The notes beneath the pieces are model-generated. The model had not been told where the DNA came from. It saw only the letters and a list, made by a program, of their open reading frames with translations, and searched no databases. The position numbers and the translations under genes were made by a program. From Blautia parvula (GTDB lineage: Bacteria; Bacillota; Clostridia; Lachnospirales; Lachnospiraceae): a DNA stretch of 64,000 nt. Positions 1 to 64,000 of the stretch are shown piece after piece. The DNA lies in contig NZ_CP084061.1 in the NCBI RefSeq assembly GCF_020215665.1, positions 5,051,001 to 5,115,000 on the forward strand, read 5' to 3'. Positions within the stretch are counted from its first letter, which is position 1. Each line of letters begins with the position of its first letter.

Positions 1-46
1 CGGAGCCGTAAAAGGCTGAGTTTGCGTCACCGTACAGCTTGTCTGA

Positions 47-65
47 ACAGTAACGGGGTTACTGT
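47..65. repeat. Short GTAAC/GTTAC palindrome
   Basis: The octamer ACAGTAAC (47-54) is followed after three bases by its exact inverse GTTACTGT (58-65). The same GTAACTGTTCA theme recurs at 7117-7177, 50310-50443, 58325-58351 and 61673-61701, so this looks like a member of a dispersed intergenic hairpin family. No function is known to me. Confidence 0.5.
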
Positions 66-73
66 GATTTTAG

Positions 74-111
74 AGCTGCTGCCGGATTTATATCCAGGCG
101 GCAGCTTTTTC
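74..111 (+). terminator. Rho-independent terminator of an upstream gene
   Basis: AGCTGCTGCC (74-83) pairs with GGCGGCAGCT (97-106) with one mismatch, and a T-run follows. The gene it serves lies left of the window. No coding sequence is supported in 1-189. A possible -10 element (TATGAT, about 150) precedes the next gene. Confidence 0.7.
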
Positions 112-189
112 CAACTGATAAAAATTGCCGCACTGTTGCATGGCATGGTATGATAGAGAGCAGAAAACAGAAGAAGGGCGGGAACATTT

Positions 190-1980
190 ATGAGAAAGTG
201 GATGGAGAAAGTAAGCCGATGGAAGTTTGACAAAAAAATGCAGCTCCTTGTGACAGTGTCCATTATAGCCACCACCCTTATTGTGCTGGTGGTATCCACC
301 ATATCCTCTGTCACATCCATGAAGCAGCAGTCCATAGAGCTTCTGCAGGCACAGAACAGCACAACTGCGGAAAACTTTAAAAGCTCCCTGGACAATTACA
401 AAACCCTTGCCATTGCTACGGTCATGGATACTTCCATACAACAGTACCTGAAGGCAGTCAATTATAACAAAGAGGCAGGCGGGCTGAAGAGCAGTGCCTT
501 CAACATTCTGGCAAGCATATCTAACATGCATTCGGATATGAATTTCATCGCTGTTGTGGGAAAATCCCCGGATGACTACATATACAAGGGGCAGATCGCC
601 ATCTCAGCCGCACAGTTCTCCCAGGTATATACTTTTGATGCCCAACAGTGCAAGACCGTGCAGGACAGCTCCATTAAGATGTGTTTTAACAATGCGTATT
701 TCAACGGCAGCAAATACACCCTGAACATCTATTTCCCCATCTACGACACCAACCGTGTACTGGGAGAACTGGGGCTTCTCTGCATGAACTTTACGGACCC
801 GAGCCTGCTGCAGATCCTGGAATACGACAGCTCCAATAAGCTGGAATCCATGGTAGTTGACACAGACGGCATGATGATTTCTGCCAGGGATAAGGATAAG
901 ATCGGAACCAATGTGGACTTTATTCCCAAGATGAAAGAAAAATCAGGCACCTTCAGCATGGGCGGCAGGCTGTACATTTACCAGAAGGTTTCTGACTGGC
1001 GGTTCTATGTGGTGAGCAGTGTACCTATGATGGAGCTTTACAAATCCAGCATCCGGACGATCTTCCTCATGGCATTTATCCTGCTGTTCCTGCTCACCAT
1101 CAGCCTTCTGGTGGTCAAGCGCATCATCAGCAAAGTCTACCGCCCTCTGGACAAGGTGGTGCGGAAGATGGATGATGTGGCTTCAGGTTCCCTGAAAACC
1201 CGCATCAACGTGGAACACATGGGAGAGGATTTCACAAAACTGGCAGTCGGTTTCAACTCCATGATGGAGGAGATCCTGGTGCTCATGGAGCAGGTGAAAA
1301 TGGAACAGCATCAGATTGAGCAGATTCGTTTCAATGCCCTGCAGTCCCAGATACAGCCCCATTTTCTGTATAATACCCTGGAGTGTATCCACTGGCAGGC
1401 CATGGTGGACGGCAACGGGGAGATATCCACGCTTGTGAAGGCACTGGCCAAGTATTACCGCATCTGCCTCAGCGGCGGCCATGATGTGATTCCGCTGAAA
1501 ATGGAGCTGGAACATGTGCGGAATTATCTGATCATCCAGAATATGCGGTACGATGACATTATCGGAAGTGAGTTTGACGTGGAGGAGGCAGCATCAGATG
1601 TAATGATTCCGAAGCTGACCCTGCAGCCCTTGGTGGAGAATTCCATCTATCACGGAATCAAGGTGAAGGAGGGTAAGACGGGAAGTCTGTTCCTGAAGGT
1701 GAGAAAGCGCAGCAGTGATGTTCTGATCACTCTGGCAGATACGGGAACCGGTATGAGCCAGCAGCAGATTGATGAGATGAACCAGCATCTCTCAGAGTAC
1801 GACGATTCTTTTGGCTACGGTGTGAGGAATGTAAATAAGAGAATAGAGCTTCTCTACGGTGAGGAGTTCGGGCTTTATTACCTGAGAAATGAATCAGGCG
1901 GCGTAACCGTGGAGATACGCCTGCCTTACGTGACACAAGTGGAAGACGGTATCATACGGGGAGAGATGATTCATGTATAA
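190..1980 (+). CDS. YesM-family sensor histidine kinase
   Basis: This is a membrane histidine kinase of the YesM/LytS-like class that typically senses sugars or polysaccharide-derived signals in Firmicutes. A transmembrane helix near residues 18-38 and another near 290-312 bracket an extracytoplasmic dCache-like sensor region, followed by a HAMP segment. The His-kinase domain has the class motif QIQPHFLYNTLE with phospho-acceptor H391. The ATPase domain shows LVENSIYHG (N box) and a DTGTGM glycine box. The 596-residue length is usual for the family. It overlaps the next gene, a YesN-type regulator, by 8 bp, so the two are translated together. The GH3 glycosidase gene downstream is the most likely target. 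The ligand cannot be told from sequence. Confidence 0.93.
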   Translation: MRKWMEKVSRWKFDKKMQLLVTVSIIATTLIVLVVSTISSVTSMKQQSIELLQAQNSTTAENFKSSLDNYKTLAIATVMDTSIQQYLKAVNYNKEAGGLKSSAFNILASISNMHSDMNFIAVVGKSPDDYIYKGQIAISAAQFSQVYTFDAQQCKTVQDSSIKMCFNNAYFNGSKYTLNIYFPIYDTNRVLGELGLLCMNFTDPSLLQILEYDSSNKLESMVVDTDGMMISARDKDKIGTNVDFIPKMKEKSGTFSMGGRLYIYQKVSDWRFYVVSSVPMMELYKSSIRTIFLMAFILLFLLTISLLVVKRIISKVYRPLDKVVRKMDDVASGSLKTRINVEHMGEDFTKLAVGFNSMMEEILVLMEQVKMEQHQIEQIRFNALQSQIQPHFLYNTLECIHWQAMVDGNGEISTLVKALAKYYRICLSGGHDVIPLKMELEHVRNYLIIQNMRYDDIIGSEFDVEEAASDVMIPKLTLQPLVENSIYHGIKVKEGKTGSLFLKVRKRSSDVLITLADTGTGMSQQQIDEMNQHLSEYDDSFGYGVRNVNKRIELLYGEEFGLYYLRNESGGVTVEIRLPYVTQVEDGIIRGEMIHV

Positions 1981-3538
1981 AATATTGATTGTAGATGACG
2001 AGAAAATGATCCGCCTGGGCATGAAAAAAGTTCTGCCCTGGGAGAGTCTTGGAATCAGTGAAGTTTACGACGCGGCTTCAGGCAGGGAGGCCCTTGGGAT
2101 CATCCGGGAGAAAAAGCCGGAGATCATGATCTCTGATATTCAGATGACAGAGATGACAGGCCTTGAGCTCATTGAGGCGGCCCGGAAGATTGTGCCGGAA
2201 CTCAGAGTCATTGTGCTGACCGGATACGATAATTTTGAGTATGCAAGGCAGAGCCTCCGTCTGCAGGTACAGGACTTTTTTCTGAAGCCCATCGAGGAGG
2301 AGGAGCTTGCCCGGGCTGTGAGCAAGCAGGTGAATTACCTGGAGGAGCTGAAAGCGGAGGAAAAGAATCTGAGGCTTCTCCAGAGGACCCAGGGAACCGC
2401 GGAACAGACAGAGCTGGAGCATTATATGAGAAATCTGGTGCACAAGCGGGAGGACAAGGGACAGCTTTTGAGCAATCTGAAGGAGTATTACCACTTTGAT
2501 ATAGAGCGTGACTTAAAGCTCATGCTGATCGTGCCCACCCTGTACATGAACCAGCAGCCCACAGAGGAGAATTTTCAGGCCATGTCCGTGAAGAATGTGT
2601 GTATGAGCATGGTGGACGCCCAGGAGAGGGGGATCACCTTCTCCGATGATGACGGAACCATTGCCATTACCTGGTTCGAGGCAGAGACCGGGGATGTGGT
2701 GCTGGATGCCATTGAGGAGCTGTCTGATATTCTGAAAGATGAATTTGACGCAAAGCCCAAGATGGTGGTGGGAAGTACCGTGCACGGATTTTCCAATCTG
2801 TTTATCTCCTACAATGATGCCCGTTACCTGCTGGACAATGAAAAAGAGGGAATACGCGATATTGTACAGACCTTTGGTGCCCAGAACAAGGCGGATATTT
2901 TCCGCGACATCTATGCGGAGTTAAAGGGCATCATGTGTGCCAATGTGGGGAATACAGACTATGTCATGAAGGCGTTCAATACATTTTCAAAAGCTACGCA
3001 GTCCTATAATCTGTCACCGGCCATGGTGCGCAGAAACTGCTTTGAGATCGCTTCAGCTCTCTATTTTTCCTATCTGGGAGATTCCGGGGAGGTGGAGTCC
3101 GGACGTCTTGATTCCCTTTCCAAAAGTCTGATCTGTGCGGACAGGGAGGAAGCGTGTGATGTAACACGCATGTTTATCTCTCAGCTTTTGGGCAGCGAGG
3201 AGGAGAATGTCCACGAGATCATTACAAAGGCGAAGCACTACATCGACGAACATCTGACGGAGGAGCTGTCTGTATCCAATATTGCGGCAAGCCTGTACAT
3301 TACGCCAAACTACTTTTCCAGGCTTTTCAAGCGCGTGACAAAGGAAGGGTGCAACGAGTACATTGTGAGAAAGCGCATTGAGAAGGCGAAATCCCTGCTG
3401 GAGACCACCAGCATGAAGACCGGTAAGATCGCCATGATGGTGGGATATCGGGACACCAATTATTTCTCTCTGGCATTTAAGAAACATACAGGGAAATCCC
3501 CCACAAAATACAGGGAGGAGATACAGCATTCCGTATAA
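1973..3538 (+). CDS. YesN-family response regulator with AraC DNA-binding domain
   Basis: This is the partner of the upstream YesM kinase. The N-terminal receiver domain (residues 3-120) has the acidic pair D8/D9 and phospho-acceptor D55 in ISDIQM. A long, weakly conserved middle region follows. The C-terminal AraC-type double helix-turn-helix (about residues 415-515) carries the family signature from NIAASLYITPNYFSRLFK to GYRDTNYFSLAFKKHTGKSPTKYR. The length of 521 residues is normal. It probably activates the GH3 gene 345 bp downstream, where an inverted repeat and an extra half-site are visible (3689-3729 and 3801-3811). The inducing sugar is unknown. Confidence 0.93.
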   Translation: MYKILIVDDEKMIRLGMKKVLPWESLGISEVYDAASGREALGIIREKKPEIMISDIQMTEMTGLELIEAARKIVPELRVIVLTGYDNFEYARQSLRLQVQDFFLKPIEEEELARAVSKQVNYLEELKAEEKNLRLLQRTQGTAEQTELEHYMRNLVHKREDKGQLLSNLKEYYHFDIERDLKLMLIVPTLYMNQQPTEENFQAMSVKNVCMSMVDAQERGITFSDDDGTIAITWFEAETGDVVLDAIEELSDILKDEFDAKPKMVVGSTVHGFSNLFISYNDARYLLDNEKEGIRDIVQTFGAQNKADIFRDIYAELKGIMCANVGNTDYVMKAFNTFSKATQSYNLSPAMVRRNCFEIASALYFSYLGDSGEVESGRLDSLSKSLICADREEACDVTRMFISQLLGSEEENVHEIITKAKHYIDEHLTEELSVSNIAASLYITPNYFSRLFKRVTKEGCNEYIVRKRIEKAKSLLETTSMKTGKIAMMVGYRDTNYFSLAFKKHTGKSPTKYREEIQHSV

Positions 3539-3688
3539 ACAGCATTCCGGCATGCGGCTGTCACGGGATTTCCCTGTAATTGCATGGCACACCCCGCGGG
3601 ACAGCAGAAAGCGGAATCGCAGCGTGACATTTACAAAAGGAAGAATTTTATAGAAGGAAGTAACTTTTTTTTATTACGGTTGGAATGC

Positions 3689-3729
3689 AGGTATGGTACA
3701 CTATGCTTAAAGGTATAAGTACCATACCT
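3689..3729. promoter_or_regulatory. Perfect 11-bp inverted repeat upstream of the GH3 gene
   Basis: AGGTATGGTAC (3689-3699) and GTACCATACCT (3719-3729) are exact inverse complements 19 bp apart. A third half-site, GCAGGTATGGT, repeats at 3801-3811. A T-run follows the right arm, so the structure could be a terminator for the yesN transcript. The extra half-site favours an operator. The rest of the 345-bp gap (3539-3883) holds no gene I can support. Confidence 0.5.
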
Positions 3730-3883
3730 TTTTGCTGTGGATCCGCAGGTAAAAACGCAAAAATTGAGGAGGAAACAGCAAGGAAATACATGCGCATCAG
3801 GCAGGTATGGTGTAAGATAAAAGCAGAAAACGGGAAACTGTGAAAACAGTTCCGGAAAATAGAAAATAAAAGGAGAAAAACGG

Positions 3884-6004
3884 ATGAGAGACCACAAAAA
3901 AGAGAGGGCGGCAGCCAGAGAAAAAGCAAAAGAGCTGGTATCCAAAATGACACTGATGGAAAAGGCATCCCAGTTAAAATACGATGCATCTCCGGTAGAA
4001 CGCCTGGATGTGCCGACTTATAATTACTGGAATGAAGCCCTGCACGGCGTGGCAAGGGCCGGTGTGGCTACCATGTTCCCCCAGGCTATCGGTATGGCTG
4101 CGGCTTTCGACGATGAGGAAATGAAAAAGGTGGGCGATATCATAGCCACAGAAGGCCGCGCAAAGTACAATGAGTATTCCAAACATGGAGACAGGGATAT
4201 TTACAAAGGACTGACTTTCTGGTCTCCCAATGTGAATATTTTCCGTGACCCCCGCTGGGGAAGAGGCCATGAGACTTACGGTGAGGACCCGTATCTGACC
4301 TCCAGACTCGGTGTGAAATTCGTGGAGGGCATACAGGGTGACGGGGAAGTGATGAAAGCAGCGGCCTGCGCCAAACACTATGCTGTGCACAGCGGCCCGG
4401 AATCTATCCGTCACGAGTTCGACGCTGAGGTGACCATGAAGGATATGTGGGAGACATATCTGCCGGCTTTTGAGGCTTTGGTCACAGAGGCTGATGTGGA
4501 ATCCGTCATGGGTGCCTACAACAGAACAAACGGAGAGCCATGCTGCGGCCATACCTATCTGATGGAGGAGGTCCTCAGAGGAAAATGGAACTTTGAAGGG
4601 CATTTTACCTCTGACTGCTGGGCAATCAAGGATTTCCATGAAAACCACAGGGTTACGAAAAATGCCAGGGAGTCCGCTGCCCTTGCCCTGAAAAAGGGAT
4701 GTGACGTAAACTGCGGCAATACTTATCTGCACCTGCTGGGAGCCATTGAGGACGGCCTGATCACAGAGGAAGACATTACACTGGCGGCTGAGAGGCTGTT
4801 CACCACCCGTTTCCTGCTGGGCCTTTTTGACGGAAGCGAGTACGACAGCATTCCATACGAAGTGGTTGAGTGCAGGGAGCATGTGGAGAAAGCCCTGGAT
4901 ATGGCCAGAAAAGGCTGTGTCCTTTTAAAGAACGACGGTGTTCTGCCGCTTGACAAATCCAAATTGAAGACCATCGGTGTCATCGGACCCAACGCAGACA
5001 GCCGTGCTGCCCTGATCGGAAACTACCACGGAACCTCTTCCAGATATATTACGGTTCTGGAAGGCATCCAGGATGAGGTGGGAGAGGATGTGCGTGTGCT
5101 CTATTCCGAGGGCTGCCATCTGTATAAAGATAAAGTGGAAAGTCTGGCCTGGAACCAGGACAGAATCTCCGAAGCTGTCATCACGGCAGAGCACAGCGAT
5201 GTGGTAGTTCTCTGCGTGGGCCTTGACGAGACGCTGGAAGGCGAAGAGGGAGATACGGGAAATAGTGACGCATCCGGTGATAAACACGACCTTCATCTGC
5301 CAAAAGCACAGGAAGAGCTCATTGAGAAGGTAGCTGCTGTGGGCAAACCCACCGTTGTGGTCCTCATGGCAGGCAGTGCCATTGACATGAACTATGCAGA
5401 TGAAAACTGCAATGGAATCCTGCTCGCATGGTATCCGGGAGCAAGGGGAGGAAAAGCAGTGGCAGACCTGCTGTTCGGAAAGGTTTCACCTTCAGGAAAG
5501 CTTCCCATCACATTCTACAGGGATTTGGAGGGAATGCCTGCGTTTACAGATTACAGCATGAAGAACCGTACATACCGTTATATGGAAAAAGAGGCACTCT
5601 ATCCCTTCGGCTACGGACTGACATACGGTGACGTGAAGGTCACAGATGCAGAGCTTACAGGCAAAGCAGATGCCCAGTCAGATTTGGAAGTGAAGGTCAC
5701 AGTCAAAAATGAGGGCAGCGCAGCCACAGAGGATGTGGTAGAAATCTACATCAAGGACATGGAATCACCTCTGGCAGTGCGTAACTACAGCCTGTGTGCA
5801 TTCAAACGTGTCTTCCTGGAAGCAGGGGAGAGTAAAACCATAACTATGACAGTCTCAAACGCAGCAATGTGTGTGGTGGACGAGGCAGGTGAGCGCCATA
5901 TTGACAGCAGACATTTCAAACTGTTTGCAGGAACCTCCCAGCCGGATAGCAGAAGTGAGAAGCTGACAGGTGCAAAACCGGTGGAGCTGGATGTGATCTT
6001 ATAA
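3884..6004 (+). CDS. Glycoside hydrolase family 3 (beta-xylosidase/beta-glucosidase type)
   Basis: This GH3 enzyme should release terminal beta-linked sugars from oligosaccharides with a retaining mechanism. The N-terminal TIM-barrel domain shows WNEALHGVAR and PRWGRGHETYGEDPYLTSR, and the nucleophile is D244 in TSDCWAI, a form common in GH3 beta-xylosidases. The alpha/beta sandwich domain (about 335-560, with GCVLLKNDGVLPL) and a C-terminal fibronectin-III-like domain follow. The 706-residue length is standard for a three-domain GH3. No signal peptide is present, so it is probably cytoplasmic and acts on imported oligosaccharides. The start has an AGGAG site. Its position after yesM/yesN suggests induction by that system. 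Specificity for xylose over glucose is inferred, not proven. Confidence 0.9.
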   Translation: MRDHKKERAAAREKAKELVSKMTLMEKASQLKYDASPVERLDVPTYNYWNEALHGVARAGVATMFPQAIGMAAAFDDEEMKKVGDIIATEGRAKYNEYSKHGDRDIYKGLTFWSPNVNIFRDPRWGRGHETYGEDPYLTSRLGVKFVEGIQGDGEVMKAAACAKHYAVHSGPESIRHEFDAEVTMKDMWETYLPAFEALVTEADVESVMGAYNRTNGEPCCGHTYLMEEVLRGKWNFEGHFTSDCWAIKDFHENHRVTKNARESAALALKKGCDVNCGNTYLHLLGAIEDGLITEEDITLAAERLFTTRFLLGLFDGSEYDSIPYEVVECREHVEKALDMARKGCVLLKNDGVLPLDKSKLKTIGVIGPNADSRAALIGNYHGTSSRYITVLEGIQDEVGEDVRVLYSEGCHLYKDKVESLAWNQDRISEAVITAEHSDVVVLCVGLDETLEGEEGDTGNSDASGDKHDLHLPKAQEELIEKVAAVGKPTVVVLMAGSAIDMNYADENCNGILLAWYPGARGGKAVADLLFGKVSPSGKLPITFYRDLEGMPAFTDYSMKNRTYRYMEKEALYPFGYGLTYGDVKVTDAELTGKADAQSDLEVKVTVKNEGSAATEDVVEIYIKDMESPLAVRNYSLCAFKRVFLEAGESKTITMTVSNAAMCVVDEAGERHIDSRHFKLFAGTSQPDSRSEKLTGAKPVELDVIL

Positions 6005-6020
6005 GACAGGAGAGATGAAT

Positions 6021-7067
6021 ATGAGGAAAATTTTACGGAAACTGATGCTTTTGGGTATTGTCACGTCCCTGACGGCCGGGGGGCTCTCCGGCTGCGGCCA
6101 GGAGACGAAAGCGGAGGCCGAATCCCAAGAAAAGATGGAAAAAGCAGAGACGGAAAAGGGAAAAAGTGAAGCAGAACCGGCGGAAGATAAACCGACAGCA
6201 GCAGTGACGGAACATCCTCAGTTCATCCCGGACGGTGTCCGCAGGCTTGTGCTGACAGAGGACGGCAGCGAGATCTTCGACCTGTCCAAAGAGCCTGCTG
6301 ACTACAAGATGGATTTTGATTATTGGGAGATCTTAAACCCCTATGATGAGATCGTTACAGTCAATACAGAGACCATGTATACGCTGTTTGATATGCTGAA
6401 AGAAATGGATCTCACCACTCCGGCGGCAGTGGAGGACGGTGTTGATACAGGAGTGGCGGACACCACCACCACAATGACCATTGATTTTGTAAACACCCAG
6501 GATGCGGATACCGCAAAACAGACAAAGTATGCGGACAGTACGGCAACTCTTTTGATCGGCAGCGCCGACGGGCAGGGCAGCCGTTACGTGGCAGTCAAGG
6601 GATATGAGGATGCTGTGTACAAAATTCCCTCCGCTTTGCTGGACGCTGTTTACGGGCTGAATCCCTTTGACTATATTCTGAAAATCCCTGCTCTTATCAA
6701 CATTGATACGGTTAAGAGCGTGGAGATCCAATCCGGTGGGAAGACATACACCATGGAGCCGGATGAGGACCGGTATAAAATGAATGGAAAGAAGGCGGAA
6801 AAAGAGGATTTCACCGCTGTCTACCAGGCGCTTTTAAATGTAATGCTGGATTCTGAGATAGAGGAAGGCAGCCTTCCGGAAGGTGACAGGGAGGAGAAAC
6901 TGCGCGTTGTCTATAAGAGAAACACGGACGATGCCCCTGAGGTAGAGCTGGTATATTATCCTTATGACGATACCTATGACAGTGTTTCCATAAACGGCAG
7001 GGAGCGTTTCCTGGTGAAAGCAGCGGATGTGGATGCATTGACAGAACAGATACAGAAGGCATTTTAA
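6021..7067 (+). CDS. DUF4340-type lipoprotein
   Basis: This is a predicted lipoprotein of about 348 residues. The N-terminus has basic residues, a hydrophobic stretch and the lipobox LSGC, then a Glu/Lys-rich linker (about residues 28-65). The remainder has the repeating beta-strand style of DUF4340 proteins, for example VKSVEIQSGGKTYTM. The family has no assigned biochemical function. ATG 6021 is preferred to ATG 6015 because it sits at normal distance from the GGAG site. It lies 16 bp after the GH3 gene and is probably co-transcribed with it, although such proteins are not usual partners of glycosidases. A terminator follows at once. Confidence 0.65.
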   Translation: MRKILRKLMLLGIVTSLTAGGLSGCGQETKAEAESQEKMEKAETEKGKSEAEPAEDKPTAAVTEHPQFIPDGVRRLVLTEDGSEIFDLSKEPADYKMDFDYWEILNPYDEIVTVNTETMYTLFDMLKEMDLTTPAAVEDGVDTGVADTTTTMTIDFVNTQDADTAKQTKYADSTATLLIGSADGQGSRYVAVKGYEDAVYKIPSALLDAVYGLNPFDYILKIPALINIDTVKSVEIQSGGKTYTMEPDEDRYKMNGKKAEKEDFTAVYQALLNVMLDSEIEEGSLPEGDREEKLRVVYKRNTDDAPEVELVYYPYDDTYDSVSINGRERFLVKAADVDALTEQIQKAF

Positions 7068-7075
7068 CAGAGAGG

Positions 7076-7115
7076 AAGGATCATACTGCAGACAGATGCG
7101 GTGTGGTCCTTTTTT
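7076..7115 (+). terminator. Rho-independent terminator after the DUF4340 gene
   Basis: AAGGATCATAC pairs with GTGTGGTCCTT, with two G-U pairs, and runs into TTTTTT. It ends the GH3-lipoprotein unit. The palindromic element at 7117-7177 begins directly after it. Confidence 0.7.
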
Positions 7116-7116
7116 G

Positions 7117-7177
7117 GTTACTGTTCACACACCCTTGTCCCGCGAAGCGTGTTACTGGGCACGCAGTGAACAGTAAC
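7117..7177. repeat. Palindromic intergenic element with perfect 12-bp arms
   Basis: GTTACTGTTCAC (7117-7128) and GTGAACAGTAAC (7166-7177) are perfect inverse complements enclosing 37 bp. No ORF is inside. Related arms occur at other intergenic positions in this window, suggesting a dispersed REP/MITE-like family. Confidence 0.65.
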
Positions 7178-7222
7178 CTTTTTGAACGGTCAAAGAAAAA
7201 TAAACTTCGGATTTAAATTCTG

Positions 7223-7257
7223 TATAATAAAAGTAATCAGTATTTTCTAATATTAAC
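7223..7257 (+). promoter_or_regulatory. Extended -10 promoter of kptA within repeat copy R1a
   Basis: TGTATAAT gives an extended -10 (TATAAT at 7223-7228). The stretch from here to 7257 recurs, with few changes, at 9498-9531 over the end of the kinase gene. Confidence 0.5.
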
Positions 7258-7275
7258 AGGAGGGAGAAGGAGAAT

Positions 7276-7821
7276 ATGACGAAAGAACAGATGAGCCGGA
7301 AGCTATCCTATCTGCTTCGGCATGATGAACAGATGATCAATGAGTATGGATGGGCTGACGTATCAGAGATTATCAGGAAAATGCAGGAAGATGTTCCTGC
7401 GTTTGACCAAACGCTTCTTTCGGAGATTATAGCGGAAGACAAAAAAAAGAGATACAGTTACGGGGCCGATAAACGGACTATACGGGCAAATCAAGGGCAT
7501 TCCGTGCCAGTGAAAGTGGAAATGAGGGAAGCCGCTCCGCCGGACTTTCTTTACCATGGAACCGCGCAGGGATTTCTGCCTCGGATTTTTACGGAAGGAC
7601 TCACACCGCAGAAGCGCAACTTTGTACATTTATCAAAAGATATAAAAACTGCCGGGAGTGTAGGTGCACGTCATAAAAAAGAAGGGGATACAGTGATACT
7701 TCGGGTAGAAACAGGAAGTATGTACCGGGACGGGTTTAAATTCTGGATTTCTGAAAATGAAATCTGGCAGGTAAAACACGTGCCTCGTGAATATCTTTCC
7801 GTGGCATCCTGGCTTCTTTGA
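7276..7821 (+). CDS. kptA: RNA 2'-phosphotransferase, KptA/Tpt1 family
   Basis: KptA/Tpt1 enzymes move an internal RNA 2'-phosphate to NAD+, giving ADP-ribose 1'',2''-cyclic phosphate. The signature residues are present: R15-H16 in LLRHDEQ, R70 in IRANQGHS, H94 in YHGT, VHLSKD, and R132-H133 in VGARH. The protein has 181 residues, the usual length, and the tetrad R-H-R-R looks intact, so it should be active. Bacteria generally lack the tRNA-splicing pathway that needs this enzyme in fungi, so its role here is unknown; RNA repair or ADP-ribosylation of nucleic-acid ends are options. It has its own promoter and precedes a protein kinase. Both genes look more A+T-rich than their neighbours by eye. 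Confidence 0.92.
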   Translation: MTKEQMSRKLSYLLRHDEQMINEYGWADVSEIIRKMQEDVPAFDQTLLSEIIAEDKKKRYSYGADKRTIRANQGHSVPVKVEMREAAPPDFLYHGTAQGFLPRIFTEGLTPQKRNFVHLSKDIKTAGSVGARHKKEGDTVILRVETGSMYRDGFKFWISENEIWQVKHVPREYLSVASWLL

Positions 7822-7861
7822 CAAAGTATTTTCCTGTAATAACCCTGCAGCATGGGAAACT
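7820..7861. repeat. Imperfect direct repeat R2, first copy
   Basis: The core TTTTCCTGTAATAACCCTGC, continuing into CAGCATGGGAAACT, recurs at 9571-9612 as TTTTCCTGTAATAACTCTGC continuing into AACATGGGGAGCT. The two 42-bp copies lie directly after kptA and shortly after the kinase gene, so they bracket the kinase. Confidence 0.6.
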
Positions 7862-7893
7862 AAAAAATCCTGCTAAAAGTTAAATTTTTATTG

Positions 7894-7899
7894 TATAAT
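7894..7899 (+). promoter_or_regulatory. -10 element of the kinase gene promoter
   Basis: TTGTATAATA gives a consensus TATAAT 42 bp before the ATG. The -35 is weak. The stretch TTAAAT...TGTATAATAAA resembles the kptA promoter, suggesting similar control of both genes. Confidence 0.45.
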
Positions 7900-7940
7900 A
7901 AATCTGACATACTCTAGACTTAAAAAAGAGGTGAACCGGA

Positions 7941-9509
7941 ATGTGGGAAGAAAATATCTGCAGCAGTGAAACGGGTGAATTAAAACCCGGGACTATTTTA
8001 AATTTCAAATATATCATTAAAAAAACCATAGGCAGCGGAGGCTTTGGCATCACATACCAGGGGTGGGATACCATTCTCAACATGCCGGTGGCTGTAAAAG
8101 AATATAGATGTCAGATGTATACTTCAGAAAAAGAAAAACAAAATTTTTGGAATGAAGCCAGAACCATGGCTAAATTTTCAGGCAACGAAGGCATCGTAAA
8201 TGTAAGGGATTTTTTTGAAGAAAATAAGACGGTGTATATCGTTATGGAATATCTGGAGGGTATTACCCTGAATCAATACATTGAAGCAAACGGAAAGCTG
8301 TCCCCATATGAAACATTTACCTATATGAAACCGGTTATGGAGGTATTGAGCAAAATACATAAAGAAGGATTCATACACCGGGATATCAGCCCTGACAATA
8401 TTATGATGGTGAAAGAGGGGAAAATAAAGCTGCTGGATTTTGGAGCAGCGAGAGATGTCAAAAATACTGACGGGACGATTACCGTTATCTTAAAACAAGG
8501 ATATGCGCCCGAAGAACAATATTGCAGGGAAAATAACCAGGGACCATGGACAGATGTCTATGCCGTCTGCGCCACTATATATAAATGCATAACAGGAAAA
8601 ACGCCGGATATCAGTCTGCACCGCCTGAGCGTTGACAACCTCAAAAAGCCATCGGAAATGGGAATCCCCGTTTCGCAGGAGTTTGAGCAGGTATTGACGG
8701 CCGGACTGGAGGTGCACAGACAAAACCGTATTCAATCTATTGACGAACTCATAAGAAGAATGGAGTTTGCATTAGAATGGGGGAATGACGGATACCGGAG
8801 AACAGATAGCAGACATATAGTAAAAGAAGCTTTATTTCTCCGGGGCAGAAGTAAAGGAGTGACACCTCTGATTGGGAGAGATGAAGTGCTGCCGGCAGTG
8901 AAGAGGAAAGTTTTTACCACTACCGCCGATAATCAGAATTTTCTGGAATTCTGTGTGGTAAAAGAGACCGCTCCTTTTGCGTCGGAGTATCTTATGGTCA
9001 GAAAATTTCGAGTGTATGGAATAAGACCAAAGAAACGGGAAGTTCCCAGAATAGAAGTGACATTTTATATAGATGAGCAAAAACATCTCGAAGTAAAAGC
9101 CATGGATCTGGAAACCAACAGGCGTCTGTATATTCAGGATTTATTCCGCCGTGACAGGCCTCAAAATACAGGAAAGCATGCAAGCCGTACATTGTCCCTG
9201 GAGACAAGCGGTGGAATGGCTACACCTGTTATCAGAAAAGGAGAAGTGCTGCCTGCCGTTAAAAAGCAGATTTTTTCCACTGCAGTGGATAATCAAACAG
9301 CAGTTGATTTATGTATTTACCTGGGGGAAGGGGCTTATGTAAAAGAGAATGAACTTGCCGGACAATTCAGGCTGGATAAGATTTCGCCGGCAAAGGCAGG
9401 GGAGCCACAGATAGAGGTTCTGTTTGAAATGGACAGGGATGAAAAAATAAAAGTAAGCGCCAAAAACCTGGATAGCGGAGAGATGCAGAGTATAACTATA
9501 ATAAAGTAA
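7941..9509 (+). CDS. Serine/threonine kinase fused to two DnaK substrate-binding-like domains
   Basis: Residues about 21-285 form a Hanks-type kinase: glycine loop GSGGFG (31-36), K53 in AVKEY, HRD with D148, DFG with D166, and a YAPEEQY activation end. All catalytic residues are intact. The C-terminal half is two tandem copies (about 296-400 and 419-522) that closely resemble the beta-sandwich substrate-binding domain of Hsp70/DnaK. The second copy has GGMATPVIRK, IFSTAVDNQTAVD, GQFRLDKISPA, PQIEVLFEMD and KVSAKNLDSGE, each matching well-known DnaK blocks. The first is more diverged (VFTTTADNQ, IEVTFYID). There is no Hsp70 ATPase domain, lid or transmembrane segment, so it should be cytoplasmic. 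I infer that the SBD-like domains recruit unfolded or extended peptide substrates or partners. An AGAGGTG site precedes ATG 7941. Confidence 0.88.
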   Translation: MWEENICSSETGELKPGTILNFKYIIKKTIGSGGFGITYQGWDTILNMPVAVKEYRCQMYTSEKEKQNFWNEARTMAKFSGNEGIVNVRDFFEENKTVYIVMEYLEGITLNQYIEANGKLSPYETFTYMKPVMEVLSKIHKEGFIHRDISPDNIMMVKEGKIKLLDFGAARDVKNTDGTITVILKQGYAPEEQYCRENNQGPWTDVYAVCATIYKCITGKTPDISLHRLSVDNLKKPSEMGIPVSQEFEQVLTAGLEVHRQNRIQSIDELIRRMEFALEWGNDGYRRTDSRHIVKEALFLRGRSKGVTPLIGRDEVLPAVKRKVFTTTADNQNFLEFCVVKETAPFASEYLMVRKFRVYGIRPKKREVPRIEVTFYIDEQKHLEVKAMDLETNRRLYIQDLFRRDRPQNTGKHASRTLSLETSGGMATPVIRKGEVLPAVKKQIFSTAVDNQTAVDLCIYLGEGAYVKENELAGQFRLDKISPAKAGEPQIEVLFEMDRDEKIKVSAKNLDSGEMQSITIIK

Positions 9510-9531
9510 TCAGCATTTTATAATATTGATG
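9498..9531. repeat. Imperfect direct repeat R1, second copy
   Basis: TAATAAAGTAATCAGCATTT and following bases match 7224-7257 (TAATAAAAGTAATCAGTATTT) with a few substitutions and one indel. This copy overlaps the last codons and stop of the kinase gene. Confidence 0.55.
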
Positions 9532-9570
9532 TGGGATACGGTGATGATTCGGACAGAAACAGAAAGATTT

Positions 9571-9612
9571 AACAAAAAATTTTCCTGTAATAACTCTGCA
9601 ACATGGGGAGCT
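9571..9612. repeat. Imperfect direct repeat R2, second copy
   Basis: This is the partner of the repeat at 7820-7861, with roughly four in five positions identical by eye. R1 and R2 lie about 40 bp apart here but are separated by kptA at the other end. Confidence 0.6.
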
Positions 9613-9686
9613 TATGCTGTAGCTGTAAAAGAGAAACGGCTGGCAGCTATTTGTGCCGGCAGCTTTCAGGAAGAGGAGGAACAGTT

Positions 9687-10244
9687 ATGATGCGGAAAAA
9701 GTTAAAACAGCATAAGGCAGCAGCAGTGGCTGCTGCAGTTACTCTGTGTATCACCGCGGCAGCGGGAACCATGGCGGTTTACGGACAGAACGCAGCGGAG
9801 AAGCAGGTGAAGGAGGCAGCAGAGGAGAAGCTGTCCCGGGATGAGACGGTGTCCTACATGCCCTGGGATGAAGACACACTGTACAAAGAGGTGGTGGAAA
9901 ATCAGGATATTGTAAAGCAGGTATGCGAAAAATACGGCCTGGATTACGACAGCGCTGCCATGAAAGATGTGACCCGGGAGATGAGAAATTATGAGGAGGC
10001 ACTCTGGCTCCTTGACGAGATGGGGGATAAACCGCTTCTGTCTGCAAAGGGAGAGGGAATGGATTCTCTGGAAACGTATATCTGTGATATTTACGCCTTT
10101 GAAGGCGGTAAGCAGGTGATTGAGTCCTATTGCCGGGAACACGGAGTGGACGCGGGCAGTGCCAGCATAAAGGATTTGACAGCGGAGGATCTGACAGCTA
10201 TAGGAGAGAATGCCTATCAAACCTCAGACCATCCGAAAAACTGA
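9687..10244 (+). CDS. Secreted or membrane-anchored protein with internal repeat, upstream of a two-component system
   Basis: This 185-residue protein matches no family I recognise. Residues 1-35 form a basic, Ala-rich signal or anchor segment. The mature part is charged and helical, and contains an internal duplication: VCEKYGLDYDSAAMKDVT near residue 75 and YCREHGVDAGSASIKDLT near residue 152. Each copy has one Cys, so a disulfide is possible. ATG 9687 has a good GAGGAGG site; the ATG at 9603 has none and would place charged sequence before the signal segment. It ends 17 bp before the response regulator gene, so it may be an accessory sensor or target of that system. Confidence 0.7.
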   Translation: MMRKKLKQHKAAAVAAAVTLCITAAAGTMAVYGQNAAEKQVKEAAEEKLSRDETVSYMPWDEDTLYKEVVENQDIVKQVCEKYGLDYDSAAMKDVTREMRNYEEALWLLDEMGDKPLLSAKGEGMDSLETYICDIYAFEGGKQVIESYCREHGVDAGSASIKDLTAEDLTAIGENAYQTSDHPKN

Positions 10245-10261
10245 CAGAAAGGCAGATACAA

Positions 10262-10909
10262 ATGGCAGATATTTTGATAGTGGAAGATGAGCCGTCCATA
10301 AATGAATTGATGAAGAGAACCCTCACCATGACAGGTCACAGATGCTGTCAGGCATATACCGGCCGGGAGGCCCTGAGAGCGGCAAAGCAGGAAAGGCCCG
10401 ACATCGTCCTTCTGGACATTAACCTTCCGGATATGGACGGATTTCAGGTGATGGCACAGATCGGTACGATACCGGTCATCTACGTGACAGCCAGGGATGA
10501 AGTGACTGACCGGGTAAGAGGCCTGAACAGCGGGGCAGAGGATTATATTGTGAAGCCCTTTGCCATGGAGGAGCTGGTTGCCAGGGTTCAGGTGGTGCTC
10601 AGAAGATTTCACAGGGAAGAGAAGATATTTGTCATTGACGACGTGAGAGTGGATGTGGAGAGACACCGGGTCACCAGAGCAGGGGAGGACGTGGAGCTTA
10701 CCAACCGGGAGTTTGAGCTTCTGCGTGTGCTGCTGGTCAACCGGAATATAGCCCTTTCCAGAACCCAGCTTCTGGACCTGGCCTGGGGGATGGACTTCTT
10801 CGGGGATGACAGGACTGTGGATGTCCATATTCAGAGAATACGGAAGAAGCTGGGCCTGGAGAATTATATCAGAACCGTTTTCAAATACGGATACAGACTG
10901 GAGATATAG
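10262..10909 (+). CDS. OmpR/PhoB-family response regulator
   Basis: This is a 215-residue transcription regulator. The receiver domain has E8/D9 and phospho-acceptor D52 in VLLDINLPDMDG, T in YVTA and K in IVKPF. The winged-helix domain (about 120-213) has ELTNREFELL, GDDRTVDVHIQRIRKKLG and KYGYRLE. ATG 10262 with AGAAAGG upstream begins exactly at the conserved MADILIVEDE; a longer in-frame start at 10130 would overlap the preceding gene and is unlikely. The kinase gene follows after 1 bp. The regulated genes are unknown, but the upstream secreted-protein gene is a candidate. Confidence 0.95.
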   Translation: MADILIVEDEPSINELMKRTLTMTGHRCCQAYTGREALRAAKQERPDIVLLDINLPDMDGFQVMAQIGTIPVIYVTARDEVTDRVRGLNSGAEDYIVKPFAMEELVARVQVVLRRFHREEKIFVIDDVRVDVERHRVTRAGEDVELTNREFELLRVLLVNRNIALSRTQLLDLAWGMDFFGDDRTVDVHIQRIRKKLGLENYIRTVFKYGYRLEI

Positions 10910-10910
10910 T

Positions 10911-12014
10911 ATGCAGCTTTGGAAGAAAAATTATCTGGCAGCGTATATTCTGTTTCTGGTGATTCTCAACCTGTCTCTGCTTCTCTTGTCCACCATGGGA
11001 TTTAAGAACGACCTGGAAACCCGTATGGATGAAGTGATAAAGAGGCAGCAGCAGTTAGCCTATACGGTGGAAGGCCTAAACGGCACAGAGGACGGGGAAG
11101 ACAAGCTGCGTTATCTGGGACAGGGATATTACAGGAGCAGAATTTTCATCAATGTGAGCCATGGCGGCAAAACCATTGTGAATCACCTTCCGACAGGAGT
11201 GGGGATTTCCGGAAACGCGGATATCGTGAAGTATAAAGGGGAACGTTATGCTGCCGTTATCGGCCGGGCGGGGAACGGGGACGAGATATGCGAAGTGGTG
11301 TATATGGAGAATATCCAGGATCTGTACCGGGCACAGAACAGAAGACTTTTCTCCTTCTTGGCTACGGGCCTGCTCCTGGAGGCTGTGATCGGCACCATGC
11401 TTTATATGACCATGAAGAAGATATACATGCCGGTCAATAACATTGCCCATGAGCTGCGGAATCCTCTGACGGTACTGCAGGGATACGGCCAGTATATCCA
11501 GATGGGAAATATTACGGAGGAGGACCGTTTCTTCGCAGGGGAACAGATTGTAAAGGAAGCCGGGAGCCTGAGGGAGACTGTGGACAGGCTGCTGGTCATG
11601 GGAAATCTGAGAGAAGGAAATGTGAAATACCAGCGGTTAGATGTGCAGGAACTGTTTGCGGAGATGAAAAAATTATATCCCGGCATTCATGTGGAAAATC
11701 ATATGGATGCCATAGAGGGAGATTTGTCTCTGGTCAGGTGCCTGTTTAAGAACCTGCTTGGCAATGCGGTGAAGGCAGGAAGCCATGTGACAGTGACAGC
11801 CTCTGACAACTGCGTGAGCATTTGGAATGACGGGAAATACATAGAGAAACAGAAACTGAACTATCTGAACCGGAACCATGAATTTCCCAGGGCGAAAGCA
11901 GAGCGGAACGGCTACGGGATTGGCCTCTGCTATGAGATCGTAAAGCTTCACGGATGGAAAATGGACTATGCGTCCTCTGAGGAGAAGGGTACAACCGTTA
12001 AAATAAGAATATGA
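10911..12014 (+). CDS. Sensor histidine kinase lacking a HAMP domain
   Basis: This 367-residue kinase partners the regulator just upstream. Transmembrane helices near residues 8-28 and 147-166 enclose a short extracytoplasmic loop of about 115 residues. The phospho-acceptor H180 (NIAHELRNPLT) lies only about 13 residues after the second helix, leaving no room for HAMP, which is unusual. The ATPase domain has FKNLLGNAVKAG (N box), a weak WNDGKYI G1 region and GYGIGLCYEIV. The HELRNPL variant (Arg for Lys) is common in such kinases. The signal is unknown; the neighbouring secreted protein may take part in sensing. Confidence 0.9.
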   Translation: MQLWKKNYLAAYILFLVILNLSLLLLSTMGFKNDLETRMDEVIKRQQQLAYTVEGLNGTEDGEDKLRYLGQGYYRSRIFINVSHGGKTIVNHLPTGVGISGNADIVKYKGERYAAVIGRAGNGDEICEVVYMENIQDLYRAQNRRLFSFLATGLLLEAVIGTMLYMTMKKIYMPVNNIAHELRNPLTVLQGYGQYIQMGNITEEDRFFAGEQIVKEAGSLRETVDRLLVMGNLREGNVKYQRLDVQELFAEMKKLYPGIHVENHMDAIEGDLSLVRCLFKNLLGNAVKAGSHVTVTASDNCVSIWNDGKYIEKQKLNYLNRNHEFPRAKAERNGYGIGLCYEIVKLHGWKMDYASSEEKGTTVKIRI

Positions 12015-12030
12015 CAGGGTATTTTCATAA

Positions 12031-12076
12031 AAGGAACCGATCCGGCGTCTGTACAGGGCCGGATAGGTTCCTTTTT
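12031..12076. terminator. Bidirectional terminator between kinase and VOC genes
   Basis: AAGGAACC...TCCGG pairs with CCGG...GGTTCCTT and is followed by a T-run on the + strand. It lies between two convergent genes and can serve both. Confidence 0.75.
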
Positions 12077-12088
12077 GTATGGTATAAA

Positions 12089-12469
12089 CTATTCGTGCAG
12101 TTCCAGCGGAAGGCCGTCCGGGTCGAAGAAGAAGGTCATTTTCTTTCCGGTAAAATCATCGGTGCGTACAGGCTCCGTCTCGATTCCTTTTGCGCTCAGC
12201 CACGCAACAGCCTCTTCCATATTTTCAACTGTAAAGGCCAGATGGCGGAGTCCGCAGGCTTCCGGGCGGTTTACACGGGCCGGCGGGTTCTTTACTCCGA
12301 ATATCTCCAGCTCACAGTCACCCAGCCGCAGGTCCAGCTTCCAGTCATCCCGCTCAGCCCGGTAATTTTCGCGGATGATCTCAAATCCCAATTGGTTTAC
12401 ATAAAAATCCTTGGATTTTTCATAGTCAGATACAATAACGGCTACGTGATGTATTTTATTAAGCTTCAT
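12089..12469 (-). CDS. VOC-family (glyoxalase I-like) protein
   Basis: This is a 126-residue vicinal-oxygen-chelate protein similar to the GloA2/YaeR group. The beta-alpha-beta-beta-beta fold is seen twice: KIHHVAVIVSDYEKSKDFYVNQLGF at the start and LRHLAFTVENMEEAVAWLSAKG in the middle. Likely metal ligands are H of IHHVAV, E of LEIFG, H of LRHLAF and E of PLELHE. The last residues FFFDPDGLPLELHE are typical. The substrate is not predictable. The start at 12469 has a GAGGAGG site. It is a single-gene unit convergent with the kinase upstream. Confidence 0.85.
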   Translation of the reverse strand: MKLNKIHHVAVIVSDYEKSKDFYVNQLGFEIIRENYRAERDDWKLDLRLGDCELEIFGVKNPPARVNRPEACGLRHLAFTVENMEEAVAWLSAKGIETEPVRTDDFTGKKMTFFFDPDGLPLELHE

Positions 12470-12615
12470 GCAAAGGCTCCTCCTCAATGTTAAAGTGAAA
12501 TACAGTCCGGTCCGGACTGATTTTCGCCGGACCTGATGCTGGAATTATACCATAGATGCAGAAACATTTGGAATTTTTAAATAATATCTTTATAATTTCT
12601 TTCGGAATTTTACAA

Positions 12616-12643
12616 TTGCTTCTTATTTTTTCGTTGGTAAGAT
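12616..12643 (+). promoter_or_regulatory. Promoter of the PF06541 membrane-protein gene
   Basis: TTGCTT (12616-12621) and TAAGAT (12638-12643) are 16 bp apart, 45 bp before the start codon. Confidence 0.4.
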
Positions 12644-12687
12644 AAAGCCATAATAAAGAAGAGGAAAGAAAGAAGGAGGGGAAAGAT

Positions 12688-13329
12688 ATGGCTAGAGACA
12701 TGGTGGTAAGGATTTCAGAAGGTGTGAGAAGACAGTTTGCGCAGGAAAGATACCTGGAAGCAGAATATGACAGGGCCTATTCCCTGACCAGTTTGATCTT
12801 ATTTTTCTTTTCTGCATCAACCGTCGGATGGCTTTGGGAAGTATTTCTTCATATTTTTATGGACGGAGCACTCATCAACAGAGGCACCACATGGGGACCG
12901 TGGCTTCCCATTTACGGTGTGGGCGGCGTGATGACACTGGTTCTGCTCAGAAAGTTTGCCGACAAGCCGGCTCATGTGTTTGCATTTGCATATCTGGGAA
13001 GCGGTATTCTGGAATATACGACAGGCTGGGCACTGGAACAGTTCAGAGGTGTAAAATACTGGGATTACAGCGAAAGCCTGTTTAACATAAACGGCCGTGT
13101 ATGTCTGGAAGTTCTGGCACTGTTTGCTGTGGGCGCATGCTTTATCCTTTACATAGCGGCACCTGCCATGGATAACCTGTACAGAAAAATCCCGCAGACA
13201 GCGAAAGTGGTTTTGTGTGTTGTATTGATCACTTTGTTTGCAGCGGATCTTGTATTCTCTGCCTTATATCCTAAGATGGGGCCTGGTATTACCATGGATG
13301 TTTCGGAAACTACAAAATGGATATTTTAA
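12688..13329 (+). CDS. PF06541-family membrane protein (putative ABC-transporter type IV)
   Basis: This is a 213-residue integral membrane protein with about five hydrophobic helices after a charged cytoplasmic N-terminus (residues 1-32). The family markers are SASTVGWLWEVFLH, NRGTTWGPWLPIYGVGG and YTTGWALEQFRGVKYWDYS. Members are annotated as putative ABC transporter permeases but have no proven function, and no ATPase gene is adjacent. An AAGGAGG site precedes ATG 12688. It appears to be transcribed alone, with a terminator hairpin at 13385-13428. Confidence 0.8.
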   Translation: MARDMVVRISEGVRRQFAQERYLEAEYDRAYSLTSLILFFFSASTVGWLWEVFLHIFMDGALINRGTTWGPWLPIYGVGGVMTLVLLRKFADKPAHVFAFAYLGSGILEYTTGWALEQFRGVKYWDYSESLFNINGRVCLEVLALFAVGACFILYIAAPAMDNLYRKIPQTAKVVLCVVLITLFAADLVFSALYPKMGPGITMDVSETTKWIF

Positions 13330-13384
13330 CGCCGGGGGCGTAGACTAATAGATTTGACAAAAGGAGAGGGCTTTCACCCTTGCG

Positions 13385-13428
13385 AAAATTCGGCATAGTT
13401 GGATAAATTCCGGCTGTGCCGATTTTTC
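13385..13428 (+). terminator. Terminator after the PF06541 gene
   Basis: AAAATTCGGCATAG pairs with CTGTGCCGATTTTT around a 15-base loop, and the T-run forms the tail. Confidence 0.6.
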
Positions 13429-13461
13429 TGTATATGTCCTGTCATGCCGTGTGTTGTGTGA

Positions 13462-13490
13462 TTGTAAGTGCGATTAAAATCGTTTATAAT
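13462..13490 (+). promoter_or_regulatory. Promoter of the CAT-like gene
   Basis: TTGTAA (13462-13467) and TATAAT (13485-13490) are 17 bp apart. The transcript would have a leader of about 80 bases. Confidence 0.6.
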
Positions 13491-13576
13491 ATGATACATA
13501 GGATGCGCAGTTTCCGGCGAAAACAGTCTGGATGAACTGCGCTGTACAAATAAGTGCGGACTGTAAGGAGGAAATT

Positions 13577-14230
13577 ATGTTTCATACGATCGATTACGAA
13601 AAGTGGGAGAGAAAAGAAATATTCGAACGTTTTGCAGGATATACCTATAATCTCACCGCAGAAGTTGATGTTACACAGTTTTTGGAAAGGATTCATGGAA
13701 ATGGATATAAATTTTACCCGTCTGTCTGCTGGTGTATTGCCGATACGGTAAACAGTGATAGGGATTTCCGCTATGCAAAAGTGGACGGAGCCATAGGATA
13801 TTATGAGAAGCTGAACCCCTGCTATACACTTATGCGGAAAGGGGAAGGGAATCTGTTCACTCATATGGTCACAGATTTCAGCAAAGATTTTGACTGCTTC
13901 TATAAGACTTTTCTGGAAGATAAGGAGAAAGCGGAAAACGGCAGCTCTCTGTATTATTACGGAAATCCTGTTCCGGGGTGTGTGGACATTACCATCCTGC
14001 CGAACACTGCATACCAGTCCATATGTTACGTGCGTCCGGCTTCTTTTGTAAATCCGGAATCGGGCAGCGAGAGCTACATACCCTTCATCACTGTGGGAAA
14101 ATACCGGGAGATTGATGGAAGAATGAAAATGGCGGTGACAGGAAACTTTAACCATGCGGCAAATGACGGATATCATGCGGAAAAATTCTTCCGCCTGCTT
14201 CAGGAGAAACTGGATGCATTTTCCGCATAA
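13577..14230 (+). CDS. Chloramphenicol acetyltransferase-like protein
   Basis: This 217-residue protein belongs to the trimeric chloramphenicol O-acetyltransferase (CatA/type A) fold. It opens with the typical YEKWERKEIFERF and ends with the catalytic region NFNHAANDGYH, where H193 and D197 match the catalytic His and structural Asp of HHxxxDG. The first His of the usual HH pair is Asn here. True resistance enzymes are close to this length, but many chromosomal Firmicute homologues carry this fold without shown resistance, so the acceptor may be another compound. AAGGAGG precedes ATG 13577. It is followed by a bidirectional terminator. Confidence 0.82.
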   Translation: MFHTIDYEKWERKEIFERFAGYTYNLTAEVDVTQFLERIHGNGYKFYPSVCWCIADTVNSDRDFRYAKVDGAIGYYEKLNPCYTLMRKGEGNLFTHMVTDFSKDFDCFYKTFLEDKEKAENGSSLYYYGNPVPGCVDITILPNTAYQSICYVRPASFVNPESGSESYIPFITVGKYREIDGRMKMAVTGNFNHAANDGYHAEKFFRLLQEKLDAFSA

Positions 14231-14261
14231 TGACGGGAAAGGACTGTAAAAATAAAGAAAT

Positions 14262-14296
14262 CAGGCCGGGGTGCAGATCAATGCGCCCCGGCCTGT
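14262..14296. terminator. Bidirectional terminator between the CAT-like and GH43 genes
   Basis: CAGGCCGGGGTGCA pairs with TGCGCCCCGGCCTG around a 6-base loop. It lies between convergent genes. Confidence 0.75.
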
Positions 14297-14314
14297 GTCT
14301 TTGATAATATAAAA

Positions 14315-15889
14315 CTATTCTCCCTGATACTGGAACCAGTCAAAGTCAGCGCAGCCGCTGCCTGCCTGGTGGTTGGAGCTGGCATACATTCCTATGTAGA
14401 CGCCGGTAAAGCCGTTGTTTATAACAGAGCTTAGAAGTGAGGCATCCACACCGGACAGGAAAGGTATCATCTCAGATTCCCTGTATCCATAGTAAAAATC
14501 ATAGTCCGTGGTATTCCCCTGAACACTTAAATAAAGGCGTCTGCAGTCCTTTATCTCTGTTTCCTTTACCAGAGTGCGGCATCCGTTCTCTGTTTTGTAG
14601 AACTGCAGGTAAGGTGTGCTGCCCTTTTTCCTCATGACCATCAGATAATGGAAGCGGTCATCTTGTACCAGCGCGATTCCGGCCTCCTCATAGTCTGCGG
14701 CCGGACAGAATTCCATGGCCGTTTTAGCCAGAAAACTCTTATGGCGCTGTCTGCGGCCCACGAAAGAAGGGGTACAAATCTCCTCCATGACCTGCGGCCT
14801 TGTCATAAGGCGCAGATATCCGGGACGCTCCGTGAGGGAATAGAAAGGCTCAACCGGCGGATGAATGGTGTTCCACTGCATCTGAAGCGTGTCATCCTCA
14901 AAGTTGTCCCATTCCGGCATGAGCGGATATATGGTGCGGGGCAGGTTCGGAAGGCGTTCTTCCTCCTGTACAAGCCCGGTCTCATTGTCGATCATCGGCC
15001 AGCCGTCCTCTGCCCATACAAATGGTACCATGAAGGTCTCACGGCCCAGGTTGTAGTGTCCCCCTTTATAAGGGCGCACTGCCAGCAGTACCATCCACCA
15101 TTCTCCGTTCTGTGTCTCCACAATATCGGCGTGTCCGGTAACTGAAATGGGATTGAGAAGAGGCATATGCCTGTGCGTCACAATGGGATTTCTGGGGCAT
15201 ATCTCGTAATCCCCGTCAATGGTACGGCAGCGGGCCATCTGTACACTGTGGGTGACAAAGGTACCGCCCTCTGCCACTAACAGATAGTAATAACCGTCCT
15301 TTTTGTAAATGTGGGGTGCTTCGATCCACTTACTTCTTGTCTTCTTTCCGTCCCAGATGACAGTTCTGGGGCCTTTGAACTGCAGTGTTTCAGGGTCCAG
15401 CTCATTTAAGTAAATGCCATGGTGTCCTTCGTAGAGCTTCTCCTCACTGATAAAGTTACCCACGTACCATACAGAACCGTCGTCATCGAAAAACAGACTG
15501 GAGTCAATGCCGTCAGCGCCCTCCACAACTACAGGGTCACTCCACGGGCCGGCAGGATTTTTGGCTGTAATGATATAATTATCGCGTTTTGCTTCACGTC
15601 CTTCGGATACGAACGTATTAATAATATAAAAGGTCCCTTCATGGTAACGGATGCTGGGTGCCCACAGCCCCTCGCTGGTTTCGCAGTTTTTGTAGTTAAG
15701 CTGTCCGGGTCTGTGGATGCCGTGGCCAATCTGCTCCCAGTGAACCAGATCTCTGCTGTGGAACACGGGCAGTCCGGGATAATATACAAAAGATGAGGTT
15801 ACCATGTAATAGTCATCTCCCACACGGCAGATAGATGGGTCCGGATAAAAACCGGGAAGAAGCGGATTGTGAAAAGTGTCTTTTGTCAT
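14315..15889 (-). CDS. Glycoside hydrolase family 43 (beta-xylosidase/arabinofuranosidase type)
   Basis: This 524-residue inverting glycosidase has the five-bladed beta-propeller of GH43: catalytic base D17 in GFYPDPSI, pKa-modulating D129 in GIDSSLFF, and acid E190 in KWIEAPHIY. A C-terminal beta-sandwich domain (about 330-520, GH43_C2-like, with GIALVQDDRFHYL and TGVYIGMYAS) is typical of enzymes acting on xylo-oligosaccharides or arabinoxylan. No signal peptide is present, so it should act inside the cell. The start at 15889 has a strong AAGGAG site; a longer frame to 16063 would add an unrelated hydrophobic stretch. It is alone on its strand and probably works with the GH3 enzyme and XylB in this window. 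Confidence 0.9.
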   Translation of the reverse strand: MTKDTFHNPLLPGFYPDPSICRVGDDYYMVTSSFVYYPGLPVFHSRDLVHWEQIGHGIHRPGQLNYKNCETSEGLWAPSIRYHEGTFYIINTFVSEGREAKRDNYIITAKNPAGPWSDPVVVEGADGIDSSLFFDDDGSVWYVGNFISEEKLYEGHHGIYLNELDPETLQFKGPRTVIWDGKKTRSKWIEAPHIYKKDGYYYLLVAEGGTFVTHSVQMARCRTIDGDYEICPRNPIVTHRHMPLLNPISVTGHADIVETQNGEWWMVLLAVRPYKGGHYNLGRETFMVPFVWAEDGWPMIDNETGLVQEEERLPNLPRTIYPLMPEWDNFEDDTLQMQWNTIHPPVEPFYSLTERPGYLRLMTRPQVMEEICTPSFVGRRQRHKSFLAKTAMEFCPAADYEEAGIALVQDDRFHYLMVMRKKGSTPYLQFYKTENGCRTLVKETEIKDCRRLYLSVQGNTTDYDFYYGYRESEMIPFLSGVDASLLSSVINNGFTGVYIGMYASSNHQAGSGCADFDWFQYQGE

Positions 15890-16001
15890 ATCATATTCTC
15901 CTTTACAAAATTTCTCCATTTTCTCCATTATAGGCAGAGAATCCGTATTGGTAAATAGAAAAAAACGCCTTTTCCCTGGAAAAAAACATGATAAAAACAT
16001 T

Positions 16002-16030
16002 TTTACAAAACCTGCTCCGTATAGTATAAT
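16002..16030 (+). promoter_or_regulatory. Promoter of mntP
   Basis: TTTACA (16002-16007) and TATAAT (16025-16030) are exactly 17 bp apart, 50 bp before the mntP start. Confidence 0.65.
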
Positions 16031-16080
16031 GGGCAATGCAATGAAAAGCACAACACAATACATAGGAACAGGAGAAAACT

Positions 16081-16644
16081 ATGGATTTATTTACATTATT
16101 TACACTGGCGGTTGGCCTGTCCATGGATGCGTTTGCTGTCTCCATCTGCAAAGGGCTTTCCATGGAGAAGCTGAGTATAAAGAACATGGCAGTGGTAGGT
16201 CTCTGGTTTGGGGGATTCCAGGCTCTGATGCCGGTCATCGGCTATCTGCTGGGAGTACAGTTCAAGGATAAAATAACTGCAATTGACCACTGGATCGCAT
16301 TCATCCTGCTGGGATTTATCGGTGTCAATATGATTCGGGAATCCCTGGATAAAGAGGAATCCTGCCCCGTGGCAGGAGTGGATGCAAAGACCATGTTTCC
16401 TCTGGCTGTGGCAACCAGCATTGATGCACTGGCGGTGGGGATCACCTTCGCCTTTTTGGATGTGGCGATTGTGCCGGCGGCCAGCTTCATCGGTATTGTC
16501 ACATTTGTCTGTTCCGTCTTTGGGGTAAAGGCAGGAAATGTCTTCGGCATGAAGTACAAATCCAAAGCGGAACTTGCCGGTGGTATTATCCTGGTACTTC
16601 TGGGGCTCAAAATACTGCTGGAGCATCTGGGAATACTGGGGTAA
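16081..16644 (+). CDS. mntP: Manganese efflux pump MntP
   Basis: MntP exports Mn2+ and protects against manganese stress. The 187-residue protein has six hydrophobic helices in two homologous halves. The conserved acidic sites are present: [14 protein letters not shown] in helix 1 and [14 protein letters not shown] in the second half. The length is normal. Many mntP genes are controlled by a yybP-ykoY manganese riboswitch; the short leader here shows none. It lies 32 bp before a symporter gene and may be co-transcribed with it. Confidence 0.92.
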
Positions 16645-16676
16645 ACAAAAAAGGAAAAAGAGAGAGGAGAAATGAG

Positions 16677-17867
16677 ATGAAAAAATTATTCAAAAGCCTT
16701 CCTGTGCGTCTGCTGATCGGAGTAGTCCTGGGTATGGTCATCGGCCTTATTGCCAATGAGGCTGTCATGAATGTGGTGGTAACTGTCAAATACATTCTGG
16801 GGCAGGTCATCACCTTCTGTGTACCGCTGATCATCATCGGATTTATTGCGCCTTCCATTACCAAGATGGGAAACAATGCCTCCAAAATGCTGGGGGTGGC
16901 ACTGGCAATCGCCTATATTTCCTCCATCGGAGCCGCGTTTATGGCTATGGGAGCGGGATACGGGCTGATTCCCCATCTGTCCATACAGTCTGAGGTGGAA
17001 GGACTGAAGGATCTGCCCGGCGTGGTGTTTCAGCTTGATATCCCGCAGATCATGCCGGTTATGAGCGCGCTGGTGTTCTCCATTATGCTGGGACTGGCGG
17101 CAGCGTGGACGAAAGCCCGCTACACAACGGCCATTCTGGATGAATTCCAGAAGATCGTGCTGAAGATTGTAACCAAATTTATTATCCCCATTCTGCCGTT
17201 CTTCATCGCTTCAACCTTCTGCGGATTGGCATATGAAGGGACGATCACAAAACAGCTCCCTGTTTTCCTGAAGGTCATAGTCATCGTTATGGCAGGACAT
17301 TACATCTGGCTTACACTGCTGTACGTCATAGCCGGTGCATATTCGGGAAAAAATCCGCTGGAAGTGCTGAAATATTACGGCCCCGCGTATCTGACTGCCG
17401 TAGGTACCATGTCAAGCGCAGCTACTCTTGCAGTAGCGCTTGAGGGTGCCAGAAAATCAAAGGTTCTCAGAAAAGATATGGTGAACTTCGGTATTCCGCT
17501 ATTTGCCAATATCCATCTGTGCGGCTCTGTCCTGACCGAAGTGTTCTTTGTCATGACAGTGTCAAAAATACTCTACGGCGAGCTGCCGTCTGTGGGTATG
17601 ATGGTTCTGTTCTGTATGCTTCTGGGCATATTCGCCATCGGAGCACCGGGTGTGCCGGGCGGTACGGTTATGGCGTCCCTGGGACTGATCACAGGTGTCC
17701 TTCTCTTTGACGAGACAGGTACCGCGCTGATGCTCACCATCTTTGCTCTGCAGGACAGCTTCGGAACCGCCTGCAATGTAACGGGCGACGGTGCCCTGAC
17801 CCTGTTTTTGACAGGATACGCTGAGAAACACCATGTGGAGGAGCAGGAGCTGAATATAGAATTCTGA
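16677..17867 (+). CDS. Dicarboxylate/amino acid:cation symporter (DAACS family)
   Basis: This 396-residue secondary transporter resembles GltP/DctA/SstT-like symporters, which take up acidic or neutral amino acids or C4-dicarboxylates with Na+ or H+. Eight helices and two re-entrant loops are expected. The serine-rich hairpin is represented by YLTAVGTMSSAATLAVALEGA and the substrate region by FALQDSFGTACNVTGDGALTLFLTGY. The N-terminus KSLPVRLLIGVVLGMVIG is typical. The exact substrate is not clear. An AGAGGAG site precedes ATG 16677. No clear terminator follows before the glycine riboswitch promoter. Confidence 0.88.
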   Translation: MKKLFKSLPVRLLIGVVLGMVIGLIANEAVMNVVVTVKYILGQVITFCVPLIIIGFIAPSITKMGNNASKMLGVALAIAYISSIGAAFMAMGAGYGLIPHLSIQSEVEGLKDLPGVVFQLDIPQIMPVMSALVFSIMLGLAAAWTKARYTTAILDEFQKIVLKIVTKFIIPILPFFIASTFCGLAYEGTITKQLPVFLKVIVIVMAGHYIWLTLLYVIAGAYSGKNPLEVLKYYGPAYLTAVGTMSSAATLAVALEGARKSKVLRKDMVNFGIPLFANIHLCGSVLTEVFFVMTVSKILYGELPSVGMMVLFCMLLGIFAIGAPGVPGGTVMASLGLITGVLLFDETGTALMLTIFALQDSFGTACNVTGDGALTLFLTGYAEKHHVEEQELNIEF

Positions 17868-18045
17868 TAAGTATCTCCCCGGAAAAAATCCGGTTCTGCG
17901 CGCGGGCTGTATATCATGCAGTCCGGCGCATGAAACCCCGGAGAAAGCAGAAAGGACTGCAATCGCCGCATAGTACATGCAGTTCAGGTACTGTACTGAA
18001 AAAAACACATAGAAACGGATGTCTTTTCGGAAAAAACACTTGTGT

Positions 18046-18073
18046 TTGCAGGGCGAATATGATAAAGTATAAA
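18046..18073 (+). promoter_or_regulatory. Promoter of the glycine-riboswitch transcript
   Basis: TTGCAG (18046-18051) and TATAAA (18068-18073) are 16 bp apart and would start RNA close to the aptamer. The preceding stretch 17868-18045 holds no gene I can support. Confidence 0.45.
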
Positions 18074-18081
18074 ACGTTGTG

Positions 18082-18172
18082 AAAGCAACGGCTCTGGAGA
18101 GTCTCAGTAAGAGCGCCGAAGGTGTACAGCAGTTTCATCAGCTGCCAATCTCTCAGGCAAAAGGACAGAGTA
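18082..18172 (+). ncRNA. Glycine riboswitch, single aptamer
   Basis: The conserved core of the gcvT RNA motif is plain: CTCTGGAGAGTCTC, then AGCGCCGAAGG, a variable stem, then AATCTCTCAGGCAAAAGGAC and AGAG. Only one aptamer is present; no second copy lies before the terminator. A short stem (GTTGTGAAAGCAAC) precedes it, like the ghost aptamer or linker of singleton types. It controls the downstream sodium:alanine/glycine symporter. The expression platform is the hairpin at 18216-18244; whether glycine turns the gene on or off cannot be read with confidence. Confidence 0.93.
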
Positions 18173-18215
18173 TACACAGATAATATCTTGTATATGTTTT
18201 GTCGTACTCTTATGG

Positions 18216-18244
18216 AGACTGTGGGAAGCCACAGTCTTTTTTTG
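18216..18244 (+). terminator. Riboswitch-controlled terminator
   Basis: AGACTGTGG (18216-18224) pairs with CCACAGTCT (18229-18237) and is followed by seven T. It lies between the aptamer and the AGCS gene and is the likely regulated attenuator. Confidence 0.8.
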
Positions 18245-18294
18245 TTTCGTTATAAACGGAAGAAAACAGAAAAAAAGAGAGGACGGAAGAAAAA

Positions 18295-19749
18295 ATGTTA
18301 CAGGTAATTTTGCAGGAATTGAATCGCTTTATCACTTGGTTTGATCAGGTAGTGTGGGGACCGCCACTGATCATTTTGATCCTCAGCACAGGTATCTATC
18401 TGTCTGTGAGGATGGGCTTTTTACAGATTCGCCATCTGGGAAAAGCACTGAAATTCATGGTTAAGAATGAGAATGGCGGAAACGGCGAGGTGACCAGCTT
18501 TGGTGCCCTCTGTACAGCCATGTCAGCTACTATCGGCACAGGAAATATTGTAGGAGTGGCAACAGCTCTTGCGGCAGGCGGGCCGGGGGCACTTTTCTGG
18601 ATGGTACTGGCAGCCTTTTTCGGAATGGCAACCAAATACGCGGAGGGTGTGCTTGCCATCAAATACCGCACCATTGACGGGGACGGCCATGTGCTGGGCG
18701 GACCATTTTATTATATAGAAAACGGCATGGGAGTCAAATGGAGGTGGCTGGCCAAAATCTTCGCGTTCTTCGGAGCCGGCGTGGGCCTTCTGGGGATTGG
18801 TACCTTTACCCAGGTAAACGGTATATCCTCTGCTGTGTGCAACTTTTTTGACCCGGAGAAAACAAACACCATATCTGTATTCGGCGGCAGTTATTCCATA
18901 GCAACCGTCATTGCAGGGCTGATCCTGACCGTGTGCGTTGGTCTGGTGATCATCGGCGGGCTGAAAAGGATCGCGCAGGTTTCGCAGATTGTAGTGCCTT
19001 TTATGGCTGTATTGTATTTTGGATTTGCATTCATTATCCTTGTGACACATCTGGGAGCAATCCCGGCGGCGGTTGTGTCCATTGTGAAAAGCGCCTTTTC
19101 CGGCAGTGCGCTGGCAGGGGGAGCCATGGGTACCATGATCGTTGCCATGCAGAAGGGAATCGCCAGGGGTATCTTCTCCAACGAGGCAGGCCTCGGAAGC
19201 GCGCCTATAGCTGCAGCGGCAGCACAGACAAAATCACCGGTGCGCCAGGGTCTTGTATCCATGACAGGTACCTTTATTGACACCATTGTAATATGCACCA
19301 TGACAGGTCTTTCCATCGTTGTGACCGGAACCTGGAACACCGGACTGGAAGGGGTGGCGATCACAACAGCGGCATTCCAGAAGGGGCTGCCGTTTCCGCC
19401 GGTTGTGGCGTCAGTGGTCCTCATGGTATGTCTGGTATTCTTTGCGTTTACCACCATCCTGGGCTGGAATTATTATGGGGAACGCTGTATTGAGTATCTC
19501 TTTAACAGAAACAGAAAAGTAGTCCGGGGATACCGCTGGCTGTATATCCTGGCAATCTTTATCGGGCCTTACATGACGGTGCAGGCTGTGTGGAATATTG
19601 CGGATATATTCAATGCCCTCATGGCCTTCCCGAACCTGATTGCGCTGGCGGCTCTGAGCCGTGTGGTGTTCGCGGAGACAAAGGCTTATTTCGGAAATGC
19701 AGATGATGTAAAAGAAGATTTGACGCCGGAGGTGCCGGCAGAATCATAA
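18295..19749 (+). CDS. Sodium:alanine/glycine symporter (AGCS family)
   Basis: This 484-residue carrier imports alanine or glycine with Na+. Family signatures are present: the N-terminal VVWGPPLIILILSTGIYLSVR, MSATIGTGNIVGVATALAAGGPGALFWM, IARGIFSNEAGLGSAPIAAAAA, and the late GWNYYGERCIEYLF. About 11 helices are expected. The glycine riboswitch in its leader supports glycine as a substrate or at least as the signal. The gene is followed by a strong terminator and is a single-gene unit. Confidence 0.95.
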   Translation: MLQVILQELNRFITWFDQVVWGPPLIILILSTGIYLSVRMGFLQIRHLGKALKFMVKNENGGNGEVTSFGALCTAMSATIGTGNIVGVATALAAGGPGALFWMVLAAFFGMATKYAEGVLAIKYRTIDGDGHVLGGPFYYIENGMGVKWRWLAKIFAFFGAGVGLLGIGTFTQVNGISSAVCNFFDPEKTNTISVFGGSYSIATVIAGLILTVCVGLVIIGGLKRIAQVSQIVVPFMAVLYFGFAFIILVTHLGAIPAAVVSIVKSAFSGSALAGGAMGTMIVAMQKGIARGIFSNEAGLGSAPIAAAAAQTKSPVRQGLVSMTGTFIDTIVICTMTGLSIVVTGTWNTGLEGVAITTAAFQKGLPFPPVVASVVLMVCLVFFAFTTILGWNYYGERCIEYLFNRNRKVVRGYRWLYILAIFIGPYMTVQAVWNIADIFNALMAFPNLIALAALSRVVFAETKAYFGNADDVKEDLTPEVPAES

Positions 19750-19753
19750 CATG

Positions 19754-19817
19754 GTCCGGAGGAAAAAACAGGTGCCCGCTGCTCAGGCAGGCATGATTTT
19801 TTTCCTCCGGACTTTTT
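19754..19817 (+). terminator. Terminator after the AGCS gene
   Basis: GTCCGGAGGAAAAAA (19754-19768) pairs perfectly with TTTTTTCCTCCGGAC (19798-19812) and a T-run follows. A consensus -10 (TATAAT, 19878-19883) for the next gene is the only other signal seen in 19818-19998. Confidence 0.85.
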
Positions 19818-19998
19818 ATACAAAATAATTGGATAAAAATAGTAAAGATTAGGCTATGCAAACTCACAGAAATGTATTATAATAAGAACAAGATAATTTA
19901 TCCGGTTTAAGGAAAATTAAGAGATTTGCTGTTGCAACTTGTCGAGAAAAAAGGTATCATGAAATGGAATATCTAGTGTAAGTGGAGATGGGAGTATA

Positions 19999-21126
19999 AT
20001 GATGGAAGACGAAAGAGATCTGGAGTACGAGCGGCGGAGACAGGAACGCATGCGCAGACGAAGACTCGAAAAGAAACGGCAGATGCGCAGAAGAAGGATC
20101 ATGCGCCTGGTAGCCATGGCAGCAGTGCTGGTGTTGGTGATCGGACTTGTGGGAACGGGCATACATAAGCTGATTTCGGGCAAGACAGGGGTACCGAAAG
20201 AGGGAACAGTGGAGGTGAAAGCCCAGACTACCACCCAGGAAGACACATCAGCGGCAACGAAACAGCCGGTCATGAGCGCGGCAGATTTGTCGAAGATGAC
20301 ATCCTCCGGTGTGATGGGATGGCAGCAGGATGACAAGGGCTGGTGGTACCGCGATACGGACGGAACCTTTTTCAAGAACGGCTGGAAGGAGATTGACGGT
20401 TCCAAGTATTATTTTGATGAAAACGGCTACATGAAGACCGGATGGCTGGAACTTGACGGGGAAGACTACTTTTTTGATGACAGCGGAAAATACGACGAGA
20501 CTAAGAAGCGTCCCATGGTGGCTCTGACTTTTGATGACGGTCCGGGGGAATATACGGAAGCCCTGCTGGATTGTCTCACAAAAAACAATGCGAAAGCTAC
20601 CTTTTTCATGCTGGGGCCTCAGGCGCAGGCATATCCTGAGATTGTGAAGGATTTAAAGGATGCCGGAATGGAGCTGGGCAACCACACATGGAGCCATGAG
20701 AATCTGACTACCTTAGGCGCCAGCGGGGTAACAGAGGAAGTGACAAAGACCAATGAGGCGATCAAAAACGCAGCAGGAGAATCTGCAACGGTTATGCGTC
20801 CGCCGGGAGGCGCGTATAATGAGGAAGTGCAGGCTGCCATCGGAATGCCTCTTATCATGTGGAGCATAGATACAAAAGACTGGGCAACCAAGAGCGAGGA
20901 CCAGACGTATCAGGTGACTGTGGACAATGTAAAGGACGGCTCTGTAGTCCTGATGCATGATATCCATGAATGGTCTGTGAACGCGGCAATCCGCGCGATT
21001 CCGGAACTGGTGGAACAGGGCTACAAGCTGGTGACCGTAAGCGAACTGGCAGAGGCTAAAGGCGTGAAACTGGAAAACGGTGCGGCTCATTACTTCTTTG
21101 GGGAAGGCGAGCAGCAGGTAGAGTGA
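19999..21126 (+). CDS. Membrane-anchored polysaccharide deacetylase with cell-wall-binding repeats
   Basis: This NodB-family enzyme probably removes N-acetyl groups from peptidoglycan or a related glycan. Residues 1-34 are strikingly Arg-rich, followed by a transmembrane helix (36-55) and a linker. Choline-binding-type repeats occupy about 107-163 (GWWYRDTDGTFFKNGWK, SKYYFDENGYMKTGW). The NodB domain (172-350) has D179-D180 in TFDDGP, the metal ligands H229 and H233 in HTWSH, and RPPGGAYN. All three motifs are intact, so activity is expected. It is oriented with the N-terminus inside and acts outside the membrane. A terminator follows. The targeted glycan is inferred. Confidence 0.9.
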   Translation: MMEDERDLEYERRRQERMRRRRLEKKRQMRRRRIMRLVAMAAVLVLVIGLVGTGIHKLISGKTGVPKEGTVEVKAQTTTQEDTSAATKQPVMSAADLSKMTSSGVMGWQQDDKGWWYRDTDGTFFKNGWKEIDGSKYYFDENGYMKTGWLELDGEDYFFDDSGKYDETKKRPMVALTFDDGPGEYTEALLDCLTKNNAKATFFMLGPQAQAYPEIVKDLKDAGMELGNHTWSHENLTTLGASGVTEEVTKTNEAIKNAAGESATVMRPPGGAYNEEVQAAIGMPLIMWSIDTKDWATKSEDQTYQVTVDNVKDGSVVLMHDIHEWSVNAAIRAIPELVEQGYKLVTVSELAEAKGVKLENGAAHYFFGEGEQQVE

Positions 21127-21132
21127 TACATA

Positions 21133-21170
21133 ACCTCTCAGGCAGTAATGTCTGGGAGGTATTTTTTTCT
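21133..21170 (+). terminator. Terminator after the polysaccharide deacetylase gene
   Basis: ACCTCTCAGGCA pairs with TGTCTGGGAGGT around a short loop, and a seven-T tail follows. Confidence 0.7.
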
Positions 21171-21334
21171 CTTTTGACAAAACTGGTATGGTTAAAAATA
21201 TTAAAACTGGCATTTGTAAAAAGGACAGATGGCGGCTATAATTCATAACAACATAAATTTACAAAAGGTTTTCCCGAAAAGCAGCATAAAAGTCTGTCAG
21301 GATACTCTGTGGGAAGACGGAAAGGGAGTTAAAA

Positions 21335-22207
21335 ATGGAAGACAGATACCAGTTAAATAAGGAGCTTGCACAGATGCTGAAGGGCGGTGTCATCATGGAT
21401 GTGACCACACCGGAGCAGGCAGAGATTGCGGAGAAGGCAGGGGCCTGTGCTGTCATGGCGCTGGAAAAGATACCTGCGGATATCAGAGCAGCAGGCGGTG
21501 TGGCAAGGATGAGTGATCCCAAGATGATCCGGGGAATCCAGGCCGCTGTATCCATACCGGTTATGGCAAAATGCAGAATCGGACATTTTGCGGAGGCACA
21601 GATCCTGGAGGCTATAGAGATTGACTACATAGATGAGAGTGAAGTCCTCTCCCCGGCAGATGATGTGTATCACATAGACAAGAGAAAGTTTAAGGTGCCT
21701 TTTGTGTGCGGGGCCAAGGATCTGGGTGAGGCACTGCGCAGAATCAATGAGGGCGCATCCATGATCCGCACCAAAGGAGAACCTGGCACAGGCGATATTA
21801 TCCAGGCTGTGCGCCATATGCGCATGATGCAGTCAGAAATGCGCCGGATCACTTCCATGGAGGAGGATGAACTGTACGATAAGGCAAAGGAGCTGGCAGT
21901 TCCCTATGATCTGCTGATGTATGTGAGGGAGCATGGAAAACTGCCGGTAGTGAACTTCGCGGCAGGCGGTGTGGCAACTCCCGCGGATGCCGCGCTGATG
22001 ATGCAGCTCGGCGCAGAGGGGGTATTCGTAGGTTCCGGTATCTTCAAGTCCGGCAATCCCGAGAAACGGGCAGCAGCCATTGTGAAGGCCGTCACAAATT
22101 ATAAAGACGCAAAAATGATCGCGGAACTCTCCATGGATTTGGGCGAAGCCATGGTGGGAATCAATGAGCAGGAGATTGCGCTTCTCATGGCGGAGAGAGG
22201 CAAATGA
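21335..22207 (+). CDS. pdxS: Pyridoxal 5'-phosphate synthase lyase subunit PdxS
   Basis: PdxS builds PLP from ribose 5-phosphate, glyceraldehyde 3-phosphate and ammonia supplied by PdxT. The TIM-barrel protein has 290 residues, the usual length. D22 (GGVIMD), K79 (MAKCRIGH) and K147 ([10 protein letters not shown]) are the expected active-site residues. The phosphate site [11 protein letters not shown] is also present. It overlaps pdxT by 4 bp (ATGA). A TTGACA hexamer at 21174-21179 may be part of the promoter, but the -10 is weak. No MocR/PdxR-type regulator is adjacent. Confidence 0.97.
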
Positions 22208-22773
22208 TGCGGGCAGGTATTCTGGCACTTCAGGGTGCCTTTGCAGAACATAGAAATATGCTGGAACGTCTCGGAGCAGACTGTGTGGAGATTCGGCAGC
22301 GGACTGACTTCCGTGAAAATCTGGATGCGCTGGTCCTTCCGGGAGGAGAGAGTACAGTCATGAAGAAACTGCTCACAGAGCTGGAGCTTCTGGAACCGAT
22401 CAGGAAAAGCATAGAGGCTGGCATGCCTGTCATGGGGACCTGTGCCGGGCTGATTCTGTTGGCAGAAAACGTGGTGGGAGGGGAGCCCTGCTTCGGAACC
22501 ATGCCGGTCACTGTCAGGCGGAACGCCTATGGCAGACAGTTGGGAAGCTTTCAGACAGTGGAGGAGATGAAGGGTGCAGGACAATTTCCCATGACCTTTA
22601 TACGGGCGCCTTATATTGAAGAAGTCCGTGATGGTGTGGAGGTCCTTGCAGTCACAGGAGGTAAGATTGTGGCAGCCCGTTATGGCAGACAGTTAGGTCT
22701 GGCCTTTCATCCGGAACTTACCGACAACCCGGATATACACAGGTATTTTATAGAAGAGATCTGCAGAAAATAA
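22204..22773 (+). CDS. pdxT: PLP synthase glutaminase subunit PdxT
   Basis: PdxT hydrolyses glutamine and channels ammonia to PdxS. This is a class-I glutamine amidotransferase of 189 residues. The nucleophile C80 lies in [16 protein letters not shown] is the oxyanion region and the His-Glu pair is in LAFHPEL near the C-terminus. The ATGA overlap with pdxS indicates coupled translation. A strong GC-rich hairpin follows at 22796-22824. Confidence 0.96.
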
Positions 22774-22795
22774 CATGCCTGCAGGGGAGTTTAGG

Positions 22796-22824
22796 AAGGG
22801 GAGGTCCGTTTGCGGACCTCCCTT
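22796..22824. terminator. Hairpin between pdxT and adhE
   Basis: AAGGGGAGGTCCG pairs with CGGACCTCCCTT around TTTG. It separates convergent genes. A T-run is missing on both sides, so simple intrinsic termination is less certain. Confidence 0.5.
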
Positions 22825-22840
22825 GTAGATTCAGGATTTC

Positions 22841-25459
22841 TTATTCCCCGTAATAAGCCTTGAGATAGAGTTCTTTCATCTCAGACATCAGCGGATATCT
22901 GGGGTTGGCGCCGGTACACTGGTCATTGAAGGCGTCCTCCACCATTGCGTCCAGAGTGGCCAGGAAAGCTTTTTCTTCCACGCCGTATTCCCGGATCGTC
23001 CGTTTGATCCCGACTCTTTCTTTCAGCCGGGCAATGGCTTCGATGAAATTTTCAAACACTTCATCATCGTTTTTGCCCTTGATGCCGATGAAGCGGGCAA
23101 CCTCGCAGTATCTCTCCTTTGCGTGAGGATAAGGATACTGGGAGAAGGTTCCCATCTTAACGGGAGCCGGGTCCGCGTTGTAGCGCATGACAAGCTCGAT
23201 CAGCAGGGAGTTGGCGATGCCGTGCTGGATATGGTGGTAGGCACCAAGTTTATGCGCCATGGAGTGGCAGATGCCGAGAAACGCATTGGCAAAGGCCATA
23301 CCTGCCAGGGTGGAGGCATTTGCCATCTTCTCCCTGGCCACCGGGTCGGCAGCGCCGTTCTCGTAAGCGGACGGCAGATAATCAAATATGAGCTGGACAG
23401 CTTTCAGTGCAATACCGTCCGTATAATCTGTAGCCATGATGGACGCGTATGCTTCCAGGGCATGGGTCAGCGCATCAATACCGGAGGAACTGGTCAGTCC
23501 CTTTGGCTGGCTCATCATGAAATCCACGTCTATGATCGCCATGTTGGGAAGAAGCTCATAGTCCGCGATGGGCCATTTGGTTCCGGTGGTCTTGTCTGTG
23601 ATGATGGCAAAGGGTGTTACCTCTGAACCTGTACCTGAAGAGGTGGGGACAGACACCATCATTGCCTTTTCTCCCATTTTCGGGAATTCGTAGACTCTCT
23701 TGCGGATATCCATGAAATCCATAGCCAGATCCTCAAAGCTGCATTCCGGGTGTTCATACATAAGCCACATGATCTTGGCTGCGTCCATGGCAGAACCGCC
23801 GCCCAGGGCAATGATCACGTCAGGGCCGAAGGCATTTAACTGCTCCAGGCCTTTCTGGGCGCACTGCAGGGTGGGGTCAGGTGTTACATCGAAGAAGCAG
23901 CTGTAAGGAATGCCCATCTCATCCAGTTTGTCCGTAATGGGTTTTGTGTGGCCGTTCTGGTAGAGGAATGTATCAGTTACCAGGAAGGCTTTCTTTTTGC
24001 CGTATACATTCTTCAGCTCATCGAGAGCCACCGGCAGACAGCCTTTCTTGAAATATACCTTTTCCGGGACTCTGAACCAAAGCATGTTCTCTCTCCTTTC
24101 GGCAACGGTTTTGGTGTTCAGCAGGTGCTTCACACCCACGTTTTCGGATACAGAGTTGCCGCCGTAGGAACCGCAGCCCAGGGTCAGGGACGGAGCCAGC
24201 TTGAAGTTGTAAAGGTCACCGATTCCTCCGTGTGAGGACGGGGTGTTGACCAGGATGCGGCAGGCCTTCATGCGGTCTGCGTGCTGTGCCATCTTCTCCG
24301 TCTGGGACGGATGGATGTACAGGGATGCAGTATGTCCATAGCCGCCGTCTTTGATCAGCTGGTCAGCCATGTCAAGTGCAGTATCAAAATCCTTTGCCTT
24401 ATAGAGGGCAAGGACAGGTGATAATTTCTCATGTGCAAAAGGTTCTGAGACATCCACAGAAGTCACTTCGCCGATCAGGATCTTTGTCTCTTTCGGTACT
24501 GTGACACCTGCCATCTCAGCAATGACTGCCGCGGGCTGGCCCACAATCTTGGGGTTTACAGTCCCGGCTTCTGTCAGGATGATCTTGCGTACCTTGTCAA
24601 GGTCTGTCTTATTCAGTACATGGCAGCCTCTTTTAACAAATTCCTTCTTAACATCATCGTAAATGTCGGCAATCGCAGTGACAGACTGTTCGGATGCACA
24701 GATCATACCGTTGTCAAAGGTCTTGGAATGGATGACAGAATACACGGCAGTGGGGATGTCACAGGAACTGTCCATGATGACAGGTACATTGCCCGGGCCT
24801 ACGCCGATTGCCGGTTTCCCTGAGGAATAGGCGGCTTTCACCATTCCGGGTCCGCCTGTGGCCAGAATAACATCCACGGATTTCATCAGTTCATTGGAGA
24901 GTTCAATGGTAGGTTCTTCAACCCAGCCGATAATGCCTTCCGGTGCCCCTGCTTTTACAGCGGCATCCAGCACGATCCTGGCGGCTTCAATGGTACACTT
25001 TTTGGCTCTCGGGTGGGGACTGATGATGATGGCATTTCTGGTTTTCAGACAGATCAGACATTTGAAGATAGCTGTGGATGTGGGGTTCGTGGTGGGGATG
25101 ACCGCGCCTACGATACCGACAGGTTCAGCAATCTTTTTAATGCCGTATGAGGTGTCCTGTTCCACCACGCCGCATGTCTTTACCCGCTTATAGGTGTTGT
25201 AGGTATACTCCGCTGCGTAATGGTTTTTGATGACTTTGTCCTCCACAATGCCCATTCCGGTCTCGGCAACAGCCAGTTTTGCCAGCGGGATACGCTGTTT
25301 GTTCGCTGCCATGGCTGCCTCAAAAAAGATTCTGTCAACCTGCTCTTGCGTGAAGGCGGAAAACTTTTTCTGTGCTTCTTTCATGGAAGCGATTCGCTGC
25401 TGCAGTGCTTCCACGCTGTTGATGGGTTCCGGGGCTTTGTTCTCTGGTTTTTTTGCCAT
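22841..25459 (-). CDS. adhE: Bifunctional acetaldehyde-CoA/alcohol dehydrogenase AdhE
   Basis: AdhE reduces acetyl-CoA to acetaldehyde and then ethanol with NADH, a main electron sink in fermenters. The N-terminal half is a CoA-acylating aldehyde dehydrogenase with catalytic Cys in DNGMICASEQS. The C-terminal half is an iron-type alcohol dehydrogenase with GGGSAMDAAK, SGTGSEVTPFAI, SSGIDALTHALEAY and HSMAHKLGAYHHIQHG, which supplies the metal-binding histidines. The 872-residue length is standard and both halves look complete. The start at 25459 has a perfect AAGGAGG site. AdhE usually forms spirosomes. I saw no clear Rex-box palindrome in the upstream 250 bp. Confidence 0.97.
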   Translation of the reverse strand: MAKKPENKAPEPINSVEALQQRIASMKEAQKKFSAFTQEQVDRIFFEAAMAANKQRIPLAKLAVAETGMGIVEDKVIKNHYAAEYTYNTYKRVKTCGVVEQDTSYGIKKIAEPVGIVGAVIPTTNPTSTAIFKCLICLKTRNAIIISPHPRAKKCTIEAARIVLDAAVKAGAPEGIIGWVEEPTIELSNELMKSVDVILATGGPGMVKAAYSSGKPAIGVGPGNVPVIMDSSCDIPTAVYSVIHSKTFDNGMICASEQSVTAIADIYDDVKKEFVKRGCHVLNKTDLDKVRKIILTEAGTVNPKIVGQPAAVIAEMAGVTVPKETKILIGEVTSVDVSEPFAHEKLSPVLALYKAKDFDTALDMADQLIKDGGYGHTASLYIHPSQTEKMAQHADRMKACRILVNTPSSHGGIGDLYNFKLAPSLTLGCGSYGGNSVSENVGVKHLLNTKTVAERRENMLWFRVPEKVYFKKGCLPVALDELKNVYGKKKAFLVTDTFLYQNGHTKPITDKLDEMGIPYSCFFDVTPDPTLQCAQKGLEQLNAFGPDVIIALGGGSAMDAAKIMWLMYEHPECSFEDLAMDFMDIRKRVYEFPKMGEKAMMVSVPTSSGTGSEVTPFAIITDKTTGTKWPIADYELLPNMAIIDVDFMMSQPKGLTSSSGIDALTHALEAYASIMATDYTDGIALKAVQLIFDYLPSAYENGAADPVAREKMANASTLAGMAFANAFLGICHSMAHKLGAYHHIQHGIANSLLIELVMRYNADPAPVKMGTFSQYPYPHAKERYCEVARFIGIKGKNDDEVFENFIEAIARLKERVGIKRTIREYGVEEKAFLATLDAMVEDAFNDQCTGANPRYPLMSEMKELYLKAYYGE

Positions 25460-25660
25460 AGAAATCCTCCTTAAAATATTTGGTTTTTGGTTTGAGCCCT
25501 TACTCATTTTGAAGTACGTGAAGTTTTATGTTCCGTCTTGTCGGTTTGTGTAGATTATTTTACCATGAAATGGAAGATAAGACAACAAAAAAGAATTAGT
25601 ATTTTGCATAAATTAATAAAAGTCTGAATATTACAGAATATTCTGAATAATAAAGACAAA

Positions 25661-25697
25661 AAAACACCGCCAATGCCCGTAAGGGAGATGGCGGTGT
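25661..25697 (-). terminator. Terminator after typA
   Basis: Read on the - strand, ACACCGCCATCTCCC pairs imperfectly with GGGCATTGGCGGTGT around TTAC and is followed by seven T. It ends the typA transcript before adhE. Confidence 0.8.
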
Positions 25698-25706
25698 CTT
25701 CTGTTT

Positions 25707-27536
25707 TTATTTTTTATATCCTTCGCGTTTGCGCAGGCGGGAATCCAGGGTTTTCTTGCGGATTCTGAGGGACTTGGGAGTCACCTCAAGAAGTTCGTCT
25801 GTGTCAATGAACTCCAGAGCCTGCTCCAGACTCAGAACTTTGGGGGGAGTCAGCTTCAGGGCTTCGTCGGCGGAGGAGGAACGCGTGTTGGTCAGATGTT
25901 TCGTCTTACATACGTTCAGTTCGATATCCTCCGGTTTGGCGCTCTCACCGATTACCATACCGCTGTATACCTTCTCGCCGGCACCGACAAAAAGTGTACC
26001 TCTGTCCTGGGCGGAGAAGAGGCCGTAAGTAACGGTCTCGCCTGCCTCAAAGGCAATGAGGGAACCCAGCTTGCGGTAGAACATGTCGCCCTTATAAGGG
26101 GCATAGCCGTCGAAGGCAGTGTTCATGATTCCGGTGCCTTTTGTGGAGGTGAGGAAATCACCGCGGAAGCCGATCAGTCCTCTGGACGGGATATGGTATT
26201 CCAGACGGACGGTTCCGTCACTTGAGGGGCTCATGCCCTGCAGTTCACCTTTCCGTTCGTTTAATTTATTGATGATGGTTCCGGAGAATTCTTCGGGTAC
26301 ATCAATGTAGGCAATCTCGATAGGCTCCATCTTTTTGCCGCGCTCATCTTCATGGTAGATGACCTCTGCTTTGCTGACTGCGAATTCATAGCCCTCACGG
26401 CGCATGTTTTCAATCAGGACGGAGAGATGAAGCTCGCCTCGGCCTGATACTTTAAAGCAGTCAGTGCTGTCGGTATCCTCCACACGAAGGCTCACGTCAG
26501 TGTTCAGCTCGCGCATCAGGCGCTCCCTTAAATGGCGGGAAGTGATGAATTTACCTTCCTGACCTGCCAGGGGGCTGTCATTTACCAGGAAGTTCATGGA
26601 GATGGTCGGCTCGGAGATCTTCTGGAACGGAATGGCCTCAGGGTTTTCCGGTGAGCAGAGCGTATCGCCGATATGGATATCCGCAATACCGGAAATGGCT
26701 ACAATGGAACCGATGCCGGCTTCTTTTACCTCTACCTTTCCGAGTCCGTCAAATTCATAGAGCTTGCTGATCTTTACTTTTTTCTTCTTGTCCGGGTCGT
26801 GGTGGTTTAAAAGGAGTACCTCCTGGTTCACGGAGATGGTACCGTTCTCCACCTTGCCCACGCCGATACGACCTACATATTCATTGTAATCAATGGTACT
26901 GATGAGTACCTGTGTGCCTGCGTCCGGGTCTCCGGTGGGAGCGGGGATGTATTTGAGAATCGTCTCAAATAACGGCTCCATATTCTCCGGTGAGTCGGAT
27001 AAGTCCAGAACTGCATGGCCGGCTTTTGCGGAGGCATACAGGAACGGACAGTCGAGCTGGTCGTCTGAGGCATCCAAATCCATGAGAAGTTCCAGGACTT
27101 CATCAATGACTTCGTCAGGGCGTGCCTCCGGGCGGTCGATCTTATTGATACATACAATGACGTGCAGATCGAGCTCCAGAGCTTTTTTCAGTACGAATTT
27201 TGTCTGGGGCATGGCACCCTCGAAGGCATCCACCAGCAGGATAACGCCGTCCACCATTTTCAGGACACGCTCCACTTCGCCGCCGAAATCAGCATGGCCC
27301 GGTGTATCTATGATATTGATTTTTGTATCCTTATAGTAAATTGCTGTATTTTTAGAAAGTATCGTGATACCGCGCTCGCGTTCAATATCATTGGAGTCCA
27401 TGACGCGATCCTGGACCTCCTGGTTTTCGCGGAAGACACCGCTCTGTTTCAGAAGCTGATCCACCAGCGTTGTTTTGCCGTGGTCAACATGGGCAATAAT
27501 TGCTACATTTCTGATGTTTTCTCTTTTCGTTTTCAT
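25707..27536 (-). CDS. typA: Ribosome-associated translational GTPase TypA/BipA
   Basis: TypA is an EF-G-like GTPase that helps ribosome assembly and stress adaptation. The 609-residue protein has G1 AHVDHGKTT (residues 15-23), RGITI (G2), DTPGHADFGGEVER (G3) and NKIDRPEA (G4). The TypA-specific C-terminal domain has SRGLIGFRGDFLTSTKGTGIMN and KHLTNTRSSSADEA. The start at 27536 has an AGAGGT site; a longer frame lacks one. It is a single-gene unit on the - strand. Confidence 0.97.
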   Translation of the reverse strand: MKTKRENIRNVAIIAHVDHGKTTLVDQLLKQSGVFRENQEVQDRVMDSNDIERERGITILSKNTAIYYKDTKINIIDTPGHADFGGEVERVLKMVDGVILLVDAFEGAMPQTKFVLKKALELDLHVIVCINKIDRPEARPDEVIDEVLELLMDLDASDDQLDCPFLYASAKAGHAVLDLSDSPENMEPLFETILKYIPAPTGDPDAGTQVLISTIDYNEYVGRIGVGKVENGTISVNQEVLLLNHHDPDKKKKVKISKLYEFDGLGKVEVKEAGIGSIVAISGIADIHIGDTLCSPENPEAIPFQKISEPTISMNFLVNDSPLAGQEGKFITSRHLRERLMRELNTDVSLRVEDTDSTDCFKVSGRGELHLSVLIENMRREGYEFAVSKAEVIYHEDERGKKMEPIEIAYIDVPEEFSGTIINKLNERKGELQGMSPSSDGTVRLEYHIPSRGLIGFRGDFLTSTKGTGIMNTAFDGYAPYKGDMFYRKLGSLIAFEAGETVTYGLFSAQDRGTLFVGAGEKVYSGMVIGESAKPEDIELNVCKTKHLTNTRSSSADEALKLTPPKVLSLEQALEFIDTDELLEVTPKSLRIRKKTLDSRLRKREGYKK

Positions 27537-27732
27537 AAATAACCTCTTTTCTAAAGGAAAAACCGCTGATTTACGGCTAAATCCAGTCACATTTTATCAC
27601 ACTTATGAGTAAATACAAAGCAGAAATAAATATTTTTTCAAAAAAAATAAAAAAAGTTGTTCTAAAAAAAGTATAGCCAGAATAAATATGATATAGACAA
27701 AATACAAGTCAGAGGAAGGGGTAAATAATTCA

Positions 27733-28368
27733 ATGGCAGATAAAATAATTGAAAACAATCAGGTATCCATCATGGGAGCCATCGCATCGGAGTTCGAGAA
27801 AAGTCACGAGGTATATGGGGAAGGATTTTACATGGTGGATGTGCTGGTCAAGCGTTTGAGCGGTTCCGAGGACAAAATACCGCTTATGGTTTCCGAGAGA
27901 CTGGTGGATGTGACACAGAGCTATATCGGCGAGTACATACAAGTGCAGGGTCAGTTCCGCTCCTACAACAGGCATGAGGAGAAGAAAAACCGGCTGGTTC
28001 TCTCTGTGTTCGTGCGGGAACTGACCTTTGTGGAGGAAGAGGACGAATCCATAGAGACCAATCTCATCGAACTCAATGGATATATCTGTAAGCCTCCGGT
28101 CCACCGCATGACTCCGCTGGGCAGGGAAATTGCAGACATCCTGCTGGCTGTCAACCGGCCTTACGGAAAATCCGACTACATACCGTGTATCTGCTGGGGC
28201 AGAAACGCTAATTTCGCCAAATCCTTCGAGGTGGGCGGACGCCTGCATATCTGGGGCAGGATCCAGAGCAGGGAATATATTAAGAAGCTGAGTGAGACAG
28301 ACACAGAAAAGCGGATCGCCTACGAGGTGTCCGTAAGCAAGCTGGAGTATGGGGAGACATACAGCTAA
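27733..28368 (+). CDS. Tandem OB-fold, SSB-like protein
   Basis: This 211-residue protein seems to contain two single-stranded-DNA-binding-type OB folds. The first (about 8-105) has QVSIMGAIASEFEKSHEVYGEGFYMVDVLVKR-type strands. The second (about 115-208) has NLIELNGYICKPPVHRMTPLGREIADILLAVNR and YIPCICWGRNANFAK, which strongly resemble SSB/PriB. It lacks the acidic C-terminal tail of true SSB, so it is not the main replication SSB. Related proteins are common in Lachnospiraceae. DNA binding is inferred. It stands alone, upstream of cobO. Confidence 0.75.
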   Translation: MADKIIENNQVSIMGAIASEFEKSHEVYGEGFYMVDVLVKRLSGSEDKIPLMVSERLVDVTQSYIGEYIQVQGQFRSYNRHEEKKNRLVLSVFVRELTFVEEEDESIETNLIELNGYICKPPVHRMTPLGREIADILLAVNRPYGKSDYIPCICWGRNANFAKSFEVGGRLHIWGRIQSREYIKKLSETDTEKRIAYEVSVSKLEYGETYS

Positions 28369-28496
28369 AACGGCAGAATGACTGCCTCCGAAATAAAAGA
28401 AGCCTGAGATTCCAATATTGCATTATTTGGCCATGTGTAGTAATATATACACAACTCTTAAATAAAGCGTCATAGAATCCGCAAGAGGTGTAATGT

Positions 28497-28985
28497 ATGG
28501 AAAATGAAGGATTAGTGCAGATATACTGTGGACCCGGCAAGGGCAAAACCAGTGTGGCCATCGGGCAGGCAATACGCGCTGTCGGCCACGGGAAGACTGC
28601 CATTGTCATTCAGTGCCTGAAAGGAAGAGCAACTTCCGAACTGGATTACCTTTCTGTTCTGGAACCGAATGTAAGACTGTTCCGGTTTGAGAAGAAGGAT
28701 AAGTATTACGAAGACCTGACCGACGAAGAGAAGCAGGAAGAGAACTGCAATATCAGGAATGGCCTTAACTATGCCAGAAAGGTATTGGTTACGCAGGAAT
28801 GCGACATGCTGATTCTGGACGAAATTCTGGGAGCAGTGGAATTCGGTATTATAACCGAGGAAGAGGTGGAGGAACTGATCCGGACCAAGGATGAGGAGAC
28901 AGAGCTGATCCTGACCGGAAATGTGGTTCCGGACCGTCTGAGGGAGGCAGCCGACAGGGTGGTTTCTCTGGAGGTTATAAAATAA
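28497..28985 (+). CDS. cobO: Cob(I)alamin adenosyltransferase, CobA/CobO/BtuR type
   Basis: The enzyme transfers the adenosyl group of ATP to corrinoid cobalt, forming adenosylcobalamin precursors. The 162-residue P-loop protein has GPGKGKT (12-18), VIQCLKGR, a Walker B-like MLILDEILGAVEFG, and LILTGNVVPDRLREAADRV near the C-terminus. The length is a little short but normal for Clostridia. No other cobalamin genes are adjacent, so it may serve corrinoid salvage. It lies 76 bp before dapA. Confidence 0.92.
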   Translation: MENEGLVQIYCGPGKGKTSVAIGQAIRAVGHGKTAIVIQCLKGRATSELDYLSVLEPNVRLFRFEKKDKYYEDLTDEEKQEENCNIRNGLNYARKVLVTQECDMLILDEILGAVEFGIITEEEVEELIRTKDEETELILTGNVVPDRLREAADRVVSLEVIK

Positions 28986-29061
28986 AGGCTGCGCAGGCAG
29001 CCCAAAAGTTGCAGTTGACACAGGAAGAAAAAGCAGGAATGCAGACATAAGGAGGAGAAAA

Positions 29062-29952
29062 ATGGCTATTTTTACAGGTGCAGGTGTGGCGATCGTTACA
29101 CCTATGAAAGAAAATGGTGATGTAAATTTTGAAAAACTGGGAGAAATCCTGGAGGAACAGATTCAAGAGGGAACGGATTCCATTGTAATCTGCGGAACTA
29201 CAGGAGAGTCTTCCACACTCACCCATGAAGAACATCTGGAGACCATTAAATACACAATCGACAAAGTGAATAAGAGGATCCCGGTAATCGCAGGAACCGG
29301 CTCCAACTGTACGGAGACAGCGATCTACTTATCCACAGAAGCTGAAAAGTATGGTGCAGACGGAGTTCTTCTTGTAACTCCTTACTATAATAAGGCTACT
29401 CAGAAGGGCCTCATTGAACATTACACGAAAATTGCCAATTCTATCAAGATTCCGGTGATCCTCTACAATGTGCCGAGCCGTACCGGCATTAATATCCAGC
29501 CTAAGACGGTTGCATATCTGGTGGAACATGTGGAGAATATTGTAGGTATCAAGGAAGCTTCCGGTGACATCGCGCAGGTTGCTGAGATGGCTGCCCTGAC
29601 AAGAGGAAAGCTTGATATCTATTCCGGAAACGACAACCAGATCGTACCGCTTCTTTCCCTGGGCGGAAAAGGTGTTATCTCTGTGCTTTCCAACGTTGCA
29701 CCGAGATTCACACATGATATGGTAGCAAAATATTTGAACGGAGACATAAAGGAGAGCTGTGATATGCAGCTTGATGCCATGCCTTTGATCAACGCTCTGT
29801 TCTCGGAAGTTAACCCGATCCCTGTAAAAGCCGCCATGAATCTTATGGGCATGGAGGTAGGTCCGCTTCGCTCACCGCTGACTGAGATGGAGGAGGCCAA
29901 CAAGGAAAAACTGAAAGAGGAAATGGTAAAGTTTGGTCTGAAGCTGGCATAA
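29062..29952 (+). CDS. dapA: 4-hydroxy-tetrahydrodipicolinate synthase
   Basis: DapA condenses pyruvate with aspartate semialdehyde, the first step of the lysine/diaminopimelate branch. The 296-residue TIM barrel has GTTGES, LLVTPYYNK, the catalytic tyrosine Y135 in YNVPSRTG and the Schiff-base lysine K164 in GIKEASGD. The AGGAGG site at 29050 supports ATG 29062. dapB follows after 75 bp, consistent with an operon. Confidence 0.97.
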   Translation: MAIFTGAGVAIVTPMKENGDVNFEKLGEILEEQIQEGTDSIVICGTTGESSTLTHEEHLETIKYTIDKVNKRIPVIAGTGSNCTETAIYLSTEAEKYGADGVLLVTPYYNKATQKGLIEHYTKIANSIKIPVILYNVPSRTGINIQPKTVAYLVEHVENIVGIKEASGDIAQVAEMAALTRGKLDIYSGNDNQIVPLLSLGGKGVISVLSNVAPRFTHDMVAKYLNGDIKESCDMQLDAMPLINALFSEVNPIPVKAAMNLMGMEVGPLRSPLTEMEEANKEKLKEEMVKFGLKLA

Positions 29953-30027
29953 ACCAAACCATATCCGATTCGTAAAAAGACGGTAACTGTGAAGACCTGT
30001 GAAATCGTTACGAAAGAGGAATAAAAG

Positions 30028-30786
30028 ATGATCAGAATAATTATGAGCGGCTGCAACGGCCATATGGGTCAGGTCATATCCGGACTTGTGAAGGATGACC
30101 CGGAGGCAGAGATTGTGGCAGGCATTGACCTTGTAGATAACCGTGACAACGGATATCCGGTGTTCACGAATATAAATGACTGTGATGTGCAGGCGGATGC
30201 CATGATCGATTTTTCTTCCGCCAAAGCCACGGAAGCTGTCCTGGCCTACTGTACGGCTAAGAAGCTGCCTCTGGTTCTGTGCACCACAGGGCTTAGCGAA
30301 GAGCAGCTTGCACAGGTGGCGAAGGCTTCCGAGAGCACAGCAGTGCTTCGCTCTGCCAATATGTCCCTGGGTATCAATACGCTTCTGAAGCTGGTGCAGG
30401 AGGCCGCAAAGGTTCTGGCCGGTGCCGGCTTTGATATGGAGATTGTAGAGAAGCATCACAACCAGAAGGTAGACGCGCCCAGCGGGACAGCGCTGGCACT
30501 GGCAGACAGCCTGAATGAGGCTATGGACAACCAGTACCACTATGTATATGACAGGAGCCAGACGCGCGAGAAGCGTGACGCTAAGGAAATCGGTCTGTCT
30601 GCTGTCCGCGGAGGCAGCATCGTGGGAGAACACGAGGTGATCTTCGCAGGTCCGGATGAGGTGATCGAATTCAAGCACACAGCCTATTCAAAAGCCGTAT
30701 TCGGCAAAGGCGCTGTGGAGGCTGCCAAGTTCCTGAAGGGAAAAGGCCCGGGCATGTACAACATGAGCAATGTGATCAATGGATGA
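30028..30786 (+). CDS. dapB: 4-hydroxy-tetrahydrodipicolinate reductase
   Basis: DapB reduces the DapA product with NAD(P)H on the way to lysine and the peptidoglycan cross-link residue. The 252-residue protein has the nucleotide-binding GCNGHMGQV, the signature EKHHNQKVDAPSGTAL with its catalytic His and Lys, and RGGSIVGEHEV. The length is normal. It forms a unit with dapA and ends before a clear terminator. Confidence 0.97.
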   Translation: MIRIIMSGCNGHMGQVISGLVKDDPEAEIVAGIDLVDNRDNGYPVFTNINDCDVQADAMIDFSSAKATEAVLAYCTAKKLPLVLCTTGLSEEQLAQVAKASESTAVLRSANMSLGINTLLKLVQEAAKVLAGAGFDMEIVEKHHNQKVDAPSGTALALADSLNEAMDNQYHYVYDRSQTREKRDAKEIGLSAVRGGSIVGEHEVIFAGPDEVIEFKHTAYSKAVFGKGAVEAAKFLKGKGPGMYNMSNVING

Positions 30787-30845
30787 TTTATAACGGCAGG
30801 TGTATACTGCCGCTGTTGTGGACGCATTTTTAAAATTAAATTTTG

Positions 30846-30895
30846 AACCGCCGTAAGACTGTACAGATGCAGTGTTGTTTTACGGCGGTTTTTCC
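30846..30895 (+). terminator. Terminator after dapB
   Basis: AACCGCCGTAA pairs perfectly with TTACGGCGGTT around a loop of about 22 bases and is followed by T-rich sequence. Confidence 0.75.
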
Positions 30896-31016
30896 ATTTT
30901 CTCCGGTATATGCGCGCATACATAAATTCTCACGGAAACGCACATATTAATCGTGACAGTAAAAGGTGCGAGGTGCCTTTTATCGTTAAGTACAAAGAGG
31001 AAAAGGAGAAACAACC

Positions 31017-31478
31017 ATGCGTAAGATGAAGAAACTTTTATTAAGTGTCCTTCTGGCAGGTGTACTGTGCATGACAGCCGGCTGCGGTGCCACAGACAAT
31101 GGCGGCAGCAACGCAGCCACAGAGGACAGCAAAGCCGGTGACAACAAAGCCGGTGACAATAACGCCGGTGACAACAAAGCCGGTGACAACAAGGCAGGCG
31201 ACAACAAGGCAGACGACAACAAGAACGGAAACAAGGACGCCAATACCAATGATAACGGCGCAGCCAATGACACAGGTACAGGAAGCGGAGAGGCCGGCAC
31301 AGGCGACGGCATGGTAGGCGACCTGGGAGAAGACATCAAAGACGGTGTGGAAGACCTGGGCGATGATGTGAGAAACGGAGCAGAGGATGTAGGCGATGCA
31401 GTGGAAAATAACGCTGGCAATGCCACAGACAACAATACCGGAAATAATACCAACAATACGACCACAAACACTCCGTAA
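31017..31478 (+). CDS. Repeat-rich lipoprotein of unknown function
   Basis: This is a 153-residue predicted lipoprotein: KMKKLLLSVLLAGVLCMTAGC forms a signal peptide with lipobox TAGC. The mature part is low-complexity. It has about seven copies of a five-residue unit, AGDNK, with variants (residues about 42-75), then an Asn/Thr/Gly stretch, an amphipathic acidic segment (DLGEDIKDGVEDLGDDVRNG), and an Asn/Thr tail. No catalytic motif is seen. It may be a surface spacer or stress lipoprotein. An AAAGGAG site precedes ATG 31017. The 15-bp DNA repeat may vary in copy number between strains. Confidence 0.75.
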   Translation: MRKMKKLLLSVLLAGVLCMTAGCGATDNGGSNAATEDSKAGDNKAGDNNAGDNKAGDNKAGDNKADDNKNGNKDANTNDNGAANDTGTGSGEAGTGDGMVGDLGEDIKDGVEDLGDDVRNGAEDVGDAVENNAGNATDNNTGNNTNNTTTNTP

Positions 31479-31600
31479 TCTTTGTATGCGGCAGATACAC
31501 CGGGAAACCGGGTATCTGCCACTACATATAGTATATGGAAAAGTAAGGAAACAATACTCTATACAAAAAACTTATAAAGGTTAAAATTTTCTAAAAACTG

Positions 31601-31629
31601 TTGAACAAACGCGGGAATATTGATATAAT
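31601..31629 (+). promoter_or_regulatory. Strong promoter of hpf
   Basis: TTGAAC (31601-31606) and TATAAT (31624-31629) are 17 bp apart, close to the vegetative sigma consensus. Confidence 0.75.
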
Positions 31630-31687
31630 AAGAATACATTACAGGAGTAAAGGTCCTGTAAAATACACGTTAAAGGGGTTGGACATC

Positions 31688-32227
31688 ATGAAGTTTATTA
31701 TAAGCGGAAGAAACATCGATATTACGGACGGATTAAGAAGTGCGGTAGAGGACAAGCTTGGAAAGCTGGAAAAATTCTTCACAGATGACACCGAGATTCA
31801 TGTAACACTGAGCGTAGAAAAAGAACGTCAGAAAATTGAGGTGACTATTCCAGTAAAAGGTAATATCATCCGCTCTGAACAGGTGAGCAACGATATGTAT
31901 GTCTCCATCGACCTGGTAGAAGAAATCATCGAAAGACAGTTACGTAAATATAGGAAAAAAATCATCGACAAAAAACAAAACGCAGGAACCTTCCAGCAGG
32001 CATTTATCGAGAAGGATTTTGAAGATGAGAACACCAATGAGATTAAGATCATCCGTACCAAGAAATTCGGATTCAAACCCATGTATCCGGAAGACGCATG
32101 TGTACAGATGGAACTTCTGGGACACAACTTCTTCGTATTTTTGAATGCTGAGACGGAAGAAGTGAATGTTGTCTATAAGAGAAAAGGAAATACTTACGGA
32201 CTGATCGAGCCGGATTTTAGTGAATGA
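31688..32227 (+). CDS. hpf: Ribosome hibernation promoting factor, long form
   Basis: Long HPF binds the 30S subunit and pairs ribosomes into inactive 100S dimers in stationary phase. The 179-residue protein has the N-terminal ribosome-binding domain (KFIISGRNIDITDGLRSAVEDKLGKLEKFF) and the C-terminal dimerisation domain (IKIIRTKKFGFKPMYPEDACVQMELLGHNFFVFLNAETEEVNVVYKRK). ATG 31688 follows an AAGGGGT site. A perfect terminator follows. Confidence 0.96.
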   Translation: MKFIISGRNIDITDGLRSAVEDKLGKLEKFFTDDTEIHVTLSVEKERQKIEVTIPVKGNIIRSEQVSNDMYVSIDLVEEIIERQLRKYRKKIIDKKQNAGTFQQAFIEKDFEDENTNEIKIIRTKKFGFKPMYPEDACVQMELLGHNFFVFLNAETEEVNVVYKRKGNTYGLIEPDFSE

Positions 32228-32242
32228 TCAGTAAGTAATAAA

Positions 32243-32272
32243 AAGGCTTCGGAGAAATCCGAAGCCTTTTTT
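32243..32272 (+). terminator. Terminator after hpf
   Basis: AAGGCTTCGGA pairs with TCCGAAGCCTT around GAAA and a T-run follows. Confidence 0.85.
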
Positions 32273-32291
32273 GACGGAAACATTGGTAAGA

Positions 32292-33641
32292 TTATTTTGA
32301 AATATTAAATTCAGCCGTCTCCTGAGCGGTCTTAAGTTCATCATCCAATGAAGCGTTCTCCTGTATGACATTTGAAAGAGCAGTGCACATGGCATCCCTG
32401 GCATCGTAGTAGAAGGGGCTGGTTACACTGGATGGGATCTCAGAGGAATATTCAACAATTTTTTTGTAAATAGCATCATTGCCAAAAAAGTCAACAGGCT
32501 GTTCATAAATTGATGATTCCCCGGCAGGCAGCCATGTAGACAGAGCGCCTTTGGACAGGATGTCATCGTAAAGTTCCTGACTTCCTGCAAAAGTAGATTT
32601 AAAGAAATCCTGAGCCAGTTTTTTGTTTTGACATTGGGAGGTGATCGCCCATGTTGAACCGCCGTTGCTGGAATAATTAGTTGCGTTTGGTGCGCTGTCA
32701 AGGCGCGGAAGGTTGGTTACAGCCCATTTTCCTGACTGGTCTTCTTTGGCTTCAACGGAAGCTATGATCCAGCAGCCATTCATGGCGCTTGCAACAGTGC
32801 CGTTGTTGATGGAGGCAATATACTGGTCCCAGCCGGGCATTTCTTCCAGGGTTTTGTCCTTTACCATCTGTACATAGATTGACATACATTCTTTTAGGAC
32901 ATCATTCTGATCCAGATTCGGGCTTCCATCTTCCAGGAAGAGCGAGGCTCCGCAGGACTGCAGCATCATCATAATGATATCAGGAGTTGCGGATTTTGCC
33001 GTAAGCATAGGCTGTCCTGTCTTCTCTTTTACTATTTTAGCTTTTTCCATATAATCAGACCATGTAATATCTGTAAAATCTTCCACTGTGAATCCGGCCT
33101 GTTCCAGATAATCCGTGCGTATGCAGTTAACAGCAGTTCCGCTGTCAAAAGGGATTCCCATATTTTTTCCGTTTACTATGGAGTAAGAGGTCTTGGCTGC
33201 GGAAAACTGGGAGAAATCAATACCTGAGTCTGTTAAATCGGTAAAAATTTCGGGATAATTCTGTGCAAATTTCTGAAAAGAGGCATCCTGAATCAGGAAT
33301 ATGTCCGGCAGAGCGTCCAGCTCCCCTGCGTTAGCAATAGTGGTAAGTTTTGTCTCAATATCCTGGGACTCAATTTCTGTAATATCCACATGAAAACCCT
33401 CGTGTCCGTCTGCTGCGTATAATTCGGCGGCTTTATTGATGGCGTAAATGTTAAAGTTGGGGTCCCATGTCCAGACTGTCAATGTATTGTCAGCAGAAAT
33501 ATTTGAAGTGTTTTCTTCCGGGGTATCACTATTTGAAGTGTTTTCTTCCGGGGCGGATGACGGAGCCGGTTTTTTGCCGCAGGATGATGCTGAAAAAACC
33601 ATAAGACCGGTGAGTATGACTGCGATTATTTTTCTTTTCAT
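32292..33641 (-). CDS. Sugar ABC transporter substrate-binding lipoprotein (orphan)
   Basis: This 449-residue protein is a cluster-B (MalE/UgpB-like, SBP_bac_1) solute-binding lipoprotein. The signal peptide ends in the lipobox SASSC. A short duplicated linker (EENTSN repeated) follows. The binding fold includes TLTVWTWDPNFN, LPDIFLIQDASFQKFA, NGKNMGIPFDSGTAVNCIRTD and a late SSNGGSTWAITSQC. It lies 41 bp after the GH42 gene on the same strand, so it probably binds galacto-oligosaccharides. No permease or ATPase gene is next to it; these must lie elsewhere. A TAGGAGG site precedes the start. Confidence 0.9.
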   Translation of the reverse strand: MKRKIIAVILTGLMVFSASSCGKKPAPSSAPEENTSNSDTPEENTSNISADNTLTVWTWDPNFNIYAINKAAELYAADGHEGFHVDITEIESQDIETKLTTIANAGELDALPDIFLIQDASFQKFAQNYPEIFTDLTDSGIDFSQFSAAKTSYSIVNGKNMGIPFDSGTAVNCIRTDYLEQAGFTVEDFTDITWSDYMEKAKIVKEKTGQPMLTAKSATPDIIMMMLQSCGASLFLEDGSPNLDQNDVLKECMSIYVQMVKDKTLEEMPGWDQYIASINNGTVASAMNGCWIIASVEAKEDQSGKWAVTNLPRLDSAPNATNYSSNGGSTWAITSQCQNKKLAQDFFKSTFAGSQELYDDILSKGALSTWLPAGESSIYEQPVDFFGNDAIYKKIVEYSSEIPSSVTSPFYYDARDAMCTALSNVIQENASLDDELKTAQETAEFNISK

Positions 33642-33682
33642 TGTAAAAACCTCCTATCTCTACAACAAATATCCGTTTTTAG

Positions 33683-35689
33683 TTATTCTGCCTCCATAAC
33701 CTCTTCTAGGATCATGCACTGGCGGGGAGACATGGAAACCAGGCCTGACTTTCTGCATTCGCTTATGATGTCATAATAGAATCTATCCAGATTTACATTT
33801 ACGGCTTCATTATTGTGATTCATGAGGAATGTATACTTTTTTCCTTCTTTGGCGCGGAAGGCTATTTCCACATTTTCAGGCAGGCTGTATTTTGGAATGT
33901 TCAGACTGCAGCAGATGTCTGTCAGCAGTTTCCGGATAAATGCATGCTCCGGACTTGTACCAATGTAATAGGCATGTCCGTCACCATAAGCGTTGACGGT
34001 CACACATGGTGTGTCACGGTAAAAATCATCTCCGTAAAGACCAATAACGCTTGCCGTTTCCAGGCGGATGAGGTCACAGATTTCTCCGCATTCGTATCTG
34101 GAACCATCATTTAAAACGATACTGTTTTTCATATCAGGGTACATACCGTCTATCTCTTCAACCCAAAGACCAAGAATATCGCGGAAAGCACCCGGGTAGC
34201 CGCCCAGTATTACATTGTCCGTTCTGTCTGTAATACCGCTCAGGAAAGTGGTGATGAAGGTACCGCCTGTGTTTACATAGTCTTTTACTTTTTCGGAAAA
34301 TGCAGGGGAACACATGTAAAAACACGGTGCGGCGATCAGATCATATTTCTTGTCCATGCAGGTAGATTCACAGACGATATCTACGGATATACCCATTTCG
34401 TAAAACGCGCGGTAATATTTCAAAACCTGGTCATAATACTTCAGATGGCAGTTATGGATCGCTGACCCCTCGATGGCCCACCAGTTTTCCCAGTCAAACA
34501 GGATTGCAGCTCTGGCATCCGGCATAGCGCCCTCCACAGTATCTTTCAACCGTTCAAATTGTTCACCAAGACGAATCAGTTCGGCTCCCATTCTGGTGTC
34601 CAGTCTTCCGCTGTGGGGAACCATGGCGCCGTGAAACTTTTCTACACCGCCTCTTGATTGTCTCCACTGGAAGAATAGGTTGCTGTCAGCGCCGTGGGCC
34701 GTACTCTGCCAGCAGATATCGGCAACTTCTCCGGGACGCTTCACAGGGCCGTAATCTTCCCAGGAGATATTACCCGGATTTTGTTCCATCATATAAAAGG
34801 GCTGTGATTTCATGGAGCGCATCAGGTCGTGGATAAAGGCTGGTTTATACATGGGAGTATGGATCGTGGGATAGTTATCCCAGGAAATTACATCAATCGC
34901 TTTGGAAACTTCCCAGTAATCATAAGTCTTTACCAAATCAGAAAAATTGTTGGTGACGGGGAGGCTGGAGTACTTCCGTATCTCTTTTTTCTCATTTTCA
35001 ATACAGGAACGGACACTGCTGCTCATAAAACGCATGTAATCAATGTACTGTCCCTGGAAACAGGCCACATCCCGCCCTGCCAGCTGGTTCTTTTTAATAT
35101 CTGTGAGATAGCTGGGGGGAAGTATTTGGGAAAAATCAGTATATGTATGTCCCCAAAATGCAGTATTCCATGCAGTGTTGACAGCATCAATGTCCTCATA
35201 TTTCCTTTTAAGCCAGTTACGGAATTCCTCTGCGCAGGCCGGACAGTAGCAGTAAAAATGGTATTCGTTATTGATGTGCCACAGTTTTACGGCAGGGTGA
35301 TGCCCATAACGTTTTGCTAATTCACCGGCGATCCTGGCAGAATATTTTCTGTATACGCTGCTGTTGGGACAGATCTTTTCACGGGATCCACCCTGGACTC
35401 TGCGTCCTTCAATATCCACATGCATAATATCAGGATATTTTTGTTCCAGCCAGTAAGGCATTGCTGTTGTGGGGGTTGCAAGAATAACATCAATATGTTC
35501 CTGGTATAATCTGTCAAGAATTCGATCCATCCATTCAAATTGAAATACACCGTCTTCCGGTTCCAGCTTCGGCCATGCAAAGACACCCAATGTAACACAG
35601 TTTACATGCATTTCTTTCATGAAACGGATATCTTCCTCTATCGTTTCGGGTTCCCATTGTTCTGGATTATAGTCTCCTCCATACCACAT
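33683..35689 (-). CDS. Glycoside hydrolase family 42 beta-galactosidase
   Basis: GH42 enzymes release galactose from beta-galactosides, often from plant galactan or arabinogalactan fragments. The 668-residue protein begins with the typical WYGGDYNPEQW. The acid/base is E142 in HINNEYHF and the nucleophile E302 in YMMEQNPG. Cysteines in CYCPAC (147-152) resemble the zinc site of the family. Trimerisation and C-terminal beta domains are present, giving the usual length. No signal peptide is seen. The start at 35689 has an AGGAGG site. The divergent GntR gene and the operator-like sites between them suggest repression relieved by a galactoside. Confidence 0.93.
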   Translation of the reverse strand: MWYGGDYNPEQWEPETIEEDIRFMKEMHVNCVTLGVFAWPKLEPEDGVFQFEWMDRILDRLYQEHIDVILATPTTAMPYWLEQKYPDIMHVDIEGRRVQGGSREKICPNSSVYRKYSARIAGELAKRYGHHPAVKLWHINNEYHFYCYCPACAEEFRNWLKRKYEDIDAVNTAWNTAFWGHTYTDFSQILPPSYLTDIKKNQLAGRDVACFQGQYIDYMRFMSSSVRSCIENEKKEIRKYSSLPVTNNFSDLVKTYDYWEVSKAIDVISWDNYPTIHTPMYKPAFIHDLMRSMKSQPFYMMEQNPGNISWEDYGPVKRPGEVADICWQSTAHGADSNLFFQWRQSRGGVEKFHGAMVPHSGRLDTRMGAELIRLGEQFERLKDTVEGAMPDARAAILFDWENWWAIEGSAIHNCHLKYYDQVLKYYRAFYEMGISVDIVCESTCMDKKYDLIAAPCFYMCSPAFSEKVKDYVNTGGTFITTFLSGITDRTDNVILGGYPGAFRDILGLWVEEIDGMYPDMKNSIVLNDGSRYECGEICDLIRLETASVIGLYGDDFYRDTPCVTVNAYGDGHAYYIGTSPEHAFIRKLLTDICCSLNIPKYSLPENVEIAFRAKEGKKYTFLMNHNNEAVNVNLDRFYYDIISECRKSGLVSMSPRQCMILEEVMEAE

Positions 35690-35726
35690 AATTTTCTCCT
35701 CCTTTTTACGATGGAATATGATTCTT

Positions 35727-35900
35727 TGGTGTACCATTTATTAATTGGTATACTAAAATGATAATACCAATGAAGATAAAAATCAACCAAATATTTATAA
35801 AATATGTACCAATAGTGTGGGCAAAAAATTGTTTAATTGTAACATATAACAGTCAAAACAGAATGTGCTGTTGCTTAATATGGTACATTATTGGTATAAT
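35727..35900. promoter_or_regulatory. Cluster of TTGGTAT/GGTAC operator-like sites
   Basis: Between the GH42 and gntR genes are TGGTGTACCA (35727-35736), ATTGGTAT with ATACCAAT (35744-35751, 35764-35771), TGTACCAAT (35805-35813) and ATGGTACA plus TTGGTATAAT (35880-35900). The last overlaps the gntR -10 (TATAAT 35895-35900, with TTGCTT 18 bp upstream). These are likely binding sites of the GntR protein for auto- and GH42 repression. Confidence 0.55.
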
Positions 35901-35959
35901 ACTTAATAAAGGACCATGTTTGGGAAATGATAGATGGAAAATGAATAAGGAGACCTTAG

Positions 35960-36973
35960 ATGATCGATAAAGATAAAAACAAACCAATTTATAAACAATT
36001 AGTGGATGAGATTCTGGAAGATATTAAACAGGGAAGATTAAATCCTGAGGATAAACTGCCTACAGAAAGGGAATTGGCCGAACGACTGGGGATTTCCAGG
36101 GGAACAGTTAAAAAAGCATATAAGGAACTGGCTGATAACGGAGTGATCGAAGTAATACAGGGAAGCGGCTCGTATATCCATAATAATACAATAATGACTG
36201 GGAATGAGAAAAGGATGGCCGCAATTGAGCTGCTGGATGACCTTCTTGATACACTGGAAGACTGGAATTTTTCAATTTCGGAAATCCTCAATCTGATGAA
36301 TATAAGCCTTGCAAAGAGGGAGGGAGGAAACGGAGGACTGCGTGTGGCAGTGATTGACTGTAATGCGGAGTCACTGGAAATCTTCAAAAAGCAGCTTCTT
36401 TACATACCGGATATCAGCATATCGGCTTTTTTAGTGGAGACAATTCTGCTGGATGATAACCCGCAGGCACTGCTGTCCAGTTATGATTTGATTCTAACGA
36501 CAACCACACATTATGAACAGGTGGCGGAGCACATTGGAGAACAGAAAAATATTCTGGTGAAGGTCGCCGTAGCACCCAGCAGAGATACCATCGTGAATAT
36601 TTCCAGACTGGATCCTTCTTCATCCGTTGGTATTTTCTGCAGAACCAATAAGTTTGCACAGATTATTACAGATCAGCTTGCTTATTTCCTGCCAAAACTG
36701 AAATCTGTCAGCACCCACTTTGAGAACACCTTGTCCGTGGAGGCAGACGGCATGCTGCTGGGACAATATGATGCCATTGTCATTAATCCTGATTCCATAT
36801 TGCTGGAACAGCGGATAACAGACGGGCTGCTGGAACAGTATATTGCGAAAGGCGGAAAGGTCATACCGTTTCACTATTTGATTGACAATGGCAGTCTGAT
36901 TTATCTGGAGGAGCGGATAACGGCAGTCCTGAAAGAAAAGCATTTGGGCCGGGACATGGAGCAGTCCCATTGA
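35960..36973 (+). CDS. GntR-family regulator with a non-standard C-terminal domain
   Basis: The N-terminal 75 residues form a GntR winged helix: PIYKQLVDEILEDIKQGRLNPEDKLPTERELAERLGISRGTVKKAYKELADNGVIEVIQGSGSY-type sequence. The remaining 260 residues resemble neither FCD, UTRA nor MocR. They have alternating beta/alpha segments (LRVAVIDCNAESLEIFKK, YDLILTTTTHYEQV, YDAIVINPDS), similar to a periplasmic-binding or receiver-like fold. The length of 337 is longer than YtrA types. It is divergent from GH42-SBP and probably controls it in response to a sugar. The start has an AAGGAGA site. Confidence 0.85.
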   Translation: MIDKDKNKPIYKQLVDEILEDIKQGRLNPEDKLPTERELAERLGISRGTVKKAYKELADNGVIEVIQGSGSYIHNNTIMTGNEKRMAAIELLDDLLDTLEDWNFSISEILNLMNISLAKREGGNGGLRVAVIDCNAESLEIFKKQLLYIPDISISAFLVETILLDDNPQALLSSYDLILTTTTHYEQVAEHIGEQKNILVKVAVAPSRDTIVNISRLDPSSSVGIFCRTNKFAQIITDQLAYFLPKLKSVSTHFENTLSVEADGMLLGQYDAIVINPDSILLEQRITDGLLEQYIAKGGKVIPFHYLIDNGSLIYLEERITAVLKEKHLGRDMEQSH

Positions 36974-36990
36974 GCACCCGCTTTTTTTTG

Positions 36991-37019
36991 TTGTTTTCAA
37001 AGAAAGAAAGTGTTACAAT
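36991..37019 (+). promoter_or_regulatory. Promoter of secA
   Basis: TTGTTT (36991-36996) and TACAAT (37014-37019) are 17 bp apart with a TG extended -10. Confidence 0.5.
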
Positions 37020-37115
37020 GTAAAGTAATGTGGAATAATATCCACGAAAATAGGTTTCCCTAATTTACGGAAAATCTGTTGCAGTCTGAAAATTGGAAAA
37101 TTAGGAGCATAAAAC

Positions 37116-39686
37116 ATGAGTTTAGTTCAAAAAATGTTTGGAACCCACAGCGAGAGGGAATTAAAGCGTATTACTTCCACTGTGGACAAAATCGAAGCTC
37201 TGCGCCCCACCATGCAGGCGTTAAGTGACGACGAGCTGCGCGGTAAGACCAGAGAATATAAAAAACGTCTGGAAGAGGGAGAGACACTGGATGACCTGCT
37301 GCCGGAAGCATTTGCCACGGTGAGAGAAGCTGCAAAACGTGTGCTGAACATGGAGCACTACAGAGTGCAGCTCATCGGCGGTATCATTCTTCATCAGGGC
37401 CGTATAGCCGAGATGAAGACCGGTGAAGGTAAGACCCTTGTCTCCACACTTCCCGCATATTTAAATGCGCTGGAAGGCAAAGGCGTACACATTGTAACCG
37501 TCAACGATTACCTGGCACACCGTGATGCGGAGTGGATGGGCAAGGTGCATGAGTTCCTGGGACTGACCGTAGGTGTGGTTCTGAACTCCATGAAAAATGA
37601 CGAGAGACGTACCCAGTATGCATGTGATATCACGTATGTGACCAACAACGAGCTGGGATTTGACTACCTTCGTGACAATATGGTGATCTACAAAGAGCAG
37701 CTTGTACAGAGAGATCTGCACTATGCTATCATCGATGAGGTTGACTCCGTGCTGATTGATGAGGCCAGAACACCTCTTATTATTTCCGGACAGAGCGGAA
37801 AGTCTACCCGTCTCTACGAAGTCTGCGATATTCTGGCAAAACAGCTGGAGCGCGGTGAGGCCAGCGGGGAAATGACGAAGATGACAGCCATCATGGGCGA
37901 GGAGATCATCGAGACCGGAGACTTCATTGTCAATGAAAAGGACAAGATCGTCAACCTGACCGAGCAGGGTGTCCACAAAGTGGAGAAATTCTTCAGCATT
38001 GAAAACCTGGCTGACCCGGAGAACCTGGAGATCCAGCATAATATTATTCTTGCACTTCGTGCCCACAACCTTATGTTCCGCGACCAGGACTATGTGGTAA
38101 AAGATGACGAGGTCCTGATCGTAGATGAGTTCACAGGACGTATCATGCCGGGACGCCGTTATTCAGACGGTCTTCACCAGGCGATTGAAGCGAAAGAGCA
38201 TGTGAAGGTGAGAAGAGAGAGCAAGACACTTGCCACTATTACCTTCCAGAACTTCTTTAATAAATACAACAAGAAATCCGGTATGACCGGTACTGCCCTC
38301 ACGGAGGAAAAAGAGTTCCGTGACATTTACGGCATGGACGTTATTGAGATCCCCACCAACAGACCGGTGGCCCGTATCGACAATGACGATGCTGTTTATA
38401 TGACTAAGAAAGAAAAATTCAATGCCGTTGTGGAGGCCATCAAGGAAGCCCATGCCAAAAAGCAGCCGGTGCTTGTGGGTACCATCACAATCGAGACCTC
38501 CGAGCTTTTAAGCCGCATGCTGAAACGCGAAGGCATCCAGCACCAGGTATTGAACGCCAAGTTCCATGAAATGGAGGCTGAGATCGTAGCCCATGCCGGT
38601 GAGGCGGGTACGGTTACCATTGCCACCAATATGGCCGGCCGTGGTACGGATATTAAGCTGGACGATGTGTCCAGAGAGGCAGGCGGTCTGAAGATCATCG
38701 GTACAGAGCGCCATGAGTCAAGACGAATTGACAACCAGTTACGAGGCCGTTCCGGACGTCAGGGAGACCCGGGTGAATCCCGCTTTTACATTTCCCTGGA
38801 AGATGATCTGATGCGTCTGTTCGGTTCCGAGAAGCTGATGTCCGTGTTCAAATCCCTGGGCGTTGCGGAAAATGAACAGATTGAGCACAAAATGCTCTCC
38901 AGTGCCATCGAGAAAGCACAGAAGAAGATCGAGGGCAACAACTACGGAATCCGTAAGAACCTGCTGGAATATGACCAGGTTAACAACGAGCAGCGTGAGA
39001 TCATTTACAAAGAGAGACGCCGGGTTCTGGACGGAGAAAACATGAGGGAATCCATCTACAAGATGATCACCGATACCGTGGAACACGCGGTTGACATGTG
39101 TATCTCCGATGACCTGGATTCTGAAGAATGGGATCTGGGAGAACTGGACAGCGTTCTTCTTCCCACAATTCCGCTGGAGCCGATCACAAAAGAGAAAGTA
39201 AAAGGTCTGAAGAAGAACCAGTTAAAACAGAATCTCAAAGAAGAGGCAGTCAAGCTCTACGAGGAGAAAGAGGCAGAGTTCCCGGAACCGGAGCAGCTTC
39301 GTGAACTGGAGCGTGTCATCCTTCTGAAGGTGATCGACCAGAAATGGATGGATCACATTGATGATATGGACCAGCTCCGCCAGGGTATCGGCCTGCAGGC
39401 ATACGGCCAGCGCGATCCAAAGGTAGAGTACAAGATGCAGGCTTATGAAATGTTTGACACCATGATTTCCGCTATTCAGGAGACCACCCTGCGTCTGCTG
39501 TACCACGTAAGGATCGAGCAGAAAGTGGAGAGAGAGCAGGTTGCCCAGGTGACAGGTACCAACAAGGACGAATCAGGTCCTAAGAAACCGGTGCAGCGCG
39601 CAGAGAAAAAGGTATATCCAAATGATCCCTGCCCCTGCGGAAGCGGTAAGAAATACAAACAGTGCTGCGGCAGAAAGCCGGTTTAA
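37116..39686 (+). CDS. secA: Preprotein translocase ATPase SecA
   Basis: SecA drives protein export through SecYEG. The 856-residue protein has Walker A GEGKT (103-107), the DEVD box in [21 protein letters not shown], the preprotein cross-linking domain, [14 protein letters not shown] and the arginine-rich [18 protein letters not shown]. The C-terminus carries the SEC-C zinc motif [17 protein letters not shown], which binds SecB or ribosomes. All parts are intact. It is the first gene of a housekeeping stretch leading to prfB. Confidence 0.98.
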
Positions 39687-39820
39687 ACAGTACGCACAAA
39701 AGACCACAGTAAGATACGGGGCTGTTACATCCGGAAATTATCCGGGCTGCAACGGCCCCGGTATATGTCAGCACACGGGTATGTATGAAATACATCCTAT
39801 GTGAGCAGGAAGGTGAGAAA

Positions 39821-40063
39821 ATGGGACAGATGGTGGATTTCACCATGGAGCGCGAGGGTCTGGTAAAACCCGGCGACCGCGTAGAGCTGAAGGAAGACAG
39901 GGCCAGCACCATGTCGGGTATGATGTATTATTATACCATCAAGGATGCCATTGCCATGTCCAGCAATCTGAAACGGCCGCTCACAAAGCTTGCAGGCACT
40001 GTGCGCAGGGTCGAACAGCAGGTATCCATTTACATGGTGACTGTGGAGATCGACGAAGAATAA
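39821..40063 (+). CDS. Small protein of unknown function between secA and prfB
   Basis: This 80-residue protein matches nothing I can name. It is charged and beta-rich, with GLVKPGDRVELKED and LAGTVRRVEQQVSIYMVTVEIDEE, which suggest a small barrel, and a helical middle (YYYTIKDAIAMSSNLKRPLTK). There is no signal peptide. ATG 39821 sits 7-8 bp after AAGGTGAG; the in-frame ATG 39785 has no good site. It ends 37 bp before prfB and is probably co-transcribed. The fixed place between translation and secretion genes suggests a conserved role, but none is assigned. Confidence 0.7.
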   Translation: MGQMVDFTMEREGLVKPGDRVELKEDRASTMSGMMYYYTIKDAIAMSSNLKRPLTKLAGTVRRVEQQVSIYMVTVEIDEE

Positions 40064-40100
40064 AATATAAAAAAATATTCACAGAAAGAGGTGAAGCTAA

Positions 40101-41223
40101 ATGGTAGAATTAGACCAGTTCAAATATACTTTGAACAACTACACAGGACCATTAGTGGAAGTGAGGGATTCACTTTAACCTGGCTAATAAGGAAAAGCGG
40201 GTTGAAGAATTAGAGAGGGAAATGGAGGCACCGGATTTCTGGGATAACCCGGAGCGGTCCCAGAAGATGATGAAGGAGCTGAGCACCCTCAAAGAAGATA
40301 TAGAGATTTATAACAAGCTCCAGAACCAGAAGGAAGAGATCGAGCTGATGATAGAGATGGGATACGAGGAGAACGATGCCTCTGTCATCCCTGATATCCA
40401 GGAAATGCTGGATGAATTTATCACAGACTTTGAAAATATCCGTGTGAAAACACTGCTGTCCGGAGAATATGACAAGGACAATGCTATTGTCACCCTTCAC
40501 GCAGGTGCAGGCGGAACCGAGTCCTGTGACTGGGCCAGCATGCTGTACCGTATGTATATGAAGTGGGCTGACCGTCACGGTTTCAGTACAGAAGTGCTGG
40601 ACTATTTGGACGGCGACGAGGCCGGGATCAAGTCCGTAACCTTCCAGGTCAACGGCGAAAATGCTTACGGTTATTTGAAGTCCGAGAAGGGCGTACACCG
40701 CCTTGTCCGTATCTCACCCTTCAATGCGGCGGGAAAACGGCAGACTTCCTTTGTGTCCTGCGATGTGATGCCGGATATTGAGGAGGATGTGGACGTTGAG
40801 ATCAAGGATGATGATCTGAGGATAGACACCTACCGCTCCAGCGGTGCAGGCGGACAGCATATCAATAAGACCTCTTCCGCCATACGAATCACCCACCTTC
40901 CCACAGGAATCGTGGTGCAGTGCCAGAATGAGCGGTCACAGTTCCAGAATAAAGACAAGGCTATGCAGATGCTGAAAGCAAAGCTGTATCTCCTGAAGCA
41001 GCAGGAGCAGGAACAGAAGCTCTCTGGCATCCAGGGTGAACTGTCTGATATCGGCTGGGGCAGCCAGATCCGTTCCTATGTCATGCAGCCGTACACCATG
41101 GTAAAAGACCACCGTACAAACGAGGAATCCGGCAATGTGGATGCGGTTATGAATGGTGCCATTGATAACTTTATCAATGCTTATTTGAAGTGGATTGCCT
41201 TGGGAAATAAGAAAAACAGTTGA
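40101..41223 (+). CDS. prfB: Peptide chain release factor 2, with programmed +1 frameshift
   Basis: RF2 ends translation at UGA and UAA. ATG 40101 opens a frame that stops at codon 26 (TAA, 40176-40178). A +1 shift on CTT (40173-40175) continues as AAC-CTG-GCT from 40177 to 41223, giving about 373 residues. The shift site has a Shine-Dalgarno-like GAGGGA just upstream. The RF2 anticodon tripeptide SPF is at 205-207 and the catalytic GGQ at 250-252. In most bacteria the internal stop is UGA, read only by RF2; here it is UAA, also read by RF1. The GGTGAAG site precedes ATG 40101. Reading only from 40222 would lose the N-terminus. Confidence 0.95.
40166..40179 (+). promoter_or_regulatory. prfB +1 recoding site with UAA
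   Basis: The sequence GGGATTCACTTTAAC contains the CTT slip codon, the stop TAA and the following C. An anti-SD-pairing GAGGGA lies directly upstream (about 40163-40168). The layout matches the known RF2 recoding cassette apart from TAA replacing TGA. Confidence 0.85.
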
Positions 41224-41297
41224 TAAAATTGCCTGAATGTGCTAATATCTTTTGGAGACATACAAATGTATTTCAAGAACAAACAAAGGGGAAGAAA

Positions 41298-41741
41298 ATG
41301 TCGGACAATAAAAGGTATTTTGTAGTAACAGAAAAAGCAGTGCCGGAAGTCCTCCTGAAAGTAGTGGAAGCCAAGAAACTACTGGAATCCAAGAGGTCTG
41401 TTACGGTGCAGGAAGCAGTGGAAGCTGTGGGTATCAGCAGAAGTTCCTTTTATAAATATAAGGATGATATCTTTCCTTTTAAAGAGAAAACCAAAGGACA
41501 GAACATTACATTCATACTTCAGATGGATGACGAACCCGGGCTGCTCTCTGCGGTCCTGAAGACCATTGCCCAGTATCACGGCAACATTCTGACCGTTCAC
41601 CAGAGTATTCCGATCAACGGGATTGCCAGTCTGACCATCAGCGTGGAAATCCTGCCCACACAGGGGGATGCGGAGACCATGGTGGATGAAATAGAGCACA
41701 TTGAGGGCGTACATTATCTGAAAATCTTAGGCAGGGAGTAG
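41298..41741 (+). CDS. ACT domain-containing protein (UPF0735/PheB type)
   Basis: This 147-residue protein has a small helical N-terminal domain with a helix-turn-helix-like stretch (SVTVQEAVEAVGISRSSFYKYKDDIF) and a C-terminal ACT domain (NITFILQMDDEPGLLSAVLKTIAQYHGNILTVHQ). ACT domains bind amino acids, and this family is often found beside homoserine dehydrogenase. It ends 4 bp before hom, so it is probably co-translated and may sense threonine or another amino acid. The start is ATG 41298 with a GGGGAAG site. Confidence 0.88.
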   Translation: MSDNKRYFVVTEKAVPEVLLKVVEAKKLLESKRSVTVQEAVEAVGISRSSFYKYKDDIFPFKEKTKGQNITFILQMDDEPGLLSAVLKTIAQYHGNILTVHQSIPINGIASLTISVEILPTQGDAETMVDEIEHIEGVHYLKILGRE

Positions 41742-41745
41742 AAGC

Positions 41746-42963
41746 ATGATACAGATAGCAGTATTAGGATACGGAACCGTAGGTTCAGGAGTAGTGGAAG
41801 TTATCAACACCAATCATGAGAGCATCAACAAAAAGGCCGGCGAGGAGATCAACATCAAATACGTGCTGGATCTCAGAGAATTCCCGGGGGACCCGGTGGA
41901 AGATGTTCTTGTGCATGATTATGAGACGATCATCAATGACCCGGAAGTACAGATCATCGTTGAGGTTATGGGAGGCGTGGAGCCTGCTTATACCTTTACA
42001 AAGCGTGCGCTGGAGGCAGGAAAATGTGTCTGCACCTCCAACAAGGAGCTGGTTGCAAGACACGGACTGGAGCTTCTGGAAATCGCCAGAGAAAAGGACA
42101 TCAACTATTTGTTTGAGGCAAGCTGCGGCGGCGGGATCCCCATTATCCGTCCACTGAACTCTTCTCTGACAGCGGACGAGATTGACGAGATTTCCGGTAT
42201 TTTAAATGGAACCACCAACTATATCCTCACCAAAATGGCAGAGGAGAATGCTGACTTTGAGGATGTGCTGAAAGAAGCGCAGGAGAAAGGCTATGCAGAG
42301 CGCAATCCGGAAGCGGATGTGGAAGGCTATGACGCCTGCAGGAAGATTGCGATTCTCTCCTCACTGGCATTCGGATGCCATGTGGATTACGAGGACATTT
42401 ATACAGAGGGAATCACCAGAATCACTGTGGAGGATGTAAAATATGCCAAAGGTCTTGGTATGAGCATCAAGCTTCTGGCAACCAGCAAGAGGGAAGACGG
42501 CAGATTCTATGCCATGGTAAGCCCGGTGCTTGTAGGCCAGGACAGTCCGCTCTACAGCGTAAACGGTGTATTCAACGCCATCTTCATACACGGCAATGTG
42601 CTGGGTGACGCCATGTTCTACGGCAGCGGCGCAGGCAAGCTCCCCACTGCAAGTGCAGTGGTGGGCGATGTGGTTGACTGTGCAAAGCATCTGCACAGAA
42701 ATATCATGATGAGCTGGAGCAGCAAACGTCTGGAACTGATGGACATCAAGGATGTGGAGCATCCCTTCTTTGTCCGCATCAAGGGCAGCATGACAGGCGA
42801 TATCGGCAGCGTGGAAGAAGTATTCGGAAAAGTGAAGACTGTGGGCGTGCCTGACGTTGCAGGTGAATTCGGTTTTGTCACGGCTCCCATGAGCGAGGCG
42901 GAATTCGAAGAAAAGGCTGCCGGGCTTCCGGATATCATCACAAGAATCCGTATGCGTGCATAG
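41746..42963 (+). CDS. hom: Homoserine dehydrogenase
   Basis: Hom reduces aspartate semialdehyde to homoserine, the branch step to threonine and methionine. The 405-residue protein has the Rossmann motif VLGYGTVGSGV, the region CTSNKELVARHG, EASCGGGIPIIRPL and the catalytic stretch NPEADVEGYDACRKIAILSSLAFG. The C-terminal 70 residues look like a short ACT-type domain, giving a length slightly below Bacillus Hom. It lies between an ACT protein and an apgM-type gene, all in one operon. Confidence 0.96.
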   Translation: MIQIAVLGYGTVGSGVVEVINTNHESINKKAGEEINIKYVLDLREFPGDPVEDVLVHDYETIINDPEVQIIVEVMGGVEPAYTFTKRALEAGKCVCTSNKELVARHGLELLEIAREKDINYLFEASCGGGIPIIRPLNSSLTADEIDEISGILNGTTNYILTKMAEENADFEDVLKEAQEKGYAERNPEADVEGYDACRKIAILSSLAFGCHVDYEDIYTEGITRITVEDVKYAKGLGMSIKLLATSKREDGRFYAMVSPVLVGQDSPLYSVNGVFNAIFIHGNVLGDAMFYGSGAGKLPTASAVVGDVVDCAKHLHRNIMMSWSSKRLELMDIKDVEHPFFVRIKGSMTGDIGSVEEVFGKVKTVGVPDVAGEFGFVTAPMSEAEFEEKAAGLPDIITRIRMRA

Positions 42964-42974
42964 AGGTGTTAAAA

Positions 42975-44177
42975 ATGAAATACGTTTTAATATTAGGTGA
43001 CGGTATGGCAGATGAGCCCCTGGAGGAACTGGGTGGCAGGACACCTCTGGCCTATGCCAATACTCCGGCAATGGATGAACTGGCATCCATGTCGGAGATC
43101 GGTATGGTGAAAACCGTACCGGAGGGCATGAATCCCGGAAGTGATACAGCTAACCTGTCAGTTCTGGGCTATGACCCGAAAGTATATTATTCAGGACGTT
43201 CTCCTCTGGAGGCGCTGAATATCGGTGTGGATATGAAGGACGGGGATGTTGCTATCCGTGCCAACATTGTCACAGTCTCCGAGGAAGAGGAGAACTACGA
43301 GGACAAGAGGATATTAGACCACAGCTCCGATGAGATCAGCACAGAGGATGCCGCAGTGTTACTGGAAGCGGTAAAAAAAGAACTGCAGAATGAGATTTTC
43401 CAGTTCTATGTGGGAACCAGCTACCGCCACTGCCTGATCTGGGCAAAAGGCGATGTGGTGCCTCTGACACCGCCCCATGATATCCGCGGAAAAGAGATCA
43501 AAGAGTACCTGCCAAAAGAGCAGCAGCTTCTGGATATGCAGAAAAAGAGTTACGAGATCCTGGCCCGTCACCCGCTCAATGAAGAGCGGAGGAAAAAAGG
43601 CCTGAATCCGGCAAACAGCCTGTGGTTCTGGGGTGCAGGAACAAAACCTGCTTTGTCTCCCTTTGAGGAGAAATTCCACAAAAAGGGCGCCATGATCTCT
43701 GCGGTTGACCTGCTGAAGGGAATCGCTGTGGGCACGGATATGTACAACATAACCGTGGAAGGTGCCAACGGCGGCCTGCATACCAATTATGAAGGAAAAG
43801 CCCAGGCGGCTGTGGACGCACTGCTGAAAGAGGGATATGATTTTGCATATATCCATGTGGAGGCTCCCGATGAGATGGGCCATCAGGGCAGTGTGGAAAA
43901 GAAAATAAAAGCAATCGAATACCTGGATGCAAGAGTGATCGCCCCGGTAAAAGCAGCGCTGGATGCTTCCGGCGAGGATTACCGCATGTTGATCCTCCCG
44001 GACCATCCGACACCAATCTGTGTGAAGACACATACATCGAACCCGGTTCCTTATCTTCTGTATGACAGCCGGAGACAAGAGTCTCATGACTGGAAATATA
44101 ATGAAGAAGAGGCCATGGCGGGGGGAAAACTGGTGGAAAAAGGGCATGAGCTGATGGGTTATTTGCTTGAGGTGTAG
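42975..44177 (+). CDS. apgM: apgM-type phosphoglycerate mutase, proposed homoserine kinase
   Basis: This 400-residue protein belongs to the archaeal-type cofactor-independent phosphoglycerate mutases in the alkaline phosphatase superfamily. The metal-binding start LGDGMADEP, catalytic S62 in GSDTANLSVLGYDP, EAPDEMGHQG and ILPDHPTPICVKTHTSNPVP are intact. Members next to hom, in genomes without thrB, have been proposed to act as homoserine kinase. The operon position 11 bp after hom fits that proposal, and no thrB is nearby. Phosphoglycerate mutase activity is the alternative. ATG 42975 is preferred to an in-frame GTG at 42966. Confidence 0.85.
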   Translation: MKYVLILGDGMADEPLEELGGRTPLAYANTPAMDELASMSEIGMVKTVPEGMNPGSDTANLSVLGYDPKVYYSGRSPLEALNIGVDMKDGDVAIRANIVTVSEEEENYEDKRILDHSSDEISTEDAAVLLEAVKKELQNEIFQFYVGTSYRHCLIWAKGDVVPLTPPHDIRGKEIKEYLPKEQQLLDMQKKSYEILARHPLNEERRKKGLNPANSLWFWGAGTKPALSPFEEKFHKKGAMISAVDLLKGIAVGTDMYNITVEGANGGLHTNYEGKAQAAVDALLKEGYDFAYIHVEAPDEMGHQGSVEKKIKAIEYLDARVIAPVKAALDASGEDYRMLILPDHPTPICVKTHTSNPVPYLLYDSRRQESHDWKYNEEEAMAGGKLVEKGHELMGYLLEV

Positions 44178-44219
44178 AGGATTGTAAATGAGCAGAATGG
44201 ATAACACCATTTCAGATAA

Positions 44220-44258
44220 GAAACGGCCTGCCGGATATTTTCCGTCAGGCCGTTTCCT
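44220..44258. terminator. Bidirectional terminator between apgM and the ABC permease
   Basis: GAAACGGCCTGCCGGA pairs with TCCGTCAGGCCGTTTC around a short loop. It lies between convergent genes. Confidence 0.75.
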
Positions 44259-44269
44259 GTTGTATAAAT

Positions 44270-45016
44270 TTAATCCCTTTCAAACCCATTCCTTCTGTAA
44301 CATACCACAAATAACCCAACAGCCAGCACAGCCTCCACCACCATGATCACAACACTCCCCGCCTGCAGCACACTGCCTTTATCAGCGGCAATATCCATGA
44401 TCATATCCATAAGTATCCCGGTAAAGAAGAATTTGGAAATGGTGGACAGAATTTCAATAAAATTGGAGAACATGGGAACCATCATGAGTACCAGCAGGAC
44501 CGGTGTGGTGATCGTACCCGCACTCACCTGGTTTTTGGCAAAAATACCAAGCAGCATACCGATGATACAACTGATCAGAGAAGATAAGATCGTCACCACG
44601 GAATACAGCACCAGGTTTTTACCGCTGATAATATAACCGCTGACCGGCATCAGCACATAGTTCAGAATGACGGTTGCCGTGAACACGGGCAGGATGCAGC
44701 CGATGAAATACTCCATTCCGTTTACAGAGGAGGTCATCAGGACCCGGAGTGTTTTCTTTTCCTTTTCCTCGGCCAGCAGCAGGCTGGTACAATATATGCC
44801 GCACATACCGATGTTCATCACCAGTCCCATGCTCAGCGCATAGGCATTCATGGAGTCGGCAGAGGAGCCTCCGTTTGCCATCTTTCCATAGAGGATACGC
44901 ATCAGCAATGTGAAGCCCAGTGCGAATAACGGCATGATGATGCAGTTTTTTCCCATAAATGCCTTTGTCTTTACCTGGGCAATGGCCATGATCTTGTTCA
45001 TATGTAAAGTCTTCAT
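44270..45016 (-). CDS. ABC-2-type exporter permease
   Basis: This 248-residue membrane protein has six predicted helices and the large first loop typical of ABC-2 permeases such as lantibiotic-immunity or Na+ exporters. The segment LLLAEEKEKKTLRVLMTSSVNGMEYFIGC matches the coupling-helix region of NatB/YhaP-like permeases. It overlaps the ATPase gene upstream by 4 bp. The start at 45016 has a GGGAGG site. With the GHKL/LytTR pair upstream it probably forms a peptide-responsive export unit. The transported substrate is unknown. Confidence 0.88.
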   Translation of the reverse strand: MKTLHMNKIMAIAQVKTKAFMGKNCIIMPLFALGFTLLMRILYGKMANGGSSADSMNAYALSMGLVMNIGMCGIYCTSLLLAEEKEKKTLRVLMTSSVNGMEYFIGCILPVFTATVILNYVLMPVSGYIISGKNLVLYSVVTILSSLISCIIGMLLGIFAKNQVSAGTITTPVLLVLMMVPMFSNFIEILSTISKFFFTGILMDMIMDIAADKGSVLQAGSVVIMVVEAVLAVGLFVVCYRRNGFERD

Positions 45017-45864
45017 GATAACTCCCTCCCTGTGACATTTAAGAATACGCTTTCCAGTGTCGGCTCGCAGGAGTGCAGTGTTTCCACCTGGTTCTCTGTC
45101 ATCCAATTATGGATCCGGCCTATGTTCTCTTGGTTCTGTTCCAGCAGATGTTCCGTTCCGTCATGCAGCCGCACTGCGTATTTTTTGATTTTATTATGTT
45201 TGAGGCAGATGTCTTTCGGCGTGCCGTATTCTACGATAACGCCTTCGTTCAGCAGTGCCACATGGTCACACATTTTTGTGGCTTCCTCCATATTGTGGGT
45301 GGTCAGGAAAATAGCCATGCCCTGTCTTTTTAATTCCAGCAGCATTTTATGTATCTCTATGGCTGTGGACGGGTCCAGGCCTGAGGTGGGTTCATCCAGA
45401 AACAGTACCCTGGGGCTGTGCAGCACGGCTCTTGCCAGAACAAGACGCTGGGTCTGGCCTTTAGAAAGCTTGCCTGCAGGCTTGTTTTTCTGTTCGTACA
45501 GGCCAACCTGTCTGAGCACTTCGTCAATCCTATCCTTTTTTACTCTCAGTATTTTTGCGAAATACTCCAGATTTTTATAGACTGTCAGATATTCATAGAT
45601 TCCGCTGTTGTCTGTGACGATTCCAATCTGTTCGTAAATGGTTTCATCGATGTCTCTGGAATTGATCCCCAAGATATAGGCTTCGCCGGAGGTCTGTTTT
45701 AACTGTCCGGTGATGATTTTTATGGTGGTGGTTTTGCCGGCACCGCTGGGTCCGAGAAATCCCAGGATTTCGCCTTCGTGCAGCCTGGCATCAATGTTTT
45801 TCAGCACAGGTTCTGTTTTATACTTTTTTGAAATGTGTTCCAGTCTGATATATTCTCTACTCAT
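45013..45864 (-). CDS. ABC exporter ATP-binding protein
   Basis: The 283-residue ATPase has Walker A GPSGAGKT (38-45), the signature LSKGQTQRL (Gln in place of the second Gly of LSGGQ), Walker B VLFLDEPTSGLD and the switch His in LTTHNMEE. A C-terminal extension of about 70 residues (from KKYAVRLHDGTEHL) is usual in bacteriocin-immunity/multidrug exporters. It pairs with the permease gene downstream. The upstream gap holds a direct repeat that may be a LytTR operator. Confidence 0.93.
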   Translation of the reverse strand: MSREYIRLEHISKKYKTEPVLKNIDARLHEGEILGFLGPSGAGKTTTIKIITGQLKQTSGEAYILGINSRDIDETIYEQIGIVTDNSGIYEYLTVYKNLEYFAKILRVKKDRIDEVLRQVGLYEQKNKPAGKLSKGQTQRLVLARAVLHSPRVLFLDEPTSGLDPSTAIEIHKMLLELKRQGMAIFLTTHNMEEATKMCDHVALLNEGVIVEYGTPKDICLKHNKIKKYAVRLHDGTEHLLEQNQENIGRIHNWMTENQVETLHSCEPTLESVFLNVTGRELS

Positions 45865-45927
45865 ATGGGTTCCTCCTTGTTTTCTGTTCCGAGAATATCA
45901 TTTCCGGGGGAGGATTTGTCCTTTCCT

Positions 45928-45960
45928 TCCTAAATGGTATCCGCTGCTTCCCAAACGGCA
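45928..45960 (-). promoter_or_regulatory. Candidate LytTR-type operator (direct repeat, 21-bp period)
   Basis: On the - strand TGCCGTTTGGGA (45949-45960) and TACCATTTAGGA (45928-45939) share 9 of 12 bases with a 21-bp period. Each fits the published LytTR consensus at 8 of 9 positions. The pair lies upstream of the ABC genes and downstream of the LytTR regulator gene. Confidence 0.55.
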
Positions 45961-45977
45961 GAACTGTGCTGATTCCG

Positions 45978-46008
45978 CAAAAAAAGAACGCACGATCAAT
46001 TCATGCGT
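45978..46008 (-). terminator. Weak terminator at the end of the LytTR gene
   Basis: On the - strand ACGCA and TGCGT enclose the stop codon region and are followed by seven T. It would separate the regulator genes from the ABC operon. Confidence 0.45.
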
Positions 46009-46733
46009 CCCAGTAATTTTGACTTTTCTTTTCTTGATACTGCGCAGATCTCTCCGCCCACTGTGACAGTATTGTGCCGCAGGTCTACCTTCTCGATTTT
46101 ATCGATTGCCACCAGGTAAGAGCGGTGGATTTTCATAAACCTGTCATCCAGCTCTTTTTCAATATCGCTCAGACTTCCCAAAAACTCCATTCGTTCATGC
46201 TTTCCATGCAGAATCACAAAATGCGGTTTGGAGGAAGTTTCAAAGAAATAAATATCCTTAAGCGGAACATGCCGGATGGTATCGCCTGTCTTAAAGGTAT
46301 AGTATTCCACCGGGTCAGCTTTTTCTTTTACAAGGCGGCTCTGGATGGAGGACAGGCAGCGGGCAATGGAGGCGGAAAGCCCGTCTGTCATGTCTTTTAC
46401 AATATAGTCAAAGGCCTCCACATGATACTGAAAGGTCTTGTAAGCCAGATCACCGAAGCTTGTGATATAGATAATGGTGCCATTGGGGTCAAGCTCCCGA
46501 ATCTTCTTTCCGAGAAGAAAACCGTCATATTCCGGATGCTTCAAATCCACATCTAGAAAGTAAATATTTCGTTTGTCCTGCATCTGTCTCAGTTCCTCCA
46601 GCAGGACAACCGGACTGTCGCAGCTTTGTGCTATCTGCATGTCATACTGCATGATGAGTATTTGGTTCTCAATATGTCTGGCTATCTCCTTACGGATTCT
46701 ATCGTCATCATCGCATAACAATATCTGAATCAT
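45996..46733 (-). CDS. LytTR-family response regulator (AgrA-like)
   Basis: The 245-residue protein has a receiver domain with D8-D10 and phospho-acceptor D61 in YFLDVDLKHPEYDGF. The C-terminal LytTR DNA-binding domain has YYTFKTGDTIRHVPLKDIYFFETSSKPH and FMKIHRSYLVAIDKIEKVD. It overlaps the kinase gene by 4 bp. Regulators of this type bind paired sites about 21 bp apart; such a pair lies just downstream, before the ABC exporter genes, which are the likely target. Confidence 0.93.
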   Translation of the reverse strand: MIQILLCDDDDRIRKEIARHIENQILIMQYDMQIAQSCDSPVVLLEELRQMQDKRNIYFLDVDLKHPEYDGFLLGKKIRELDPNGTIIYITSFGDLAYKTFQYHVEAFDYIVKDMTDGLSASIARCLSSIQSRLVKEKADPVEYYTFKTGDTIRHVPLKDIYFFETSSKPHFVILHGKHERMEFLGSLSDIEKELDDRFMKIHRSYLVAIDKIEKVDLRHNTVTVGGEICAVSRKEKSKLLGRMN

Positions 46734-48067
46734 GAATGATATCCTCCAATTCTGATCTCCTGGTAAAAACGTCCGCTTTTGCAGAATGCGGCGCAGCTCA
46801 CATTCTGATACGGCTGTGTGATCTCCTGATAACTGTAAAGTCCCAGTCCACGGCCTTTTCCTTTTGTGGAATATCCTTTTTGAGAAATACGGTTCATGTC
46901 AATCTCCCCGGATATTGGGTTGCTGATAAGGAAAACCACCTGGTGATTCTGGGCGGTGAGTATGATGTCAATGTCCCCGCGGGTTTCTTTCACCGCTTCT
47001 ATGGCATTGTCAGTCAGAATGCCCACACAGCGCAGAAGATCCTGGAGTTTCATGTGGCAGCTTCTGACAGGATACAGAACCTCCACATGGCAGGGAATGT
47101 TAAGAGCGTGCATCTGGGAGATTTTTGTCATGAGCAGGCTTTTTAATTCTATGATTTCAATATTCATCATCTGGTTGGCAGACTGTATTTTGGCACCAAT
47201 GCTCTGATCAAATTCGTCCAGCATGTTGTGCATATACCGCTCCAGCGCCTCTGTTTTTCCCTCTTTTATGTCAAGATACATGCCTGACATCATATTTTTA
47301 AAATCGTGGCGGTACAGGCGCACATCTTTCTGGATTTCCTCTAAGTTCTGAATATAGGCGGTCTGCTGGGCAATGATGCTCTGCTGTGCCTTTTCATTTT
47401 CATCATGAATGATGTTTTTGGTAAGATAGCGGAAAAATGCGGCGGACAAAAACAGCAGACCAAGTCCCACAACCGCCAGCGTGTTGTTATAATCCAGATG
47501 AAGGATTGAAAATATAAGAAGAATATGCGGCGAACCGGACAGAAGGAATCCGATCAGCGCTGCCATAACGCAGTACCGTTTCTTTTTCAGGCAGCGTTCA
47601 ATGAAGGAACAGGCATCTATTTTCGTGATTATTTTTCCTATAAAATAGGTGAAGATAATCAGCAGTGTGATGGAGATGCACTGGTTTTCCAGGGAACCCA
47701 GTGCGTACTGCTTCGGAATGAAAAAGAAAGTGATCAGATACGTCTGGTAGTAAATAAAATATGCAAAGGTCCCGGCAATGGCCGTTTTCGCAATATTGCG
47801 CTCAATGACCAGATAAATGGAGATCAGATTGAACAGCAACGCTGTCATATCCAGGAAATAAGACAATATTGTGATCGGTATAAAAGTAAAGATCTGTCCG
47901 GCAGCCCCAAGATAAACCATGGGGGAAACAAGCAGGTCCAGGATGAGAGCAGCAAGCAGAAGCTTTGGCCAGGGGACTCTGCGCCCGAGTATTCTGCAGC
48001 TCAGATAATGGATGACAACCTCCGTAAAATAGCTGGCTGCAGTGTAAATCATGATTGCGTATATCAT
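46730..48067 (-). CDS. GHKL sensor histidine kinase (AgrC-like)
   Basis: The 445-residue kinase has six to seven transmembrane helices in residues 1-215, a coiled-coil linker and the phospho-acceptor H254 in LYRHDFKNMMSGM. The GHKL ATPase domain has TDNAIEAVKE (N box) and KGRGLGLYSYQEI. The layout is that of peptide-sensing AgrC/ComD kinases. No AgrD-like propeptide or AgrB processing enzyme is adjacent, so the signal may come from elsewhere or be an antimicrobial peptide. An AAGGA site precedes the start at 48067. Confidence 0.92.
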   Translation of the reverse strand: MIYAIMIYTAASYFTEVVIHYLSCRILGRRVPWPKLLLAALILDLLVSPMVYLGAAGQIFTFIPITILSYFLDMTALLFNLISIYLVIERNIAKTAIAGTFAYFIYYQTYLITFFFIPKQYALGSLENQCISITLLIIFTYFIGKIITKIDACSFIERCLKKKRYCVMAALIGFLLSGSPHILLIFSILHLDYNNTLAVVGLGLLFLSAAFFRYLTKNIIHDENEKAQQSIIAQQTAYIQNLEEIQKDVRLYRHDFKNMMSGMYLDIKEGKTEALERYMHNMLDEFDQSIGAKIQSANQMMNIEIIELKSLLMTKISQMHALNIPCHVEVLYPVRSCHMKLQDLLRCVGILTDNAIEAVKETRGDIDIILTAQNHQVVFLISNPISGEIDMNRISQKGYSTKGKGRGLGLYSYQEITQPYQNVSCAAFCKSGRFYQEIRIGGYHS

Positions 48068-48100
48068 ATGTATGTTCCTTATATAATTATTTGCTTATCC

Positions 48101-48130
48101 AGATTCAAGTATATCTGTCAAGATTCAAAG
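48101..48130. repeat. Direct repeat AGATTCAA, 20-bp period, in a divergent promoter region
   Basis: AGATTCAAGT (48101-48110) and AGATTCAAAG (48121-48130) repeat exactly 20 bp apart. On the - strand the pair brackets a TTGACA hexamer that may be the -35 of the GHKL kinase gene. It could be a regulator site. Confidence 0.4.
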
Positions 48131-48194
48131 CGTCAATATGTTTTTTATTCTGCTGTCTAGGCCCCTTCCCTGCCCATTTGCCAAACAGCGGATT

Positions 48195-48222
48195 TTGTTA
48201 TATACAAACCTTGTGGTATACT
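48195..48222 (+). promoter_or_regulatory. Promoter of the OmpR-type regulator gene
   Basis: TTGTTA (48195-48200) and TATACT (48217-48222) are 16 bp apart, 33 bp before ATG 48256. Confidence 0.55.
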
Positions 48223-48255
48223 ATAAATATACATAACAAGACACGGAGGATAGCC

Positions 48256-48927
48256 ATGAGATCCAAAATATTAGTTGTAGAAGACGAGGCGGCGATCAAC
48301 GATTTGATCTGCCTGAGCCTGGAAACCGCGGGATATGAAACGGTATCCTTCCGGGATGGAGGGAAGGCCGGAGTGTTTCTGGAGGATTGCCATGCAGAAG
48401 ACTGCGATCTGGCACTGCTGGATATCATGTTGCCGGGAAGGGATGGGTTTGAACTTCTGCCCCTCTGCAGACAGAGAAAAATACCGGTTATCTTTCTCAC
48501 TGCCAAGGGGGAGATAAACAATAAAGTGAAGGGCCTGAGAGAAGGTGCCGAGGATTACATAGTAAAGCCCTTTGAAATCCTGGAACTGCTGGTGAGAATA
48601 GAAAAGATCCTGGAGCGCTGCCACAAGAAGGAGGATGAGATCCATATGGGCGGTGTGATCATCTATCCCAGGGAGCGCAGAGTGGTAAGGGACGGCGGGG
48701 AAGTAGTCTTAAAACCTATGGAGTTTGACTGTATGATGCTGTTTGTGAAAAATAAAAACATTGCGCTTACCAGGGATCAGATACTGAATGAGCTGTGGGG
48801 CATCCGTTTTGAAGGGGAGACCAGGACCGTGGATGTCCATGTGGCCAGAATCCGCAAAAAACTGGGGTGGCAGGATATCATCAGGACAGTTCCCAGAATC
48901 GGTTACCGGCTGGAGGTGACAGAGTGA
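48256..48927 (+). CDS. OmpR/PhoB-family response regulator
   Basis: This 223-residue regulator has E9-D10 and phospho-acceptor D56 in ALLDIMLPGRDG, T in FLTAKG and K in IVKPFE. The winged helix shows LKPMEFDCMMLFVKNKNIALTRDQILNELWG and RTVDVHVARIRKKLG. ATG 48256 has a GGAGGA site; a longer frame from 48055 would add unrelated sequence. It overlaps its kinase by 4 bp. The likely target is the operon starting at 50540, where TTACAAAT direct repeats are visible. Confidence 0.95.
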   Translation: MRSKILVVEDEAAINDLICLSLETAGYETVSFRDGGKAGVFLEDCHAEDCDLALLDIMLPGRDGFELLPLCRQRKIPVIFLTAKGEINNKVKGLREGAEDYIVKPFEILELLVRIEKILERCHKKEDEIHMGGVIIYPRERRVVRDGGEVVLKPMEFDCMMLFVKNKNIALTRDQILNELWGIRFEGETRTVDVHVARIRKKLGWQDIIRTVPRIGYRLEVTE

Positions 48928-50300
48928 AGATTCGGACAAAAATCTGTCTGGTCTGTGTGGCTGCCATGCTGGTTATGTCTCAGTGTTACTCTGCATTTAT
49001 GCTCCATGTCTCTTTGAAGACTCAGCTTGCGCAGATTTATGCGTATGAGAGCAATACGTTTCATAACAAGCTGAAAGAACTGGATACCCGTATGCGGAAT
49101 TTTGGTATTGCTGAGACGGACACTGAGATACAGGAGAAAATCATGCAGGATGGCATCAGGCACTATCTGGGACTGGAATATGCGGTTTACCGGGACGGAG
49201 AGGAAATATACAACCCCACGCCATATGATTTCGGGAAAAACGGCGACAGCTATCCCTCCTATTATGAAGTACAGATAGACGGGCGCTATCTTTTGATCAT
49301 GGGCAGCACATACGATCCCGGTGGGGAAAATACCTACGACATTTGGCATTTTAATGATGTGACAGGCATCCATGAAAACAGTTGGAAAATGTTTCTGAAA
49401 GGACTGGCAGCCGCATTTCTTTTCACCGCTGTTATTGCGGCGGGCATGGTGTTGGTCATCCGTGTCATTCTGCATCCTCTGTACAGTCTGAGAGATTCGG
49501 CAAATGAAATCGCGGGAGGAAATTACGCGTTCCGTATACCAATAAAAAAGATGGATGAGGTGGGGGAGATCAGCGGGAATTTCAACCGCATGGCAGAGAA
49601 AATTGAGGAGCATGTGGAGACATTATCCGATACCAATGAGAAACAGAGGCAGCTTCTCGGCAGCCTGGCGCATGAGCTGAAGACGCCCATGACGGCGATC
49701 ATCGGATATTCTGACATTCTCCTGAAAATGAGCCTTTCGGAACAACAGAAGGAAAAAGCCCTGCAGTATATCGGAAGTGAATCCAGACGTCTGTCCAGGC
49801 TCTCCGCCAAAATGCTGGAACTTACAGGTCTGTATGAGGAGGAGCCCGAAAGTCTGGAAATGAGGCATACATCTGTAAAAGTGCTGCTGGAACGGGCAGA
49901 AGCTCTCATATCCTTCCGCCTGCAGGAGAGGGGACAGATATTGGAAATCCGCCTGGCAGATGATGCACTGTGTCATGATATGGATGAAGATCTGATGACC
50001 AGCCTTCTTCTGAATTTGCTGGACAATGCCTGCAAGGCATCTGATGAGGGACAGAAAATATATCTGGAAGCGGACAGCCGGGGAATCTATGTGAGTGACT
50101 GCGGTATCGGCATTCCCGAGGAGGAGCTGACAAAAGTAGAGGATGCCTTTTATATGGTGGACAAATCAAGAGCCAGGGCGTCAGGAGGTTCCGGCCTGGG
50201 ACTTGCCCTCTGCAGAAGGATCGCAGAGCTGCACCATGCGGAAATGAGGATAGAGAGCAGGCAGGGAGAAGGGACAAAAGTCAGCATTTTGTGGAAATAA
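48924..50300 (+). CDS. Sensor histidine kinase
   Basis: This 458-residue kinase starts with GTG 48924, preceded by GGAGGTG, overlapping the regulator by 4 bp. It has helices at about 8-28 and 158-182 enclosing an extracytoplasmic sensor, a HAMP domain (180-232), and H250 in SLAHELKTPMTAIIGYSDI. The ATPase domain has LLNLLDNACKAS, DCGIGIPEEEL and GSGLGLALCRRI. All catalytic boxes are intact. It probably responds to an envelope signal and controls the six-gene operon downstream. Confidence 0.95.
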   Translation: MKIRTKICLVCVAAMLVMSQCYSAFMLHVSLKTQLAQIYAYESNTFHNKLKELDTRMRNFGIAETDTEIQEKIMQDGIRHYLGLEYAVYRDGEEIYNPTPYDFGKNGDSYPSYYEVQIDGRYLLIMGSTYDPGGENTYDIWHFNDVTGIHENSWKMFLKGLAAAFLFTAVIAAGMVLVIRVILHPLYSLRDSANEIAGGNYAFRIPIKKMDEVGEISGNFNRMAEKIEEHVETLSDTNEKQRQLLGSLAHELKTPMTAIIGYSDILLKMSLSEQQKEKALQYIGSESRRLSRLSAKMLELTGLYEEEPESLEMRHTSVKVLLERAEALISFRLQERGQILEIRLADDALCHDMDEDLMTSLLLNLLDNACKASDEGQKIYLEADSRGIYVSDCGIGIPEEELTKVEDAFYMVDKSRARASGGSGLGLALCRRIAELHHAEMRIESRQGEGTKVSILWK

Positions 50301-50309
50301 GCAGAGATT

Positions 50310-50443
50310 GTAACTATTCAGCCAGCTGAATCGTTACGGGTATTCGCCCATTAAAAATCGCTTCGCGATGGGGCGAATACCTGCCGCCACTACTCTTTTG
50401 CACGGTCAGCGCAGTAAATGCGCAGACCTGACTGAACAGTTAC
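50310..50443. repeat. 134-bp intergenic palindromic element
   Basis: GTAACTATTCAG (50310-50321) and CTGAACAGTTAC (50432-50443) are inverse complements with one mismatch. Inside is a strong hairpin, GGTATTCGCCCAT with ATGGGGCGAATACC. There is no ORF. It resembles a MITE and shares its arms with the element at 7117-7177. Confidence 0.65.
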
Positions 50444-50450
50444 CAGAGAT

Positions 50451-50469
50451 TTACAAATTGGTTACAAAT
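50451..50469 (+). promoter_or_regulatory. Candidate OmpR-type operator, TTACAAAT direct repeat
   Basis: TTACAAAT occurs at 50451-50458 and again at 50462-50469, a period of 11 bp, about 70 bp before the operon start. OmpR-family regulators bind tandem half-sites with this spacing, and such a regulator is encoded just upstream. Confidence 0.45.
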
Positions 50470-50539
50470 CGGCGCGGTTTTTTTACATGAAGCAGGTTAA
50501 TATGGAGTTAGGAAGCAGAGACAAGCAGGAGGAATGACA

Positions 50540-52009
50540 ATGAAGAAATCTAAAGTCTGCATATTGACTGGTATAACAGCCGGGGCTTTGCTGCTGACCG
50601 GCTGTCGGGAAACACCCGATTCTGTGATCGTAAAACAAAAGGGCGAAAAGGCAATTGAGAAATACGAAGAAGAGAAAACAGATACATCTTCCGGCGAAGC
50701 ATCCCGGAATATCAGGGAAAAACTGAGTGTGCCGGAAACCTTCAGTGAGGACATAACAGCGGAGGACGGAAAGATCATCATCCATACCGATGCTGCGGTG
50801 GAACTGCCGGACACCACAGGATTTTCCACTGTGGAAGTAAAGGCTGTGCCGCTGACACAGGAGTTCATGGATACCATTACAAACGGCCTGTTCCCTGAGA
50901 AGAAAATGTATGAACCGGAATACTATTACGGAATGACAAAAGAATACTACCAAAACAAGATCAATGAAGTGAGGGCCCTTATGGCGCAGGACAGCGCAGA
51001 GTCGGAATCCGGGGAGGCACTCACACAGGAAGATCTGCAGCAAATGCTGGAAGAATACGAAGCTGCATATGCGGAGGCACCTAAGAGCCTGGAAAAAAAG
51101 GAGACGGCCCCTCTGCTGACCGAGAACGGCACGGGAGACCCCAGGTTCAGCGGTGTTGCGGAGGATGAAAATGGACGGCCGTACAGTTATTTTGTCAAAG
51201 CCTCAGCGGACGAACCGGTCAGTGTACAGGTCAAATATCTTGGAGATACAGAAAACGCATCTGACCAGGCATTATGGAGCGATTATACACCTGCGTCTCA
51301 GTATGTCCCGGAGGAGCTGGGAACAGAGGAGAAAATAAAATCCGCTGTGGGTATTTCCTATGAGGAGGCAAAGAAGACCGCAGACGAAAAAGCTGCGTCC
51401 ATAGGCATTTCGGATATGTCCGCTGACGCATGGGATTATGCCATATGCCGTGATATAGAAAGAAGTGACGAGGTTATCAAAACAGGGTTTGTATTTTATT
51501 ATACAAGGAAGATAGACGGCTGCCCTGTTACCTATACAAGTGCGATCGGGGGAGGCCTTGAGGATATGGACAGCACCATTGAGCCCTGGACATATGAACA
51601 TCTGAGTATTGTCATCTCTAAGGAGGGACTGGAGGAACTGTCATATGGCAGCCCCTATGAACTGGGGGAGGTGCAGGTGGAAAATGTAAAGCTGCTGGAC
51701 TTTGAGGAGATTGCGCAGATCTACTCCCAGATGATGCAGTATAAATTATCAGGGGAACTGGAGGGCGGATACATAAAATCCTGTAAAGTGAATGTGAACA
51801 GGGTAACACTGGGATATTCCAGAATCTACAGCCCGACCCAGGATAACCGAAGCGGTGTGCTGGTCCCTGTGTGGGATTTCTTTGGCAATTATGAGAGGAC
51901 ACTGAATGAGGGGGAGGGCCCGGCAGATACGGATACGGAGCGATACAACAGTCTTCTCACTATAAACGCTGTGGACGGTACTGTGATAGACAGGGGACTG
52001 GGGTACTGA
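50540..52009 (+). CDS. Large lipoprotein of unknown function
   Basis: This is a 489-residue predicted lipoprotein with lipobox LLTGC (C22). The style recalls uncharacterised DUF6034-like lipoproteins of Lachnospiraceae, but I am not certain of that name. The middle holds a long Glu-rich helical stretch (about 135-190, YYQNKINEVRALMAQ...). The C-terminal half is beta-rich and includes TGFVFYYTRKIDGCPVTYTS and VPVWDFFGNYERT. It may fold like YycH or peptidase-propeptide domains. ATG 50540 is at normal distance from AGGAGG. It is first in a tightly packed six-gene operon and its stop overlaps the next start by 1 bp. Confidence 0.75.
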   Translation: MKKSKVCILTGITAGALLLTGCRETPDSVIVKQKGEKAIEKYEEEKTDTSSGEASRNIREKLSVPETFSEDITAEDGKIIIHTDAAVELPDTTGFSTVEVKAVPLTQEFMDTITNGLFPEKKMYEPEYYYGMTKEYYQNKINEVRALMAQDSAESESGEALTQEDLQQMLEEYEAAYAEAPKSLEKKETAPLLTENGTGDPRFSGVAEDENGRPYSYFVKASADEPVSVQVKYLGDTENASDQALWSDYTPASQYVPEELGTEEKIKSAVGISYEEAKKTADEKAASIGISDMSADAWDYAICRDIERSDEVIKTGFVFYYTRKIDGCPVTYTSAIGGGLEDMDSTIEPWTYEHLSIVISKEGLEELSYGSPYELGEVQVENVKLLDFEEIAQIYSQMMQYKLSGELEGGYIKSCKVNVNRVTLGYSRIYSPTQDNRSGVLVPVWDFFGNYERTLNEGEGPADTDTERYNSLLTINAVDGTVIDRGLGY

Positions 52010-52899
52010 TGAGAGACTTGGGGAAAATAAAAGCAATGGTGCGTTTTCATTTTCTTGGTTTCTGGAAAAATCCACGGATTCTTATCACCTTTCTTTTAGC
52101 TGTGGTACTGTGCTTTTTGCTCAGTGACCGGGTACTTCGGGTGGCAGCGCATTTTGAGACAACCATGCAGGGAGCGGAGCCGTTCATATGGACGTTCGGA
52201 GACGGTACAAATGTACTTCTGGCCTCTCTGCTGCTGATTTTAATGTTTTCCGATGTTCCGAAGCTGAGCCCGGTGACTCCCTTCTATCTGTCCAGAATGA
52301 AACGGATGCAGTGGATGATATCCCAGTTTCTCTATATTGCAGCGGGAACTGCCCTGTATGTGGCATTCATTATGTTCGTAACCGTCATTCTGTGCCAGAA
52401 ATACACCTATCCGGGAAATGTATGGAGTGAGACAGCAGTGAGAATCGCATATTCCGGGCTGGGAGATTCCCTGGGAATCCCTGCAAGCGTGAAGGCCATG
52501 GAGAGCATTACTCCATATGGATGTATGCTGCAGACTGTCTGTCTTATGCTCCTCTATTCCTGGACCCTCTGCTTTCTCATGCTGGCAGTCAATATAAGGT
52601 TCGGCAGATCACGGGGAATGTTTGCGGGAATATTCTACAGTCTGTACGGATTTCTTCTGGAACCGGAGACCATTGCGGGTATACTGGGGCTGGAGAAGCA
52701 GCAGCGCTACAAGGTCAATATTCTGGCAGGCTGGATAAGTCCCTTAAATCACGCGACCTATCCGGGGCATACGTTCGGCTATGATAATCTGCCCTCTGTC
52801 TTCCAGTCCGGTGCGCTGTTCCTGGCCTTTCTGGTCCTGTTATTTCTGCTGGCTGGCAGGGCGCTGAAAAGCTATAATTTTACTTTTATGGGGTACTGA
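52009..52899 (+). CDS. ABC-associated membrane protein, first of two
   Basis: This 296-residue protein has about seven hydrophobic helices (for example near residues 24-42, 66-84, 110-132, 172-195, 205-222 and 268-288). It resembles ABC-2 permeases in outline but shows no motif I can name. A TGATG start-stop overlap couples it to the lipoprotein gene, and a second membrane protein follows after 2 bp. With that protein and the ATPase gene it probably forms an ABC exporter. The substrate is unknown. Confidence 0.75.
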   Translation: MRDLGKIKAMVRFHFLGFWKNPRILITFLLAVVLCFLLSDRVLRVAAHFETTMQGAEPFIWTFGDGTNVLLASLLLILMFSDVPKLSPVTPFYLSRMKRMQWMISQFLYIAAGTALYVAFIMFVTVILCQKYTYPGNVWSETAVRIAYSGLGDSLGIPASVKAMESITPYGCMLQTVCLMLLYSWTLCFLMLAVNIRFGRSRGMFAGIFYSLYGFLLEPETIAGILGLEKQQRYKVNILAGWISPLNHATYPGHTFGYDNLPSVFQSGALFLAFLVLLFLLAGRALKSYNFTFMGY

Positions 52900-52901
52900 A
52901 T

Positions 52902-53624
52902 ATGGATGGGAAACGTATGATAGGGCGCAGAACCACCTGGCTGGCTGTGATCCTGGGCGTTATGGGACTGGTCATAGGGACGAAATTCCCTGAGTTTGAC
53001 AGTCCTCTGACAGGTGGGAGCTGGTATAAAATGGCGGAGAAAGCCCTTACCTCTAAAACTGTGGTCTTTTTTGTGCCCATAGTGGCGGTTCTGCCGTATG
53101 GGGATGTATGGATTGGGGAGAAAACGTCAGGTTTTCTGCGGTTCTATGTGACCCGGAAAGGGAAAAAGGAATATACGGCTGACAGGCTGTTTACAACTAT
53201 ACTCAGCAGCTGTTTTGCATGGACATCAGCGATTGCTGTAACGCTGCTGTTTTATTTTGCGCTTTTTTATCCCATGGAGGTGAAATCTGAGTGGAAATGG
53301 GTGATGTTTCTTCCGCTTCTTCAGTCCGCGGCAAGACTGCTTCTGGTGGCTGCTGTACTGGCGGATCTGAGCGGAATCATGGCGGTTGTGTCCGGCTCTG
53401 TGTATATGGCATATGGGATTCCGTTTGCAGGATATTACCTTCTGACGATTCTTCATGAACGTTATCTGGAAAGTGTCTATGTCATAGACCCACAGTCCTG
53501 GATCAAGGGGGCAGGGGATTGGGGAAAGGACAGTATGGGGATCTGGCTGTTTTTAATATTGCTGGTGTTTCTTACAGCGGCATTGTATGGAGGACTGTTA
53601 TATGGCAGATGCAGAGAACTCTGA
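52902..53624 (+). CDS. ABC-associated membrane protein, second of two
   Basis: This 240-residue protein has about six helices: 13-30, 55-70, 100-128, 138-165, 172-190 and 215-235. The loop segment WIGEKTSGFLRFYVTRKGKKEYTADRLF resembles the first cytoplasmic loop of ABC-2 permeases, where the coupling helix lies. The gene overlaps the ATPase gene by 23 bp. It and the preceding protein are probably the two transmembrane halves of one exporter. Confidence 0.75.
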   Translation: MDGKRMIGRRTTWLAVILGVMGLVIGTKFPEFDSPLTGGSWYKMAEKALTSKTVVFFVPIVAVLPYGDVWIGEKTSGFLRFYVTRKGKKEYTADRLFTTILSSCFAWTSAIAVTLLFYFALFYPMEVKSEWKWVMFLPLLQSAARLLLVAAVLADLSGIMAVVSGSVYMAYGIPFAGYYLLTILHERYLESVYVIDPQSWIKGAGDWGKDSMGIWLFLILLVFLTAALYGGLLYGRCREL

Positions 53625-54294
53625 TTATGTAGTGATAGACCGGGTGACAAAGAGATTCGGTGAGGAAATGGTTCTGAAGGAGACGACCATGACGATGAAG
53701 CGGGGAAAGGTGTACGGGATCGTAGGAAATAACGGTTCCGGCAAGACTGTACTCATGAAATGTATCTGCGGCTTTCTGCCTGTCACATCGGGGAGCATTT
53801 GTGTGGGGCAGAAATATATAGGAAGAGATACGGATTTTCCCGAAAGTCTGGGTCTGATCATTGAGACACCCGGATTTCTGACAGAGTATACGGGGAGAAA
53901 GAATCTGGAAATTCTGGCTGATCTGAAACGCAAAGTCTCCGGAAAGGGCATTCGGGAGTGCCTGCAGAAGGTAGGGCTTGACCCGGATCTGAAAAAGCCT
54001 GTGTCGAAATATTCCCTGGGTATGCGGCAGAGACTGGGGATAGCACAGGCAATAATGGAAAATCCGGAATTTCTGATTCTGGATGAGCCGTTTAACGGTT
54101 TGGATAAAAAGGGGACGGCTGATATCAGGGCCATACTGCTGGAGTTGAAAAAACAGGGCAAAACAATTTTGCTGGCAAGTCATAACAGTATGGATATTGA
54201 TATTTTATGCGACGAAGTCTATGAGATGGATGCAGGTGTCCTCCGGCGTGTGCGGGGAGGAAAAGAGAAAAATGGGGAGGTGTGCGTATGTTAA
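53602..54294 (+). CDS. ABC transporter ATP-binding protein
   Basis: This is a 230-residue ATPase with Walker A GNNGSGKT (42-49), signature YSLGMRQRLGIAQAI, Walker B FLILDEPFNGLD and H-loop ASHNSMD. The SLGMRQRL form is typical of exporters of the CcmA/BcrA group. ATG 53602 has a GGAGG site inside the end of the preceding gene. It energises the two membrane proteins upstream. The C-terminus is short, without an accessory domain. Confidence 0.93.
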   Translation: MADAENSDYVVIDRVTKRFGEEMVLKETTMTMKRGKVYGIVGNNGSGKTVLMKCICGFLPVTSGSICVGQKYIGRDTDFPESLGLIIETPGFLTEYTGRKNLEILADLKRKVSGKGIRECLQKVGLDPDLKKPVSKYSLGMRQRLGIAQAIMENPEFLILDEPFNGLDKKGTADIRAILLELKKQGKTILLASHNSMDIDILCDEVYEMDAGVLRRVRGGKEKNGEVCVC

Positions 54295-56033
54295 AGAGAA
54301 TACGGAAATCGGCAGTGTTTCTGCTCACTTTCTGTATGATGCTGCAGAACAGCCGGACAGCATACGCCGGGACGGATCAAACTGCGCCGGAGCCGGCGCG
54401 GCAAATAGAGCAGAAAGGACAATCAGGCTCGGACGGTCAGGAGAGCCAGTCATCCCAGGAGGACCGGTTATCCCAGGAGGGTCAATCATCCCAAGGGGGT
54501 CAATCATCCCAAGAGGGTCAGTCGTCCCAAGAGGGGCAGTCATCCCAGGAGGGTCAGTCGTCCCAGGAGAGTCAGTCATCCCAGCAAGGCCACCCGGCCC
54601 AACAGGTTCATCTGGGAATAGACAACACCCATGTATATGCAGGCATGGAACATTCATATGGCGAAGGATACGTCCCAACCGAAGCAGACAATAAAATAAG
54701 CCTTGTTGTTCCCTTCACTGCTGACGGTGCCCTCAAAGACAATACCCTGACAGTGACTGTCGGATTTAAAGAAACAAAAGAGACGCCATTTCAATTAAAG
54801 AATTATCAGGCAGATGTTAAACTGCAGACCGTCACCTTCAAAGAGGAACAGGCAGATGTCTACCTCTACACAGTGGATTTATTCCTGCAGGAGGAACGGC
54901 ATGCAGGCCAGTACCCTGTCAGTGTGCAGGCACGGGGGATTGACGGTGAAGGAAATCAGGTCACTCTGGAATATGTGATATTTACGAATGTAACAGGAGC
55001 CGGAAGAAATCAGCAGGATAAAGAACATCCGGAAGATCCGGAAAACCAGGAGACTCCGGAGGCAGAAACCGGCGGAGAAGGCAAAATACTGCCGCCTGAA
55101 GTCGGTGGAGATACCATGGCACCTTCCGCAGGGAACGGAGAGGAATCTGTAGTACATCAGCCCAAATTCATCCTGGAAGAGAGCAGCCTTGACGGTATCG
55201 TTTTAGATGCCGGCAGCAGCCGGGAGATGCAGGTTACTTTCCGCAACAAAAGCAGCGAATTTGCTGCCTGCAACGTGAAAGTTTCTCTGGCAGCCGAAGG
55301 GGAGGAAAGTAATCTGACCTTTGGCCGTACATCCGAATATTTTGAAAAAGTACAGCCCGGCAAAGCTATCACATTTACAGAGGAACTCCGGATACAGACA
55401 AATGCCCCCCAGGGAAATGTGCCGGTGAAGTTCTCTTTTGAGTATGAAGATGAAAAAGGAACTGCCTACATGGGTACGGAATCTCTTGTACTGCAGATAA
55501 GGCAGCCCGCCAGGGTGTCGCTGTCCAACTGCAGCATTCCCTCCAGTGTATATTCCACAGATACCATTTCCACGGACATGCAGATTCTGAACCTGGGAAA
55601 AGCTCCTGTATATAATGTAAGAGTTTCGGCAAAGGGGGCCGGGATTTTCGCGCTGCAGACGTTTTATGCAGGTACTCTGGAGGCAGGACAGAGCATACAG
55701 GGCAGCATGGAACTCTATGCAGGGGCAAAAAATATGGAATCCATCAACGATACACTCGCGGGAACAGATGAGGAAAAGTACGGGAAAGTAGACGGAGCCC
55801 TGGTACTTGCGTACGAGGATGTATACGGCCAGACCTACAGCCAGGAGGTAAACTATAAAACAGAGATACAGCCGCCCAAAATTCTCAGCCTGAAACCGGA
55901 GAAAAAAGAACAGGAGACGAATCAATGGTGGGTATCTGTCCTTGTATTGGCCGGTGCGGGCCTGCTGGGCATTCTTTTGATTCAGACATTAAGGATCAGA
56001 GGGCTGAAAAAGAACAATCTCAATACACATTAG
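54288..56033 (+). CDS. Exported, membrane-anchored protein with Ser/Gln repeats and beta-domains
   Basis: This 581-residue protein has a signal peptide (1-27, ending SRTAYAG), a low-complexity QSSQEG repeat tract (about 44-105, period six residues), and then beta-sandwich domains. Those at about 280-395 and 400-525 resemble CARDB/NEW3 domains (LDAGSSREMQVTFRNKS, ISTDMQILNLGKAPVYNVRV). A transmembrane helix (about 545-565, WWVSVLVLAGAGLLGILLIQ) with a positive tail ends the protein. It should stand on the outer face of the membrane on a flexible stalk. It overlaps the ATPase gene by 7 bp, so it is part of the transport system; it may bind the substrate or the cell wall. Confidence 0.8.
   Translation: MLKRIRKSAVFLLTFCMMLQNSRTAYAGTDQTAPEPARQIEQKGQSGSDGQESQSSQEDRLSQEGQSSQGGQSSQEGQSSQEGQSSQEGQSSQESQSSQQGHPAQQVHLGIDNTHVYAGMEHSYGEGYVPTEADNKISLVVPFTADGALKDNTLTVTVGFKETKETPFQLKNYQADVKLQTVTFKEEQADVYLYTVDLFLQEERHAGQYPVSVQARGIDGEGNQVTLEYVIFTNVTGAGRNQQDKEHPEDPENQETPEAETGGEGKILPPEVGGDTMAPSAGNGEESVVHQPKFILEESSLDGIVLDAGSSREMQVTFRNKSSEFAACNVKVSLAAEGEESNLTFGRTSEYFEKVQPGKAITFTEELRIQTNAPQGNVPVKFSFEYEDEKGTAYMGTESLVLQIRQPARVSLSNCSIPSSVYSTDTISTDMQILNLGKAPVYNVRVSAKGAGIFALQTFYAGTLEAGQSIQGSMELYAGAKNMESINDTLAGTDEEKYGKVDGALVLAYEDVYGQTYSQEVNYKTEIQPPKILSLKPEKKEQETNQWWVSVLVLAGAGLLGILLIQTLRIRGLKKNNLNTH
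54440..54600 (+). repeat. 18-bp tandem coding repeat (QSSQEG)
   Basis: About eight imperfect copies of an 18-bp unit such as GGTCAGTCGTCCCAAGAG occur in frame. They encode the QSSQEG tract of the exported protein. The unit is prone to slippage, so copy number may vary. Confidence 0.75.
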
Positions 56034-56049
56034 AAGGGCAGGGAATCCG

Positions 56050-56790
56050 GTGAAAAGCAGTAAATTACAGGGGAGTATTTTTAAAATAAAGATTATGGCT
56101 TTTGCCGGCATTCTGCTGCTGATCTGGTGCGGATACCGGCTGATAAAGACAGGCTTGGAGGAGCAGCAGGATTATGAATTTCTTGCAGTCAGCGAAGAGC
56201 AGGAGATACCGCAGGAATTTTTAGAAGAGCTGGCAGAGAGAAGAGGCGTGACAGTTGTTTCCGCAGTGTTGGATGTGCCTGTCCGTTTAGAGATAGAGGG
56301 ATACCGGATGGAGGTGACAGCAGAAGCCGTGGATATGGAGACGTTTCCGCTTCACATTGAGGAATGCCTGACCGGGCTGGAGACCGGAAGTAAAATACCT
56401 GTCTTTTTCACTGCCCGGAGTCTGGATAACCTGACGGACAGATATTCCTATGCCATTACAAAAAGCAGAAAAAAAGAACTGCAGAACCGTGCGCTTGGAA
56501 TGACTGTCTGTATAGCCGGAGCCGCTGCCGGCCCGGTGAAAGATGCTGCTTCAGACAGCAGCGGTAATACCGAACAGAACCGGCAGGTCCCCGCAGGGAC
56601 GGAAGGAATCCTGGCCGCCCGTGTCAGGGGAGAGGATGGGCAGATCTATCTTTCTTATGAGAGCGGCAGGAAGCTTCTGGAAGCGGAAGGGCAGAATGTC
56701 CAGGTGAAAAAGGTTTACATAAAACTACACGGAAAATCAGCGGCGGACGCCCTCAAAAACAGTCTGCTAAGTGCCGGACTCAGAATGTGA
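56050..56790 (+). CDS. Single-pass membrane protein of unknown function, last gene of the operon
   Basis: This 246-residue protein starts with GTG 56050, 16 bp after the preceding gene. It has one N-terminal helix (about 13-32) and an extracytoplasmic part of about 210 residues with mixed alpha/beta sequence (RRGVTVVSAVLDVPVRLEIEGYRMEV; KIPVFFTARSLDNL). A Ser/Asn-rich linker lies near 168-185. The C-terminal part (VKKVYIKLHGKSAADALKNSLLSAGLRM) looks like a small folded unit. I recognise no family. It probably belongs to the same complex as the ABC genes. A terminator follows. Confidence 0.7.
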   Translation: MKSSKLQGSIFKIKIMAFAGILLLIWCGYRLIKTGLEEQQDYEFLAVSEEQEIPQEFLEELAERRGVTVVSAVLDVPVRLEIEGYRMEVTAEAVDMETFPLHIEECLTGLETGSKIPVFFTARSLDNLTDRYSYAITKSRKKELQNRALGMTVCIAGAAAGPVKDAASDSSGNTEQNRQVPAGTEGILAARVRGEDGQIYLSYESGRKLLEAEGQNVQVKKVYIKLHGKSAADALKNSLLSAGLRM

Positions 56791-56835
56791 CACACAGCCT
56801 GCCGAAAGCAGTTTTCAAACATTTTCCAATCTAAA

Positions 56836-56873
56836 AAAAGCGTGAGACCACAACCAGGATCTCACGCTTTTGT
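56836..56873 (+). terminator. Terminator of the 50.5-56.8 kb operon
   Basis: AAAGCGTGAGA pairs perfectly with TCTCACGCTTT around a short loop. Confidence 0.75.
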
Positions 56874-57016
56874 CCGTGTACCGAATATAACCATCCATGC
56901 AGACAACACTGCCTACAGGCAAAAATTGCTGTTCAGAGAATAAATTTGATAAATATTGCTATCTTCCGAAATCAGCGGTATGATATATACCATAAGCCCG
57001 CCTGTCTGCAGAGAGC

Positions 57017-57790
57017 CTAATAGCGCCCAAAAGGATTGCTGAAGCTGTCATTTGGCTGTGGGGCAGGTTCCGGTCTGGGAGCATCCAGTTCTCCGGTCAC
57101 ATCCATGTAGAATACAGTACCGGCGGCCCTCATATATGGTGTCAGCCACAGAAATCCCACATAGCAGGAGAGCACACACAGCAGCATAAGAGGAATGAAG
57201 CTTAAGTCCATGCAGAGAAGGCGTCCTTTGTTTCCCTTCATAAGCCGCAGGCTTTCCTTCATTGCCTCCATGGCACTCATCTCGGTGTTGTCCAGGAGCA
57301 GATAGTCTGCAAGGCCGAAGAACAGGCCCAGTATCATGTTCACAACCATATTCGCCAGACTGCCGAATAGCATAAGGAGCAGAACCCCGTTGTCAGACAT
57401 ATTCTTATTCAGATAATTCGGAAGGTCAAAGGGCAGGGCAAAGATAAACTGTATCACCAGAAGGATCAGATGTACGATGATAAAACGGTCAGGGTGATGG
57501 GAGAAGGCAAAGAACAGGTCCTTCACCGCGAACGGCTCCTGACGGCTGATATTGAGCATCAGCTTGGCATAACCCGCGCCCACAACCGCTACCAGCAGGG
57601 AGACCATATAGTTCAGGAGCTGTGTAGTCACGATCCCCAGAACGGTGGCAGTGCTCATGGTGTTCACGATCAGCATGGAAGGCAGAAGACTGCACAGAAC
57701 CATCAGAAGCAGTGCAGCCATGGGAGTGCCGTATCTTCCGGAGAGATTTTCACGGGCGATAAGCTTTATAGCAGCAGAATTTCTTTTCAT
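57017..57790 (-). CDS. DUF975-family membrane protein
   Basis: This 257-residue protein begins with the DUF975 opening AAIKLIARENLSGRYGTPMAALLLM. It has about five or six helices and the conserved stretch SLRLMKGNKGRLLCMDLSFIPLMLLCVLS. DUF975 proteins are abundant in Firmicutes, and their function is unknown. The C-terminus is Pro-rich (PRPEPAPQPNDS). The start at 57790 has a GGAG site; a longer frame has no good site. It is a single-gene unit divergent from the DUF2752 gene. Confidence 0.88.
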   Translation of the reverse strand: MKRNSAAIKLIARENLSGRYGTPMAALLLMVLCSLLPSMLIVNTMSTATVLGIVTTQLLNYMVSLLVAVVGAGYAKLMLNISRQEPFAVKDLFFAFSHHPDRFIIVHLILLVIQFIFALPFDLPNYLNKNMSDNGVLLLMLFGSLANMVVNMILGLFFGLADYLLLDNTEMSAMEAMKESLRLMKGNKGRLLCMDLSFIPLMLLCVLSCYVGFLWLTPYMRAAGTVFYMDVTGELDAPRPEPAPQPNDSFSNPFGRY

Positions 57791-57893
57791 AAAATAAAAT
57801 CTCCATTCTTTCGTATTTAAGGAAATGGCCGGCTGTTCCGGCACGTTGTCATGACTATTATAACATAACTAAACGAGGTTACAAGAGGGTAAA

Positions 57894-58325
57894 ATGGAAC
57901 CGCGAATGAGTAAAAAAGAAGAAAAAAGCCTCTATATCCTGGGATGGATGCTGCTCGCAGCAGCAGTACTTCTTCTGGGGATCACAAAGGGTTTACATAT
58001 GCAGATGAAAATCTTTTCCCTTCCCTGCGTCTTTCGGGAGCTGACAGGTTACTGCTGTCCGGGCTGCGGGGGCACCAGGGCCTGTGCTGCCCTTCTGCAG
58101 GGAAAGATCGTGAAATCCTTTCTCTGCCATCCTGTGGTGCTGTACACGGCTGTCATCTATGGCTGGTACATGATCACACATACAATAGAATATCTGACCA
58201 GGGGAAAGCTGGCGGCGGGGATGCGGTACCGCGACCTGTATCTCTATTTAGCAGCCGCCATCATACTGATACAGTGGGTAGTGCGGAATCTCCTGAAACT
58301 GATATGGGGAATTGATATCCTGTAG
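57894..58325 (+). CDS. DUF2752-family membrane protein
   Basis: This 143-residue protein has three or four helices and the defining motif CCPGCGGTRACAALLQGKIVKSFLCHPVVL. The CPxCGxTR element is the hallmark of DUF2752, whose function is unknown. A basic N-terminus (MEPRMSKKEEKS) precedes the first helix. The motif cysteines suggest metal or thiol chemistry at the membrane, which is inference. A small palindrome begins at its stop codon. Confidence 0.88.
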   Translation: MEPRMSKKEEKSLYILGWMLLAAAVLLLGITKGLHMQMKIFSLPCVFRELTGYCCPGCGGTRACAALLQGKIVKSFLCHPVVLYTAVIYGWYMITHTIEYLTRGKLAAGMRYRDLYLYLAAAIILIQWVVRNLLKLIWGIDIL

Positions 58326-58351
58326 TAACTGTGAAGGTACGGAACAGTTAC
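58325..58351. repeat. Short GTAACTGT palindrome
   Basis: GTAACTGTGA (58325-58334) and GAACAGTTAC (58342-58351) are imperfect inverse complements of the same family as 7117-7177. Confidence 0.45.
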
Positions 58352-58358
58352 ATATTGT

Positions 58359-58402
58359 AAAAGCGTCCGGCATCGGAGCAGGCTCCGGTCAGACGCTTTT
58401 TC
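58359..58402. terminator. Bidirectional terminator, DUF2752 and DUF4190-like genes
   Basis: AAAAGCGTC pairs with GACGCTTTT, with an inner CCGG...CCGG stem. A T-run follows on the + strand. It separates convergent genes. Confidence 0.65.
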
Positions 58403-58417
58403 ATGCAAACAATTTCA

Positions 58418-58993
58418 TCAGATAAAATTATCACCCTCATCCGGTGCCGGATAATAGTGATCCTGGTCCCCGCCGGAATCAGGCAGGTCTTCTCCACCGT
58501 AGGGGGAAGTGCTGTTATCATAAGAACCGCCGCCCGGATTGGTGTTGCGGTACAGATAATCCTGCAGGAAGTTATAAATGTCATCCTCTGTATACTGCTC
58601 CGGATGAGTCAGTATATGCAGATACTGGCTGACAAAAGTGCGCCCTTCCACAGTGGAAAGCATGGTGGACGCAAAGAAAAGTATAATGGCAGCCACAATA
58701 GCAATTCCGGCGGAGGAAAGCGCCATACCGGCCTTCGCATTACCGGGACGTGCATACGTGCCCTTAGATATCACACCGAATAAAATGCCAAGTCCTCCGA
58801 ACAGAAGTGCCAGAGGCGGAAAACAGCACATGGATACCAGGGAGAGGATTCCCATGGAGAGGGAGGCGGAGGCAAAACCGGGACTGCCTTGATAGATATG
58901 CTCTGCCGGCGGTTCCGGGTAGATGACCGGCCCCTGTGAGGGTTCCTGTCCGTATCCCATCTGCTGGTTATTTTCGTCATAAGGATTATTCAT
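58418..58993 (-). CDS. DUF4190-like membrane protein
   Basis: This 191-residue protein has a Pro/Gln/Tyr-rich cytoplasmic N-terminus (1-40), two transmembrane helices with the DUF4190-type pattern (SLSMGILSLVSMCCFPPLALLFGGLGILFGVISKG and AKAGMALSSAGIAIVAAIILFF) and an acidic, Gly/Asp/Tyr-rich tail. The middle has QYTEDDIYNFLQDYL. The family is common in Firmicutes and has no known biochemical role. The start at 58993 is chosen for its GAGG site 7 bp upstream; ATG 59008 is an alternative. Confidence 0.78.
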   Translation of the reverse strand: MNNPYDENNQQMGYGQEPSQGPVIYPEPPAEHIYQGSPGFASASLSMGILSLVSMCCFPPLALLFGGLGILFGVISKGTYARPGNAKAGMALSSAGIAIVAAIILFFASTMLSTVEGRTFVSQYLHILTHPEQYTEDDIYNFLQDYLYRNTNPGGGSYDNSTSPYGGEDLPDSGGDQDHYYPAPDEGDNFI

Positions 58994-59225
58994 ATAGTCA
59001 AACCTCATTTCATGTATTTTCAATTGTATCATTACATTTTTCTCGTTTGTCAAACTACATTCTATCACGGATAGGAGAATTGGGCAAGACTGGGTTATTG
59101 TACACAGCTGCTGGAAAATATAAGCGGTAGTCACAAATAGGATATAAAAGGGCAGGATAAAACACTTTACAATTGAACATGGAACTATCCGATGCGCGAT
59201 ATGTAAAGTGAGGAATGGATGAACC

Positions 59226-59939
59226 ATGAGCAGTGCTTATGATAAATTGTTAAATCGGTTGAATGCGTACAGGAAAATGCAGAACATGAGCCAGGAGAGC
59301 ATGGGCAGTGTCATGGGAATTACGCAGAGTCATTACAGCAAGGTGGAGAACGGAAAGAAGATCATCTCCGGTGAGGAGCTGCATAATCTGGATATGAACG
59401 GCATTGATGTAGATTACCTGGTCTCCGGTATAAAAAGTCCACGCACAGTCCTGGATGATTTGATGGAAGCCTGCGGCAGGGAGAAAAAGGCGGAGCTGCT
59501 TCAACTTATCGTGTGGACCATACAGCAGGGAATGGAAAACGCACAGATCGGAGGAAGTGCGGCGGTGCGCTGCACCAGGGAAATTGAGCTTCTGAGGTAT
59601 CAGGTCTTCCCCCACACTTCAGAACATACGGTTTGGTACAGAATCCGCATGGCAAATGAAATGACCCAGGGCGAGATGGCAGAGGCGCTGGATGTGAGCG
59701 TGAAGCGCTACAGGGAGATCGAAAAAGGAAATACCAGGGCAAGCGCCGAGGTGGTGGCTGCGCTCTATGAGAACCTGGGCTACCTGCCGTCCATTATACT
59801 GGAGGAGGACGTGGTCAACCTGTCCAGCCTGAACCTTATATGGGAAGAATTTGAAGAAGAACTGCAGAAGGAACTGGAGGCATTTATCCGGAAGGGATGC
59901 GGCCTGTGGGAATGCAGACCGGGCGGGAGATCGAAATAG
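59226..59939 (+). CDS. XRE-type regulator with two helix-turn-helix domains
   Basis: This 237-residue protein carries two Cro/C1-type HTH domains. The first (about 8-65) has NMSQESMGSVMGITQSHYSKVENGKK. The second (about 138-195) has EMTQGEMAEALDVSVKRYREIEKGNTRASAEVVAALYENLG. A helical linker separates them, and a C-terminal acidic helix follows. Two different HTHs in one chain may bind an asymmetric site or use one for protein contacts. No phage genes are nearby. It stands alone before xylB, and its target is unknown. Confidence 0.82.
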   Translation: MSSAYDKLLNRLNAYRKMQNMSQESMGSVMGITQSHYSKVENGKKIISGEELHNLDMNGIDVDYLVSGIKSPRTVLDDLMEACGREKKAELLQLIVWTIQQGMENAQIGGSAAVRCTREIELLRYQVFPHTSEHTVWYRIRMANEMTQGEMAEALDVSVKRYREIEKGNTRASAEVVAALYENLGYLPSIILEEDVVNLSSLNLIWEEFEEELQKELEAFIRKGCGLWECRPGGRSK

Positions 59940-59956
59940 ATCCTCCGCCTTTTTTT
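59922..59956 (+). terminator. Terminator overlapping the XRE gene stop
   Basis: GGCGGGAGATC pairs imperfectly with GATCCTCCGCC across the stop codon, and seven T follow. Confidence 0.65.
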
Positions 59957-60101
59957 ATATGCTGCTGCTCCTTCCGTATCCGGAAGCGCATTTCACCATG
60001 TTTCTACTGATGAAGCAGATTTTCTTTCCATTTCGTATGACGCATGATATGATAAATAAAAGTAACGGTTCCGTATACCGGATAAAAATGGGAGGTTATA
60101 A

Positions 60102-61583
60102 ATGGAATACTATTGCGGAATAGACCTGGGCACTTCCAGTGTAAAAGTCATGCTTCTGGGCGCCGACGGTACTGTGGCGGGCACAGAGTCGGCAGGATAT
60201 GACATCAGGAAACACTCACCCTGTGAGGCAGAGCAGGATATGGAATATCTCTGGCAGCGGACAAGGCAGAGCATAGCGGCACTGCTTGGAAAATATCCGG
60301 AGGCCGCGGCTCATATCCGGGGTATCAGCTTTTCCGGGCAGATGCACGGCATGGTGGCAGTGGATAAGAACGGAAAGCCGGTGCGGGACGCCATTATCTG
60401 GGCTGACCAGCGCTCCGGGGATGCCATAGGGCATATCTGGGATACCATATCTGAGAAGGAGTGGAAGAGGACTACTTTAAACACACTCTGTACAGGATTT
60501 CTCATCGCATCCCTGCTCTGGATGAGGGAGAATGAGCCGCAGCGGTATGCGGAAACCGCCCGTGTCATGCTGCCAAAAGACTATATCCGGTTCCGCATGT
60601 GCGGTGAGATCGCCACAGATGTGACGGATGCCTCCTCCACAGGCATATTTGAGGTGGAAAAAAGACAGTGGGCCTGGGAGCTGATCGACAAACTGGGCCT
60701 GAGGCGGGAAATGTTTCCCTTCTGCGGGGAATCTTATGAGCAGGCAGGCCGCGTCAGCGGTTCCTGTTCCCGGGAAACGGGGCTTGCAGAGGGAACCCCT
60801 TTATTTTTAGGAGGCGGCGATTCCATGATGCAGCTCGCCGGAAACGGAATCATCAGGCCGGGGATACTCTCCTGTAATATCGGGACCGCAAGCCAGGTGG
60901 CCTGTGCCCTGGACAGACCCATACACGACACAGAATTCAGGACCAATACCTTCTGCCATACAGGCAGCGGACTGTGGGAGATACAGGGTTCCTCCCTGAC
61001 CGGAGGCGTGGCGCTGAAATGGCTTCGGGACAACATACTGCATATGTCAGACTTTGAGGAGATGGCAGACCTTGCCGGGACAGCACCTGCGGGAAGTGAC
61101 GGGCTTCTTTTTCTTCCTTATCTCAGCGGGGAGCGCTGCCCCTATAATGATCCAAATGCGCGGGGAATCTATTTCGGCATGAGTCTGTATCACAGCCGGG
61201 AGCATCTGATACGGAGCACCATGGAGGGTGTGATCTTCGGGCTGAAGGAATCCCTGGAGATATTCAAAGGCATGGGCATCCGGTTTGACAGGGTGACAGC
61301 ATCCGGAGGCGGTGCCAGGGGACGGCTTTTCAGAGAAATCCAGGCAGATGTATTTGAGGCGGAGATCCACACGGCAGGGGAGGCGGAACAGGCCTGTGTG
61401 GGCGCTGCCATGACCGCTGCTGTGGGCTGCGGTGCGTTTTCCTCCTACGAGGAGGCGTGCCGTGCACTGCTGCGTCCGGGGACAGAGGTGACGGTTCCTG
61501 ACAAGGAGCGTGTTAAAATATACCGGGAATGTTTTGCACGTTTTCAGGAGCTGTATCAGAAGAATGAAACGCTGTTTTCTTGA
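60102..61583 (+). CDS. xylB: Xylulokinase
   Basis: XylB phosphorylates D-xylulose to xylulose 5-phosphate for the pentose phosphate pathway. The 493-residue FGGY kinase has the N-terminal phosphate motif GIDLGTSSVKVMLLG, FSGQMHGMV (xylulokinase-type substrate contact), WADQRSGD and catalytic base D240 in GGGDSMMQL. The ATP motif TASGGGARG is in the C-terminal half. The length is normal. No xylA isomerase lies next to it, which is unusual. It fits the GH3 and GH43 enzymes in the window as the intracellular end of xylan use. Confidence 0.92.
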   Translation: MEYYCGIDLGTSSVKVMLLGADGTVAGTESAGYDIRKHSPCEAEQDMEYLWQRTRQSIAALLGKYPEAAAHIRGISFSGQMHGMVAVDKNGKPVRDAIIWADQRSGDAIGHIWDTISEKEWKRTTLNTLCTGFLIASLLWMRENEPQRYAETARVMLPKDYIRFRMCGEIATDVTDASSTGIFEVEKRQWAWELIDKLGLRREMFPFCGESYEQAGRVSGSCSRETGLAEGTPLFLGGGDSMMQLAGNGIIRPGILSCNIGTASQVACALDRPIHDTEFRTNTFCHTGSGLWEIQGSSLTGGVALKWLRDNILHMSDFEEMADLAGTAPAGSDGLLFLPYLSGERCPYNDPNARGIYFGMSLYHSREHLIRSTMEGVIFGLKESLEIFKGMGIRFDRVTASGGGARGRLFREIQADVFEAEIHTAGEAEQACVGAAMTAAVGCGAFSSYEEACRALLRPGTEVTVPDKERVKIYRECFARFQELYQKNETLFS

Positions 61584-61672
61584 CAAATCCCCTTCCTATT
61601 GATAAGGTGTTATAGTACCGGCCGGTAAGCGGTTCAACTGGCTGAACAGCTGCCGGATTTGGATCAAGGAAA

Positions 61673-61701
61673 GTAACAGTTCAGTTTGTCTGAATTGTTG
61701 C
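61673..61701. repeat. Hairpin of the GTAAC...TTCAG family
   Basis: GTAACAGTTCAG (61673-61684) and CTGAATTGTTGC (61690-61701) are inverse complements at 10 of 12 positions. It ends about 20 bp before the tex start and close to its ribosome binding site. Confidence 0.45.
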
Positions 61702-61722
61702 CAAGGAAAAAAGGAGAAATAC

Positions 61723-63864
61723 ATGGATATCATTTTAGCATTGACAGAAGAACTGAAAGTGGAGAAGTGGCAGGTGGAAGCTGCCGTTAAACTGATAGAT
61801 GAGGGAAACACCATACCGTTTATTTCCCGTTACCGTAAGGAGGCCACCGGCGCGCTGAATGACGAGGTGCTGAGAAATCTGTACGAACGCCTGAATTACC
61901 TGCGGAACCTGGAGGATAAGAAGAACCAGGTGCTCGCCAGCATTGAGGAGCAGGGCAAACTGACAGAGGAGCTGAAGAAGCAGATCCTGGCAGCCCAGAC
62001 CCTGGTGGTCGTGGAGGACCTGTACCGCCCGTATCGTCCGAAGCGCCGCACAAGAGCCACCATTGCCAAGGAAAAAGGCCTGGAACCCCTGGCAAATATC
62101 ATTCTGCTGCAGATGACAGACAAGTCCCTGGAAGAGGAAGCAAAGGCATTTTTATCCGAGGAAAAAGAGGTCAAAACCCCGCAGGATGCCATTGCAGGGG
62201 CAAAAGACATAGTGGCAGAGAGCATTTCCGATGAGGCGGACTACCGAATTCGCATCAGGGATATGACGGTGAAGAAGGGAAGGGTGGTTTCCGCTGCCAA
62301 GAACCCGAAAGAATCATCTGTCTATGAGATGTACTATGATTATGAGGAGCCTATTGCAAAGGTGGCGGGCCACAGAGTCCTGGCCCTGAACCGCGGGGAG
62401 AAGGAAAAAATCCTCACCGTGAAAATTGAAGCTCCCACAGAGGATATCATCCGCTACCTGGAAAAACAGGTGATCACCCGCAGTAACCCCAACACCACAC
62501 CTGTTTTAAGGGACGTGGTGGAGGACAGCTACAGCCGTCTGATCGGCCCTGCCATTGAGAGGGAGATCCGCAATGATATGACAGAGAAGGCAGAGGACGG
62601 AGCGATCAAGGTGTTCAAGAAGAACCTGGAACAGCTCCTCATGCAGCCTCCTATTGTAGGACAGGTCGTCCTTGGATGGGACCCGGCCTTCCGTACCGGC
62701 TGTAAGCTGGCAGTGGTAGACCCCACCGGAAAAGTGCTGGACACGGTAGTTGTCTATCCCACAGCCCCCACAACCCCGGCAAAAATCGCCGCGGCAAAAG
62801 AGACTGTGAAAAAACTCATCCGCAAATACAACATCACACTGATCTCCCTGGGCAACGGCACCGCTTCTAGAGAGTCTGAGCAGGTGATTGTGGAAATGCT
62901 GAAGGAGATAACCGAGAACGTGCACTATGTCATCACCAACGAGGCCGGAGCCTCCGTGTACTCTGCCAGCAAACTGGCTACAGAGGAATTCCCCAACTTC
63001 GATGTGGGACAGAGAAGTGCCGCATCCATTGCCAGACGCCTTCAGGACCCTCTGGCAGAGCTGGTGAAGATCGATCCGAAGTCCATCGGTGTAGGCCAGT
63101 ATCAGCATGACATGAACCAGAAGAAGCTGGGCGAAGCCCTGTCCGGCGTTGTGGAGGACTGTGTAAATAAGGTGGGCGTGGATCTGAACACCGCCTCTGT
63201 TTCGCTTTTGGAATACGTGTCCGGTGTCAGCAAAGCCATCGCGAAAAATATCGTGACCTACAGGGAGGAAAACGGCCGTTTTGAGGACAGAAAACAGCTT
63301 TTAAAAGTAGCCAAGCTGGGGCCGAAAGCCTTTGAGCAGTGTGCCGGCTTCCTGCGCATCACAGGCGGGAAGAATCCTCTGGATGCCACCAGTGTCCATC
63401 CCGAGAGCTATGAAGCAGCAGAAAAATTCCTGGACAGTATGGGAATGAAGCCTGCGGATATCTTTGGCGGCAATGCGGTATATTATGTGAAAGACTACAA
63501 AAAGATGGCGGAAAAGCTGGGCGTGGGTGAGATGACCCTGCGGGACATTGTAAAAGAGCTCACCAAGCCGGGACGTGATCCCCGTGAGGAGATGCCGAAA
63601 CCTGTGCTGCGCACAGATGTCCTGGATATGAAGGACCTGAAAGAGGGCATGGTCCTCAAAGGAACGGTGAGAAACGTGATCGATTTCGGAGCATTTGTGG
63701 ATATAGGTGTGCATCAGGACGGTCTGGTGCATATTTCCGAGATGACAGAGCGCTTTATCAAACATCCGCTTGAGGCAGTCAGCGTAGGTGACGTGGTGGA
63801 TGTGAAAGTGCTCAGTGTGGACTTGAAAAAGAAGAGAATTTCCCTTACCATGAAAGGTATCTGA
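61723..63864 (+). CDS. tex: Tex-family RNA-binding transcription accessory protein
   Basis: Tex is a conserved nucleic-acid-binding protein related to eukaryotic Spt6. The 713-residue protein has the helical N-terminal domain (VAAVKLIDEGNTIPFISRYRKEATGALND), a YqgF/RNase-H-like domain (GWDPAFRTGCKLAVVDPTGKVLDT), helix-hairpin-helix motifs (SVSLLEYVSGVSKAIAKNIVTYREENGRF) and a C-terminal S1 domain (about 640-712, GMVLKGTVRNVIDFGAFVDIGVHQDGLVHISEM). All domains are intact and the length is standard. An AAAGGAG site precedes ATG 61723. Confidence 0.96.
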   Translation: MDIILALTEELKVEKWQVEAAVKLIDEGNTIPFISRYRKEATGALNDEVLRNLYERLNYLRNLEDKKNQVLASIEEQGKLTEELKKQILAAQTLVVVEDLYRPYRPKRRTRATIAKEKGLEPLANIILLQMTDKSLEEEAKAFLSEEKEVKTPQDAIAGAKDIVAESISDEADYRIRIRDMTVKKGRVVSAAKNPKESSVYEMYYDYEEPIAKVAGHRVLALNRGEKEKILTVKIEAPTEDIIRYLEKQVITRSNPNTTPVLRDVVEDSYSRLIGPAIEREIRNDMTEKAEDGAIKVFKKNLEQLLMQPPIVGQVVLGWDPAFRTGCKLAVVDPTGKVLDTVVVYPTAPTTPAKIAAAKETVKKLIRKYNITLISLGNGTASRESEQVIVEMLKEITENVHYVITNEAGASVYSASKLATEEFPNFDVGQRSAASIARRLQDPLAELVKIDPKSIGVGQYQHDMNQKKLGEALSGVVEDCVNKVGVDLNTASVSLLEYVSGVSKAIAKNIVTYREENGRFEDRKQLLKVAKLGPKAFEQCAGFLRITGGKNPLDATSVHPESYEAAEKFLDSMGMKPADIFGGNAVYYVKDYKKMAEKLGVGEMTLRDIVKELTKPGRDPREEMPKPVLRTDVLDMKDLKEGMVLKGTVRNVIDFGAFVDIGVHQDGLVHISEMTERFIKHPLEAVSVGDVVDVKVLSVDLKKKRISLTMKGI

Positions 63865-63946
63865 GAATTACTTCTTACACGTGGCTGTACTGCAGGACAT
63901 GGAGTGAACAGTAAAATCTGAGGAAAACAGAAAGGAAGCGTCGAGA

Positions 63947-64000
63947 ATGAATGCAAACAGAGTAAGGATTGAAAAGCTGCAGGAAGAAATGGCAGCAGCG
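63947..64000 (+). CDS. 5' end of a probable M24 metallopeptidase (Xaa-Pro aminopeptidase type), cut by the window
   Basis: Only 18 codons are visible (MNANRVRIEKLQEEMAAA). The opening NRVRIEKLQEEM resembles the first helix of aminopeptidase P family proteins, but this is too short for certainty. A GAAAGGAAG site precedes ATG 63947. Confidence 0.4.
   Translation, partial: MNANRVRIEKLQEEMAAA

Follow-up and report, generated by a model that had tools for sequence, protein, structure and literature searches.

A Hanks-type protein kinase fused to two DnaK-type substrate-binding domains on an accessory islet of Blautia parvula

Results

A kinase gene with two C-terminal SBDs

The DNA analysed here (the window, 64,000 nucleotides) corresponds to positions 5051001-5115000 in the one-contig 6.25 Mb genome of Blautia parvula. 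An open reading frame with an ATG start on its forward strand specifies a 522 aa protein in which a kinase domain is followed by two copies of the Hsp70 substrate-binding domain (SBD):

7941..9509, + strand: kinase-SBD-SBD fusion gene, 522 aa
8010..8732, + strand: Ser/Thr kinase domain of Hanks type, residues 24-264, with its catalytic residues
8832..9140, + strand: SBD1 (residues about 298-400), an Hsp70 SBD-beta with an altered pocket
9189..9500, + strand: SBD2 (residues 417-520), an Hsp70 SBD-beta with a retained pocket and changed ATPase-facing loops

Residues 24-264 matched Pkinase (Pfam, E 3.7e-42). In a 9-row alignment of the fusion kinase and 8 relatives, G33, G34, G36, K53, E72, H146-R147-D148, N153 and D166-F167-G168 were invariant, in agreement with the first-pass annotation, which had called the kinase intact. 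Scanned alone, SBD2 (residues 417-520) matched positions 393-496 of the 599 in the HSP70 model PF00012 (E 2.2e-24) and SBD1 (residues 307-395) matched positions 403-491 (E 7e-13). NCBIfam DnaK models gave the same SBD assignment as Pfam, and a phmmer search of PDB aligned the E. coli DnaK SBD 1dg4 over 104 residues without a gap (E 1e-22). The E-values of the Pfam, NCBIfam and PDB searches exclude chance matches. The DnaK blocks from which the SBDs had been recognised initially (IFSTAVDNQTAVD, PQIEVLFEMD and SAKNLDSGE) are all located in SBD2. The predicted structures of the repeats matched Hsp70 SBDs, the comparison to PDB being a re-alignment of Foldseek's own top chains. The fold assignment thus withstood both checks that the first-pass annotation had named as able to refute it, by structure prediction and by profile search. 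SBD1 and SBD2 each form the eight-stranded sandwich of the Hsp70/DnaK SBD-beta (C-terminal part of PF00012; PDB 1dkz, 1dg4), with which SBD2 also shares its pocket residues.

The fusion protein is unlike DnaK in other respects. It has tandem SBDs joined to a kinase, and its ATPase-facing loops are changed. No Hsp70 ATPase domain was found in the protein, as the first-pass annotation had stated, since PF00012 matched only the two SBD segments of the model. The (DV)LLLDVTP linker of DnaK had no counterpart ahead of SBD1 or SBD2 in the alignments. SBD2 has no alpha-helical lid behind it, its PF00012 match stopping two residues short of the protein end (520 of 522), and the predicted models show no lid helix behind SBD1 either. 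An assembly artefact was considered and thought unlikely, as the genome consists of a single contig, the frame runs through without a break and GC3 is low in both halves. The domain fusion is real and unusual. Elsewhere in this genome, a 368-aa frame (G000:C1:5870531-5870824, L005) matched Hsp70 model positions 136-239 only (E 4.1e-13).

The fusion gene lies on an accessory islet

The fusion gene shares an islet with one other gene, and direct repeats sit in and near the islet edges:

7066..9579, no strand: islet (kptA + kinase-SBD); two sister species lack it and have colinear flanks
7276..7821, + strand: kptA / Tpt1 RNA 2'-phosphotransferase, second islet gene, PF01885 E 6e-36
7230..7254, + strand: direct repeat D3, left copy, 25 nt, 92% to 9503-9527
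9503..9527, + strand: direct repeat D3, right copy, pairs with 7230-7254
7817..7861, + strand: left copy of direct repeat D2, lying upstream of the kinase gene, 45 nt, 84% to 9568-9612
9568..9612, + strand: direct repeat D2, right copy, pairs with 7817-7861

In DNA alignments with the sister genomes, G009 has 140 bp in place of window 7066-9579 and G008 has 79 bp in place of window 7116-9584, while the flanks are colinear on both sides at about 81-87% identity (89% for one 63-bp piece). The histidine kinase downstream of the islet has relatives 84-85% identical in both genomes. A D2-like segment occurs as a single copy in the sister loci, and short-word blastn found no D3 there. The GC3 values of kptA (0.44), the kinase part (0.45) and the SBDs (0.39) were below the 0.57-0.60 of three flanking genes. 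The sister-locus gaps, the GC3 values and the repeats together mark the two genes as an islet that was either acquired or lost differentially.

At E<=1e-10 there were no kptA matches in 19/19 other genomes of the genus; at E<=1e-25 they occurred in 59/397 family genomes, own included. A functional partnership between kptA and the kinase was rejected for now, because a kinase neighboured kptA in 0/29 fetched relatives (about 1.5 kb each side or less). The left islet edge carries a terminator-like hairpin with a T-run (window 7072-7115), just after the gene for a DUF4340 lipoprotein. A search of the window that tolerated up to 3 mismatches found no CIRCE-like heat-shock element, and a promoter scan returned 2 sites versus a mean of 5.4 in shuffles.

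Relatives of the kinase carry varied tails

The closest kinase found was a paralog in the same genome (3651050-3651853; 61% identity over residues 11-278), which belongs to a 940-aa kinase-TM-LRR protein (L067 6173-8995). The HRDISPDN loop is common to both kinases. The paralog continues into a TM-like segment and LRR, whereas the fusion kinase continues into two SBDs and has no TM-like segment. Genes for FHA, PP2C, FHA-kinase and PBP transpeptidase proteins neighbour the paralog, as does a putative FtsW-like gene, named from its sequence with no profile match. In this region (L067 3193-11694) signalling genes are clustered next to those of cell-wall enzymes, and the closest relative of the fusion kinase is among them. 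An N-lobe insertion of ~20 residues (alignment columns about 63-82) is present in 6/8 aligned relatives; the fusion kinase, the paralog and L041 are without it.

Kinase matches at E<=1e-45 were found in 76/397 family genomes and in 26/391 class genomes, own included in both cases and with at most 3 candidates per genome scored in the matches listed. The tails of 10 relatives, picked among fetched loci, contained LRR (3), SH3_3 (2), Lectin_C (1) or no domain above the cut-off (4). By a simple hydropathy rule, a TM-like segment was present in 85/105 kinase ORFs with a tail of at least 60 residues. The fusion kinase is among the 20/105 without one, as are the three LRR-tailed relatives; the rule found none after the kinase domain of the fusion, and the protein is probably cytosolic. 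A PADLOC defence label was rejected as evidence, because it comes from general kinase matches.

The fusion was found in one genome

Among 117 kinase ORFs searched with an SBD profile up to E 10, only the fusion matched (0/116 others). These ORFs came from 29 family loci, 29 genus-search loci, the paralog locus and 40 further regions among the family-search matches listed; some are partial or counted twice in overlapping loci, and one contig-end region was skipped. Class-search loci added 36 further kinase ORFs (28 loci), none with an SBD. With SBD1 as the query, 348/397 family genomes, own included, had a match at 1e-13, and the matches listed from other genomes all had the strength expected of DnaK, at E 2e-16 or weaker and 38-43% identity. 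The SBD was placed as in DnaK in 11/11 fetched matches. Use of SBD1+SBD2 as the query in 41 relatives gave DnaK-level matches and otherwise only weak ones (E 9e-9 or weaker) in 564-639 aa frames. Of 324 viral-contig SBD relatives, the best 80 contained the ATPase domain in 80/80 cases and a kinase in 0/80.

The fusion was found in its own genome only among 20 genomes of the genus, viral contigs gave no match to the whole protein, and 82 plasmid records matched, none of them covering >80% of the query. A scan of genome contigs for orthologs returned none; it is a weak scan that needs exact 8-residue stretches and finds near copies only. The degenerate pattern VL-P-x-VK-[KR]-x-[IV]-F-[ST]-T hit 5 loci with Proteobacteria-type names and no SBD similarity, probably by chance. 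For kinase-SBD fusions in other phyla, the coverage was that of these two genome-contig scans and so extended to near copies.

A literature search of open-licence papers found no kinase fused to SBDs only. Hsp70-containing conflict systems are described in PMC7159879, with no such kinase-SBD fusion in the accessible part of that paper. The initial claim that no kinase of this layout was known nevertheless needs a qualifier, because a 2005 survey lists a 'Kinase + HSP70' protein in Pirellula sp. (gi|32474490; PMC1262709). Like the fusion, that protein is a bacterial Ser/Thr kinase whose C-terminal region is homologous to Hsp70. The comparison is by description, and the accessible text of the survey leaves unspecified whether ATPase domain or SBD is meant and whether in one or two copies.

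The two SBDs probably derive from one duplicated ancestor

SBD2 was 53% identical to its best DnaK row (closest rows 50-53%) and SBD1 44%, in line with the initial remark that the second copy is the better conserved. The two are 34% identical to each other, each being closer to its best DnaK. Both have EVLPA where 6/6 aligned DnaKs have TTIPT, and a nucleotide repeat spans this motif:

8862..8935, + strand: SBD1 copy of direct nucleotide repeat D1, spanning EVLPAVK, 74 nt, 72% to 9222-9295
9222..9295, + strand: direct nucleotide repeat D1, copy in SBD2, pairs with 8862-8935

The common EVLPA and the repeat across it make one duplicated ancestor likely. A tree was not decisive as to SBD origin, since SBD1 and SBD2 grouped weakly (49/79) on very long branches over 108 columns.

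SBD2 keeps the peptide pocket

E. coli residue numbering for the SBDs was taken from the ungapped phmmer alignment to 1dg4, and the SBD1 counts assume no gap versus SBD2, as in their alignment. Conservation was scored against 75 distinct DnaK rows, counting only columns with at least 90% one residue. Positions 435, 472 and 474 were included as pocket residues of the DnaK SBD, which we take them to be. Pocket hotspots, allosteric residues and the ranges of loops L2,3, L4,5 and L6,7 were those given in the accessible part of PMC4664246, and the pocket set was widened from its loop ranges (404-406, 428-434).

SBD2 kept 11/13 of the conserved pocket columns, 3/11 of the ATPase-facing columns and 25/38 of the others. 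The pocket residues retained were T403, G405, G406, F426, S427, T428, D431, Q433, V436, I472 and V474, and the two changes (I401L and I438L) are conservative. Pocket and ATPase face differed with p 0.011, which serves as a guide only given the small sample and residue sets chosen by the analyst. In the aligned residues of SBD2 the ATPase-coupling surface is thus changed more than the peptide pocket, and conservation of the pocket does not significantly exceed that of the remaining domain (p 0.30). Position N415, Asn in 75/75 DnaK rows, is Gly in SBD2; N415G and mutations of the VLLL linker are reported to impair allostery in DnaK (PMC4664246). SBD2 residue 404, in the arch, is Ser, a position at which the 75 rows vary, with Leu (31), Met (27), Ala (13) and Ser (1) among the residues. 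In DnaK, affinity reportedly falls >10-fold with V436F, A429W and M404A (PMC4664246).

SBD1 kept 6/13 of the pocket columns, 2/11 of the ATPase-facing and 19/36 of the others (pocket vs face, p 0.21). Its changed pocket columns are I401L, T403G, G405S, G406K, S427T, V436L and I438F, and position 404 is also changed (M404R). Loops L2,3, L4,5 and L6,7 are changed in both copies. The first-pass annotation had proposed that peptide capture by an SBD not gated by ATP could let the kinase select unfolded or extended substrates. Judged by sequence, ungated capture is supported for SBD2 only, with its pocket kept and its ATPase-facing surface changed; SBD1 has lost much of its pocket. That loss fits the suggestion of different partners for the two copies, but it also fits plain decay.

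Discussion

We tentatively favour, at somewhat less than even chances, a cytosolic Hanks-type kinase, accessory to the genome, that carries a duplicated, DnaK-derived SBD-beta as its tail. SBD2 would, like DnaK, bind hydrophobic peptide segments that are short and extended, but weakly and fast, without ATP gating and without a lid. Kinase activity would thereby be tied to exposed, unfolded or nascent segments, either because clients dock as substrates or because SBD2 occupancy alters the kinase. SBD1, its canonical pocket lost, might serve as spacer or stabiliser, or bind with a different specificity. The most likely function appears to be that SBD2 engages extended peptides weakly and independently of ATP, in some link with phosphorylation, although the physiological role, like the binding and its coupling, is something we infer.

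Several observations argue for this reading. The SBD-beta identity is given by both profile and fold, the SBD2 pocket and the kinase catalytic residues are kept, the ATPase-facing loops of SBD2 are changed, and there is no TM-like segment. The tails of related kinases vary, with LRR, SH3_3 or Lectin_C in 6/10 and LRR in the own-genome paralog. There is also a precedent in Ssz1 of the yeast ribosome-associated complex, which has no lid and no ATP hydrolysis and binds nascent chains through its SBD-beta with low affinity and transiently (PMC7083937). Unlike the fusion kinase, Ssz1 keeps its ATP-binding domain, has no kinase and works with Zuo1. Other observations point the other way. Residue 404 is Ser, and M404A weakens DnaK binding, although 404 varies among DnaKs. 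The lidless DnaK SBD binds with a kon of 2e4 per M per s and a koff of 12.5 per s (PMC6017645), which on division give a Kd of ~0.6 mM, so without a lid SBD2 would be expected to bind peptides weakly. The p of 0.30, the lack of pocket retention in SBD1, the single sequence of this layout, the lack of a CIRCE-like element and the lack of a kinase beside 29 kptA relatives count against the reading as well.

It is possible, though unlikely, that the SBDs are only a scaffold, retained for the sake of stability as inert beta-sandwich spacers or to allow dimerisation, and that the kinase works like its relatives with no peptide bound. The lost SBD1 pocket (6/13), an SBD2 pocket no better kept than its surroundings, the missing lid and the single sequence in the searches made would all fit. 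However, SBD2 keeps F426, V436, Q433, T403, G405 and G406 while its ATPase-facing loops are changed, and such sparing of the pocket is not expected of a decayed spacer.

We consider it improbable that the kinase targets the DnaK system itself, with the SBDs binding GrpE, J-proteins or the DnaK linker and the partners being phosphorylated. Co-chaperones contact the Hsp70 ATPase domain, which is absent here, and loops L2,3, L4,5 and L6,7, which face that domain, are changed in both copies. The closeness of SBD2 to DnaK would suit such targeting, and BiP oligomers form when the linker of one protomer enters the SBD of another (PMC4608358). A recently assembled chimera with no selected function, heading for loss, seems a shade more improbable. 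The single case in the searches made and the location on an accessory islet, with direct repeats close to the islet edges, are compatible with it, but the frame is open with its kinase catalytic residues, and the SBDs, only 34% alike, both keep fold-defining sequence, suggesting that they have been coding for a long time. Least probable, by a small margin, is an integrated decoy in an accessory defence islet, in which foreign or phage proteins that bind DnaK SBDs would trigger the kinase: the 2.5 kb islet, which two sister species lack and whose GC3 is below that of its flanks, and the PADLOC kinase models are in its favour, but the PADLOC matches listed (25 of 35) fall within residues 11-294 as general kinase similarity, the two neighbours checked match no PADLOC family, and kptA relatives have no kinase neighbour (0/29).

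A more specific form of the peptide-binding reading, which is doubtful, is a kinase that reads unfolded protein: a low-affinity segment in cis would hold SBD2, uncoupled from ATP, until exposed hydrophobic segments of clients displace it, switching the kinase on or delivering the client. It is modelled on the LP-motif of Zuo1, an inbuilt low-affinity substrate that occupies Ssz1 (PMC7083937).

One SBD copy still looks able to grip, and the kinase may read or tag misfolded protein. IRE1 and PERK, the unfolded-protein sensor kinases of eukaryotes, are membrane proteins with another sensor fold. If the sensing proposed here is right, they would share with the fusion the logic of a kinase joined to a reader of unfolded peptides, and the fusion would be a cytosolic, chaperone-derived counterpart built by domain capture from DnaK. 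If SBD2 binds peptides, the protein would be a natural experiment in which the peptide-binding module of DnaK has been cut off from the ATP motor and coupled to signalling. It would then offer a direct way to ask what a lidless SBD does alone, and whether bacteria drive phosphorylation by chaperone-type recognition.
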